A stretch of DNA of 64,000 nucleotides from Brachyspira pilosicoli (lineage in GTDB: Bacteria > Spirochaetota > Brachyspiria > Brachyspirales > Brachyspiraceae): contig NZ_JAWLPU010000003.1 of the NCBI RefSeq assembly GCF_036997485.1, positions 1 to 64,000 of the forward strand, given 5' to 3'. This document shows, one piece after another, positions 1 through 64,000 of this stretch. The position numbers were made by a program, and so were the translations under genes. The notes under the pieces are model-generated. The model had not been told where the DNA came from. It searched no databases and saw only the letters and a list, made by a program, of their open reading frames with translations. Within the stretch, counting starts at the first letter, position 1. Each line of letters starts with the position of its first letter.

Positions 1-501
1 GTTATAGATGATAATACTCTAATAGGTGTCGAAGAAGAAGAAACAGTTATAGATGATAATACTTTAATAGGTGTTGAAGAAGAAGAAACAGTTATAGATG
101 ATAATACTTTAATAGGTGTTGAAGAAGAAGAAACAGTTATAGATGATAATGCTCTAATAGGAGCAGAAGAAGAAGAAACAGTTATAGATGATAATACTTT
201 AATAGGTGTTGAAGAAGAAGAAACAGTTATAGATGATAATACTTTAATAGGAGCAGAAGAAGAAAAAACAGTTATAGATGATAATGCTCTAATAGGTGTC
301 GAAGAAGAAGAAACAGTTATAGATGACAATGCTCTAATAGGTGTCGAAGAAGAAGAAACAGTTATAGATGATGATGCTCTAATAGGTGCTGATGAATTAG
401 AGGAAATAGTAGATGATAATGCTTTAATAGGTGATGATGAAGAAGAACATGAAATTAATAGCAATGTCCTAATAGGTGATGATGAAGAATTAGAGGAAAT
501 A
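1..501 (+). repeat. 45-bp in-frame tandem repeat array
   Basis: Eight consecutive 45-bp units fill 1-360, each coding 15 residues. They differ mainly by synonymous changes and by two alternating unit endings (Gly-Val-Glu or Gly-Ala-Glu). Three decayed units follow at 361-408 (48 bp), 409-456 (48 bp) and 457-501 (45 bp). The array runs off the left edge, so the true copy number is not known. Confidence 0.95.
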
Positions 502-1122
502 GTAGAAAATAATTTAGAAAAATTGAATGAAATTATGGAATTAAATGCTGTTAATCAAATAAAAGATTCCGATTTAAGTATTATGGAGCATTTTATATCA
601 GGAGAAAATGATGAAGATGCCCATGAGCTTATACATATAGAAAATAAAAAAAATAATAATAATAATGATAAAAATAGAAAATCTGTTGAAGAATATGATG
701 AAACAGATAAACTTCTAACAAAGGAATTTACAATGGCGGAAGAAAAAGAATTATATGAAACAGAAAAAAATAATATAGAAACAAATGTGAAAGTAGAAGA
801 TGAATTTAGCCTTAATGAAGATATAGAAAAAAAAGAAAATACAGGATATAACCCTAATGAAGATTTTGATGGAGAAATAAGTCAATTAGATTTAGATTTT
901 GCTATAAAAATGTTTGAAGCAGAAGAAAGCAGCAACGGAGAAATAGAGTGCTGCAGTAAAAATGATCTCTTACTATCAGAAAGTGAAATGAATAAGTTTA
1001 AAAAATTATTTTTCTACTTTAAAAAGATAGTAGAGAAAATGCCTCCAGAATGTTTAAAAGACTTCTCTAAGACAGAGTTTTATGATGCTTATTCATCTTT
1101 AAGCAGAAAATTCGACGATTAA
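1..1122 (+). CDS. Acidic tandem-repeat protein, 3' part (5' end outside window)
   Basis: The frame is open from base 1 to the TAA at 1120-1122, so the gene starts upstream of the window; 373 codons are visible. The first 120 or so codons are eight exact-length 15-residue repeats (VIDDNTLIGVEEEET type) followed by three decayed 15-16-residue units. A highly acidic, Lys/Asn-rich linker follows, then a C-terminal stretch of about 100 residues with a more globular look, rich in Phe/Lys and with a CC pair. I do not recognise the C-terminal region. No membrane segment or signal is visible in this part. A TTG at 523 could be read as a start but lies inside the continuing frame and has no ribosome site, so I reject it. 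The stop overlaps the stop of convergent pyrR by 3 nt. Function unknown. Confidence 0.8.
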   Translation, partial: VIDDNTLIGVEEEETVIDDNTLIGVEEEETVIDDNTLIGVEEEETVIDDNALIGAEEEETVIDDNTLIGVEEEETVIDDNTLIGAEEEKTVIDDNALIGVEEEETVIDDNALIGVEEEETVIDDDALIGADELEEIVDDNALIGDDEEEHEINSNVLIGDDEELEEIVENNLEKLNEIMELNAVNQIKDSDLSIMEHFISGENDEDAHELIHIENKKNNNNNDKNRKSVEEYDETDKLLTKEFTMAEEKELYETEKNNIETNVKVEDEFSLNEDIEKKENTGYNPNEDFDGEISQLDLDFAIKMFEAEESSNGEIECCSKNDLLLSESEMNKFKKLFFYFKKIVEKMPPECLKDFSKTEFYDAYSSLSRKFDD

Positions 1123-1646
1123 GCTTTATCCTTAAGTAGAACTATATCTTCGCCTTCTAATTCTTTTATTCTTACAGATATATATTGATCAGCAGGAACA
1201 TTTAATGCAAGCCCAACATAGTTTGCAGATATAGGCAGCTCTCTTCCAAATCTATCTACCAATACAAGCAAAACAACCCTTTGCGGCCTTCCATATTCAA
1301 ATAAAGCATTTAAAGCAGCTCTAATAGTTCTTCCAGTATAAAGCACATCATCTACAAGAAGAATGCTTTTACCAGTGATATCAAAAGGTATATCAGTTTC
1401 TTTAATTTCAGGGAATTCAGATAAAGTAGATAAATCATCTCTATAGAGGTTAATATCAATAGCGCCTATAGGTATGTCTATATTTATTTTCTCTTCTATA
1501 AGTTTTTTAAGTCTTACAGCCAAATAATCGCCTCTTCTTCTTATACCAACAATAGAAAGCTTATCCATATTTTCTTTCTCAATTACCTCAGCGGCAAGTC
1601 TTGGAAGCACTTTTTCATAATCTTCAGCTTTTAATAAAACTCTCAT
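1119..1646 (-). CDS. pyrR: PyrR: pyrimidine operon regulator / uracil phosphoribosyltransferase
   Basis: This is a 175-residue type I phosphoribosyltransferase. The PRPP loop VDDVLYTGRT lies near residues 98-107, the known PyrR/PRTase signature, and an RRRGD segment lies near residue 40. In the family, PyrR binds pyr mRNA in a UMP-dependent way to control attenuation and can also make UMP from uracil and PRPP. I chose the ATG at 1646 because AAAGGGG sits 8 nt upstream; a TTG one codon earlier is less likely. No pyr biosynthesis gene is next to it here, so any regulatory targets are elsewhere. It is convergent with, and overlaps by 3 nt, the acidic repeat gene. A -35/-10 pair at 1691-1718 fits its transcription. 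Confidence 0.93.
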   Translation of the reverse strand: MRVLLKAEDYEKVLPRLAAEVIEKENMDKLSIVGIRRRGDYLAVRLKKLIEEKINIDIPIGAIDINLYRDDLSTLSEFPEIKETDIPFDITGKSILLVDDVLYTGRTIRAALNALFEYGRPQRVVLLVLVDRFGRELPISANYVGLALNVPADQYISVRIKELEGEDIVLLKDKA

Positions 1647-1690
1647 CAATATAACCCCTTTATTTATCTTTGTAAAAAAACACTATTTTG

Positions 1691-1718
1691 ATTATAATAT
1701 TAAAGCAAAAAAAATCAA
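1691..1718 (-). promoter_or_regulatory. Probable promoter of pyrR
   Basis: Read on the minus strand: TTGATT (1718-1713), a 16-nt spacer, then TATAAT (1696-1691), 45 nt before the pyrR ATG. Confidence 0.6.
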
Positions 1719-1817
1719 TATAATAATTTTTACATTTTCTAAAAAAAATATGTTAAGTATTTTCTTAGTTTACCGATTTTTAATACAGATACAGTAATAA
1801 CAAAGTTAACATAAGAG

Positions 1818-1845
1818 TTGATTATTTATTTTACTGTTATATAAT
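1818..1845 (+). promoter_or_regulatory. Probable housekeeping promoter of fliL-fliM-fliY
   Basis: TTGATT at 1818-1823, a 16-nt spacer, and a perfect TATAAT at 1840-1845, 41 nt before fliL. It is a sigma-70-like arrangement; I see no sigma-28-type motif here. Confidence 0.65.
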
Positions 1846-1886
1846 AAAAGGTATTATTAAATATTTAATTAAGCGAGGAAATTTAT

Positions 1887-2435
1887 ATGGCAGAACAAGA
1901 AGAAAATTTAGAATTAGAAGAAGGCGAAGAAGAGGAACAAAACGAAGCTCAAGCAAAGAAAAAATTCACTTTAAGCCCGATGATAATAAAAATACTAATG
2001 ATAGTAGCTGCCATTTTAGTAGTTGCTTTGATATCTGGACTTATAGCATTTTTTGTTTCTAAGAGCGTAGGAAGAGCTGCAGGAGTAAATGCTGGAGTAG
2101 TGGATGGCATGATTAAACAGCCGCCTCCAACATATTTCCCTATTACTCCAGAATTTAATGTGAATACTGCTGATATGGATGTTGCAAGATTTGTAAGGGT
2201 AAGCATAGTATTGACTTACACTACTAATGTTAAACAATTAGCAGTAGAGCTTCCAGAGAGAGGATATATGATAAGAGACAGAATATATTCTTTAATAAGT
2301 TCTTATACTTATGATCAACTAAGAACTAATGAAGGAAGAGAGCAGTTAAAGGCTGATATTAAACGCGAAATAAATAGTATGTTAAAAAACGGACAAATAG
2401 ATGATATATTATTTGATAGTTTCTTATTGAGTTAA
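1887..2435 (+). CDS. fliL: FliL, flagellar basal-body-associated protein
   Basis: The protein has 182 residues: an acidic N-terminal cytoplasmic tail (1-25), one transmembrane helix (about 31-57) and a periplasmic domain. The order and the C-terminal KREINSML segment fit FliL, which surrounds or stabilises the stator-rotor unit of the flagellar motor. A ribosome site, GCGAGGA, lies about 8 nt before the ATG. It leads a three-gene unit with fliM 30 bp downstream and fliY 4 bp after that. The promoter upstream looks housekeeping. In spirochaetes these motors drive periplasmic flagella. The family call rests on layout plus neighbours, since FliL is poorly conserved. Confidence 0.9.
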   Translation: MAEQEENLELEEGEEEEQNEAQAKKKFTLSPMIIKILMIVAAILVVALISGLIAFFVSKSVGRAAGVNAGVVDGMIKQPPPTYFPITPEFNVNTADMDVARFVRVSIVLTYTTNVKQLAVELPERGYMIRDRIYSLISSYTYDQLRTNEGREQLKADIKREINSMLKNGQIDDILFDSFLLS

Positions 2436-2465
2436 TGAGTTAAAATAAAGTAGAAGGATAATAGT

Positions 2466-3497
2466 ATGACAGAAGTATTGTCACAAAGCGAAATAGATGC
2501 ATTATTAAGTGCTATATCATCTGGCGAAGTGTTGGATAATATTGATACTAAACGTGTAGAAGTAGAGCATAGAAAGATTAAAATTTATGACTTTAAGCGT
2601 CCTGACAAATTCTCTAAAGACCAAATAAGAACGCTTCAAATGATGCATGAAAACTTTGCACGTGTTACTACAACTTCATTATCAGCTCAGTTAAGAACTT
2701 TGGTAGGTATTCACGTAGCAAGCGTAGACCAGCTTACTTATGAAGAGTTTATAAGAAGCGTAAGTAACCCATCTACTTTGGCTATTGTGAGTATGGACCC
2801 TTTAAAAGGAAGTTCTATTTTAGAGATTGACCCATCTATTACTTTTACTATTATAGATAGGTTATTTGGCGGAGCTGGAGAGAGTCCTAAAAACTTAAAT
2901 AGAGAATTAACAGATATTGAGTTGTCTGTTATGGAAGGTATTATAGTAAGAATATTAGGTAACTTAAGAGAAGCTTGGTCTCAGGTGATAGACTTAAGAC
3001 CGCGCTTGGGTTCTATAGAAACTAACCCTCAGTTTGCTCAAATGGTTAGCCCTAATGACATGGTTGTACTTATTACTTTAGAGACAAAGGTTGCTGATGT
3101 TGAAGGTATGATGAACTTTTGTATACCTTATATTACTATTGAACCTATACTTTCTAAATTCTCTGCTCAATATTGGTATGCTTCTGTAAGAAGAGGAAGT
3201 ACTAGCGAAAACTTAAAAATTATTAAAGAAAAATTACAAAATATATATGTTGAAACTTCGGCTGAACTTGGTTCTATGCAATTACCATTATCAGACATTC
3301 TTAACTTGCAAAAGGGTGATGTTGTTAAGTTTACAGAAACTAAGATTACTGACCCTGTGATATTCAAGATTGGTACTAGGAAGAAATTCTTATGCCGTCC
3401 TGGTATATCTGGAAGCAGAATGGCTGTACAGCTTACTGGTGTTATGGATGGAGAAACTGATATCACCGAAGATGATTTATTAAAAGAGGAGGATTAA
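2466..3497 (+). CDS. fliM: FliM, flagellar motor switch protein
   Basis: FliM forms the middle of the C-ring and binds phospho-CheY to reverse rotation. The 343-residue length is typical. The N-terminal CheY-binding motif LSQSEIDALL is at residues 5-14. The central CheC-like domain carries the LFGGAGES segment near residue 135, and a SpoA domain occupies the last 80 residues. An AGAAGGATA ribosome site precedes the ATG. The gene lies between fliL and fliY in one unit. Nothing looks damaged. Confidence 0.97.
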   Translation: MTEVLSQSEIDALLSAISSGEVLDNIDTKRVEVEHRKIKIYDFKRPDKFSKDQIRTLQMMHENFARVTTTSLSAQLRTLVGIHVASVDQLTYEEFIRSVSNPSTLAIVSMDPLKGSSILEIDPSITFTIIDRLFGGAGESPKNLNRELTDIELSVMEGIIVRILGNLREAWSQVIDLRPRLGSIETNPQFAQMVSPNDMVVLITLETKVADVEGMMNFCIPYITIEPILSKFSAQYWYASVRRGSTSENLKIIKEKLQNIYVETSAELGSMQLPLSDILNLQKGDVVKFTETKITDPVIFKIGTRKKFLCRPGISGSRMAVQLTGVMDGETDITEDDLLKEED

Positions 3498-3501
3498 GGT
3501 T

Positions 3502-4548
3502 ATGATGAGTGACGGTGCATTATCTCAAGATGAAATAGAAGCTTTGCTTAAAGGAAGTGAAGATGCTTTTGGCGGCTCTGATAACGCTTCAGCATCTGCT
3601 GGAAACGGCAATAATGTAGATAAGCAGCTTTTTAATGAGGCAGCGAAAATCATAGCAGATAATCAAGCTTATTCATTATCTTCTATTTCTACAAAGACTG
3701 TGTCCATCACAAATATTACTACAACTGTTGGAGATGTAAGTAATTTGCATCAAATGCTTTCTGGTAAAGTAATAGAGGCAAAAGTATCATACACTGGCTC
3801 AGCTAATGGTAATGTTTATTATTTTATGGATGAAAAAGAAGCTTTAACTATAGCTTCTCTTATGACTGGTCAAGCTGAGACTGATTTGAATGATATGGTA
3901 GCTCAAGTATTAAAAGAAGCTTTCTCTCAAATGATTGGGGTTTCTGATAGTGCTTTAACTTCTAAGTTTGGAGGAAGTTTTACTAATGCTCCTGTAGAAA
4001 CTACTATATTAGATGATTCTGCTTCTATAAATATTGCTGGACCTTTAGCTATAGTAAATGCTTCTCTAAGTATAGATGGAGAAATAGATAACGCTCCTTA
4101 TATATTTGCTTTTGAATTGCCTGTTTTGCAAGCTATTTTATCTAATGCTTCGAAAAATACTTCTGCTGCAAATACTTCAACTGCAAATGCTAATAATAAT
4201 GCTCAAATTAATGATGTTAGTAAACAGCTTGGTGTACAGCATGCAGAATTTAATTCTTTAATGCCTGCTTCTGATGTTCAGGGTACTGGTAACATTGGTC
4301 TACTTATGGACGTTACTATGAATATGACCGTTGAACTTGGAAGAGCTACTATGACTATTAAAGATATTTTAGGTCTTGGCGAAGGTTCTATAATTGAGCT
4401 TCAAAAGTTAGCTGGTGAACCTGTGGATTTGCTTGTTAATGGAAAATTAATCGCTAAGGGTGAGGTTGTAGTTATCGATGAAAACTTCGGTGTTCGTGTA
4501 ACTGATATTATCAGCCCTATGGACAGATTAAGAAATAAATCTAAATAA
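3502..4548 (+). CDS. fliY: FliY/FliN-type flagellar motor switch protein
   Basis: The protein has 348 residues, much longer than a plain FliN (about 100-140). It has an EIEALL motif near residues 11-16 like that of FliM, a CheC-like middle domain (about 50-205) with an EAFSQMIG segment, an Asn/Ala/Ser/Thr-rich linker (about 210-240), and a C-terminal SpoA domain (about 265-345). That order is FliY-like. In the FliY family the CheC-like part may dephosphorylate CheY, but whether it is active here cannot be read. The start overlaps the tail of fliM's ribosome region (4 bp gap, GGAGG upstream), so translation is probably coupled. A strong terminator follows at 4586. Confidence 0.93.
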   Translation: MMSDGALSQDEIEALLKGSEDAFGGSDNASASAGNGNNVDKQLFNEAAKIIADNQAYSLSSISTKTVSITNITTTVGDVSNLHQMLSGKVIEAKVSYTGSANGNVYYFMDEKEALTIASLMTGQAETDLNDMVAQVLKEAFSQMIGVSDSALTSKFGGSFTNAPVETTILDDSASINIAGPLAIVNASLSIDGEIDNAPYIFAFELPVLQAILSNASKNTSAANTSTANANNNAQINDVSKQLGVQHAEFNSLMPASDVQGTGNIGLLMDVTMNMTVELGRATMTIKDILGLGEGSIIELQKLAGEPVDLLVNGKLIAKGEVVVIDENFGVRVTDIISPMDRLRNKSK

Positions 4549-4585
4549 GAGATAAGATTTTAATTAAACATAAATACCTTTTTAT

Positions 4586-4616
4586 AACGGAGTTTTTAAA
4601 AGCTCCGTTTTTTATT
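4586..4616 (+). terminator. Rho-independent terminator after fliY
   Basis: Arms AACGGAG (4586-4592) and CTCCGTT (4603-4609), followed by a T-run, 38 nt after the fliY stop. Confidence 0.85.
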
Positions 4617-4660
4617 TTTAAAGTATAGCAATTATATTTTGTTATATAAATTTTTATTTT

Positions 4661-4938
4661 ATTCAACTTTTTCCCGCGTACGAGCTGTACCACCTTGCCG
4701 CACGGTAATGTTATGCTTTAATTATAACTTCTTAGAAGTGCGGGGGAGTGCATTTTAATGCGCAATTAAATTATAAAATTTATAATAAAAATGCAGTTCT
4801 TCGCGTAGCGTATCCGAAGGATATAAGCTTCTTTTATACCAATACCGAAGGCACTGCCTTAGGTCGTCCTGAAGGACTCCCTTCAGTCGTACCGAGTAGG
4901 TGCCTATCTGCAAAAGAACTGTGGGTTAGGGGATAGTC
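4661..4938 (+). repeat. Convergent-gap repeat, copy 1 (long form)
   Basis: This GC-richer block lies between fliY and the convergent gene ending at 5009. It starts with the CAACTTTTTCCCGC box, then a hairpin with CCGCAC/GTGCGG arms (about 4700-4745), then the CTTCTTTTATACCAATA box. Positions 4661-4844 are repeated, inverted and almost unchanged, at 56788-56971. It can be read as a 62-codon frame (4748-4936), but that frame is repeat sequence and is not called a gene. Confidence 0.85.
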
Positions 4939-5008
4939 CAAGAAATAATTTAAACAAAAAACTAATCTCTTATAGACTTAACAATTTTTCACTACAAACT
5001 AAAAATTA

Positions 5009-5551
5009 CTATCTTCTTATTCTCACAAAATTGCTATGAGTAAAATTATTATCTATATCTAAAACTATTAACATTCTATCTGCTTTTTTCCAATAATTCT
5101 TATCAAACGGCATTCTAAAACCAATACGCTGACCTACCGGAAACATTACATTATAAAACTTGTCATTGCCTGTAAAGATAAGTTTTTTATTATTATATAA
5201 TGATACGCTTGCTTTTAATTCTTCTATTGTATTAGAATTAGTATAATTAAAATTATTAACTTCTATAGTAGCTACTACAACTTCAGGGTTCTTTGAATCT
5301 ATATTGTTAATTTTACTTGTGATAGGAGCTCTAAACTTCCTAAAAAACTCTATATTATCAAATAGCCCAGCCCTATTTGCAAAGAAGAGTACTACTACAA
5401 TAGTGAGAAATCCTCCATAAAGAAGCATAAACCATCTTTTAGAAAATACATTCGAACTTCTTGGTATTTTAGGCATTTTTGGAGTATGCGGCGGTTTAAT
5501 ATTATAAAACTCTAATTCTGGTTTTTTAGGGTCATATACCTCTCTTGCCAA
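5009..5551 (-). CDS. Single-pass membrane protein of unknown function
   Basis: I do not recognise this 180-residue protein. It has a Pro-rich cytoplasmic N-terminus (1-37), one transmembrane helix (about 40-58), and a soluble C-terminal region rich in beta-forming residues (65-180). The likely start is the TTG at 5551, which sits 1 nt after the nnr stop with GAGG upstream; no nearer ATG exists. It is last in the minus-strand unit after the HU/LysM gene and nnr, so its expression is probably translationally coupled to nnr. The membrane layout suits a partner of the membrane-anchored protein at the head of the unit, but that is only inference. Confidence 0.75.
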   Translation of the reverse strand: MAREVYDPKKPELEFYNIKPPHTPKMPKIPRSSNVFSKRWFMLLYGGFLTIVVVLFFANRAGLFDNIEFFRKFRAPITSKINNIDSKNPEVVVATIEVNNFNYTNSNTIEELKASVSLYNNKKLIFTGNDKFYNVMFPVGQRIGFRMPFDKNYWKKADRMLIVLDIDNNFTHSNFVRIRR

Positions 5552-5552
5552 T

Positions 5553-7091
5553 TTATATCATCCTCTTTAATATTTTTGATTGAAAATAAGCAACATCTTT
5601 TGCCTGAACAGAATCATTTCCCAATTTTTTACTAGCCTCTAAAAAACTTTTTGACTGCAATATTAATGCTAACTTTGAAGCTTCAAGCATTTGTAATTTT
5701 CTTGCTAAAAAAGCTCCGACAAAACCAGCTAATACATCTCCCATTCCTGCTTTACCCATAGAAACTGTAGGGTTATAATTTATATATATATCATCATCAT
5801 TCATCAAAAAGCTAACAGCATCTTTTAATATTATATTTGCTTTAGTAATTTCCCTAAACTTTTGTAATGCATTATAAGGATTAGTTAAAGCTTCTATATG
5901 ATTAATACCTGTAAGCTTTTCAAACTCATAAATATGCGGAGTAAGTAAAAAGTTATTACCCAATTCTGATAAAGTACTTTGAAACATCAAATATAAAGCA
6001 TCAGCATCTACAACTGTAGGAATGTTTATTTGTTTTAATATAGAATTAATAAAAACCTCTGTAGACATATCTCTGCCAATACCAGAGCCTATTATACAAG
6101 CGTCACTCTTATTTATATCTTCTGCAATATATAAATCATCTGCTGTAAAACATTTATTATCATATTCTCCAACGCCTATAACAACAATTTCAGGCATATC
6201 TATCATTACAGCATTTCTAACAGTTTCTAATATAGCCTTAGGAACATAAAGTCTAATATATCCAACTCCGCTCCTATAAGCTGCCTTTGCAGATAATATA
6301 CAAGCTCCTATATATTCATAACTTCCAGCTACTATAGCAAGCTTTCCCTGTTCCCTCTTAGAATAAAAAGCATTTCTTACTATTTCTATATTCTCATCAA
6401 AATCTATTAAATTAGCAACATAAGGAGCTTCATTTAATATATTCTCTGGAAATATTGATTTTATTATAAATAACTCACCAATATATTCCCTCGTGTTATA
6501 TAAAAACATAATGTCCTTAGCAAAACATACAGTATAAGTTTCATCTGCTTTAAAACAACTATTGGAATTATCATCAATCTTTGAATATAGCCCAGAAGGT
6601 ATATCTATAGCTATTCTTATAATATTTAAATCATTTAAACTATCTACTAAAAGTTTCTGTATTCCGCCTAAAGGTCTTCTTCCCCCTGTACCAAATAATG
6701 AATCTAAAACTATATCGTTTTCATCTATCAAATTAATAGCTTCATAAACATTCTCTTCGCTGCCTAAATACTTTATTTCAACATTCATAGATTTTAATAT
6801 ATTGAAATTAGCATAAGTATCTTTATTAACTTTATCTAAATTACCAGTAATATAAACATTGACATTATATCCGTTTTTTATTAAATATCTCGCAATAGCA
6901 AATCCATCTCCTCCATTGCCTCCAACAGAGGAAAATATATGTACAAAATGATTATTAAGTGTTTCAGTATATCTCTCTTCCAATAAGTTAAATATATCTA
7001 AAGCTACATGCTCCATTAAAAGTATAGAAGGAATTTTTTCAGTTGTTTTTTTATCTATACTTATTAGCTCTTCTGTTGTTACTACCTTCAT
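5553..7091 (-). CDS. nnr: Nnr: bifunctional NAD(P)HX epimerase / ADP-dependent dehydratase
   Basis: Nnr repairs hydrated NAD(P)H. The N-terminal YjeF_N domain (about 1-215) epimerises R- to S-NAD(P)HX, and the C-terminal carbohydrate-kinase-like domain (about 225-510) removes the water using ADP. Seen here: the N-domain loop VGGNGGDGFAIA near residue 55 and the C-domain signature KAGMGDVLAGF near residue 455. The total of 512 residues matches the fused enzyme of other bacteria. AAGGA lies just upstream of the ATG. The gene is second in a minus-strand unit, 23 bp after the HU/LysM gene and 1 nt before the small membrane protein. Confidence 0.95.
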   Translation of the reverse strand: MKVVTTEELISIDKKTTEKIPSILLMEHVALDIFNLLEERYTETLNNHFVHIFSSVGGNGGDGFAIARYLIKNGYNVNVYITGNLDKVNKDTYANFNILKSMNVEIKYLGSEENVYEAINLIDENDIVLDSLFGTGGRRPLGGIQKLLVDSLNDLNIIRIAIDIPSGLYSKIDDNSNSCFKADETYTVCFAKDIMFLYNTREYIGELFIIKSIFPENILNEAPYVANLIDFDENIEIVRNAFYSKREQGKLAIVAGSYEYIGACILSAKAAYRSGVGYIRLYVPKAILETVRNAVMIDMPEIVVIGVGEYDNKCFTADDLYIAEDINKSDACIIGSGIGRDMSTEVFINSILKQINIPTVVDADALYLMFQSTLSELGNNFLLTPHIYEFEKLTGINHIEALTNPYNALQKFREITKANIILKDAVSFLMNDDDIYINYNPTVSMGKAGMGDVLAGFVGAFLARKLQMLEASKLALILQSKSFLEASKKLGNDSVQAKDVAYFQSKILKRMI

Positions 7092-7114
7092 TTAGATATC
7101 CTTATTTTTTTATG

Positions 7115-8773
7115 TTATTTTCTATATTTTGTATTATCTTTAATTATTTCTATCAATGAAGATATAGGATTTTTAGTAACTTTATTATATCTGTTCATTC
7201 TATATAATAGATTATTAATTCCAGAATGTTCTGATAATATTTTTGTATAAGTTTCATTAGATATTGAATTAGTGTTATCCTTAAAAACTCTTATATCATA
7301 ATAAGCAGCTAATTTTAATGACCACATAGCATGGTTATATTTTTTTCCGCCTTGTAAAATAGGATAAACTTTAATAAAAGATTTTGATAAGCTATTTTCA
7401 AATGCTATCAAATCATCTACATTGCAAAATTTGGGTACCAATTTATAAGTTATTTTACTGCCTTTTTTTATTGGTGTAATTATATCATATTTGTTATAAG
7501 CAGATATGATAGGCCAGTAAGTGGAATTCCCATAAATCTCTTTAGCTATGTCCCAATAATACATATTATTTGATACTGTATAAGATGAACTTACAGTATT
7601 AACATTTGTAAAATATCCGTTTACTATATCATATAATTTTTGATTATCTACATTGCTGCTTCCATTATTATTAACATTCAAAAGAAGCATAATGATAACA
7701 GCGATAATAACAACTATTGCTGCTGCTATTTTTAATATAACAAAATTGCTTTTTGTTTCTTTTTTTTCTTTGACTTGCTTTATTTCTTTTTTTTGCTTAT
7801 TAGCTTTTATTTGTTTATCAGAAATATTTGCCATGTCTAATAATTCATCTTTACTATAATCTTTCATTTCTAATTTATTTTCATTAGAAATAGCTGCTTT
7901 TTCATTAAAGAATTTATTATTAACTCTATTAATAAAAACCTCATCAGCATTAAAACCAACATAACCTTTATTGTAGAAAAAAGTTCCAAAATTATCTATA
8001 CAAATACTTTCGTTATGATCAACTAAGTGTCTAATATTTTCAAATACCGCTTCAAAAAATTTCTTCTTTTCTAATCTATCATCAACATTATCAACCTTTG
8101 ATATTATGCTGTAAAGCGAAGCATCAAACCCCATATCAGCACTTCTAAAAGCTATATTATAATTCTTATCAATAAATATATTTCCAACTTCATAAATAAA
8201 AAATATTTTCTTTTCTAATACCAAAGAAGCAATATTTTCAAATAGATTGTTAATTTCATCTTTAATAAACTTTCTGCTTAAATTCTTTTTAGCTGAGCAT
8301 AATCTATCTATTAGTTTATTATATCCCAAATATTTATTTTTAATATTTTGAATCTTCATTTCAACTAAATAAACTAAAGTTCTATCTTTTTCAAAGTTTA
8401 CATAACCATCATCATGGAAAAAAGTGCCGAAATTTTCTATGTATACTTTCTCTCCATTATCAACTAAATGTCTGATATTTTCAAAAATCATCTCATATAA
8501 TTTCTTTTTAATGGCTCTATTTTTTACAGTATCATATTTTTCTGTTATAGTATTCAAAGAAGCATCGAAAGACATATCAGCACTTCTAAACATAATATTA
8601 TAATTTTTATCTAAATATATATACCCCAATTCATACATATAAAAAACTTTATTATTTAAAACATATGGAGTAATACTAGAAAATAATTCATTGATAAGTT
8701 TATTAATTTCAGTTTTTGTGGTTCTTAATCTTGAAGACAATCTCTCAATTAATGTATTATTTGTACTAAACAT
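7115..8773 (-). CDS. Four HU-like modules + transmembrane helix + LysM-like domain
   Basis: This 552-residue protein has an unusual layout. Two long repeats (about 8-140 and 150-287) each contain two HU/IHF-like modules. The second module of each pair reads like HU (ENIRHLVDNGE..., then an ENFGTFF or DNFGTFF strand), and the first shares FRSADM.FDASL with its counterpart. A Lys-rich linker (about 318-342) leads to a transmembrane helix (about 345-366). A LysM-like stretch (about 398-447: YTVSNNMYYWDIAKEIYGN...) follows, then a helical tail. The orientation would put the HU-like part in the cytoplasm and LysM outside, near peptidoglycan. Whether it binds DNA is not shown. It heads the unit with nnr. 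Similar HU-plus-wall-domain fusions are known in Bacteroidetes, but the family assignment here is inference from pattern. Confidence 0.75.
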   Translation of the reverse strand: MFSTNNTLIERLSSRLRTTKTEINKLINELFSSITPYVLNNKVFYMYELGYIYLDKNYNIMFRSADMSFDASLNTITEKYDTVKNRAIKKKLYEMIFENIRHLVDNGEKVYIENFGTFFHDDGYVNFEKDRTLVYLVEMKIQNIKNKYLGYNKLIDRLCSAKKNLSRKFIKDEINNLFENIASLVLEKKIFFIYEVGNIFIDKNYNIAFRSADMGFDASLYSIISKVDNVDDRLEKKKFFEAVFENIRHLVDHNESICIDNFGTFFYNKGYVGFNADEVFINRVNNKFFNEKAAISNENKLEMKDYSKDELLDMANISDKQIKANKQKKEIKQVKEKKETKSNFVILKIAAAIVVIIAVIIMLLLNVNNNGSSNVDNQKLYDIVNGYFTNVNTVSSSYTVSNNMYYWDIAKEIYGNSTYWPIISAYNKYDIITPIKKGSKITYKLVPKFCNVDDLIAFENSLSKSFIKVYPILQGGKKYNHAMWSLKLAAYYDIRVFKDNTNSISNETYTKILSEHSGINNLLYRMNRYNKVTKNPISSLIEIIKDNTKYRK

Positions 8774-8820
8774 AACTACCCCTTAAATAAACATAATCAA
8801 ATTATATATTAATTTAAAAT

Positions 8821-8862
8821 AAAAAAAAGCCTAATTCTGTAATTTTATACAAAAATCAGGCC
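8821..8862 (-). terminator. Rho-independent terminator after trxA
   Basis: On the minus strand, arms GCCTGATT and AATTAGGC (8861-8854 and 8836-8829) with a run of T after them, 21 nt past the thioredoxin stop. Confidence 0.8.
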
Positions 8863-8882
8863 TTTCTATTTTTTGATTTATT

Positions 8883-9200
8883 TTATAGATATTCTTGAAG
8901 CCATTCTTTTAATTGAGCCTCATTTTTCATTCCTTCAGCTCTCTTAACAACTTCTCCGTTTTTAAAAACCATAAGTGTAGGTATAGATTGAACACCATAT
9001 TTAGCAGCTATCTCTTCTGCTTCATCAACATTCACAGCAGCGAAATTCATTTTATCAGAATTAGCATCTGCTACCTTATGCAAAACAGGTGTTTGCATTT
9101 TACAAGGTCCGCACCATTCAGCAAAAAAATCTACTAAAGTTGCCTTATCTGATGATACTGCGCTATCAAAATTATCTGATTTTAATTCTTGTACTGACAT
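8883..9200 (-). CDS. trxA: Thioredoxin
   Basis: The small cytoplasmic disulfide reductase of 105 residues has the active site WCGPC at residues 29-33 and the cis-Pro segment SIPTL near residue 76. The length and all core features are normal. A GAGGGGG ribosome site lies upstream of the ATG, and a promoter with TTGACA is visible at 9241-9269. A terminator follows, so it is a single-gene unit. Its reductase partner is not in the window. Confidence 0.97.
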   Translation of the reverse strand: MSVQELKSDNFDSAVSSDKATLVDFFAEWCGPCKMQTPVLHKVADANSDKMNFAAVNVDEAEEIAAKYGVQSIPTLMVFKNGEVVKRAEGMKNEAQLKEWLQEYL

Positions 9201-9240
9201 ATTAATAATCCCCCTCGTTAATAATACTTAATGTTCGTAT

Positions 9241-9269
9241 AATCTAAACATAATTTTAATAAATGTCAA
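9241..9269 (-). promoter_or_regulatory. Probable promoter of trxA
   Basis: On the minus strand, TTGACA (9269-9264), a 17-nt spacer and TAGATT (9246-9241), about 40 nt before the start codon. Confidence 0.55.
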
Positions 9270-9493
9270 TAGAATTATTTGTATTTTAAAACTAAATTAA
9301 CATAATTAATTATATTGAACCATAATTGATATTAAATTATGTACTTTTATATTGGTTTTTATTATGTATATATGAATAATTGATTAAGTTTTATTAATTT
9401 TTATGCTTATGTATAAGTTTAAAAATTTAAATACTTAATATAATTATAAATTATATATATTTGAAATCTGTATTATAAAAAATATTAAAAAAC

Positions 9494-9521
9494 TTGACAA
9501 TGGTGAAAGGCTAACTATACT
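9494..9521 (+). promoter_or_regulatory. Probable promoter of leucine dehydrogenase
   Basis: Consensus TTGACA at 9494-9499, a 16-nt spacer, TATACT at 9516-9521. Apart from this pair and the trxA promoter, the gap 9201-9563 is plain AT-rich sequence with nothing else I can name. Confidence 0.75.
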
Positions 9522-9563
9522 TGAATACAGATGATAATTTTATATAAGGGAGACATACATCTT

Positions 9564-10628
9564 ATGGAAATTTTTAATTACATGGAAAAATATAATTATG
9601 AAGAGTTAGTGTTTTTCAATGATAGTAAAACAGGTCTTAAAGCTATCACATGTATTCATTCTACAAAGTTAGGTCCATCTTTGGGTGGAACTAGGCTTTG
9701 GAATTATAAATCAGAGGGCGAAGCTATAGAAGATGTTTTAAGGCTTGCAAGAGGTATGTCTTTAAAATCGGCATGTGCCGGTCTTGATTTGGGAGGCGGT
9801 AAAACAGTAATAATAGCAGACCCTAAAAAAGTTAAAGGCAATGAACTTTTTTGGAGGTCTTATGGAAGATTTATTGAATCTTTAAATGGAAGATATATTA
9901 CTGCTGAAGATGTAAACACAAGCACAGAAGAGATGGAATATGTTGCTAAGGAAACTAATTTTGTAGCAGGGCTTAGAAGCAAATCAGGAGACCCTTCACC
10001 TATGACAGCTTATGGTGTTTATATGGCTATGAAGGCTAGTGCTTTAAAAGCATTTGGAAGCGATAATTTGGGAGGTAAAAAAATATCTGTTCAAGGGCTT
10101 GGACATGTGGGTTTGGTTTTATGTGATTATTTGGCTAAGGATAATGCTGAGCTAATAGTATCAGATATTGACAGCGACAAGGTAAGAAAAGTTGTTGAAC
10201 TTTATAAGGCTAAGGAAGTTGATGTTAATGCTATATATGAACAAGATGTTGATATATTTGCTCCTTGCGGACTCGGTGCTATTATTAATGATGAAACTAT
10301 ACCAAAATTAAAATGTAAGGTTATAGCTGGTTCTGCTAATAATGTTCTTAAAGAATCTCATCATGGAAAGATTTTAAAAGATAAAGGAATAGTATATGCT
10401 CCAGATTATGTAGCCAATGCGGGAGGCGTTATAAACGTAGCTATGGAAAACCCTGTTTATAATTATGAAGCTGCAAAGAGTGCTACAGAGAAAATATATA
10501 ATAGAATATTAGAGATTTTTGAAATATCAGACAGAGAAAATATCTCTACTAATGAAGCAGCAGATAAATTAGCTATACAAAGAATAGAAGCAATAGGCGA
10601 AATACATTCGAGGTATATAAGAAAGTAA
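9564..10628 (+). CDS. bcd: Leucine (branched-chain amino acid) dehydrogenase
   Basis: This NAD-dependent Glu/Leu/Phe/Val dehydrogenase interconverts leucine and related amino acids with their 2-oxoacids and ammonia. The N-terminus closely follows Bacillus leucine dehydrogenase (MEIFNYMEKYNYEELVF). The glycine-rich GGGKTVI segment with the catalytic-site lysine is near residue 80, and the NAD-binding QGLGHVG motif is near residue 180. I placed the start at 9564, not at the ATG at 9531, because AAGGGAGA sits 11 nt before 9564 and the family's N-terminus begins there; 354 residues is the normal size. It has its own consensus promoter. The gene stands alone, and its product could feed amino-acid fermentation. 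Confidence 0.93.
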   Translation: MEIFNYMEKYNYEELVFFNDSKTGLKAITCIHSTKLGPSLGGTRLWNYKSEGEAIEDVLRLARGMSLKSACAGLDLGGGKTVIIADPKKVKGNELFWRSYGRFIESLNGRYITAEDVNTSTEEMEYVAKETNFVAGLRSKSGDPSPMTAYGVYMAMKASALKAFGSDNLGGKKISVQGLGHVGLVLCDYLAKDNAELIVSDIDSDKVRKVVELYKAKEVDVNAIYEQDVDIFAPCGLGAIINDETIPKLKCKVIAGSANNVLKESHHGKILKDKGIVYAPDYVANAGGVINVAMENPVYNYEAAKSATEKIYNRILEIFEISDRENISTNEAADKLAIQRIEAIGEIHSRYIRK

Positions 10629-10744
10629 TATATACTTAAACGAACATATTTTGAAATATAAGTTTTTGCTTTATTTAATTTTTTTATGCATCAAAAAGTG
10701 CAAATATTTTTGTTTATATGCTGTTAATAATGTATTAAATGTAA

Positions 10745-10975
10745 ATAAAATGCAGTTTTTCGTGAAGCGTATCCGAAAGATATAAGTTTTTTTTATTGGT
10801 ATAAAAGAACCAAAATGACTGCATTTTTAGATAAAATACAAGTATTGTTTTGCATCTATAGATATTCCAACATATAAAGTTAAAAAAAGTTTGCATTTTT
10901 TGCAACTTTTTGCGGCGGGAAAAAGTTGAATAAAATAAAAATTTATAATAGATAGTATAGTTGTTTGGATATACA
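10745..10975 (-). repeat. Convergent-gap repeat, copy 2
   Basis: The block lies between convergent bcd and glyQ. It shows the GCAGTTTTT...GAAGCGTATCCGAA module, the TTGGTATAAAAGAA box, the inverted hairpin box (AACTTTTT/AAAAAGTT around GCGGCGGG) at about 10903-10931, and the AT-rich tail ATAGTTGTTTGGATAT. Confidence 0.8.
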
Positions 10976-10994
10976 AAAAATAATTTATTTATAA

Positions 10995-11030
10995 AAAAGC
11001 GGGCTTAGAAAATAAGTCCGCTTTATTTTT
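10995..11030. terminator. Bidirectional terminator between bcd and glyQ
   Basis: Arms AAAGCGGGCTTA and TAAGTCCGCTTT, with a T-rich tail on each strand. It can end either transcript and lies 24 nt beyond the glyQ stop. Confidence 0.8.
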
Positions 11031-11053
11031 ATATATATTATTGTTTTATATTT

Positions 11054-11923
11054 TTATTTTTTTATTAACGGATATCCCATTTTCTCTCTTGATTCTATAT
11101 AAGCTGCAGATACCTTTTTCATTAAATCTCTTACTCTTGCAATATATCCAGCTCTCTCTGTTACGCTTATTGCATTTCTTGCATCAAGCATATTAAATAC
11201 ATGCGAACTTTTCATTACCATATCATAAGCAGGAAGCACGCATCCATTAGCTAAACATCTATCACATTCTTCTTCATATTCTTTAAAATGCCTAAAATAC
11301 ATATCAGTGTCAGCTATTTCAAAATTATATTTAGAAAACTCTTTTTCTCCCTGTAAATGTACATCGCCATATTTTATTCCGTGTCCCCATTCCAAATCAT
11401 ACACATTATCAACATTTTGTAAGTACATACATATTCTTTCAAGTCCGTAAGTGATTTCACCTGTTATAGGTTTTAAGTTTATTCCGCCAACAGCTTGGAA
11501 ATATGTAAATTGTGTTATCTCCATACCATCAAGCCAAACTTCCCAACCAAGTCCCCAAGCTCCGAGCGTAGGCGATTCCCAGTCATCATGTACAAATCTT
11601 ATATCATGATCTTTAAAACTTATTCCTAATGCTTCTAAACTTTGTATATATAAATCTTGAATGTTTTCTGGAGAGGGCTTCATTATTACTTGATATTGAT
11701 AATAATGCTGAAGTCTGTTTGGGTTTTCTCCGTATCTTCCATCTGTTGGTCTCCTTGAAGGTTCTACATAAGCAACACTAAAAGGTTCTGGACCTAATGC
11801 TCTTAATGCAGTTGCGGGGTTAAATGTTCCTGCTCCTACTTCTAAGTCATAGCCTTGCTGTATTATACATCCATTTTCACTCCAGAATTTATTTAAAGTC
11901 ATTATTAAATCACTAAATGTCAT
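11054..11923 (-). CDS. glyQ: Glycyl-tRNA synthetase, alpha subunit
   Basis: This is the alpha chain of the alpha2-beta2 bacterial glycyl-tRNA synthetase, a class II enzyme that charges tRNA-Gly. Its 289 residues match the family from the first helix ([13 protein letters not shown]) through the motif-2 region ([17 protein letters not shown]) to the LTYGLER-like ITYGLER segment. GGAGA lies upstream of the ATG. Many bacteria place glyS directly after glyQ. Here the sequence after the glyQ stop holds only a terminator and a repeat, so glyS must be elsewhere. The gene is divergent from adhE, with 233 bp between the two starts. Confidence 0.96.
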
Positions 11924-12093
11924 TTTTGAGTTTTCTCCGATAATATTATATTTTTGCTTCTATTATATAATATATACAATTTAATTGCTATAAATTTATT
12001 AAAAAATCATATTATTTTATATACTTTTTAATGTTTTAATATTAAAAAGCAATCTTCTTTTTGTACTATAATATATTTATTATGATATCGCTA

Positions 12094-12122
12094 TTGACTT
12101 TATTATATAGTTATAGTACAAT
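12094..12122 (+). promoter_or_regulatory. Probable promoter of adhE
   Basis: TTGACT (12094-12099), a 17-nt spacer, TACAAT (12117-12122), 34 nt before the ATG. Confidence 0.65.
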
Positions 12123-12156
12123 ATTATCAAAAATTTTTAAGGTTTAGGAGAAGTAA

Positions 12157-14760
12157 ATGACTAAAGATTTAAATTCAAAAAGCGGAAATTCTATACTCGA
12201 TGACTTAATATCAAAAGCCAAAAAAGCTCAGGAAATATATTCTACTTTCTCACAAGAACAAGTAGATAATATATTTAAAGCATGTGCCATTGCTATTAAC
12301 AGCAGAAGAATACCTTTGGCAAAAATGGCAGTAGAAGAGACAGGTATGGGAGTAGTAGAAGATAAGGTAATAAAAAATCACTTTGCTTCTGAATATATTT
12401 ATAACAAATTCAAAAATATGAAGACATGCGGAATCATAAGTGAAGATACAGCTATGGGAATGAAAAAAGTAGCAGAGCCTGTTGGTATAATAGCAGGTGT
12501 TGTACCTACTACAAACCCAACATCAACTGCAGCATTTAAATCATTAATAGCTTTGAAGACAAGAAATGCAATAGTATTTTCTCCGCATCCAAGAGCTAAA
12601 AAATGTACAGCTGAAGTTTGCAAGATTATTAATAGAGTAGCTGTTGAGCATGGCGCTCCAGATGGACTTATAGGTTGTATAGAAGAGCCTACAGTTGAGC
12701 TTTCTGCTGCTTTAATGAGCCATCCTCAAATTAATTTAATACTTGCTACTGGAGGACCTGGAATGGTTAAGGCTGCTTATTCTAGCGGCAAGCCTGCTTT
12801 AGGTGTTGGTGCTGGTAATACTCCTGCAATAATCGACGAAACTGCTGATATTAAAATGGCTGTTAACTCTGTTATAATGAGTAAGACTTTTGACAATGGT
12901 ATGATATGTGCAAGTGAACAGACTGTTGTTGTTGTAAAAAGTGTTTATGAGGAAGTAAAAAAAGAGTTCTTATATAGAGGTGCTTATCTTTTAAACAAAG
13001 ACGAAAAAGCTAAACTTAGCAAGGTAATGATTATAGACGGTGCTTTGAATGCTAAAATAGTAGGTCAGCCTGCTTATGTTATAGCTAAGATGGCTGGAAT
13101 AACTGTTCCAGAAGAGACAAAAATACTCATAGGTGAAGCTTCTTCTATAAGCAAAGACGAAGCATTCTCTTATGAAAAATTATCACCTGTACTTGGTATG
13201 TATAAGGCTGATAATTATGATGATGCTGTTGAAAAAGCTCATAATTTAATAGTGTTTGGCGGACTTGGACACACTTCTGTGCTTTATACAGATGAAGATA
13301 ATCAAAAAGAAAGAATTAAAAAATTCTACGAAAAAATGCCTACAGGAAGAATACTTATAAATATGCCGTCTTCTCAAGGGGCTATAGGAGATGTATATAA
13401 CTTCAGATTAGAACCATCTTTGACATTAGGATGCGGAAGCTGGGGTAACAACTCTACAAGTGAGAACGTTGGTCCTAAACATCTTTTAAATATTAAATCT
13501 GTAGCTTCAAGGAGAGAAAATATGTTATGGTATAGAGTACCAGAAAAAATATATTTAAAGAGAGGTTCATTAGATGTTGCTTTAAGAGAATATGCTAACA
13601 AAAAAAGAGCATTAATCATCACTGACGGACCGCTTTTCAAATTAGGTGTAACTGATAATGTTACTAAAGTATTAGATGATATAGGAGTAAAATACACTAT
13701 ATTCTCTGATGTTAAACCTGACCCTACAATCAGCACAGTTAGAGATATAGTAAAAACTGCTAATGCATTTGAACCTGATGTTATTATAGCATTAGGAGGA
13801 GGTTCTCCAATAGATGCTGGTAAGATTGCTTGGCTTCTTTATGAAAACCCTGAAGTAAAATTTGAAGATATTGCTATGGTATTTATGGATATAAGAAAGA
13901 GAATATGTGATGCTGGAGAATTAGGTAAAAAGGCTCAGTTTGTTGCTATACCTACTACTTCTGGTACTGGTTCTGAAACTACTCCTTTTGCTGTTATCAC
14001 TGATGATGCTACACATATTAAATATCCTATTACAGATTATGCTCTAACACCTGATATGGCTATACTTGATGCTAATTTGGTTATGAGTATGCCAAGAGGC
14101 TTATGTGCTGCAAGCGGTATAGACTCTTTAACACATGCTCTTGAGGCTTATGCTTCTATATGTTCTACTGAGTTTTCTAACTCTAATGCTGAAAAAGCTA
14201 TTAAACTTATATTTAAATATTTACCTGCTTCATATAAAGAAGGTGCAGAAAATCCTGTAGCTCGTGAAAATATGCATTATGCTGCTTCACTTGCTGGTAT
14301 GGCTTTTGCTAACGCTTTCTTGGGTATTTGTCACTCATTGGCTCATAAACTTGGTGCTGCTTTCAATATTCCTCATGGTATTGCTAATGCTCTTTTAATA
14401 TGTCAGGTTGTTAAATATAATGCTAATGAAAAGCCTACTAAACAAGGTTTATTCCCTCAATATAAATATCCTCATGCAAGAGAGAGATATGCATTTATTG
14501 CTGATATGCTCGAGCTTGGCGGTAAAAATGATAATGAAAAAGTAGCTAATTTAATTAAAGCTATAAATGGTCTTAAAAAAGAACTTGATATACCTTTGTC
14601 TATTAAAGATTATGGTGTAGCTGAAAAAGACTTTATGGCTAAACTTGATGATATAGTAGAGCAGGCATTTAATGATCAATGTACTGGAGCTAACCCAGTG
14701 TATCCTCTTATGAAAGAATTAAAACAAATTTATTTAGATGCTTATAATGGTGTTTATTAA
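12157..14760 (+). CDS. adhE: AdhE: bifunctional acetaldehyde-CoA / alcohol dehydrogenase
   Basis: AdhE turns acetyl-CoA to ethanol in two NADH-using steps, regenerating NAD+ in fermentation. The 867-residue protein has an N-terminal aldehyde dehydrogenase domain (about 1-440; catalytic Cys in the NGMICASEQ segment near residue 254) and a C-terminal iron alcohol dehydrogenase domain (about 460-867; GGGSPIDAGK and the metal-binding His of GIDSLTHALEAY and CHSLAHKLG). Both halves appear complete. AdhE forms filaments (spirosomes) in other bacteria. It has its own promoter and a terminator at 14786, so it is a one-gene unit. Confidence 0.97.
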   Translation: MTKDLNSKSGNSILDDLISKAKKAQEIYSTFSQEQVDNIFKACAIAINSRRIPLAKMAVEETGMGVVEDKVIKNHFASEYIYNKFKNMKTCGIISEDTAMGMKKVAEPVGIIAGVVPTTNPTSTAAFKSLIALKTRNAIVFSPHPRAKKCTAEVCKIINRVAVEHGAPDGLIGCIEEPTVELSAALMSHPQINLILATGGPGMVKAAYSSGKPALGVGAGNTPAIIDETADIKMAVNSVIMSKTFDNGMICASEQTVVVVKSVYEEVKKEFLYRGAYLLNKDEKAKLSKVMIIDGALNAKIVGQPAYVIAKMAGITVPEETKILIGEASSISKDEAFSYEKLSPVLGMYKADNYDDAVEKAHNLIVFGGLGHTSVLYTDEDNQKERIKKFYEKMPTGRILINMPSSQGAIGDVYNFRLEPSLTLGCGSWGNNSTSENVGPKHLLNIKSVASRRENMLWYRVPEKIYLKRGSLDVALREYANKKRALIITDGPLFKLGVTDNVTKVLDDIGVKYTIFSDVKPDPTISTVRDIVKTANAFEPDVIIALGGGSPIDAGKIAWLLYENPEVKFEDIAMVFMDIRKRICDAGELGKKAQFVAIPTTSGTGSETTPFAVITDDATHIKYPITDYALTPDMAILDANLVMSMPRGLCAASGIDSLTHALEAYASICSTEFSNSNAEKAIKLIFKYLPASYKEGAENPVARENMHYAASLAGMAFANAFLGICHSLAHKLGAAFNIPHGIANALLICQVVKYNANEKPTKQGLFPQYKYPHARERYAFIADMLELGGKNDNEKVANLIKAINGLKKELDIPLSIKDYGVAEKDFMAKLDDIVEQAFNDQCTGANPVYPLMKELKQIYLDAYNGVY

Positions 14761-14785
14761 TAAAATATTTCTTTTATAATTTTTT

Positions 14786-14826
14786 ATGGGTGAGAAGCTT
14801 TATATTAGTTTCTTGCCCATTTTTAT
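14786..14826 (+). terminator. Rho-independent terminator after adhE
   Basis: Arms ATGGGTGAGAA and TTCTTGCCCAT (with G-T pairs) and a T-rich tail, 26 nt after the stop. The rest of the gap to eno (14827-15005) is AT-rich and shows nothing else. Confidence 0.75.
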
Positions 14827-15005
14827 ATGTAAATTAATTATGATACAAAAAATGAATATTTATTAGATTTTATTTTGCTTTTTGGAATATATATAGTAAC
14901 TTGACTTATAATGAATGCTATATAAAAAGCTATGTCTGAAAATAGAATATTTAAATATAATTCTTTTAGATGATTATATTATTACATTCATTATTATTTT
15001 TTAAC

Positions 15006-15033
15006 TTGAAATTTATACATTATGTTATATTAT
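15006..15033 (+). promoter_or_regulatory. Probable promoter of eno
   Basis: TTGAAA (15006-15011), a 16-nt spacer, TATTAT (15028-15033). A clear AAGGAG ribosome site follows before the ATG. Confidence 0.5.
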
Positions 15034-15054
15034 ATATACAATTATAATTTATAA

Positions 15055-16362
<1,308 letters not shown>

Positions 16363-16404
16363 TATATTATTTAATACATTATAAAAAATATTGTTTTAAA
16401 TTTA

Positions 16405-16450
16405 TAAAAAAACAGGGAATAACTATATTTGAGTTGTTCCCTGTTTTTAT
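16405..16450 (+). terminator. Rho-independent terminator after eno
   Basis: A 17-bp stem (AAAAACAGGGAATAACT paired with AGTTGTTCCCTGTTTTT, one G-T pair) around a 7-nt loop. Confidence 0.9.
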
Positions 16451-16706
16451 ATTTAATATAGAGTTGATTTTATCATTAAAAAATATCCTGTATAGCAGAT
16501 AAAAATTTTATAGTATTAAATTAAGATTTTTTAGTTTTTATAAACAATTTATTATTAATTATTTTTTTATATGTTTTTTAATGGCGATATGTTTTAATAT
16601 AGTAAAAAATGCAATTAATATAAAAAATATCCGAATAAAAAATAAGCATTATTAATATTGTTGTATAATATTTTTTCATTTTAATAGTGCAGAAAAAATT
16701 TAAATT

Positions 16707-16735
16707 TTGACAAAGTTGAAAATTTTTAGTATATT
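16707..16735 (+). promoter_or_regulatory. Probable promoter of the hemerythrin gene
   Basis: TTGACA (16707-16712), 17-nt spacer, TATATT (16730-16735). The -35 box occupies an in-frame TTG that might otherwise be taken as the gene's start. Confidence 0.75.
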
Positions 16736-16766
16736 TAAAACATATATTGATATAAAAGGATTGTTT

Positions 16767-17225
16767 ATGGAAAATAATATTCAAGAGATTAAATGGGAAA
16801 ATAGGTTTAATACTGGATACAAAAGAGTTGATGATCAGCATAAGGAATTGGTTAATATATTAAATAAGTTAAATTTATTAGTTATAAATAAAGATATAAC
16901 AAGGGAAGATGTATCAGAAGAGTTGAATAATATTATTAAGGATATGGTTGATTATGTTGCTTATCACTTTTCTACAGAAGAGGCTATAATGAAGGCTATA
17001 GATTATAGCGGATTCAAGAGCCATGTAGTTAAACACAGAAATTTTACTAATAAAGTTTTAGAAGAGGTGAATAATTATAAGAATGGTAAACAAATAGATA
17101 TAAAAGGACTTATTGTATTTTTAAGAGATTGGTTGTTTAATCATATTGTAGTTGAGGATAAGGTTTTTATTAATGAAGTAAAATCTACTTTAGAAAAAAT
17201 GGCTAGAGAAGAATATAATATGTAG
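16767..17225 (+). CDS. Bacteriohemerythrin
   Basis: This single-domain hemerythrin of 152 residues binds O2 at a non-haem di-iron centre. All seven ligands are visible: H25, H67 and E71 (HFSTE), H86 and H90 (HVVKH), H126 and D131 (HIVVED). The start at 16767 has AAGGA 6 nt before it; an in-frame upstream TTG falls in the -35 box and is rejected. In anaerobes such proteins are thought to buffer or deliver oxygen; in this organism an O2-scavenging role is inference. It has its own consensus promoter and no neighbour in the same unit. Confidence 0.94.
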   Translation: MENNIQEIKWENRFNTGYKRVDDQHKELVNILNKLNLLVINKDITREDVSEELNNIIKDMVDYVAYHFSTEEAIMKAIDYSGFKSHVVKHRNFTNKVLEEVNNYKNGKQIDIKGLIVFLRDWLFNHIVVEDKVFINEVKSTLEKMAREEYNM

Positions 17226-17547
17226 TTATTTATAATAATACCAACAAAAACATTTATTATTTAAATATTTCTTAAGTTTTGAAATATATATAGTATTAAA
17301 TTTATATTTAATTATAAAGTTGTATAGTTAATTTTCTTCAATGTTTAATTATTTATCTTGCAAAAATTTTATATGCTATAAATTTATAAAGAACATATTA
17401 TTTTATAGTATTACTTATAAAAATAATTTTTTATTTGAAAAGAAAAGTTTATGTAAATACCAACAAATTTAATTAAAAACATGGTAGTTGATAAATATCT
17501 CTATTCATATATAATAAAAAACAATATTTAGGAGAATAATAGTTTTT
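17226..17547. other. AT-rich gap before prfA with one promoter
   Basis: A 322-bp gap. I see a promoter at 17488-17515 (TTGATA, 16-nt spacer, TATAAT) 32 nt before the prfA start and a ribosome site AGGAG. The rest is plain AT-rich sequence; no terminator or RNA gene is evident. Confidence 0.6.
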
Positions 17548-18624
17548 ATGTCAATAATAGATAAACTTTCATCTGTAGAAAACACATATAATGATATAGT
17601 AGATAAATTAAATGATGCGAATATAAAAGACAATAGAGTAATACAAGATTTAATGAAAAAAAAGTCAGAAATAGAAGATATAGTAAATGAATATAAAAAA
17701 TTAAAAGCTGTATTAAAAGAGATAGAAGATGCCAATGAAATGCTTAATCATTCTGATACTGATAAAGAATTAAAAAATATGGCACTGCTTGAAATAGAAG
17801 AATTAAATCAAAAAAAAGAAAATATTATTAATGATTTGAGGCTTTTACTTCTTCCAAAAGATAAAAATGACGGCAAAAATATAATAGTAGAAATAAGAGT
17901 AGGAACTGGAGGAGATGAATCGGCTTTATTTGTGGGGGACTTGTTTAGAATGTACAGCCGTTTTATAGAGAGAGCAAATTTTAGAATGGAGATAATAGAT
18001 ACAAGTCCTACTGAGCTTGGAGGATATAAAGAAGTAATATTTTCTGTTTCTGGAAAAGATGCTTATAGAACTTTAAAATTTGAAAGCGGTACACACAGAG
18101 TTCAGAGAATACCAGCTACAGAATCCGGCGGAAGAATACATACGTCAGCTTCAACTGTAGCAATTATGCCTGAAGCAGAAGAAAGCGATGTAATAATAAA
18201 AGATGAAGATATAAGAGTAGATATATTTCGTTCAAGCGGTCCTGGAGGGCAGTCAGTTAATACTACAGACAGTGCCGTAAGAATTACTCATTTACCTACT
18301 GGTTTAGTGGTGCAGTGTCAAGATGAAAAAAGCCAGCACAAAAATAAAGCCAAGGCATTAAAAGTATTAAGAGCAAGAATATATGAAAAAGAAGAGGCAG
18401 AAAGAAAAGCAAAAGAAGCTAAAGAAAGAAGAGATAAAATAGGTTCTGGAGACAGAAGCGAAAGAATAAGAACCTATAATTTCCCGCAAAATAGAGTTAC
18501 AGATCATAGAATTAATGTTACATTATACAAATTAGATAGATTCATGGACGGAGAAATAACAGAAATTACAGATGCTTTGTTTAAAAAGGAACAGGAGGAA
18601 TTATTAGCTTCTTATTCAGACTAA
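17548..18624 (+). CDS. prfA: Peptide chain release factor 1
   Basis: RF1 ends translation at UAA and UAG. The 358 residues are normal. The peptidyl-tRNA hydrolysis motif GGQ is at 233-235, and the codon-recognition tripeptide PAT at 189-191 marks it as RF1 rather than RF2 (which has SPF). AGGAG precedes the ATG. In many bacteria prfA is followed by the methyltransferase gene prmC; here the next gene, 10 bp on, is a zinc-ribbon protein instead. It leads a four-gene unit ending at 21241. Confidence 0.97.
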
Positions 18625-18634
18625 TAGAGAGCTT

Positions 18635-19339
18635 ATGAAATATATAGAAAATATATTTGGCGATGAAAAGATATTACATAATATAAAAGATGATGATACT
18701 GCTATCAATTATATAAAAAGCTTTAGTGATGTTTTGTATTGCGATTATTCATATAGGCATAATGAAATTTCTTTTGCAGGGCTATTTGCTTACTCTAAAG
18801 ATAATAAATATTGTTTTGGAGAGTTTGGTTTATTTAAAGAAAATAAATATGAATCAAAAATTATAATAAGTGACTATCCTGAATATGCTACACTAAATAA
18901 TTATGAACTTACTAATGATAAATTTATAGATGTGCTTAATTTGCATAATATAACTTTAAATAATCTATTTAGCACAGCAAAAAAAGAATTTAATTCTATA
19001 GAAGCTTATCCATTAAAAAAAATATCATTAGATGATTATATAAAAATATTTCCGCATAGATATATTAATAATAGATTTAAAATATATGCTAAAAATAAAT
19101 ACAAAAAAATAAACATAAAAAATATTAATGAAGATTTTGTATATAGGTGTCCATATTGTGCCTCTACTAATATTTTAAAAATAATAGATATTAATAATAA
19201 TACTTTTGAGAAAATGGATGTTTATGATTTTAATGATATGTATGATAATATAGAAAATATTGAACATGATGACTTTTATGTTTGTGCTTTATGCAATTTG
19301 GTTATAAGAAGCCCAAAAACTATTTTAGATTATATATGA
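18635..19339 (+). CDS. Zinc-ribbon protein of unknown function
   Basis: I do not recognise this 234-residue protein. The first 165 residues are mixed alpha/beta with no clear motif. The C-terminal part has CPYC (near residue 171) and CALC (near residue 217), which together would make a zinc ribbon or rubredoxin-like knuckle. No signal or membrane segment is visible. It lies 10 bp after prfA and 10 bp before the SPASM protein, so it is co-transcribed with both. Its constant neighbour status would be worth testing as evidence of a joint role with the SPASM protein. Confidence 0.7.
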   Translation: MKYIENIFGDEKILHNIKDDDTAINYIKSFSDVLYCDYSYRHNEISFAGLFAYSKDNKYCFGEFGLFKENKYESKIIISDYPEYATLNNYELTNDKFIDVLNLHNITLNNLFSTAKKEFNSIEAYPLKKISLDDYIKIFPHRYINNRFKIYAKNKYKKINIKNINEDFVYRCPYCASTNILKIIDINNNTFEKMDVYDFNDMYDNIENIEHDDFYVCALCNLVIRSPKTILDYI

Positions 19340-19349
19340 GGTGTTTTTA

Positions 19350-20786
19350 ATGGAATTCATTATAATTGTTGATGAATCATTTGAAAATGAATATTCAAAA
19401 ATATTTTTAGAAGATTTCGGCAAAAAAATAGAACTCTTAAAACAAGAGCTTAATTGTGATGTAAAGAATATAAATTATATTGCAAAGGGAGCAGAAGATT
19501 ATTTGAGCAATATATATAAAGAAACAGAAAATTATGACAATATTATATATATTCCAAATAATATGCCTATGTTTAATATAGATGAAACTGTAAAGCTCAC
19601 TAAAATACATAAAGAAAACATTTCATATTTTACTTATGGAGAAAATTATCCAGAAGGAATAATACCTTTTATAATAAGAAGAAATGCTTTTGAAAAATTA
19701 TTTAATTGCATAAAAACAAAAAATATTAATATAACAGAAAATGCTATAAAAGATATTGTATTTATTGACCCTAACTTTTTTGAAATAGAAATATTAGTGT
19801 CTGAATATGATATGAGGTATTATAGGGTATCATTATTTGCAAATAGTAAAAGAAATGCTTTAATTATATCAAAACTAATAAAATATGAAAATTATGATAA
19901 AATTACTAAGGCTATAAGGGAATATGCTTCATTAAGAAGAACTTTGCCTTCATATATTGAAATAGATATTAATAATAGACAAAACTTAATAAATAAAAAT
20001 CTATTATCATCTAATGCTTTTACAAATGAAATAAACAAAGAAGAGAAAAATTTAACTATAGAAGAGTTTAAAACAATTTATAATAAATTATCAGATTTCT
20101 GTGATGATTTTCATTTATCAATAGGAAGCTATTATGAACCTCTTTTAAATAAAGATGTTTTTGATATATTAGAATATGCTATTTCAAATAAAAATGTAAA
20201 TGTATATTTAGAGACAAACGCTATTTTATTAGATGAAGAGAAAGCTAAAAAACTTCTGTTTCTTCAAGAGAAAAATAATAATTTACATGTAATAATTCAT
20301 TTAGACACAATAGAGCAAAATGTATTTAATACAATTTATAAAGAAGATTGTTTGAAGACTATACTTTCTAATATAGATTATTATTTTATAAGGGAGCCAA
20401 AAAATACATATCTTCAGATTACAAAACAAAAGGATAATTTTGATTATTTAGCTTCATATTATAAATATTTTGATAAGTATAAAATAGAGATTATAATGCA
20501 AAAATATTATACTTATAGAGGACTTGTAGAAAATAAAAAAATCGGAGATATGACTCCTCTAATAAATGTAGGTTGTTGGCATTTGGCTAGAGACTTATTC
20601 ATAGATGCTTATGGAGATGTTTATATTTGCAGATTTGACATAAATAAAGAAAAATGTATATCTTCAATATATAAAGATACTTTAGAGAATATTTGGAAAG
20701 AATTAGAAAGTTATTATAAAGAGAACATTTTAACAGGATTAGACTTTTGTAAAAATTGTGATGAGTGGTATTTGTTTAATTTTTAA
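19350..20786 (+). CDS. Spirochaete-type SPASM protein with degenerate radical-SAM core
   Basis: The protein has 478 residues. The N-terminal part (about 1-190) looks like a nucleotidyltransferase-type alpha/beta fold. The middle (about 200-390) reads like a radical SAM barrel: it has a YYEPLL segment in place of GGEPLL and a later LETNAILLDEE segment. The CxxxCxxC that binds the SAM cluster is absent; the matching place (about 203-215) reads NNRQNLINKN. The C-terminal SPASM region keeps five Cys (409, 427, 436, 467, 470), so an auxiliary Fe-S cluster may remain. From memory, a spirochaete-limited spiro-SPASM family of this type exists. The ATG at 19350 has GAGGTG 5 nt before it and is preferred to the GTG at 19341. 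Confidence 0.8.
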   Translation: MEFIIIVDESFENEYSKIFLEDFGKKIELLKQELNCDVKNINYIAKGAEDYLSNIYKETENYDNIIYIPNNMPMFNIDETVKLTKIHKENISYFTYGENYPEGIIPFIIRRNAFEKLFNCIKTKNINITENAIKDIVFIDPNFFEIEILVSEYDMRYYRVSLFANSKRNALIISKLIKYENYDKITKAIREYASLRRTLPSYIEIDINNRQNLINKNLLSSNAFTNEINKEEKNLTIEEFKTIYNKLSDFCDDFHLSIGSYYEPLLNKDVFDILEYAISNKNVNVYLETNAILLDEEKAKKLLFLQEKNNNLHVIIHLDTIEQNVFNTIYKEDCLKTILSNIDYYFIREPKNTYLQITKQKDNFDYLASYYKYFDKYKIEIIMQKYYTYRGLVENKKIGDMTPLINVGCWHLARDLFIDAYGDVYICRFDINKEKCISSIYKDTLENIWKELESYYKENILTGLDFCKNCDEWYLFNF

Positions 20787-20815
20787 CAATAATATTTTTT
20801 GAGCATTAGTTTATT

Positions 20816-21241
20816 ATGGAAGAATTAATTATAGAATATTTAGAGCTTTTTTTTGCTGCTTATTTGATTAAGTTTTTATTTATGAGATTTATATCTGAGA
20901 TTCCGTATTTAAAAAAATATTATTATATAAGAGAAATTTTACCCGGTGTAAGAAATTGGGATAATAGATTAAAAATGATTTATTATTCTGAAATTTTCTC
21001 TATATCTCAAAGCTTATTTTTAGCATTATTGGCAATGTTATTTCACTATTTTTTATCATTAAATGAATATATAGAAATAATTATAGTTTTTTTAGTATAT
21101 TTATTTATATCTATTTTTGAGAAGTTTAAATTTGTAATACTCATGTGCGATTACCCAATCTCACTTTTTGTAATGAATACAATTATAAGCATAATAATAT
21201 TAGCAATACAATTTTTTGTAATGGGCGCTATAATTATTTAA
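20816..21241 (+). CDS. Small multi-pass membrane protein, unknown
   Basis: The protein has 141 residues, mostly hydrophobic, with about four likely membrane helices (near 10-28, 58-80, 84-104 and 118-140). I recognise no family. It follows the SPASM gene by 29 bp with only a weak ribosome site, so it is probably translated from the same message. Its stop overlaps by 4 nt the stop of the convergent nucleotidyltransferase gene. Confidence 0.65.
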   Translation: MEELIIEYLELFFAAYLIKFLFMRFISEIPYLKKYYYIREILPGVRNWDNRLKMIYYSEIFSISQSLFLALLAMLFHYFLSLNEYIEIIIVFLVYLFISIFEKFKFVILMCDYPISLFVMNTIISIIILAIQFFVMGAIII

Positions 21242-22224
21242 TTTTGTTCTATATTTATAGAAGCTCCCATATCCATCGAATTAGTTTTACCTTTATAACG
21301 TACATTTTCTGAAATTATGCAATTTTCCATTAAAGCATTTGATATATTTACTTCCTCAAACATTATACAGTTTTTTAGTATTGAGTTTTCTATATTAGAA
21401 TTCTTTCCTATATGCACATAAGGACCTATAACAGATCTATTAATTCTCACATCTTCTTCTATAAAGACAGGAGGTATTATAGCAGTATCTTTTACCCATT
21501 TACTAAGTATGCTATGAGTGATTATAGTTTTATTTGTTTCTATCATAGTATTTTTTTCACCGCAATCATACCAACCGTCAAGTTTGAATGTTTTAAATAC
21601 ACTTCCATTTTGTATCATATATTCTAAGGCATCTGTTAATTGATACTCATTTTTGGTTTTTATATCATTTTTAATTATATAATCTATAGCATCAAATAAT
21701 TCTTTAGAGTTTACAATATTATACATTCCAGTTAAAGCCAAATTACTTATAGGCTCTTTAGGCTTTTCCACAAGCTTTGTGATGACCCCATTGCTGTCAA
21801 GTAATGCAACCCCAAATCTGCTTGGATTATCCACCTCACATACCCCTAATGAATTTTCATTTTTGGCTACTATTTCAGATAAATTAAGCTTAAATATTGT
21901 ATCTCCGAGTATAATAAAAAGTTTATCATCATCTTTTATATGTTTTCTAGTAAGCGAAACAGCATGAGCTAACCCTTTATACTCTTTTTGCTCTACAAAA
22001 GTAAGTTTTATATCTTTATATTTTGAAGTTAAGTAGTCTATCATTTTATCTTTTAAATATCCTACTATAAATATTACCTCTTCAAGATTTTCTAACTCTA
22101 ATACCTCTTTCATAATAAAATCTATAATTGTAGAACCTGCTATAGGAAGTATAGGTTTGGGTTTTGTTATTGTGTGCGGTCTTAATCTAGTGCCTTCACC
22201 TGCAGCTGGTATTATAACTTTCAA
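21238..22224 (-). CDS. Sugar-phosphate nucleotidyltransferase with left-handed beta-helix tail
   Basis: This enzyme joins a sugar 1-phosphate to a nucleotide (dTTP or UTP type). The pyrophosphorylase signature PAAGEGTRLRPHT is at the very N-terminus, the GDTIF metal segment near residue 110, and DGWYDCG near residue 220. After residue 240 come hexapeptide-like repeats (IGPYVHIGKNSNIENS), the beta-helix seen in GlmU/RmlA-long relatives. I prefer the TTG at 22224 because GAGGG lies 9 nt upstream and the family motif begins right after; an ATG at 22239 has no ribosome site. Substrate unknown; probably used for lipooligosaccharide or glycan precursors. Confidence 0.88.
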   Translation of the reverse strand: MKVIIPAAGEGTRLRPHTITKPKPILPIAGSTIIDFIMKEVLELENLEEVIFIVGYLKDKMIDYLTSKYKDIKLTFVEQKEYKGLAHAVSLTRKHIKDDDKLFIILGDTIFKLNLSEIVAKNENSLGVCEVDNPSRFGVALLDSNGVITKLVEKPKEPISNLALTGMYNIVNSKELFDAIDYIIKNDIKTKNEYQLTDALEYMIQNGSVFKTFKLDGWYDCGEKNTMIETNKTIITHSILSKWVKDTAIIPPVFIEEDVRINRSVIGPYVHIGKNSNIENSILKNCIMFEEVNISNALMENCIISENVRYKGKTNSMDMGASINIEQN

Positions 22225-22293
22225 TTTATATGCCCTCATAAAAAATATAATATATATTATAATATATTCATAAATATAAATAAATCAATATAA

Positions 22294-22848
22294 TTATTTA
22301 ATTAATGGAACAAGCATAGCATTAGCAACTTCTTCATTATTTCCTATTAAATATTTTACTAACTCTAAAGCAAAAAATACTGTAGTAGCAGGACCTTTAG
22401 AAGTAATAACATTATCATTAATTACAACTAAATCTTTTTCAACATACTCTCCGCCATTGACCATGCTTTCACAGCTTGGATAGCAAGTATATTGTCCTTT
22501 AATAACTGAAGCAGCCCCTAATACTATAGGTGAAGCACATATTGCAGATACTAATTTTTTAGCTTCATACATTTTCTGAAGTTTAGCTATAATTCTCTTA
22601 TCATTTTTTAAATTATTCATTCCGCCCATGCCGCCAGCAAGTGCTATAGCATCGAAATCTTCATTTATAATTTTATCTAATGTGGTATCAGCTTTTAATA
22701 TTATACCATGTGAGCCTTTTACCTCTAAATTATCAGTTAAAGAAGCAGTTGTTACTTCTATATTTGCTCTTCTTAATACATCTGTAATAGTTACAGCTTC
22801 TATTTCTTCAAAACCTTCAGCTAATGGCACTAAAACTTTTTTTGACAT
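22294..22848 (-). CDS. DJ-1/PfpI family protein
   Basis: The 184-residue protein belongs to the DJ-1/ThiJ superfamily. The nucleophile-elbow Cys is C104 in SAICASP, and the partner Glu is in EGFEEIEA at residues 14-15. The family includes Hsp31-like and DJ-1-like enzymes reported to act on glyoxals or to sense oxidation; which activity applies here cannot be read. An ATG with GGAGAGCA upstream is clear. It lies 69 bp upstream of the nucleotidyltransferase on the same strand. Confidence 0.92.
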   Translation of the reverse strand: MSKKVLVPLAEGFEEIEAVTITDVLRRANIEVTTASLTDNLEVKGSHGIILKADTTLDKIINEDFDAIALAGGMGGMNNLKNDKRIIAKLQKMYEAKKLVSAICASPIVLGAASVIKGQYTCYPSCESMVNGGEYVEKDLVVINDNVITSKGPATTVFFALELVKYLIGNNEEVANAMLVPLIK

Positions 22849-23246
22849 ACATTGCTCTCCTTATAGGTTGTGTTTTTTAATAAATTATATTTTAATATTT
22901 ATTTTGTTTTTTGCAATATAATAAATATTTTATGGCATATATCTGTATTTAAATATATTAGTTTTTTGTATAATGCTATGTATTAATATATAATTTAAAG
23001 TTGTATATAAATGATAATATAGAAGTTTTTATATACGTTTTTTGAAAAAAAATTGTATATTATTTTTAGGTATATATTATAGCTATTGACTAAAATAGAT
23101 GTTTATTATATTAATTAAAAATGTGGTTTTTTTTAGAACCTAAAGATAGTACTTATTACTTTTAAAAAATTTAATATAGACTGTTTTTTTTATTTATATT
23201 AATATATAATTATAAAAAAATAACGTTTATAAGAGAAAAATTATTT
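22849..23246. other. AT-rich divergent gap, DJ-1 / coaBC
   Basis: A 398-bp gap. A weak promoter candidate for coaBC can be read (TTGACT at 23086-23091 with TATTAA or TATATT near 23107-23114), about 130 nt upstream of the gene. I see no repeat element, terminator or RNA gene. Confidence 0.4.
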
Positions 23247-24464
23247 ATGAAAATTTTATTAGCTATAACAAGTTCTATATCAGCATATAAAATGCCTTTT
23301 CTCGTTAGTATTTTGAAAAAACAAGGGCATGAAGTAATATGTGCTGTTACAAAAAATGCAGAATATATGGTAGGTGTAAAAGCATTAGAAACGATGAGCG
23401 GCAATCCTGTTATAAGAGATATGTGGGAAGAAGAAGACCCTCTTACACATATAAACATTAGCAGAAAAACTGATGTATTTTTATTAGCCCCAGCAGACGC
23501 TAATACTATATCTAAAATAGCAAATGGAATATGTGATAATACTATTACTACTATAGCCTGTGCTTATACAGGAAAAAAGATGTTTGCTCCTGCTATGAAT
23601 CCTAATATGTGGTTTAATAAAGCAGTTCAGAAAAATGTTCATTATTTAGTTGAAGAACTTGAATACACCATGATAGGCCCAGCTACTGGAAATATGGCTT
23701 GTAATGATACAGGTATAGGAAGACTTGCAGATTTGGAAGAGATAGCAGACAAAGTTGTTAATAACTTCAGTCATTTTAGTTTGAAATATGATAATATAAG
23801 ATTTACTGTAACTTCTGGTGCTACAAAAGAGTGGATAGACCCTATAAGATATATTACAAATAATTCCAGCGGCAAGATGGGTGAGGCTATATATAATGAA
23901 ATACACCTTGGAGGCGGAGTTACTACATATATAGAGGGCGATGTTAATGAAGAGCTTCGTGTATATCCAAGCGACAAAAAAATAAAAATAGATACTACAG
24001 AAGATTTAAAAAATAATGTGTTATCTGAACTTGAAAATACTGACATTTTACTTATGGCTGCTGCTCCTTTAGATTTTAGACCTGCTATTGTACATGATAA
24101 AAAATTAAAAAAACAAAATATTAATGCTATAGAATTAAAACAAAATGATGATATATTGGTTAGTACAAGAGATAAAAAATCTAAAAATACGCTTATAGTT
24201 TCATTTGCTGCGGAGACAGCGCTTAATGATGAAGAGCTTAAAAATTATGCTGTAGAGAAAATGAATAAGAAAGGTGCTGATATGATAGTAGCTAATAATA
24301 TAAAAGATGCTATTGGGAAAGATACTAATAAAATAAGTATTTTTTTCAAAGATGGAAGGGTGAGAAATTTCCCTGTATTAAGCAAGAGGGAATGTGCTAA
24401 AGAAATTGTAAGTATTGCTGTTGAGGAATGGAAAAATAAAAACTTAAAATCTAATTTAATATAA
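23247..24464 (+). CDS. coaBC: CoaBC: bifunctional phosphopantothenoylcysteine decarboxylase/synthetase
   Basis: CoaBC makes 4'-phosphopantetheine from phosphopantothenate and cysteine, in coenzyme A synthesis. The 405-residue protein has an N-terminal flavin-binding CoaC part (about 1-180; catalytic His in PLTHIN, the PAMNPNMW segment, and the Cys of GNMACNDTG that protonates the enethiol) and a C-terminal CoaB part (about 185-400; TSGATKEWIDPIRYITNNSSGKMG split over its CTP/ligand loop). Length and order are normal. AAGAGA lies upstream of the ATG. The ABC transporter genes begin 27 bp downstream, so all three are probably one unit. Confidence 0.95.
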   Translation: MKILLAITSSISAYKMPFLVSILKKQGHEVICAVTKNAEYMVGVKALETMSGNPVIRDMWEEEDPLTHINISRKTDVFLLAPADANTISKIANGICDNTITTIACAYTGKKMFAPAMNPNMWFNKAVQKNVHYLVEELEYTMIGPATGNMACNDTGIGRLADLEEIADKVVNNFSHFSLKYDNIRFTVTSGATKEWIDPIRYITNNSSGKMGEAIYNEIHLGGGVTTYIEGDVNEELRVYPSDKKIKIDTTEDLKNNVLSELENTDILLMAAAPLDFRPAIVHDKKLKKQNINAIELKQNDDILVSTRDKKSKNTLIVSFAAETALNDEELKNYAVEKMNKKGADMIVANNIKDAIGKDTNKISIFFKDGRVRNFPVLSKRECAKEIVSIAVEEWKNKNLKSNLI

Positions 24465-24491
24465 TATAAATAAAAAAATAGGATTAAATTA

Positions 24492-25199
24492 ATGAGCTAT
24501 CTTTATGAAATAAATGATATTAGTAAGATATATGGTCATGGTGGAGGTGCTACTGAGGCATTAAAATCTGTTAATCTTACTATAGAAGAAGGTAAACTTA
24601 CTGCTATACTTGGCCCCAGCGGGTCTGGTAAAAGTACTCTTTTAAATATACTCGGAGCATTAGATAAACCTACAGGAGGAAGGGTACTATTTTTGGGAGA
24701 AGATATTACTCATTATAGTAATAAAAAATTAGCTAAGTTTAGAAGAGAAAATATTGGATTTGTATTTCAAAGCTATAACCTTCTTCCAAATTTAACTGCT
24801 TTAGAGAATGTTGAGTTTTCTACAGAAATAACTGGCCTTACAAGAGATAATGCTGAGAATGCTTTAAAACTTTTGGGACTTGAGCATAGAATGAAGCATT
24901 ATCCTACAGAGCTATCCGGAGGAGAACAGCAGAGGGTTAGTATTGCTCGTGCTATAGCTAAAAAGCCAAAAGTTGTATTATGCGATGAGCCTACGGGGGC
25001 TTTGGATAATAAGACGGGAATCATGGCTCTTAGGATATTAAGAAACTTGAATAAGGATTTTGGCACTAGTATCGTATTAATTACTCATAGTAAAGAGATT
25101 GCTAAAATGGCTGATACTGTTGTTAAGGTTTTAAGCGGAGAGGTGATAGAAAAATATGATGTGGAAAATCCGTTAAATCCTGAAGATATAGAATGGTAA
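24492..25199 (+). CDS. ABC transporter ATP-binding protein (MacB/LolD type)
   Basis: The 235-residue ATPase has Walker A GPSGSGKST at 41-49, the ABC signature LSGGEQQRVS near residue 140, and Walker B VVLCDEPTGALD. The Q-loop and the GFVFQSYNLLPNLTALENV segment are of the MacB/LolD/FtsE branch, which drives mechanotransmission or lipoprotein and export complexes rather than import. It lies 27 bp after coaBC and 27 bp before its FtsX-like permease. Its substrate is unknown. Confidence 0.93.
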   Translation: MSYLYEINDISKIYGHGGGATEALKSVNLTIEEGKLTAILGPSGSGKSTLLNILGALDKPTGGRVLFLGEDITHYSNKKLAKFRRENIGFVFQSYNLLPNLTALENVEFSTEITGLTRDNAENALKLLGLEHRMKHYPTELSGGEQQRVSIARAIAKKPKVVLCDEPTGALDNKTGIMALRILRNLNKDFGTSIVLITHSKEIAKMADTVVKVLSGEVIEKYDVENPLNPEDIEW

Positions 25200-25226
25200 T
25201 AAAATAACTTTATTAATGGAAAAATA

Positions 25227-27542
25227 ATGTTTAATATAAAAACAAAACTTTTATTTAGAAAAATTAGTAAACAGCTTGCGATATTCATATCTGCTATTTT
25301 TATAGTAACTTTAGCGGTGCTTTTTTTTGTAGCGGTAAAAACTGTGTATAGAGATTTTAAACTCACTGCTGAAGAGTATTTCGACAAGAATAATTTAGAT
25401 GATTTAGTATTATTTGGTATGTTTAGCGAAGATGATATAAAGGCTATTGAAGATATTAAGGGTATTGATATAGTAGAAGCTAAACATAGATTTCAAGGCA
25501 AAATAGATGATATTGATGCTATTATATATGCTTCAAAAGATAATGAAAACAGAATAAATAAACCTTACATATATGATGGCAAAGATACTTTAGAAACTAA
25601 TGAGATAGCTATTAATAAAAATTTTGCAGATGCTAATTCATTATCTTTGGGAGATGAGGTTGAGGTTATTTATAATGATAAAACTAATTCTTTTACAATA
25701 GCCGCTTTAGTATCATATCCTAATTATGTGTTTTTATTTAAAGATGGGGCTTCTACAGCTTCTGAGGCTAAAGATTTTGCTGTTATAGAAATGAATGATG
25801 ATAACTTTAATTATGTGCCTTACAATTCTATATATATAAAATATAAAGAGAATGTAAATAGAGATAATATAGAACAGCTTATAAGAATAAAACTAAAACA
25901 AAAAATATTCTTTTTCACAGACAGAGGACAATCTGTAAATTATATAAACTATGAACAAACATTGCTTCAAATAGATTCTTTTTCATATATTTCGCCTTCT
26001 ATACTTTTACTTATGGCTATACTTCTTTTATACATTATACAAAGAAGAAATGTTGCTGTTGAGAGAAAACAAATTGGTATAATGAAAGCTATTGGTCTTA
26101 CAGATTTTTCTATTATGTTTATGTATATAAAGTATTCTTTTTTGGTATCATTTTTTGGAATATTGTTAGCTTTTATTGCAAGCAGGCTTCTTTTGCCGCC
26201 GATATTTAAGTCGCTTGGGGCTATATTTGATATGCCTAATTATAATTATCATATATATTGGGATTTATGGATAATATCAACTTTAATAATATTGTTTGTA
26301 TGCATATTTTCTAATTTGCTTGCAGCTATTTCTATATTAAAGTTAAATCCTGCCCAGTCAATGCGTGGGGAGCCTCCAAAAAGTTCTGGTAAAACATTAA
26401 TAGAGAAATTTAGTATATGGAATAAGCTTTCATTTAACAGCAGATATGCTATAAAAAATGCTTCAAGAAGTAAAACAAGATATTTGGCATCGCTTTGGGG
26501 AATGTTTGCAGCAATTAGTATGACTATATTTGCTCAGGGGTTTAATAACTCTTTTGATTATTTCTTATACACTCTTTATGAGAAATTTGCTTTATATGAT
26601 GCCTCTGTTAGTATTACGCCGACAAAATGGGAAGATAACACTGATATACTTACTAATGACAGCATAAAATATTATGATAAGGCTGCTATTTATCAATCAA
26701 GGCTTTATCCTGCTTTTAATGATGATAGTGAAAGCATTTATTTGCCGACTTTAATATATAAAGACGGATTTTCTTCTCTCAAAATACCTTATAATGAAAA
26801 TAGAGAGGATTCTGTAATGATTCCAAAATATTTGGCAGAAAAATTAAAAGTAAAAGAAAATGATTATATAGGTATAGAATTATATACTACTGGAAACAGT
26901 ATATCAAGAAGAGTTAAAGTTAGTAAGCTTGTAGAACAGCAGGGCATGTTTTATATTTATATGGATAAGGATTTTGCAGAAGATACTTTTGAAATACCAA
27001 ATGTTTACAATTCCTTATTTTTAACTTCTGATGTTAGTCAAGATGATTTAAAAACTATATTAGATGATGGTAAAGATGTATCATACTACAGCTTTAGAAA
27101 TGATGAATATCAGGCATATAAAAACCAAATAGCTACAATATATTTACTTGTACAAATACTTATATTTATAGCATTCTTACTTGGTGCTACATCGCTTTAT
27201 GGTGTTGGTGTTATTACTTTAGCTACAAGAAGATATGAGTTTACGCTTCTTAAGGTTATGGGCTATACCACTAAAGAAATAATGCTTGCTTCATTAAAAG
27301 AAACTGTTACTCAAGTGATAATAGCAATACCTGTGGGAATATTGGCTGGATATGGTATACTTTATTTGGTTAAGAAACCGTTTTCAAGCAAGTTATTTTC
27401 ATTTGTACCACATGTTTATAATTACAGTTATTTATTAGCAATAGGGTTGCTTATTGTTGTAATATTCTTGGTATCTTTGATGAGTATGCATTATGTCAAT
27501 AAACTTGATATGGTTGAGGGCTTAAAAGACAGAGAAGAGTAA
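25227..27542 (+). CDS. ABC transporter permease, FtsX/MacB family
   Basis: The 771-residue membrane protein has two FtsX-type halves. A first helix (about 14-36) is followed by a large extracytoplasmic domain (about 40-245). A bundle of membrane helices lies around 250-400. A second anchoring helix near 425-445 leads to another extracytoplasmic domain (about 450-630), then three more helices (about 640-760). The pattern fits permeases that pair with MacB/LolD-type ATPases such as the one encoded just upstream. It has no fused ATPase and no lipid-specific motif I can name. A repeat element, with no ordinary terminator, lies after the stop. Confidence 0.9.
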   Translation: MFNIKTKLLFRKISKQLAIFISAIFIVTLAVLFFVAVKTVYRDFKLTAEEYFDKNNLDDLVLFGMFSEDDIKAIEDIKGIDIVEAKHRFQGKIDDIDAIIYASKDNENRINKPYIYDGKDTLETNEIAINKNFADANSLSLGDEVEVIYNDKTNSFTIAALVSYPNYVFLFKDGASTASEAKDFAVIEMNDDNFNYVPYNSIYIKYKENVNRDNIEQLIRIKLKQKIFFFTDRGQSVNYINYEQTLLQIDSFSYISPSILLLMAILLLYIIQRRNVAVERKQIGIMKAIGLTDFSIMFMYIKYSFLVSFFGILLAFIASRLLLPPIFKSLGAIFDMPNYNYHIYWDLWIISTLIILFVCIFSNLLAAISILKLNPAQSMRGEPPKSSGKTLIEKFSIWNKLSFNSRYAIKNASRSKTRYLASLWGMFAAISMTIFAQGFNNSFDYFLYTLYEKFALYDASVSITPTKWEDNTDILTNDSIKYYDKAAIYQSRLYPAFNDDSESIYLPTLIYKDGFSSLKIPYNENREDSVMIPKYLAEKLKVKENDYIGIELYTTGNSISRRVKVSKLVEQQGMFYIYMDKDFAEDTFEIPNVYNSLFLTSDVSQDDLKTILDDGKDVSYYSFRNDEYQAYKNQIATIYLLVQILIFIAFLLGATSLYGVGVITLATRRYEFTLLKVMGYTTKEIMLASLKETVTQVIIAIPVGILAGYGILYLVKKPFSSKLFSFVPHVYNYSYLLAIGLLIVVIFLVSLMSMHYVNKLDMVEGLKDREE

Positions 27543-27627
27543 AACGTTTGTTAATATAAAGTTTTTTAATTACTTTTAATTATATACTAAAAATTTTTAA
27601 CTCTTTTATATTTTAGTTATTTGCAGG

Positions 27628-28020
27628 GCTTTGCCCCGCACCCCACTTCTTTTATTGGTATAAAAGAAGCAAAAGAACTGCATTTTTATGAAGTATAGAC
27701 ATAAACATATAGTGTCATTATATATATTTTTTTGGATATAAAATTTGAATACTTGCACTTTTTGCAACTTTTTGCTGCGGGAAAAAGTTGATTAAAAAAT
27801 TATATGACAAAATATAATTGTTTAGGTATATATTAAAAATCTATTTTTAATATATTGACTTCTGGGACTAGCCCCCGAACCCCTACTTCTTTTGCGACTA
27901 AAAGGAGTCCTTCAGGGCGACCGAATGGAGTGCCTGCGACTGTAAGAAGTACCTTTAGGTATGGGTGCGAAGGCGGGAAAAAGAACAAGAAAAAATTTAA
28001 AATACAATTATTTTAGTATA
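27628..28020 (+). repeat. Convergent-gap repeat, copy 3 (two modules in tandem)
   Basis: The block lies between the convergent ABC permease and M16 peptidase genes. A first module (27628-27836) has GCAGGGCTTTGCCCC, the CTTCTTTTATTGG-TATAAAAGAAG hairpin, AACTGCATTTTT, the AACTTTTTGCTGCGGG hairpin box and the tail AAATATAATTGTTTAGG. A second, diverged module (about 27858-27997) repeats the ACTTCTTTTG box and ends in GGCGGGAAAAAGAAC. Confidence 0.85.
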
Positions 28021-28057
28021 TGTGAATAAAAAACTATAAAAAACATCTGAAATATAA

Positions 28058-29320
28058 TCAATTAAGTTTTAATTTCTTGCTTACTTTATCTGTGATTTTC
28101 TTTGTTCCTTTTGGACCTACTGCTGTGAGAAAAAACTTTTTATCTTGAAATATATCTTCTATTGCTTTATTTATATCATTTATACTAATTTTATCTATTG
28201 TATTATACAAATCTTTATAAGATAAATATTTAGAAAAATAAAGCTCATTTCTTGCATTTTTATTCATAGCAAAACTTGCACTAAACTTACTAAAAGACAT
28301 AGAACTTTTATAGCTCTCTTTTGCCTCTTCAAGTTCTTCTTCAGTTATTCTTTCATCTAACAATCTTTCTATTTCATTATATATGCTTGTTACAGTTTTT
28401 TCATAGCGGTCTAAACTTGTTGAACCAAATATGTCGAATGTTCCTCCATTTAGAAATGCAGAATTGTTGCTGTATATACTATAGCATAATGCTTTATTTT
28501 CTCTTATAGATTGAAATAATCTTGAATATGAACTTCCGCCGAATATATCATTTACAATGTTCATAGTGTATTTTCTTTTATCGCATGCACTATATGATGG
28601 TGTTATTAAGGCAAAATATACTTGGTTTAAGTCAGATTTTTCTTTTGACACTGATTTATAAAAAAATGGTAATTCTTCATCTGCTTTTAATATATTTTCT
28701 TTTAGTTCTAAAGAAGATAATTTATCTATTGCAGATTTTACATTAAAATTACCTGCTATTGATACTATTAAATTATTTGAATTGAAATGACTTTTAAAAT
28801 AGTTTAATATTTTATCTCTGCTGATATTTTTTATGTTTTTTATATTACCGCCTATAGGAAACTGCATGGAGGTGCCTTTGTAGGCTTTTGCAAAAAATTG
28901 ATTAGTCATTATCTCTTCAGGAGAGTCTGATGTCATTTTTAATTCTTCTATAATAACCTTTTTTTCTTTTTTTATATCTTCTTCTCTAAATGCTGAGTTT
29001 AACGCTATATTAGATAATGTGTCTATTGCTCTGTCAAAATATTTTGATATTATATTTATATAAAAAGAAGTGAAATGTCTTGAAGTATAGGCATTAAATA
29101 CTCCGCCTACACCTTCTATATATCTCACTATCTCTTTAGAAGTCATATCATTAGTGCCTTTAAATAGCATATGTTCTATAAAATGTGAATATCCATTTTC
29201 TTTTTCAGTTTCATTTGCACTGCCTGTAATGAAGAAAAAACCAACTGAAACTGTTTCTAAAATTGGCATATATTCTAAAACTATTTTTATGCCATTATTT
29301 AAGGTTAATCTTTTTACCAT
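28058..29320 (-). CDS. M16 (insulinase/pitrilysin) family zinc peptidase
   Basis: The inverted zinc motif HxxEH is at H46-FIE-H50, with the distal Glu in the EELKM segment about 75 residues on. The 420 residues form two related halves, as in the small bacterial processing-peptidase group (similar to mitochondrial MPP-beta and Bacillus YmxG). The C-terminal half contains the usual R/Y pair region (GGSSYSRLFQSIRE). It has no signal peptide, so it is probably cytoplasmic. The substrate is unknown. It is divergent from the lipoprotein gene at 29441, with about 120 bp between starts. Confidence 0.93.
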   Translation of the reverse strand: MVKRLTLNNGIKIVLEYMPILETVSVGFFFITGSANETEKENGYSHFIEHMLFKGTNDMTSKEIVRYIEGVGGVFNAYTSRHFTSFYINIISKYFDRAIDTLSNIALNSAFREEDIKKEKKVIIEELKMTSDSPEEIMTNQFFAKAYKGTSMQFPIGGNIKNIKNISRDKILNYFKSHFNSNNLIVSIAGNFNVKSAIDKLSSLELKENILKADEELPFFYKSVSKEKSDLNQVYFALITPSYSACDKRKYTMNIVNDIFGGSSYSRLFQSIRENKALCYSIYSNNSAFLNGGTFDIFGSTSLDRYEKTVTSIYNEIERLLDERITEEELEEAKESYKSSMSFSKFSASFAMNKNARNELYFSKYLSYKDLYNTIDKISINDINKAIEDIFQDKKFFLTAVGPKGTKKITDKVSKKLKLN

Positions 29321-29440
29321 TTGTTTATTTCCTAGTTAATTGAAATTAGATTATAATGTATAATATAAGTATTTGCAAATGTTTTAATGATAATTCAAAT
29401 ATTAGTCGATACTATTAGAAAATATTTTAGGAAAATTGGA

Positions 29441-29971
29441 ATGCAAAAATTATTTGGTACTTTTTTATTATTATTTTTTACACTCTCTTGTGCATCAAAT
29501 ATGAAGACAGCTAATAGAAATTATAATAATATATGGATAAAAAAGGTAAAAGGAAAGAGGGTAGTTGCTCCAAATGGATATTTATATACTTTTTTAGATA
29601 ATGGAGATGTAGAATATAGTTTATTTGGAAAAAAACGAGGTGTTGGTAAGTTTGATTATGCAGAGAGTGAAACTAATGCCTACTATTATGAAGTTACACC
29701 TTTAAAAAAAGTTGTACGTAATGTAAGAACTATTTCAGAGATTCCTAATAAAAAGGTAAATATGTATGTAAGTTTTATTCTAAAGGGTGATAATATATTA
29801 ATGACTTCAGATTATAATAGAGCGTATTATAATAGATTAAATACTTGGAATAAAAATAATTTAAATCTATATGGTTTTCTTCGTGAAGGTAAGGATATAA
29901 CTGACTATCCTATACCAAATCCTGATGAGGTAGAGTTTAATAAACCTATTAATTTTGGCGTATTAAGATAA
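29441..29971 (+). CDS. Predicted lipoprotein, unknown
   Basis: From the ATG at 29441 (AGGA 8 nt upstream) the product has 176 residues with a hydrophobic leader and a lipobox ending at TLSC (about residue 17). An earlier in-frame ATG at 29387 would bury this signal in the protein and has no ribosome site, so I reject it. The mature part is Asn/Tyr/Lys-rich and shows a short repeat-like WIKKVKGKRVVAPNGYLYTF segment near the start, as in small lipocalin-like or WxxD-type surface domains, but I recognise no family. Likely anchored to a membrane, facing the periplasm or surface. Confidence 0.8.
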   Translation: MQKLFGTFLLLFFTLSCASNMKTANRNYNNIWIKKVKGKRVVAPNGYLYTFLDNGDVEYSLFGKKRGVGKFDYAESETNAYYYEVTPLKKVVRNVRTISEIPNKKVNMYVSFILKGDNILMTSDYNRAYYNRLNTWNKNNLNLYGFLREGKDITDYPIPNPDEVEFNKPINFGVLR

Positions 29972-30058
29972 TTATTTGCATTATATTATTTTATTTTTTA
30001 TATTAAAAACTGTTTAATATAGTATAAGAATATTTATTAATTAGGAGATTTTTTTAAT

Positions 30059-31219
30059 ATGGATAAGAAAAAAGCAGTTTTAATAGTTGTTGATAGCTGC
30101 GGTGTTGGTGCTTTGCCAGATGCTAAAGATTTTGGAGATGAGGGAGTAAATACTTTGGCTAATTTGGCTAAGGCGTCAGGAGGAATTAGTTTGCCTAATT
30201 TAGAAAAAATTGGTCTTGGAAATATTATAGATATAGAAGGTGTATCAAAAGTAGATAATGCAGAAGGCTATTACGGTAAGGCAATGGAGACTTCTAAGGC
30301 AAAAGACACCACTACTGGACACTGGGAGATAGCTGGTTTAGTTTCTACAAAGCCTTTTAATACTTATCCTAATGGTTTTCCTGATATTACTATAAAAGAA
30401 ATAGAAAAAATGTCCGGAAGGGCTGTTGTATGCAATAAGCCTTATTCTGGAACTGAAGTTATAGATGATTATGCTGATGAACAGTTAAAAAACGGTTCTT
30501 TAATAGTATATACTTCTGCAGATTCTGTGCTTCAAATAGCAGCTCATGAGGATATTATACCTGTAGATGAGCTTTATAGAATATGTGAAAAATCTTTAGA
30601 GATATGCAATAAATATTCACCTGTTGCAAGAGTGATAGCTCGTCCTTATATTGGAACTAAGGGTAATTATAAGAGAACGGAAAGGCGTCATGATTATTCT
30701 GTACCTCCAAGCGGTGAAACTATGCTTGATAGACTTAAAAATAATAATTTGCCTGTTATCGGTATAGGCAAAACTAGTGATATATTTGCTGGTGTTGGAA
30801 TTACTGAAAACAGATTAACTAATAAAAACAATCTTGACGGCATAGAGAAAACTATTAAGGCTATTAAAGAAGTTGATAATGGTCTTATATTTACTAATTT
30901 AGTTGATTTTGATATGCTTTACGGACACAGAAGAGATTATATAGGCTATAAAAACGCTTTAGAGGAATTAGATAAATATATACCAGAGATGATTGATAAT
31001 TTAAATGATGATGACTTGCTTATAATAACAGCAGACCATGGATGCGACCCTACATACAAAGGAAGCGACCACACGAGAGAGTATATACCGATACTTGCTT
31101 TTGGAAAGAAATTAAATAAAAATATTAATATAGGTGTGAAAGAATCATTTGTTTCTATAGCCGCTACAATAGAAAAGTATTTGCTTGGACAAACAAAGCT
31201 TGAAGGTGCTTTTATATAA
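30059..31219 (+). CDS. deoB: Phosphopentomutase
   Basis: DeoB moves phosphate between C1 and C5 of ribose or deoxyribose, linking nucleoside salvage with the pentose phosphate pathway. The 386-residue alkaline-phosphatase-superfamily enzyme shows the N-terminal metal Asp (VVDSCGVGALPD, D12), the phosphorylated-Thr loop DTTTGHWE near residue 85, and the C-terminal metal motif ADHGCDP with SDHTREYIP near residue 330. AGGAG lies 12 nt before the ATG. It is a single gene followed by a repeat block. Confidence 0.97.
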   Translation: MDKKKAVLIVVDSCGVGALPDAKDFGDEGVNTLANLAKASGGISLPNLEKIGLGNIIDIEGVSKVDNAEGYYGKAMETSKAKDTTTGHWEIAGLVSTKPFNTYPNGFPDITIKEIEKMSGRAVVCNKPYSGTEVIDDYADEQLKNGSLIVYTSADSVLQIAAHEDIIPVDELYRICEKSLEICNKYSPVARVIARPYIGTKGNYKRTERRHDYSVPPSGETMLDRLKNNNLPVIGIGKTSDIFAGVGITENRLTNKNNLDGIEKTIKAIKEVDNGLIFTNLVDFDMLYGHRRDYIGYKNALEELDKYIPEMIDNLNDDDLLIITADHGCDPTYKGSDHTREYIPILAFGKKLNKNINIGVKESFVSIAATIEKYLLGQTKLEGAFI

Positions 31220-31304
31220 TTTAGTTTTGTAATGTGCTTAAAATATTTTTTTAGTTGAAGTATATACTTACATAAAACATAATTAATATGATTTAGTATT
31301 ATTT

Positions 31305-31625
31305 TTATATTTGCACTTTTTGGTTCTTTTTGCGGCGGGAAAAAGAACAATAAAATTTTTATGTTTTTATATTTGCAGGGCTTTGCCCCCTGCGAAGCGT
31401 GCCCGTAGGGTAGCACCCCACTTCTTTTGTTGCCACAAAGAAGCAAAAAGGCTGCATTTTTATTGAATATAGTCAAAAACGTATGTTATCATTATATTTA
31501 TTTCTTAAATATAAAATTTTAATATTTGTACTTTCGCGAAGCGTGCCCGAAGGGCGAAAACTTTTTGCGGCGGGAAAAAGTTGAATAAAAACAAAAATTT
31601 ACATGACAAAATATAGTTATTTAGA
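31305..31625 (-). repeat. Convergent-gap repeat, copy 4
   Basis: The block lies between convergent deoB and the lipoprotein gene at 31640. It holds two hairpin boxes (GCGGCGGGAAAAAG at about 31330 and 31567), the GCAGGGCTTTGCCCC and GAAGCGTGCCCGTAGGG modules, an ACTTCTTTTGTTG box, and the tail TGACAAAATATAGTTATTTAG. The 176-codon open frame that covers part of it (30946-31476, minus) is antisense to deoB plus repeat and is not called. Confidence 0.85.
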
Positions 31626-31639
31626 TATTTAATATAATT

Positions 31640-32179
31640 TTAATTATTAAACTCATTATTATAATATTCTATAGTGTCAATCATTGCTTTAACTTGTGAT
31701 GATGATAATATAAACTCTTGATATTCTCTTCCAGATATTCTTAAACCAACTTCTTTGGCATTAGTAAGTATTCTATAAAGCTCTTTTAATTCTGTATCAC
31801 TAATTTTTATTATAGCATTTTCCAAACAATTTACCTGACTTGGTATATATGCATATTCATTAATTACAGCAGCAGTTGTAGATATATTTCTTGAAACATT
31901 TGTTAGGGTAAATGTTATTTTATCATAAGTTTTAGCATCAAATATATATGCAGTGTTGGCGTAAATAAAATTAGGCATAGCTTTAGTTCCTATATATAGC
32001 CACCAAGTAATTTCTTTATTATTGTTTATTTGAAAATATAATTTAGCTCCGTATTCATAATATTCATCTGCATAAGTATAGGTTTGTATGCCTGTGAGTT
32101 TATCGTCTTTTATTTTAAGCGAATAATTAGCACATGATATGCTCACAAATAATAATGCAATAAATAAAACTTTTCTCAT
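31640..32179 (-). CDS. Predicted lipoprotein, unknown; possible leaderless mRNA
   Basis: The 179-residue product has an N-terminal leader and lipobox SISC (Cys near 16), so it is probably a lipoprotein. The mature part is mixed alpha/beta with no family I know. The gene has no Shine-Dalgarno sequence. Instead a TATAAT box ends 6 nt before the ATG (see the promoter entry), which would put the transcript start at or next to the start codon. The downstream end meets repeat copy 4. Confidence 0.78.
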   Translation of the reverse strand: MRKVLFIALLFVSISCANYSLKIKDDKLTGIQTYTYADEYYEYGAKLYFQINNNKEITWWLYIGTKAMPNFIYANTAYIFDAKTYDKITFTLTNVSRNISTTAAVINEYAYIPSQVNCLENAIIKISDTELKELYRILTNAKEVGLRISGREYQEFILSSSQVKAMIDTIEYYNNEFNN

Positions 32180-32185
32180 AATATT

Positions 32186-32213
32186 ATTATAATAATTTCT
32201 ATAACTCTTGCAA
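32186..32213 (-). promoter_or_regulatory. Promoter abutting the start codon (leaderless candidate)
   Basis: On the minus strand TTGCAA (32213-32208), a 16-nt spacer, TATAAT (32191-32186), then only 6 nt to the ATG at 32179. Confidence 0.6.
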
Positions 32214-32221
32214 CTATATAT

Positions 32222-32980
32222 TTATAAATTTACTTCTATAATATCAGATATTAAATTGAAATATTTATTTGTTAATTTTTTTATATGTTCTCTCGCATTA
32301 ATTTGAACATAGCCGTCATATTTTTTTATCATATCTATATCATTGTTAGAATCTCCAGCTACTAATATTTGTTCTATATTTTTATCTTTTAGAATATTTT
32401 CTAAATTTTTTATTCCTGTAGCTTTGCTGATATTTGCTTTTACTATATCTATAGCTGTGATATTACCATAAGCTATTACTGTATTAAATTTGTTATTTAT
32501 TTCATTTTGTATAATTTCTGTTTTATTTACATCTGGGCTTATTTTGTTTATTTGGGTAATGCTTTTTATATTTTGTACATCTTCTATTTTTATTTTTTTA
32601 TCTACTTTAAAAGGTAAATTATGCTCTCCCTTTTTAGGTATTATAGATAAAATTTCATTTTCATTTGCAATTTCAACACTTCCTTCATAAGCATTATACA
32701 AAAAATTAATAACTTCCATAGCATCATTTTTGTCTATCTCTTCTTTTAAGATTATGTTGCTATTTTTGTCCATAATTAAAGCACCATTATTAGCTATTAT
32801 ATAATCAAACTCTATATTGTTATTATGAGTTTGTTCTAATATTGAAAATTTATTTCTGCCTGTAGCAATTACAAATATATTTCCTTTTTCTCTCCATTTT
32901 TTTATAGCATTAATTACTTTATTATCTACAATACGATTAATAGCTAAAGTCATATCATAATCGCTAACAAATAATTTCAT
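32222..32980 (-). CDS. HAD-superfamily (Cof-type) phosphatase
   Basis: The 252-residue haloacid-dehalogenase phosphatase has the catalytic DYDMT at residues 7-11 and the motif IV AGDSNNDIDMI near residue 215. A conserved Lys and a cap domain sit between them, as in the Cof/YidA sugar-phosphate or flavin phosphatase branch. Substrate unknown. GGAG lies upstream of the ATG. It is 3 bp downstream of the YjbQ gene, so the two are co-transcribed. Confidence 0.9.
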   Translation of the reverse strand: MKLFVSDYDMTLAINRIVDNKVINAIKKWREKGNIFVIATGRNKFSILEQTHNNNIEFDYIIANNGALIMDKNSNIILKEEIDKNDAMEVINFLYNAYEGSVEIANENEILSIIPKKGEHNLPFKVDKKIKIEDVQNIKSITQINKISPDVNKTEIIQNEINNKFNTVIAYGNITAIDIVKANISKATGIKNLENILKDKNIEQILVAGDSNNDIDMIKKYDGYVQINAREHIKKLTNKYFNLISDIIEVNL

Positions 32981-32983
32981 TTT

Positions 32984-33400
32984 TTATTCTCCAATAATCT
33001 TGATGAGCACTCTTTTATTTCTCATGCCGTCATATTCACCGTAAAAAACCTGCTCCCAAGTACCAAAATCTAATTTGCCATTAGTAACAGCCACAACAAC
33101 CTCTCTGCCCATAATCTGTCTTTTTAAATGAGCGTCAGCATTATCTTCGTATCCATTATGCCTATATTGATTATGAGGTTTCTCTGGAGCCAATTTCTCA
33201 AGCCAAACTTCAAAATCATTATGAAGCCCACCCTCATCATCATTAATAAATACACTAGCAGTAATATTCATAGCATTGCATAAAATCAATCCCTCTTTTA
33301 TGCCGCTTTCATCTAAGCACTTTTGTACTTCATTAGTGATATTAATATATCCTCTTCTCTTTGGATAATTTATTTCTAAAACCTTTCTATATGATTTCAT
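32984..33400 (-). CDS. YjbQ (UPF0047) family protein
   Basis: The 138-residue protein carries the family landmarks: the N-terminal beta strands with ITNEVQ, the [10 protein letters not shown] segment, the [12 protein letters not shown] His-containing loop, and the C-terminal [13 protein letters not shown]. Family members have weak thiamine-phosphate synthase activity in vitro, and their true role is unsettled. It is first in a two-gene minus-strand unit with the HAD phosphatase. The 152-bp divergent gap to the next gene contains that gene's promoter. Confidence 0.92.
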
Positions 33401-33490
33401 TTTGCATAAACTCTTTATTATTTTTTTATTTAAATAAAATTATATCAAAATAAGTCCCATTTGTCAAAAATATTTTTGTTGGTTTTATTG

Positions 33491-33518
33491 TTGAAATAAT
33501 TTTTTTATATGATATAAT
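33491..33518 (+). promoter_or_regulatory. Probable promoter of the ribosomal-type / Nuo-like unit
   Basis: TTGAAA (33491-33496), 16-nt spacer, TATAAT (33513-33518), 34 nt before the 29-residue gene. I see no terminator between that gene and the NuoE-like gene. Confidence 0.65.
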
Positions 33519-33552
33519 AAATATTCAAATTATAATAAAAATGGGAGTGTAT

Positions 33553-33642
33553 ATGCCTTCAGGAAGAAAAAGACTTCGTCAAAAGATGGCTACGCATAAA
33601 CGCAAAAAACGTTTACGCAAAAATAGGCATAAAAAGAAATAA
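33553..33642 (+). CDS. 29-residue bS22/mS38-type (AURKAIP1/COX24) ribosomal protein
   Basis: This short gene, below usual length cut-offs, codes 29 residues starting MPSGRKRLRQKMATHKR, with more than half Lys/Arg. It closely matches the bacterial AURKAIP1/COX24-domain proteins (PSGKKRKRHKMATHKRKKR type); that family includes mitochondrial mS38 and mycobacterial bS22, short basic peptides of the small ribosomal subunit. GGGAG lies 5 nt before the ATG, and a promoter is at 33491-33518. The coding call is strong on motif and ribosome site. That it sits in the ribosome is inferred from the family. Confidence 0.9.
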   Translation: MPSGRKRLRQKMATHKRKKRLRKNRHKKK

Positions 33643-33674
33643 TAACTTTTCATCTCTTTATTTAGAGTTGTTAA

Positions 33675-33947
33675 ATGCAAAAGGACGAGATAAAAACCGT
33701 TATAGAAGTATGTGTAGGGCTTCATTGTTCTATGAAGGGGTCGTATGCTCTTTTGGAATCAATTAGAGCCCATTATGATTTGAAAATCGGCATTCCTTCT
33801 TATGACGGTATGCTCCTTAAAGAGGTGGAATGTATGCATAATTGTAATAATGCCATTTCTGTTTTAATTAACGGCATAGAATGCAATGATTCTTCTTTTG
33901 GCAGCGTTATTAAGTATATAGAAGCTGTACATGTTAAAGTAAGATGA
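33675..33947 (+). CDS. NuoE-like [2Fe-2S] thioredoxin-fold protein, short form
   Basis: The 90-residue protein matches only the C-terminal [2Fe-2S] half of the complex I 24-kDa subunit (usual length about 160). The four cluster Cys are kept in the family spacing: C13-x4-C18 and C53-x3-C57. The N-terminal helical part that normally docks on NuoF is missing. AGAG lies upstream of the ATG. Its last codons overlap the NuoF-like start by 4 nt (ATGA). With the next two genes it forms a NuoE-F-G-like set without any membrane subunit nearby. A role as an electron carrier is inference. Confidence 0.88.
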   Translation: MQKDEIKTVIEVCVGLHCSMKGSYALLESIRAHYDLKIGIPSYDGMLLKEVECMHNCNNAISVLINGIECNDSSFGSVIKYIEAVHVKVR

Positions 33948-35083
33948 AAAAATTTATTCTATATAATGATTATGCTACAAAAAATATCAAAGATTATAAA
34001 GACAATTTCGGTGATTATCTCTACACCACTATAAATGAATATGATGCTTTGCTTAATAACTTAAAAGTTGCTAACATATTCACAAGAGATATATATAAAA
34101 AATCTTTATATAGTATTCTATCTGATAAAAATAATAATTATAATCAATCTTTAATTATAAATGCCTATTCTTTTGACTATTTGGTATTTAAAGACAAATT
34201 CTTTATAAATAACAATCCTCATCTTATTTTAGATTCTGCTATATTAATTGCCAAAATTTTAAATATAAAAAACATAGATATTTTAATTAGAAGCTATTAT
34301 GATAAGGAAATATTAATCAATGCAATAGTAGAGGCAGAAGATTTATACAAAATTGAAAGCGAAATAACTATAAATATCTATGATGAAAATAACTATAGAG
34401 AAAATATAAGTATTTATTTTCTTGAAAGACAAAAATATGTATTAGATTTAGAAACTGTTATACAATTTGGATATTTTGCTCATATGGGATTAGAAAATTT
34501 CTCTAAGTATGGAAATGATGATAATAAAGGCACATGTTTAATTTCTTTTTCTGGAGATATACCAAATGTAGATTTATATGAATTTCAATTTGGTTCTTCA
34601 TTTAATGAAATAATAAAAAAGAGCGGATATATTTCTTATAACAATGATATAAAATGCATATTTACTAATGGTTTTCTAAACTCACCTACTACTTTAGAGA
34701 GTTTAAGCAGTAAGAGTTTATCATATGATGATATAAATATTGGAAATGGGGGGATATGTTTTATAGCAGAGAATAGATGTATGCTTAGAGTTGTTATGAA
34801 GATTATTCAGTTTGCTAAGAGTATTTCTTGTACAAACTGTATGCCTTGTAATTATGGTTTTAATTTATGCGAATATTATTTAAACAAAATTATATTAGGA
34901 AAATCTAATAGTAATGATTATAAGAATTTAGTGAATACTGTAGAGATGATTATTAAAGGCTCTTCTTGTTTATATATATATAATATAGCAAAATGCATAA
35001 TAGACACTATAAAAATGTTTGAATATGAGTTTATATATGCTTTAGAAAAAAAGATAACTCTTTATAGTTTTATTAATAAATAA
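33944..35083 (+). CDS. NuoF-like protein lacking FMN/NADH signatures
   Basis: A 379-residue homologue of the complex I 51-kDa subunit (usual length about 420-440). The fold landmarks align well: the VFKDK..., NNPHLILDSA and IDILIRSYYD segments, the SFSGDI...LYEF segment, and the FeS motif with Cys at 296, 299, 302 and 342. The flavin/NADH parts are gone: the GRGGAGFPTG loop reads as unrelated sequence, NADESEPG reads NAYSFDYL, and the AYICGEETAL stretch is deleted (about 45 residues). So an Fe-S cluster is likely kept, but NADH oxidation in the usual way is not expected. It overlaps the NuoE-like gene and lies 18 bp before the NuoG-like gene. Confidence 0.85.
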   Translation: MKKFILYNDYATKNIKDYKDNFGDYLYTTINEYDALLNNLKVANIFTRDIYKKSLYSILSDKNNNYNQSLIINAYSFDYLVFKDKFFINNNPHLILDSAILIAKILNIKNIDILIRSYYDKEILINAIVEAEDLYKIESEITINIYDENNYRENISIYFLERQKYVLDLETVIQFGYFAHMGLENFSKYGNDDNKGTCLISFSGDIPNVDLYEFQFGSSFNEIIKKSGYISYNNDIKCIFTNGFLNSPTTLESLSSKSLSYDDINIGNGGICFIAENRCMLRVVMKIIQFAKSISCTNCMPCNYGFNLCEYYLNKIILGKSNSNDYKNLVNTVEMIIKGSSCLYIYNIAKCIIDTIKMFEYEFIYALEKKITLYSFINK

Positions 35084-35101
35084 GGTAATTATAAATATAT
35101 T

Positions 35102-36463
35102 ATGATAGTAAGATTTAATTTTAATGGACGAGAGATATCATCACAAAGCGGATATACAATATTAAAAGCTTTATCATATATTGGCATAGATATAGCGCAT
35201 TTATGTTATTATAAATTGGATAGAATAAAAGGTTTTGAAGAAGATAGTGAAAATGATTTACTTAGATGCAAACTTTGTTTGGTCAAAGTGAAAAAGAAAA
35301 ATGAAGATGAATATAGTTTTAAGTATGCTTGTAATGAGGTAATTGAAAATGGAATGGAGGTTATAAGCAATGATGAAGAGGTTATCGAATATAGAAAATC
35401 TTTGCTTAGGGCTATACTTTATATGCATAAACCATTTTGTGATAAATGCAGTAGTTATTACAATTGCAGATTAAAAAAATATATAGACTTTTATCAATTA
35501 AAAATAGAAAGATTTGACGGAGATAATGATTCAAAATTAAAAGATATAAAAAATATTGTAGATGGTTTAAATTTAGATAAAAATATAAAAATTGATTATG
35601 ATAAATGCATTAATTGCGGAGTTTGTGATAGATATAAGATAATATCTGGTTATAAAAGTATGATAGTTGATTTATGTCCTACTAAGGTGTTTAGAGTTGA
35701 TAGGAAAATTGATAATAACGATGAGCAAATTGAATATAAAAAAATAAACAGCTTTTGTATAGGATGCAACGAACTTTGCGAATGCAGTTATTTTTGTGAT
35801 GATAAAAGGGTAATAGATATACAATCACCAGAATTAAAAAAATATGGTATATGCGATTTCGGAAGAAATATGCTTTATTATTCAGATAAAACTTTTGAAT
35901 ATCCTTTAATAAACGGCATAGAAGATGATTTTAACAGGGCTAAAGATCTATTTCATAAGTTTTTAGAAGAAACAAACAAAAAAGATGTTTTAGCAATTTC
36001 TTCCACTCTTTATCCTATTGAAGATTTGGAAGCTTTTAATGATTTTATATATTCACTAGGCATTACAAACTTTATATATAAAAAAAATATAATGAGTACA
36101 AACTCAAATGTTGTTAGGGAAAACTATACTAATATTAATAAATATTCGTTGAAGAATTACAAATATACTTTAACTGAAACAGATAAAATTTTTAATAAGT
36201 TTATAATATTAGAAGACCCTTTATTTGAAATGGATAATATGATGGATTTTATACAGCAAAACAGAAGAAATTATATAGTATTTACTTCTTATCAATCTAT
36301 TTTAGCATATAATTCTTATTTAGCTTTTCCTATTGCGGGATTTGGAGAGTTTGATGGTGAGTATATAGATTCACATGGTAAGAATAAATATATTAAAAGT
36401 TTTTTAGAAAAAAATAAAAATAGATTAGAGTTCAAGAATTTAATAAAATATTTGTATTTGTAA
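35102..36463 (+). CDS. NuoG-like multi-cluster Fe-S protein, truncated
   Basis: The 453-residue protein has the N-terminal electron-wire of complex I NuoG or Fe-hydrogenase HndD. A [2Fe-2S] ferredoxin domain uses C35, C56, C59 and C77. A His-Cys [4Fe-4S] site is at H109, C113, C116 and C122. A further [4Fe-4S] site has C169, C172, C175 and the CP Cys C192. A molybdopterin-type [4Fe-4S] site (CxxCxxxC at 219, 222, 226, then C251) follows. The remaining 200 residues are a shortened remnant of the molybdopterin domain. NuoG itself is usually 680-900 residues. All cluster ligands are intact while the NuoF-like partner has lost its flavin site. No hydrogenase H-cluster motif is present. Only a weak ribosome site is visible. 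Confidence 0.86.
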   Translation: MIVRFNFNGREISSQSGYTILKALSYIGIDIAHLCYYKLDRIKGFEEDSENDLLRCKLCLVKVKKKNEDEYSFKYACNEVIENGMEVISNDEEVIEYRKSLLRAILYMHKPFCDKCSSYYNCRLKKYIDFYQLKIERFDGDNDSKLKDIKNIVDGLNLDKNIKIDYDKCINCGVCDRYKIISGYKSMIVDLCPTKVFRVDRKIDNNDEQIEYKKINSFCIGCNELCECSYFCDDKRVIDIQSPELKKYGICDFGRNMLYYSDKTFEYPLINGIEDDFNRAKDLFHKFLEETNKKDVLAISSTLYPIEDLEAFNDFIYSLGITNFIYKKNIMSTNSNVVRENYTNINKYSLKNYKYTLTETDKIFNKFIILEDPLFEMDNMMDFIQQNRRNYIVFTSYQSILAYNSYLAFPIAGFGEFDGEYIDSHGKNKYIKSFLEKNKNRLEFKNLIKYLYL

Positions 36464-36527
36464 AAAAATATTATATAATATATATGTGGGTTTATGATTG
36501 AGCTTTGTTATATAAAGGAGTTTATTA

Positions 36528-38096
36528 ATGGTAAATTCGAGATATAATATACTCTCTAATCTTAAAGATAAAACTTATGATCTTTTAATTATAGGCGGCG
36601 GGGTAATAGGTGCTACCATCGCCATGAAAACAGCAAGAGTAGGTATTTCGACTCTTCTCGTAGAAAAACATGATTTCTCCTTTGGCTCATCTTCCAGAAC
36701 TTCAAAAATGCTCACAGGCGGCTTTACTGATTTGACTGCCCATAACTTTATATCTACAGTTTTTAAAGTTAGAGAGAGAAATAATCTTATAAACAAATCT
36801 TCTGCTTCTGACTTTGGAATATTATATCCTATATATTTTAGCGGCGGTCAGAATGCTAATTCTGGTTTAATAAGAAATGAATTAAAAGCTAATATATATG
36901 ATTTGATGTCAATTTTTGGAAAAACTAAAAAACATAAATCTCATAGCAGAAACTCTGTATTAGAAACTTTGCCTGATTTGAATAATAATGATGTAATAGG
37001 AGCTACAGAGTTCTTTGAAGGCAAAATAGATGACAGCAGATATGTTTTAGAATTATTACTAAAAGCTAAAGAATATGGTGCTGATATACTTAATTATGCC
37101 GAAGTAAAAGCTTTTGATTATGATGAAAATAAAATTAATAGAACTATACTTTCAGATAAAATAAAAGGCAGGATTTATGAAATAAGCGCTAAAAAAATAT
37201 TAGTTGCAGCCGGAGCTTGGGGAGACAGTATAGTATCCATGCTTCCAAAATCTAATTTTACAGATAAAGTAAAATATGTAAAAGCTACTAATTTTATAGT
37301 TGATAGCAATATTATTCATATAAATAAATCTGTTGTCTTACCAAAAATAAAAGACAGACCTAATGTTTTCTTAACAAAGTGGAAAGATATGACAATAATA
37401 GGTCCTGTTGTAAAAAAGTATACAGGTAATTTAGATTGTATATATTCAACAAGCGATGAGATAGAATATTTACTTGATATTTATAATACTTATTTTGGCT
37501 CTATAGTTAATAAAAATCATATAGTTACTTCGCAATCTGGAATGATGACTCTTAATCCTATGGATATGAAAATACATTCGCATCCTATTTATGATTTATT
37601 TATGGTTGAGGGTGGAAGCTTTACTATGTCTTCTCATCTTGCCATTAAAACTTTACTTAGAATGTATGGTAAGCCTCATAAATGGTTTAGCGTTAAAAAA
37701 TTCATGAATAACAGAATAGATAAAGCAGTAGATTGGGTGTTAAATAAAGATACTGTTAAGTTTTTAATGGATTATTTCGGCTCTGTAGATATGGTGTTAA
37801 GATTAAACGAATTCTGTAAAGACGATTCTTCTTTGCTTATTTCTGTTGGTCTTGATAATAGAATACCGAGAGGGTTAATAAAATATTTTATTGAAGTAGA
37901 ATATGCACTTCATTTAGATGATATAATGATAAGAAGATTGAGATTTATACTTACCGAAAATGATTGCGGGACATTATTAGCAGAACATATTGCTCAAGAG
38001 ATGGCTTATATTTTAGGTTGGGATAGCAAAAAGGTAGAATACGAAATAAAAAGATATAGAACAGAGATAAAAAGAAATAGGGTTTCTTTGTATTAA
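36528..38096 (+). CDS. GlpD-family FAD oxidoreductase with altered site motif
   Basis: The 522-residue flavoprotein is full length for the aerobic-type glycerol-3-phosphate dehydrogenase family. The FAD-binding GGGVIGA is at residues 23-29, and the C-terminal all-helical DAO_C domain is clear (LDDIMIRRLRFIL ... LGWD). The conserved family stretch after the flavin loop (SSRSTKLIHGGLRYLE in typical GlpD) reads SSRTSKMLTGGFTDL, so the His, the Arg and the Tyr of that motif are replaced. Activity on glycerol 3-phosphate is therefore uncertain. AAGGAG precedes the ATG. It lies 64 bp after the NuoG-like gene on the same strand and may share its message. The neighbouring Fe-S proteins would be natural electron acceptors, but that is inference. 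Confidence 0.82.
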   Translation: MVNSRYNILSNLKDKTYDLLIIGGGVIGATIAMKTARVGISTLLVEKHDFSFGSSSRTSKMLTGGFTDLTAHNFISTVFKVRERNNLINKSSASDFGILYPIYFSGGQNANSGLIRNELKANIYDLMSIFGKTKKHKSHSRNSVLETLPDLNNNDVIGATEFFEGKIDDSRYVLELLLKAKEYGADILNYAEVKAFDYDENKINRTILSDKIKGRIYEISAKKILVAAGAWGDSIVSMLPKSNFTDKVKYVKATNFIVDSNIIHINKSVVLPKIKDRPNVFLTKWKDMTIIGPVVKKYTGNLDCIYSTSDEIEYLLDIYNTYFGSIVNKNHIVTSQSGMMTLNPMDMKIHSHPIYDLFMVEGGSFTMSSHLAIKTLLRMYGKPHKWFSVKKFMNNRIDKAVDWVLNKDTVKFLMDYFGSVDMVLRLNEFCKDDSSLLISVGLDNRIPRGLIKYFIEVEYALHLDDIMIRRLRFILTENDCGTLLAEHIAQEMAYILGWDSKKVEYEIKRYRTEIKRNRVSLY

Positions 38097-48194: not shown

Positions 48195-48446
48195 TCATTT
48201 ACTAAAATAGCTTTCCAATTTATCTTCGTCTATGTTTAGAGAAATAAGTTTTTTGTTGCTTTTCTCGCCCTTTAATATTTCTACATCTTTTTTCTTTAAA
48301 TTAAGTTCACTCGATAAAAAATCTATTATTGCCTTATTTGCTTTGCCGTCTATGGCTTTGGCAGATATTCTTATATAATATATTCCATTTTCTTTTTTAA
48401 AACTATTTGATTTGGCTGATGCTGTTACTTTTACTTCTATATTCAT
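48195..48446 (-). CDS. DUF167 (UPF0235, YggU) family protein
   Basis: The 83-residue protein has the family's central AKAIDGKANKAIIDFLS segment and the C-terminal VEILKGEKSNKKLISL segment. No biochemical function is established for the family. It ends the minus-strand run of surface-protein genes 12 bp after the last barrel gene. It may be only a passenger there. Confidence 0.9.
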   Translation of the reverse strand: MNIEVKVTASAKSNSFKKENGIYYIRISAKAIDGKANKAIIDFLSSELNLKKKDVEILKGEKSNKKLISLNIDEDKLESYFSK

Positions 48447-48458
48447 AATACTGATTTT

Positions 48459-49058
48459 CTAAACTTTTGGTATTGTAAATCTAAAACCAAGAAGCACTTC
48501 ATTATATATTTTTGGATTTATGTCTATTAAAAATTTATATCCCACTTCCAAAGCAACCCAGCTTGTAATATGATAAACAAAACCAATACTCGCACCAAAA
48601 GCAAGAGCATCTTGACCAGTTTTAACTTGTTCAGTAATTTCTTGATTTATAACACTTCCAACAGAAAGTCCGAAATAAATAGAGAGTAGGGGATAATTTC
48701 TAAGTAAAATATCAGCTCTCGTGTCAAAGTCTAATTTTCTATCTGTAAAATAAAAGTTGAGGTCATAATAAAAACTTCCAAGTATATAATGCTGCCTATA
48801 TGTATTATCAACCAAAATACTTTGAAGAAAAGAATATTCAAATTCAAATCTAAAAGGAGATACTCTATTTTTAGATGGCACTCTATAACCTAAAGAAAAA
48901 CCTCCTCCAATAAAATTAGCGAAATTAATAGTTTCACTTCCAACATTATATGCTCTATTTATATCAAATGCATAATTAAATTTAGGAGTAATATATAATT
49001 CTGCAAATATTATTTGAGGCAATACTAAAAATAAAATGACAATATATTTTTTCATCAT
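48459..49058 (-). CDS. Outer-membrane beta-barrel protein, paralogue of the 49065 gene
   Basis: A 199-residue protein with a signal peptide (cut near IFA). The mature part shows eight or so amphipathic beta strands with many Tyr/Phe and an F at the very end region (LGFRFTIPKV), the pattern of a small OmpA/OmpX-type barrel. The mature start ITPKFNYAFD resembles that of its neighbour (ISPKFIYSIK), which marks the two as paralogues. AGGGGA lies before the ATG. It follows the neighbour by 6 bp. Role unknown; porin or adhesin are equal guesses. Confidence 0.78.
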   Translation of the reverse strand: MMKKYIVILFLVLPQIIFAELYITPKFNYAFDINRAYNVGSETINFANFIGGGFSLGYRVPSKNRVSPFRFEFEYSFLQSILVDNTYRQHYILGSFYYDLNFYFTDRKLDFDTRADILLRNYPLLSIYFGLSVGSVINQEITEQVKTGQDALAFGASIGFVYHITSWVALEVGYKFLIDINPKIYNEVLLGFRFTIPKV

Positions 49059-49064
49059 AATCCC

Positions 49065-49682
49065 CTAAAAATTTAATCTCATAGAAAGTAACACATCATG
49101 ATTGAGATTAATAGCCGTATCAAGTAATAATCTATATCCAATATCTAAAGTAATTGTTGGATTTAAATGAAAACCAAAATTAATATTAGGTCCATACAAA
49201 AAAACAAAATTATCATTATAAGAATAATTTTTTACAAGCCCAAACTTTTCATTGAAAGAAGATGATAAACTATAATCAATATTTCCTCCCAAAGAAAAAC
49301 CTAAAGATATAGTCATTATATGCCTTTTACCGTTTCTATATATATTATTTTCTTCCCCATCATAATTAATATAAATTAAGTTAATATCATAATAAGCATT
49401 AAAAAGCATGCTATGTATATTAATATTGTCTATATTGTTTGGATAATTATTAACTTCTAATCCATTTTTGTATAAATATTCAAACTCAACTCTTATAGGA
49501 GAATATTTTGAAAGTATATTAAAATTATAACCAACGCTTGCTCCAGCCCCAACAAACATATTATTATTGCCTTTTATAGAATAAATAAATTTTGGGGATA
49601 TATAAACGCCATTTTGAAAAGAGTATGATATATTAGCAAATGATAAACATATTACTATAATTATTAATATTTTTTTTATCAT
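49065..49682 (-). CDS. Outer-membrane beta-barrel protein, paralogue of the 48459 gene
   Basis: A 205-residue protein with a signal peptide (1-21). The strand pattern and the IEFEYL-like and LDIGYRLLLD segments match the next gene at the same positions, so the pair probably came from duplication. It ends in the classical outer-membrane pattern SMRLNF (aromatic C-terminus). It is part of the five-gene run from 52016, with 29 bp to the gene before and 6 bp to the one after. Function unknown. Confidence 0.78.
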   Translation of the reverse strand: MIKKILIIIVICLSFANISYSFQNGVYISPKFIYSIKGNNNMFVGAGASVGYNFNILSKYSPIRVEFEYLYKNGLEVNNYPNNIDNINIHSMLFNAYYDINLIYINYDGEENNIYRNGKRHIMTISLGFSLGGNIDYSLSSSFNEKFGLVKNYSYNDNFVFLYGPNINFGFHLNPTITLDIGYRLLLDTAINLNHDVLLSMRLNF

Positions 49683-49711
49683 AATTTTTCCTTATTTTAC
49701 TTATAACAAAA

Positions 49712-50488
49712 CTAAAATAAAACTCCAATAGCAATTCTCGGAAGCGGTATAAACCTAAGCAAATATGTATATGATAAACCTATATCAAGCAAAGATATAT
49801 CTATAAATGGTCTCACCCCTGTATCAATTCCCATTGACCTCGATAAATCTATCCTAAACCCCATCTCTCCTGCAATAAAAGCATCAAAATATATTCTATC
49901 TTTATTTATTTTATTTGCTACTCCAGCTTCATTTGTAGAGTATTCTTTAATTTTCGCTATATGAAGTGTGGCTCCTACTTTAGGCATTAAAAAGAAACCA
50001 GAAGCTCTATTTCTTTTGTTAAAATAAAACCTCATTCCAACAGATAAAGGTATTGAATATGTTTCAGTGAACTGTGGGTTAGTAACATTAGTCATAAAAC
50101 TGCTTGCTATATAATTACCTAAATCTATATCAAGTTCCATTTTATTCATTATTCTGTATGTATAAGTTAATCTAAAACCAAATTTACCTTCAAAGTTTTG
50201 CTGTTTGGCATTTTTTACTATTTGAAATGGCAGGCTAAATAAAAGCGGTCTTGTTGTTGTTATAAATAAAGTTGTTCCGAAATCTATACCAAGAGAATGT
50301 CTATGCGATTTTAATCCATTTTCAAATAATAGTATTTCAGCATTTTTATCGTTAGTTAATGTCAGATATGAAGGAATTTTGTCTGAAGGTACTATATCTA
50401 TAACATCATAATTCATTATAAAATCGGATTGAGCAAAGATTGTGCTGTTATATAAAAATAAAAAACATATTAATAATTTTTTTATCAT
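49712..50488 (-). CDS. Outer-membrane beta-barrel protein, unknown
   Basis: A 258-residue protein with a signal peptide (1-19, cut after FAQ). The mature part has the alternating strand pattern of outer-membrane barrels and ends in an aromatic residue (GVLF), the Bam-recognised type of C-terminus. The last 40 residues (FIDISLLDIGLSYTYLLRFIPLPRIAI) resemble the end of the preceding gene's product, so the two are probably related. It lies 9 bp after that gene. I recognise no family. Confidence 0.75.
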   Translation of the reverse strand: MIKKLLICFLFLYNSTIFAQSDFIMNYDVIDIVPSDKIPSYLTLTNDKNAEILLFENGLKSHRHSLGIDFGTTLFITTTRPLLFSLPFQIVKNAKQQNFEGKFGFRLTYTYRIMNKMELDIDLGNYIASSFMTNVTNPQFTETYSIPLSVGMRFYFNKRNRASGFFLMPKVGATLHIAKIKEYSTNEAGVANKINKDRIYFDAFIAGEMGFRIDLSRSMGIDTGVRPFIDISLLDIGLSYTYLLRFIPLPRIAIGVLF

Positions 50489-50497
50489 TATAAGTCC

Positions 50498-51433
50498 TTA
50501 AAACCGTATGGTTAAGCCAATTCTTGGAAATATGGATAGTTTAAGCGATGTTACAAAATCAATTGCAGCAGGAAAAGTTTCCCACAGCGGTAAAAATTTT
50601 GTAATATCAACAAATCCGCTTCCAAAAAAACCAATACCCTCCCTAACATCTCCATAAACTCCAGACATGGCCGAAGTAACATAATACCCAATTTCAAACA
50701 ATGAAATATCTAAATAAGTGCGAACCTTCCAATCTTTTTTTGGAAATAAATCAATACTCCATCCAAGCTCGTATGATACGTAAAAAGTAGGGTCTATAGT
50801 AGAACGTTTAGTTTTGAAGCCTGTAAGTCCATTTTGAGTTTCTATATCATATATCACAGTTTCAATTCCTAATCTGATAGTATTAACAAACTCCCCATTT
50901 TTACCCGATAAAAGTTTTACTCCTATTGTGATTGGAAGATAATAAAAACTTCCTTTAAAAACAGTATCTCCAGCTAACAAAGAAGCTATATCTCCTATAT
51001 TTCCAGGTAGGTTTGGTACTTGAGCATGGTTAGTAGCTAATGTTAGGGCATTTTCCGGAGTAATTGTTAATGCGTATTCTAAGTGCTGAAGCCCTGCTGA
51101 AATCTCTAAACCTATCCCTTTGTATAAATAAAATGTGTAAGATATATTTGGCACATACCAAAAACTACCCTCTGTATCTACATAATCAAAAAAAGTTAAA
51201 TAATTATCAAAATTTATTTGTGCTATAGATGTAAATGTTTCAATATTATATAAAAGATTATCCGCCAAAGGAGGAAAAATAACAGAATAGCTTGGAATGG
51301 CATTTATGCTTATAGTTTGCCTTTTTTCTTTCCATTCATATTTATCATTATAAGAAAATGGGCATAATATATTTTGGCATGTCATTATTATGAAAGGAAC
51401 ATAAATAAATATACGAATAAAACTCTTTTTCAT
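50498..51433 (-). CDS. Outer-membrane beta-barrel protein, unknown
   Basis: From the ATG at 51433 the product has 311 residues with a signal peptide (MKKSFIRIFIYVPFI...). An earlier in-frame ATG at 51532 would place a different hydrophobic stretch in front and overlap the upstream lipoprotein gene by 44 nt, so I reject it. The ribosome site is weak. The mature sequence has repeated strands and ends IGLTIRF, an aromatic outer-membrane terminus. Its C-terminal region (ISLFEIGYY...) parallels the next gene's ISLLDIGLSY, a hint of common origin. Function unknown. Confidence 0.75.
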   Translation of the reverse strand: MKKSFIRIFIYVPFIIMTCQNILCPFSYNDKYEWKEKRQTISINAIPSYSVIFPPLADNLLYNIETFTSIAQINFDNYLTFFDYVDTEGSFWYVPNISYTFYLYKGIGLEISAGLQHLEYALTITPENALTLATNHAQVPNLPGNIGDIASLLAGDTVFKGSFYYLPITIGVKLLSGKNGEFVNTIRLGIETVIYDIETQNGLTGFKTKRSTIDPTFYVSYELGWSIDLFPKKDWKVRTYLDISLFEIGYYVTSAMSGVYGDVREGIGFFGSGFVDITKFLPLWETFPAAIDFVTSLKLSIFPRIGLTIRF

Positions 51434-51488
51434 AAATATTATTAAGCATATTACCCCACTAAAAAATAATTGATAAATACACAACTTT

Positions 51489-52016
51489 TTATATAGGGTA
51501 TTTTTGATAACTATTAGCATCTCCGCTGCCATTTAGTATATCAAGGTATTCCTGTATTTTTTCTTTTTCTTTGTCAGTAACATTAGCATTTTTTACAACA
51601 TCATCAACCTTAGTATTTCCGTCTGTTGTCCCTATTCCTGTAATTACTCCTAATGCATTTTCTTCGCCAACTATGCCTATAATTCCATCTATAGCATTTT
51701 TTTCTTCTTCATTAACTTTTACAGTGTGAAGATTGCTTCCATCAGGTGCTACTATAATATAATCACCATTATTTTTATCATCTTTATATATTCCTCCAAT
51801 ACCAACTATAGTGCTATCTAACGTGTAGCTGCCTTCACCATTCCCGCCTGTTATAGTGATTGTATTGCCACTTACGCTAACACCGTCCCAGTTGCCGTTT
51901 GCTAATTTATTTAAAAAGAAATCATCACCGGGGCCTGTCTTAGTTAATGTTGTTTGTCTGCAAGATAATATTGCTGTTAAAATAAAAATTGAATAAAGTA
52001 TTCTTTTTATTTTCAT
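51489..52016 (-). CDS. Predicted Gly-rich lipoprotein
   Basis: From the ATG at 52016 (AAGG about 12 nt upstream) the product has 175 residues with a signal peptide and lipobox ending in LSC (about residue 19). An ATG at 52049 would add an unneeded 11-residue extension. The mature part is Gly/Asn/Asp/Thr-rich with short beta-type repeats (SGNTITITGGNGEGS, IVGIGGIY, IGIVGEENALGVITGIGTT) and a charged C-terminal helix. It leads the run of four barrel genes and probably shares their transcript. It may be a surface lipoprotein. No family recognised. Confidence 0.78.
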   Translation of the reverse strand: MKIKRILYSIFILTAILSCRQTTLTKTGPGDDFFLNKLANGNWDGVSVSGNTITITGGNGEGSYTLDSTIVGIGGIYKDDKNNGDYIIVAPDGSNLHTVKVNEEEKNAIDGIIGIVGEENALGVITGIGTTDGNTKVDDVVKNANVTDKEKEKIQEYLDILNGSGDANSYQKYPI

Positions 52017-52141
52017 AATTGAATTAAACCTTAAAAATATATTTATCATAATAAATATACAATTTTTATAAATAAAAACAATATTTTAATATTATAATAA
52101 TCGACTTTATGTATTAAAAAATTAATTTACATATTTTACAC

Positions 52142-52170
52142 TTGACAGAAAATTTGAATTGGGGTAAAAT
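52142..52170 (+). promoter_or_regulatory. Probable promoter of HIRAN-holA
   Basis: TTGACA (52142-52147), 17-nt spacer, TAAAAT (52165-52170), 39 nt before the TTG start codon. Confidence 0.7.
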
Positions 52171-52209
52171 TTGTAAAATAATAAAAAAATATTTTTAAGG
52201 TTTATAAAA

Positions 52210-52632
52210 TTGTATTCACAAAAAAACAGCAAACATACTACATATATAGTTAATTATCAAGAAAGTTTTAAGAGAATTATTATAAATAAATATTATAAAA
52301 TGAATAGATATTCTATAGATTTTTTTGTAGCAGGATATAAATATAATGATGGAAAGGATATTATAGAATTATTATCTAGAAATGAGCCTATTAATCTTAT
52401 CAGGGAATATTTTATTGGTTATGACCCATTTGCTATAGCAGTTTATGATGAGAGATGCGAGATAAGGCTTGGATATGTTCCTAAAATAATAGCACCTCTT
52501 TTAACATACAAAATGGAAGATGAAAATTATAAGATAAGAGCTATAGTAAAAAATGTAAAATTAGAAGAGAGAGACGATTGTAAATTAGAAATAAGAGTTT
52601 TTATAGAGAGAGCTTTGAGAAAGGCTAATTAG
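52210..52632 (+). CDS. Stand-alone HIRAN-domain protein
   Basis: The 140-residue protein has one domain. About 36-110 (FFVAGYKYNDG ... NLIREYFIGYDPFAIAVYDERCEIRLGYVPKIIAPLL) matches HIRAN, the OB-like fold first known from HLTF/Rad5, where it holds the 3' end of single-stranded DNA. The best start is TTG at 52210, since AAGG sits 9 nt upstream; an internal ATG (residue 31) would trim the lead-in. It lies 9 bp before holA. Its join with a DNA polymerase III subunit suggests a role in DNA end or replication handling (inference). Confidence 0.8.
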   Translation: MYSQKNSKHTTYIVNYQESFKRIIINKYYKMNRYSIDFFVAGYKYNDGKDIIELLSRNEPINLIREYFIGYDPFAIAVYDERCEIRLGYVPKIIAPLLTYKMEDENYKIRAIVKNVKLEERDDCKLEIRVFIERALRKAN

Positions 52633-52641
52633 AAGATTATT

Positions 52642-53661
52642 ATGATTGGTAGAGTAGTAGTTAAAACAGAGTCTGATTTTAAAAAGATAAAAGATTTATA
52701 TATTAAAGAGCCTTTTAAATATTCTATATATGTTCTTACTGGGAAAGAGAGATTATTTAAAAAGGCATTTATTACTTCTATGCATTCTCTTGTTTTTAAA
52801 GATGAGGGTGATAGCGAGATGAATTATAGTGTATTCTATGATAAGAATGATGCTGTAGGATATTCTCCTTTAGATGTAGCAGATACCCCTCCTTTCGGCT
52901 CTAATATTAGACTTGTTATTATATACAAATACAATAATTTTCAAGAGGATTTTTTAGAATATTGTATCAATCCTTCAAAATCTTCTATAATGATATTAGA
53001 AACAGAAAATAGTTTAGAAGAAGATGGAATATATAAATATTTTTCAAAAAAACAAAATGCAGATTATATTCATTTTATAGATTTTCCTATTCCAGATGAG
53101 AGGGATTTCCGCTCTCTAATTACGGCTTATATAAACAAAAATAATAAAAAAATTTCCAATGATGCTGTTGAATATATTATAAATAATATTAACTTAGATT
53201 ATGATTCGCTTTATTCTGAATTGGATAAAATATGCAGTTATAATGATAAAGAATATTTAAATGTTGAAGATATAGCAGATTTTACTTATGTATCAAAAAA
53301 TAGAAATATATTTGATTTTTTAGATTCAGTATTCGAAAGAGACAGAAAAAAATGTTTTTCTATTATGCATAGGTTAGATCAAGATGCTTCTAATTCACTT
53401 ACCTTAATGATGAATAATTTTTTGGCATTATACTATATGAAGATATTTCCGCCTCAAACTACTCTAAACGATATTAGTAAACTAACTAAAATACCTTCAT
53501 TTATATTAACAAAAAAGAAACCTGTATTAAAACTTTATTCATTAAATGAGATAGTAAATATAATTTCACAAATATCAAAACTAAATACATTAAGCGTTAC
53601 AACCCCAAATAATATTTTTAAAGCACATTTTGAGCTTTTTTTATTTTCTATTACTAAATAA
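52642..53661 (+). CDS. holA: DNA polymerase III delta subunit (HolA)
   Basis: HolA is the clamp-loader subunit that opens the beta clamp. The 339-residue protein has an N-terminal AAA+-like part without a real Walker A (YVLTGKERLFKKAF, as in delta), the RLVIIYKYNN segment, and a helical C-terminal domain with the RNIFDFLDSVFERD segment near residue 220. Sequence identity to well-known HolA proteins is low but the pattern is good. AGAAG precedes the ATG. It follows the HIRAN gene by 9 bp. Confidence 0.88.
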   Translation: MIGRVVVKTESDFKKIKDLYIKEPFKYSIYVLTGKERLFKKAFITSMHSLVFKDEGDSEMNYSVFYDKNDAVGYSPLDVADTPPFGSNIRLVIIYKYNNFQEDFLEYCINPSKSSIMILETENSLEEDGIYKYFSKKQNADYIHFIDFPIPDERDFRSLITAYINKNNKKISNDAVEYIINNINLDYDSLYSELDKICSYNDKEYLNVEDIADFTYVSKNRNIFDFLDSVFERDRKKCFSIMHRLDQDASNSLTLMMNNFLALYYMKIFPPQTTLNDISKLTKIPSFILTKKKPVLKLYSLNEIVNIISQISKLNTLSVTTPNNIFKAHFELFLFSITK

Positions 53662-53690
53662 TTAATATGCTTATATTAATTATTTTGCAG

Positions 53691-53731
53691 AAATAAAAAA
53701 AGAGATGCTACAATTTCGCAGCACCTCTTAA
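53691..53731 (-). terminator. Terminator after PepSY-like paralogue B
   Basis: On the minus strand AAGAGGTGCT and AGCATCTCTT (one mismatch) followed by a T-run. It lies between convergent holA and the PepSY gene and could serve both. No repeat element is present in this 101-bp gap. Confidence 0.75.
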
Positions 53732-53762
53732 AAATAATACTTTTCATAAACCTTTTATATAA

Positions 53763-54194
53763 TTAATCATCAAATTGTTGTCCCATTAACGATCCATCAG
53801 ATGATATAAACATTTCCATCATATTATTGAGTTTTATTTTGTAATTTCCCCATTCTTTTTCTACACTTGTCATCATAGCCTGCGGGTATGTTTTTTTTAC
53901 TGTATTAGCAACAGCTTGCGGTAATACGCTAAAAGGCACCCCATTATATTCGCCGTCTATGCTTACCCAATCTCCATTAGGCAAAAAATCCATATTAGCG
54001 CCGTTTGATAACTCAACATCAAACTTTCCGCCGTCTCTTTCTACTTTCCATATTTGAGCATTAGGATAGATTTTTTTGATAAATGTTGCCGCCTGTTTTG
54101 GTAGGGCAGAAACTGGAACTACCATATCAGCAAATAGAATTGATGTGGAAAAAATTGCTAATATTATTAGTGAAGATAATAATTTTTTTGTCAT
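53763..54194 (-). CDS. Periplasmic PepSY-like (DUF2874 type) protein, paralogue B
   Basis: The 143-residue secreted protein is a close paralogue of the gene at 38308: same signal-peptide plan, the same 50-residue unit twice, and identical stretches such as NAQIWKVERDGGKF and DGEYNGVPFS. GGAG is upstream of the ATG. Unlike paralogue A it is on the minus strand and has its own TTGACA-17-TATATT promoter with a 70-nt leader. Recent duplication and kept signal suggest both are used. Role unknown. Confidence 0.9.
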   Translation of the reverse strand: MTKKLLSSLIILAIFSTSILFADMVVPVSALPKQAATFIKKIYPNAQIWKVERDGGKFDVELSNGANMDFLPNGDWVSIDGEYNGVPFSVLPQAVANTVKKTYPQAMMTSVEKEWGNYKIKLNNMMEMFISSDGSLMGQQFDD

Positions 54195-54266
54195 ATTAAA
54201 CTCCTCATAATAATCTGCTATTATATTTTATTATAAAGAATAATAGTAAATTATTTTTACAATATT

Positions 54267-54295
54267 AATATAAATAAAATTCTAATTTATGTCAA
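54267..54295 (-). promoter_or_regulatory. Promoter of PepSY-like paralogue B
   Basis: On the minus strand TTGACA (54295-54290), 17-nt spacer, TATATT (54272-54267). Confidence 0.7.
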
Positions 54296-54309
54296 TATAT
54301 TTTATGATT

Positions 54310-54771
54310 TTATTCTGTTAAATCTACTTCTATGTTTGAAATTTTATTTATTATTTCATCATAACTCATCTTAGCAAGAGAACTGTCGCTTCCGCAGGCT
54401 ATGTATAAATCATCAAACCTCTTCATACTTTTATCAACTAATACCGTAATACTTTTATCTATACCAAATGGGCATACGCCTCCAAAAGTGAATCCTGTTA
54501 AGTTAAAAGTGTCTTCTGCACTTGCAAAATTTGTTTTGCATCCAAAATATTCTTTAGTTTTTTTTGAAGATATTTTTTTATCACCTGATGCTATTAACAT
54601 AAAAAAATCTTTTTTTACCGGTTTTAACAATATAGATTTAGCAACCTGACCTTTTTCTATATTTAAAGATTTAGCAGCATCTTCAACAGTTTTAGTAGCC
54701 CCCTTCTCTTCAAACTCTTTATGTTCTATGCCAAGTTCATTTAAAACTTTTAATACTTTTTCGCTAATCAT
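54310..54771 (-). CDS. YbaK/EbsC-family aminoacyl-tRNA deacylase
   Basis: A 153-residue YbaK/ProX-type editing protein. The family removes misloaded amino acids (Cys or Ala) from tRNA-Pro. The conserved Lys in GQVAKSILLK and the GGVCPFGI segment of the active cleft are present. The ATG at 54771 has GGAGA 8 nt before it and is better than the ATG at 54786, which abuts the EamA stop. It follows the EamA transporter on the same strand, within one unit. Confidence 0.9.
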   Translation of the reverse strand: MISEKVLKVLNELGIEHKEFEEKGATKTVEDAAKSLNIEKGQVAKSILLKPVKKDFFMLIASGDKKISSKKTKEYFGCKTNFASAEDTFNLTGFTFGGVCPFGIDKSITVLVDKSMKRFDDLYIACGSDSSLAKMSYDEIINKISNIEVDLTE

Positions 54772-54786
54772 AAATACATTCTCCAT

Positions 54787-55647
54787 TTAATTTTGTTTAT
54801 GCTCTTTTAAAAATAATCCTATCCCAAATAAAATTACTATTATTCCTATAAACTGATTAATACTAATACTCTCTTTTAATATAAAATAACCCAATATACA
54901 AGCCCCCACAGCTTCTCCTAATATAGTCATAGATACAACACTCGCAGAAAACCATTTTAAAAGCCACATAAATACCACATGTCCAAGCATTGTAGAGATT
55001 AAAGTTAAACCTAATATATTGAGCCAAGTATATAACGGATATCCAGTAAGAGGTGTATTAGTAAATATTACTACAAAAAATAAAAATACAGATGAAGCAA
55101 AATATGTTAAACCTGTGTATGTGAGAGCTGATAATCTTTTTCTTATATATTGCCCAAGTAAAAAGTTAGCACTAATGAGCCCTGCTGATATAAATGCTAA
55201 AACATCTCCAATTAATGCGGTAGTGCTTACTTGAAAATCTCCCCAGCCTATTATGACAGAACCTATTATAGCTATAATAAAACCAAGTATTGCTAATTTG
55301 GTATATCTTTCTTTAAAAATAAAATAACCTGCCACTATAGAAAATAATGGCTGAAGCGTTACTATTACAGTTGAGCTTGCAACGGAAGTATATTTTAAAG
55401 ATTGAAACCATAATGAATAATGTCCTGCTAATGCTATGCCTGATATTAGTGATAATAGAAAATCTTTTTTGCTTATTTTTTTTAACTCTTCTAAATTTCT
55501 TATTAAGAGAATAGGCAAAATTATTATAAATGAAAATAATAGTCTATAAAATGCTGTTATTGAAGAGGGGGCATTCGCAAGCCTTGCAAATATTGCCGAC
55601 ATCGATAATGCTGTTACTCCAATAAGTAAAAATATACTTCTTCCCAT
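54787..55647 (-). CDS. EamA-family (drug/metabolite transporter) membrane protein
   Basis: The 286-residue inner-membrane protein has about 10 helices in two repeats of five. Each half has the EamA pattern (SAIFARLANAPSSITAFYRLLFS in the first and a LGEAVGACILGY in the second). Family members export amino acids or other small metabolites; substrate unknown. The YbaK gene starts just after its stop. The 159-bp divergent gap to the MBL gene holds that gene's promoter. Confidence 0.9.
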   Translation of the reverse strand: MGRSIFLLIGVTALSMSAIFARLANAPSSITAFYRLLFSFIIILPILLIRNLEELKKISKKDFLLSLISGIALAGHYSLWFQSLKYTSVASSTVIVTLQPLFSIVAGYFIFKERYTKLAILGFIIAIIGSVIIGWGDFQVSTTALIGDVLAFISAGLISANFLLGQYIRKRLSALTYTGLTYFASSVFLFFVVIFTNTPLTGYPLYTWLNILGLTLISTMLGHVVFMWLLKWFSASVVSMTILGEAVGACILGYFILKESISINQFIGIIVILFGIGLFLKEHKQN

Positions 55648-55747
55648 TACTATAAAATTATATATTGATAATTTATTTTCTAAAAATTATAATATTTTTT
55701 TTGTATTTTTCAATAATTAAAATATTATAAATTGTATTATTATTAGA

Positions 55748-55775
55748 TTGATTTTTTTACTTTATAGTGTATGAT
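55748..55775 (+). promoter_or_regulatory. Probable promoter of the MBL-fold gene
   Basis: TTGATT (55748-55753), 16-nt spacer, TATGAT (55770-55775), 31 nt before the TTG start. Confidence 0.5.
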
Positions 55776-55806
55776 TTATATATAAAAATTTGTTTAAGAG
55801 TATAAT

Positions 55807-56691
55807 TTGAAAGTTAGATTTTTAGGAAGCAGAGGCTCTATACCAACCCCGGGTACTAGTTTTAGCGAATACGGCGGAAATACGTCTTGCCTACAAGTTA
55901 TTGATGATGAAGGGAATTATATTATTCTTGATGCTGGGAGCGGACTAAAAAATCTTGGATACTATGCTCTTAAAAGCGAAAAAAAAGAAAGTATTATTTT
56001 ATTAACGCATTTCCATTGGGATCATATAATAGGCATACCTTTTTTTGCTCCGTTTTATTCTAATAAATATAGTTTTACAATTTATGGCCCTAAAGATAAT
56101 CATGAAGAAATGTATGAAACAATCAATAATATATTAGCTAAAGATTATTTCCCTATCAATCTTGAGCAGTTTGGGGCTTCCATTAAATTTGAACCTTTCT
56201 ATGAAGGAAAAAAAATAAATTACGGCAATATGACAGTAGAGGCTTTATGGGTTAATCACCCTTGCTATACTTTATCCTACAAAATAACTTCTAATGATAA
56301 AACAGTAGTTTATCTTACAGACCACGAACCTTATAAAAAACGCCTTCATATACAGCACCCGTCATTAGACCATTATAATAATAATGCTAATTTGCTTCAT
56401 GCAAGACTTATAGATTATGTGAGAGGAGCTAATGTTTTAATTATAGAAGGGGAGTATACGAAAAGCGAATATATTAATGGGCATGTAGGTTGGGGGCATT
56501 CTACTTTAAATGATGCCATACAAGTTGGGCTTGATGCTGATGTATCTTATGTCATCATTCACCATCATAATCAAGACAGAACCGATGCACAGATAAAATT
56601 AATTTACAATAAACTTTTAGCTTTTTTAAGAAAAGAAGGTATAGATTTGCAATTAGCTTTTGCCAAAGAAGGTTCTTATATTATTATTTAA
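55807..56691 (+). CDS. MBL-fold metallo-hydrolase
   Basis: A 294-residue metallo-beta-lactamase-fold hydrolase. The metal motif THFHWDH is at residues 67-73, with the later His and Asp ligands in YLTDHEP near 178 and the C-terminal HHHNQD near 258. The N-terminus MKVRFLGSRGSIPTPG is the start of the group related to cyclic-nucleotide phosphodiesterases and RNase Z. The start is a TTG at 55807 with AAGAG 6 nt before it. Substrate unknown. Confidence 0.88.
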   Translation: MKVRFLGSRGSIPTPGTSFSEYGGNTSCLQVIDDEGNYIILDAGSGLKNLGYYALKSEKKESIILLTHFHWDHIIGIPFFAPFYSNKYSFTIYGPKDNHEEMYETINNILAKDYFPINLEQFGASIKFEPFYEGKKINYGNMTVEALWVNHPCYTLSYKITSNDKTVVYLTDHEPYKKRLHIQHPSLDHYNNNANLLHARLIDYVRGANVLIIEGEYTKSEYINGHVGWGHSTLNDAIQVGLDADVSYVIIHHHNQDRTDAQIKLIYNKLLAFLRKEGIDLQLAFAKEGSYIII

Positions 56692-56734
56692 GTATTATAT
56701 TATATTTAATACATATTTTTTAAATATAAAATTG

Positions 56735-57185
56735 TAGTATAGGCACTTTTGTAAAGCGTGCCCGTAGGGTGGCATCCCACTTCTTTTATTGGTATAAAAG
56801 AAGCTTATATCCTTCGGATACGCTTCACGAAGAACTACATTTTTATTATAAATTTTATAATTTAATTGTACATTAAAAGGCACTCTCCCCGCACTTCTAA
56901 GAAGTTATAATTAAAGCATAACATTACCGTGCGGCAAGGTGGTACAGCTCGTACGCGGGAAAAGTTGAATAAAAAACTTATATAAAAGATATCGCTATTT
57001 CAGAATATACTGAAAAATTTTAACCTTCTTTATTTTTATTATTTGCAGGGCTTTGCCCCCTGCGAAGCGTGCCCTTAGGGTAGCACACCAGTTCTTTTAT
57101 TGGTATAAAAGAACCAAAAGAACTGCATTTAATTAAGTATAGCTTTTTATATATAACAAAATATAATTATTTATGTATAAAAAGT
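56735..57185 (-). repeat. Convergent-gap repeat, copy 8 (long form plus second module)
   Basis: The block lies between the convergent MBL gene and map. Positions 56788-56971 are the inverted, nearly unchanged counterpart of 4661-4844. A second module (about 57046-57185) has GCAGGGCTTTGCCCC, GAAGCGTGCCCTTAGGG, the GTTCTTTTATTGGTATAAAAGAAC hairpin box in shorter pieces, AACTGCATTT and the AATATAATTATTTATG tail. A 62-codon frame (56695-56883, minus) is repeat sequence. Confidence 0.85.
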
Positions 57186-57207
57186 TTTAGAGCAGAGTTA
57201 CTGTAAA

Positions 57208-64000: not shown

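Follow-up and report, generated by a model that had tools for sequence, protein, structure and literature searches.

In complex I, as well as in many hydrogenases and formate dehydrogenases, modules of the NuoEFG type serve as the point of entry for NADH. Within the Bfu family, BfuB homologues, including those that are non-bifurcating, bind NADH according to the available part of the description of this family, and the word "glycerol" is absent from its text (PMC9304861). The known partners of glycerol-3-phosphate (G3P) dehydrogenases given in the available part of a comparative study are GlpBC, SdhBCD, CoxG, and NOX-MOX; the dehydrogenases compared there have their FAD and G3P sites conserved, and the term "Nuo" is absent from its text (PMC11962113). 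No published description of a NuoEFG-GlpD operon was found among the matches listed for the open-access literature. Within the open-access literature searched, the locus presented here is a NuoEFG-type module of previously undescribed make-up.

The window is a stretch of 64,000 nucleotides of Brachyspira pilosicoli (contig NZ_JAWLPU010000003.1, positions 1 to 64,000), and the operon with its leader gene comprises the following features:

33553-33642, + strand: bS22 ribosomal protein gene, leader, 29 aa (translation, PDB bS22 matches)
33675-33947, + strand: NuoE-like gene, 90 aa (ORF list, Pfam, alignment)
33944-35083, + strand: NuoF-like gene, 379 aa (ORF list, Pfam, alignment, AlphaFold model)
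34160-34195, + strand: position of the former NADE..EPGTFKD flavin/NADH loop, NuoF-like residues 73-84, NAYSFDYLVFKD (alignment with control NuoF rows)
35102-36463, + strand: NuoG-like gene, 453 aa (ORF list, Pfam, NCBIfam)
36528-38096, + strand: gene for a GlpD/GlpO-like FAD protein, 522 aa (ORF list, Pfam, pocket alignments)

All four cassette ORFs are intact, lie on the + strand, and span 33675-38096. These frames, and the 64 bp between the NuoG-like and GlpD-like genes in the ORF list, agree in their coordinates with the original prediction. A promoter-like site at 33491-33518 (11/12) is at background level, with 41 such sites found and 43 expected.

Domains and cluster ligands

The Pfam search assigned 2Fe-2S_thioredx to the NuoE-like protein (E 1.5e-9), NADH_4Fe-4S to the NuoF-like protein (E 8.3e-11), Fer2_4 to the NuoG-like protein (E 2.3e-8), and both DAO (E 5.5e-30) and DAO_C (E 2.5e-11) to the GlpD-like protein. 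A partial Complex1_51K match in the NuoF-like protein covered positions 22-84 of the 150 in the profile and scored 31.7 bits, just above the cut-off (31.2). In NCBIfam, the models for NuoE, NuoF, NuoG, and G3P dehydrogenase/oxidase were matched, none of them with a score that reaches its curated cut-off. The NuoE-like protein is short and is devoid of the N-terminal part of full NuoE. Neither Pfam nor NCBIfam placed a DNA-binding or signalling domain above cut-off in any of the four cassette proteins.

The [2Fe-2S] site of the NuoE-like protein (C13/C18/C53/C57) is kept in 28/28 copies. The [4Fe-4S] site of the NuoF-like protein is formed by C296/C299/C302/C342, with C299 kept in 28/28 copies and C296, C302, and C342 in 27/28. 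Four cluster sites were identified in the NuoG-like protein (C35/56/59/77; H109/C113/116/122; C169/172/175/192; C219/222/226/251), and its 16 ligands, that is, 15 Cys and His109, are kept in all 26 of the copies compared (the partial NuoG of G001 was left out). The Fe-S ligands listed in the original prediction for these three proteins are in place, and the exception in the family is the NuoF-like protein of G010, a genome of 2.0 Mb, in which C296, C302, and C342 are changed to T, S, and S. G010 is a natural experiment: its NuoF cluster has probably been lost, with everything else retained. The "molybdopterin-type" site that had been assigned to the NuoG-like protein holds in part: an N7-type Cys4 site is present, whereas the Pfam Molybdopterin match (E 0.061) is below cut-off.

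Conservation of the operon and its leader gene

The main homologue search covered 61 genomes, which include 26 Brachyspira genomes and the sister genus g2 with its two cassette genomes. Close NuoF-like matches were found in 25 of the 26 Brachyspira genomes (G008 is cut by a contig end) and in both g2 genomes, and the GlpD-like profile search detected its target in 28 of the 29 family genomes, G008 being the one without it. A comparison of gene order had been suggested with the original prediction, and the complete order E-F-G-GlpD is kept in 24/26 Brachyspira and 2/2 g2 genomes (the window and 25 loci). The remaining two Brachyspira assemblies break within the operon, the contig starting in NuoG in G001 and in NuoF in G008, and neither assembly showed the missing genes at another place. 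The case in which GlpD would not be conserved beside NuoEFG does not apply, as the GlpD-like gene is a constant neighbor. The outer flanks of the operon differ among the 24 Brachyspira and two g2 genomes with this order, and G014 carries an extra NuoE-F pair at a contig end.

The frames are open in the cassette members, and dN/dS values of 0 to 0.21 for each of the four genes (NG86, seven pairs) point to purifying selection on all of them. In a profile search of 296 genomes of the phylum, full-length NuoG-like matches were confined to the genera g1 and g2 among the matches listed; the other NuoG-like matches listed extend no further than residue 266. A named genome scan reaching beyond the phylum gave at least 12 loci, three of which are family members; among the matches listed, the identity of the GlpD-like protein was 66% to a Brachyspira sp. 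MAG and 68% to B. alvinipulli.

The bS22 gene, encoding a basic peptide of 29 residues, ends 32 bp before the NuoE-like gene in the window. The identical 29 residues are encoded 32 to 79 bp upstream of the NuoE-like gene in 26/28 loci; at the remaining two, the sequence ahead of the NuoE-like gene is too short (27 and 152 bases), and one of these (G005) retains a bS22 remnant at the contig start. The peptide aligns end to end with PDB bS22 chains of solved ribosomes (E 1.9e-8 to 5.7e-6) and has no match in Pfam or NCBIfam. Genes for bS22 were found in 47 of the 61 genomes. The bS22 of G027 is 97% identical, located elsewhere, and followed by a deaminase-like gene (named by eye). In Borrelia, bS22 was found unannotated, as reported in the available part of PMC10618245. 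The protein is known from ribosomes, whereas here its gene directly precedes a redox operon. The arrangement suggests that bS22 is a constant leader gene of the operon, with at most a putative association with the complex. Both the bS22 leader and the loss of the G3P pocket are observations that the original prediction did not contain.

NADH/FMN and G3P sites

As a loop control, 13 cassette rows were aligned with two NuoF rows of the complex I type and two of the HydB type. The FMN/NADH loops are present in all four control rows and absent in 13/13 cassette rows. Across the full alignment, 28/28 NuoF-like copies either lack the glycine-rich loop, the NADE loop, and the GEETAL stretch or have other residues in their place, as had been predicted for the GRGGAGFP, NADESEPG, and GEETAL stretches of the window copy. 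The opposing case, homologues that keep the NuoF loops, is represented by 0/28 copies. A strain defect or a sequencing error is ruled out, the same loops being absent from 28 copies.

The AlphaFold model of the NuoF-like protein (13 sequences, ligand-free) has a pLDDT of 84.7 and a pTM of 0.86, and the 50 chains listed in a fold search with it are all of the NuoF/HydB type, with query-normalised TM values of 0.76 to 0.85. The model thus indicates that the NuoF/HydB fold is retained despite the lost loops. In the PDB, the NuoF-like profile matched HydB chains best.

Three PF01512 matches were found in the genome of the window. One is the cassette NuoF-like protein; the others are an RnfC-like gene beside RnfD/RnfG-like genes and a PduS-like gene among microcompartment-type genes (all named by eye), so that the search revealed no NuoF besides that of the cassette in this genome. 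A second NuoF-type match is absent from 7/26 Brachyspira genomes in the 61-genome search, the window genome included, and the cassette is therefore independent of the HydB-type enzyme of the others. NuoH (PF00146), the marker of the membrane arm, gave no match in the window genome and five other family genomes (0/6); the order relatives G029 and G030 have five NuoH matches each.

A comparable loss is seen in the GlpD-like protein. We take H50, R54, Y55, R317, and K354 of E. coli GlpD to be the G3P-binding residues of its structure; in the window protein, these are replaced by T63, T67, D68, M340, and S364. All five pocket residues are lost in 28/28 family GlpD-like proteins (27 of the cassette and that of G027). 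A second GlpD alignment of 30 rows comprised nine family rows and 21 others (spirochaetes of several families, E. coli, and one verrucomicrobial MAG): the five residues are absent in 9/9 of the former and all kept in 21/21 of the latter. The FAD positions G10, G12, G15, and E/D33 are kept in 30/30 rows. The former pocket positions vary between family members, and therefore there is no sign of one new substrate. The AlphaFold model of the GlpD-like protein (pLDDT 62.8) is too poor for reading the FAD site.

Glycerol kinase is above cut-off in 25 of the 29 family genomes, including that of the window, and below it in G006 and G014 (in the latter, the match is in two contig pieces); no match was found in G010 and G028, both of which keep the cassette. 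A second GlpD gave no match at E 0.001 in the window genome. In the available part of PMC2650404, B. hyodysenteriae is credited with glpK, glpF, and a respiratory chain. Due to the loss of the five pocket residues in 28/28 proteins and the persistence of the cassette in G010 and G028 without a glycerol kinase match, the GlpD-like protein is unlikely to be a donor of electrons from G3P, and the electron donor is probably not G3P. The suggestion that electrons enter elsewhere than in NuoF, perhaps from the GlpD-like protein, can be kept insofar as the FMN/NADH entry of NuoF is missing in 28/28 copies and the GlpD-like gene is constant, but "GlpD-like" should probably not be read as G3P-oxidising.

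Origin, possible function and related systems

A NuoF tree was built from 8 of the 28 cassette rows together with 27 further rows. A branch with support of 97/89 sets the cassette, along with the NuoF of G029/G030, two genomes from the same order, apart from the remaining rows, although the branch of the cassette is very long and residue make-up was flagged for most of its rows. The tree-neighbor NuoF of G030 stands after a NuoD-like gene (named by eye). A HydB-type NuoF of the same family is disfavored as the ancestor, since the tree joins the cassette to complex I-type NuoF; owing to the long branch and the odd residue make-up, this is a lean only. In the tree of GlpD, which has 22 further rows besides 8 of the cassette, the cassette and G027 group with support of 100/100, and these with G029, G030, and G040 with 100/99; a clade of the cassette, G027, G029, and G030 without G040 is outside the best tree but is not rejected (p 0.26). 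The canonical GlpD of G029 and G030 is near a glycerophosphodiesterase-like gene (named by eye). The trees thus place the GlpD part beside canonical GlpD and, as a lean, the NuoF part beside NuoF of complex I, in both cases from the same order.

The genome G027 has a pocket-less GlpD-like protein and no close EFG match. Pocket loss may therefore precede the pairing, or G027 has lost EFG; in either case, the GlpD-like protein is able to exist alone. Four stretches of G027 were searched for an EFG remnant: two HydB-type loci were matched, and in the stretches around the GlpD-like and bS22 genes no match had an E-value below 0.03.

We propose, at about even chances, that the four products form a soluble flavo-iron-sulfur electron-transfer complex in which the GlpD-derived FAD, as the only flavin, replaces FMN. 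Such a complex would combine two respiratory leftovers: the NuoEFG input module of complex I, which has lost the FMN/NADH entry, and a FAD subunit that derives from GlpD and has lost the G3P pocket. The FAD would switch between the transfer of two electrons and of one, the four clusters of NuoG would form the wire that connects it with a one-electron partner, for instance ferredoxin, and the role of NuoF and NuoE would chiefly be to keep the assembly together. The FAD would have a substrate other than G3P, and electrons might flow either way. We infer the mutual binding of the four products, the binding of FAD and clusters, the electron path, and the partner from the kept gene order, the loss of two known catalytic sites, the retention of the ligands and FAD motifs, the purifying selection, and the trees, for which this proposal is the best explanation. 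Counted against it are the NuoF ligand loss in G010, which suggests that some members can do without a route through NuoF, as well as the varying pocket positions and the apparently solitary GlpD-like protein of G027. The original idea of an Fe-S wire with a swapped donor accordingly retains the cluster ligands, but its passage through NuoF is weakened, as three of the four G010 ligands are replaced.

The main rival to an electron-transfer complex is a redox- or oxygen-responsive regulator or scaffold, in which FAD and Fe-S clusters serve as sensors or for folding and which acts by shape change or partner binding instead of turnover, neither of the former catalytic sites having a successor. 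The loss of both known catalytic sites with ligands and FAD motifs kept, the differences at the pocket positions, and the dispensability of three NuoF ligands in G010 would all suit such a role; however, six cluster sites under selection are much for a sensor, and a DNA-binding or signalling domain above cut-off is absent from all four proteins, and we hold this reading to be unlikely. Improbable, in our estimate, is a plain reading of the original prediction, in which the GlpD-like protein oxidises G3P and passes the electrons into the NuoEFG-like wire. Family membership by sequence, the constant neighborhood, the frequent glycerol kinase, and the lack of a second GlpD match in the window genome speak for it, but the pocket is lost throughout the family and kept in the other rows, and two cassette genomes have no glycerol kinase match.

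Even less credit is due to an NADH-linked enzyme whose NuoF-like protein still binds FMN and NADH unconventionally: the confidence of the model is good for the overall NuoF fold, also where the flavin domain lies, but every copy has lost the three binding stretches or carries other residues in their place. A functionless, decaying relic of complex I and GlpD, to which the loss of both active sites and the lack of NuoH matches in six family genomes might point, has next to no probability; it is rejected on the dN/dS values, well below 1 in all pairs tested, and on ligand conservation, and the frames are open and the order is kept across two genera. Returning to the proposed electron-transfer complex, we consider it tentative, at slightly less than even chances, that it is a new four-subunit enzyme whose only flavin sits in a subunit taken over from elsewhere and whose reaction is foreign to both parents.

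A lineage whose NuoEFG has been deprived of NADH and FMN, with its cluster ligands still held by selection next to a flavoprotein devoid of its own substrate site, would illustrate how redox modules find new uses once a respiratory chain has gone. There is also a risk for annotation: the labels "NADH dehydrogenase" and "glycerol-3-phosphate dehydrogenase" would introduce into metabolic models of Brachyspira two reactions that the sequences speak against.

Overall, the cassette resembles the NuoEFG of complex I (N-module) in its three subunits, their order, and their cluster ligands, including the N7-type site in NuoG. It differs from complex I in the lack of the FMN/NADH loops, the short NuoE and NuoG, the attached GlpD-like gene, and the absence of a NuoH match in the window genome. 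With the Bfu family (HydABC, NfnABC, Wor-, and Bam-type) and its non-bifurcating relatives, NAD-dependent hydrogenase and formate dehydrogenase, as described in the available part of PMC9304861, it shares a NuoEFG-type module to which an additional catalytic subunit, different from case to case, is attached. Unlike the Bfu family, the NuoF-like protein has no NADH/FMN site; unlike BfuB, it ends after the N3-type domain (379 aa), with one cluster motif in comparison to the HydB rows and without the B2-B5 clusters (names as in the available part of PMC9304861). The GlpD-like protein, while devoid of all five G3P-pocket residues of GlpD/GlpO/GlpA, has the DAO fold family, the FAD motifs, and the DAO_C domain in common with them.

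Genes around the operon in the window

The operon of NuoE-, NuoF-, NuoG- and GlpD-like genes is immediately preceded by a 29-codon gene for ribosomal protein bS22, whose 29 residues are identical at 26 loci in two genera; it was named by neither Pfam nor NCBIfam because it is too short. Three further ORFs in the window had no NCBIfam match at E 1e-5.

29387-29971, +, 194-residue ORF without NCBIfam match
31640-32179, -, 179-residue ORF without NCBIfam match
32984-33400, -, UPF0047 protein, operon neighbour
33553-33642, +, bS22 ribosomal protein gene
38254-38736, +, PepSY-like protein, operon neighbour
45013-47793, +, 926-residue ORF without NCBIfam match

Variants within the family

In genome G010, three of the four cluster ligands of the NuoF-like protein (L043, 7001-8149) are substituted, by T, S and S, although the ligands of NuoE and NuoG are retained; no match to glycerol kinase was found in this genome. 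The G014 assembly (contamination 4%) contains two differing NuoE-F copies on contigs C123 and C20 (L058 and L059); either the gene pair is duplicated in this genome or the assembly is mixed. In G027, which belongs to a third genus of the family, the GlpD-like gene lacking the glycerol-3-phosphate pocket residues has no NuoEFG neighbours.

L092 (G027), 8148-9710, -, pocket-less GlpD-like protein

Membrane subunits in relatives of the same order

A few genes away from the canonical GlpD of G030, a same-order relative outside the family, lies a long ORF that, judged by eye, resembles activator/dehydratase-type CoA enzymes.

L116 (G030), 13848-18167, +, 1439-residue ORF

No NuoH-family matches were found in six genomes of the family, whereas G030 and its fellow relative G029 had five each; both may possess several membrane complexes of the complex I or hydrogenase type.
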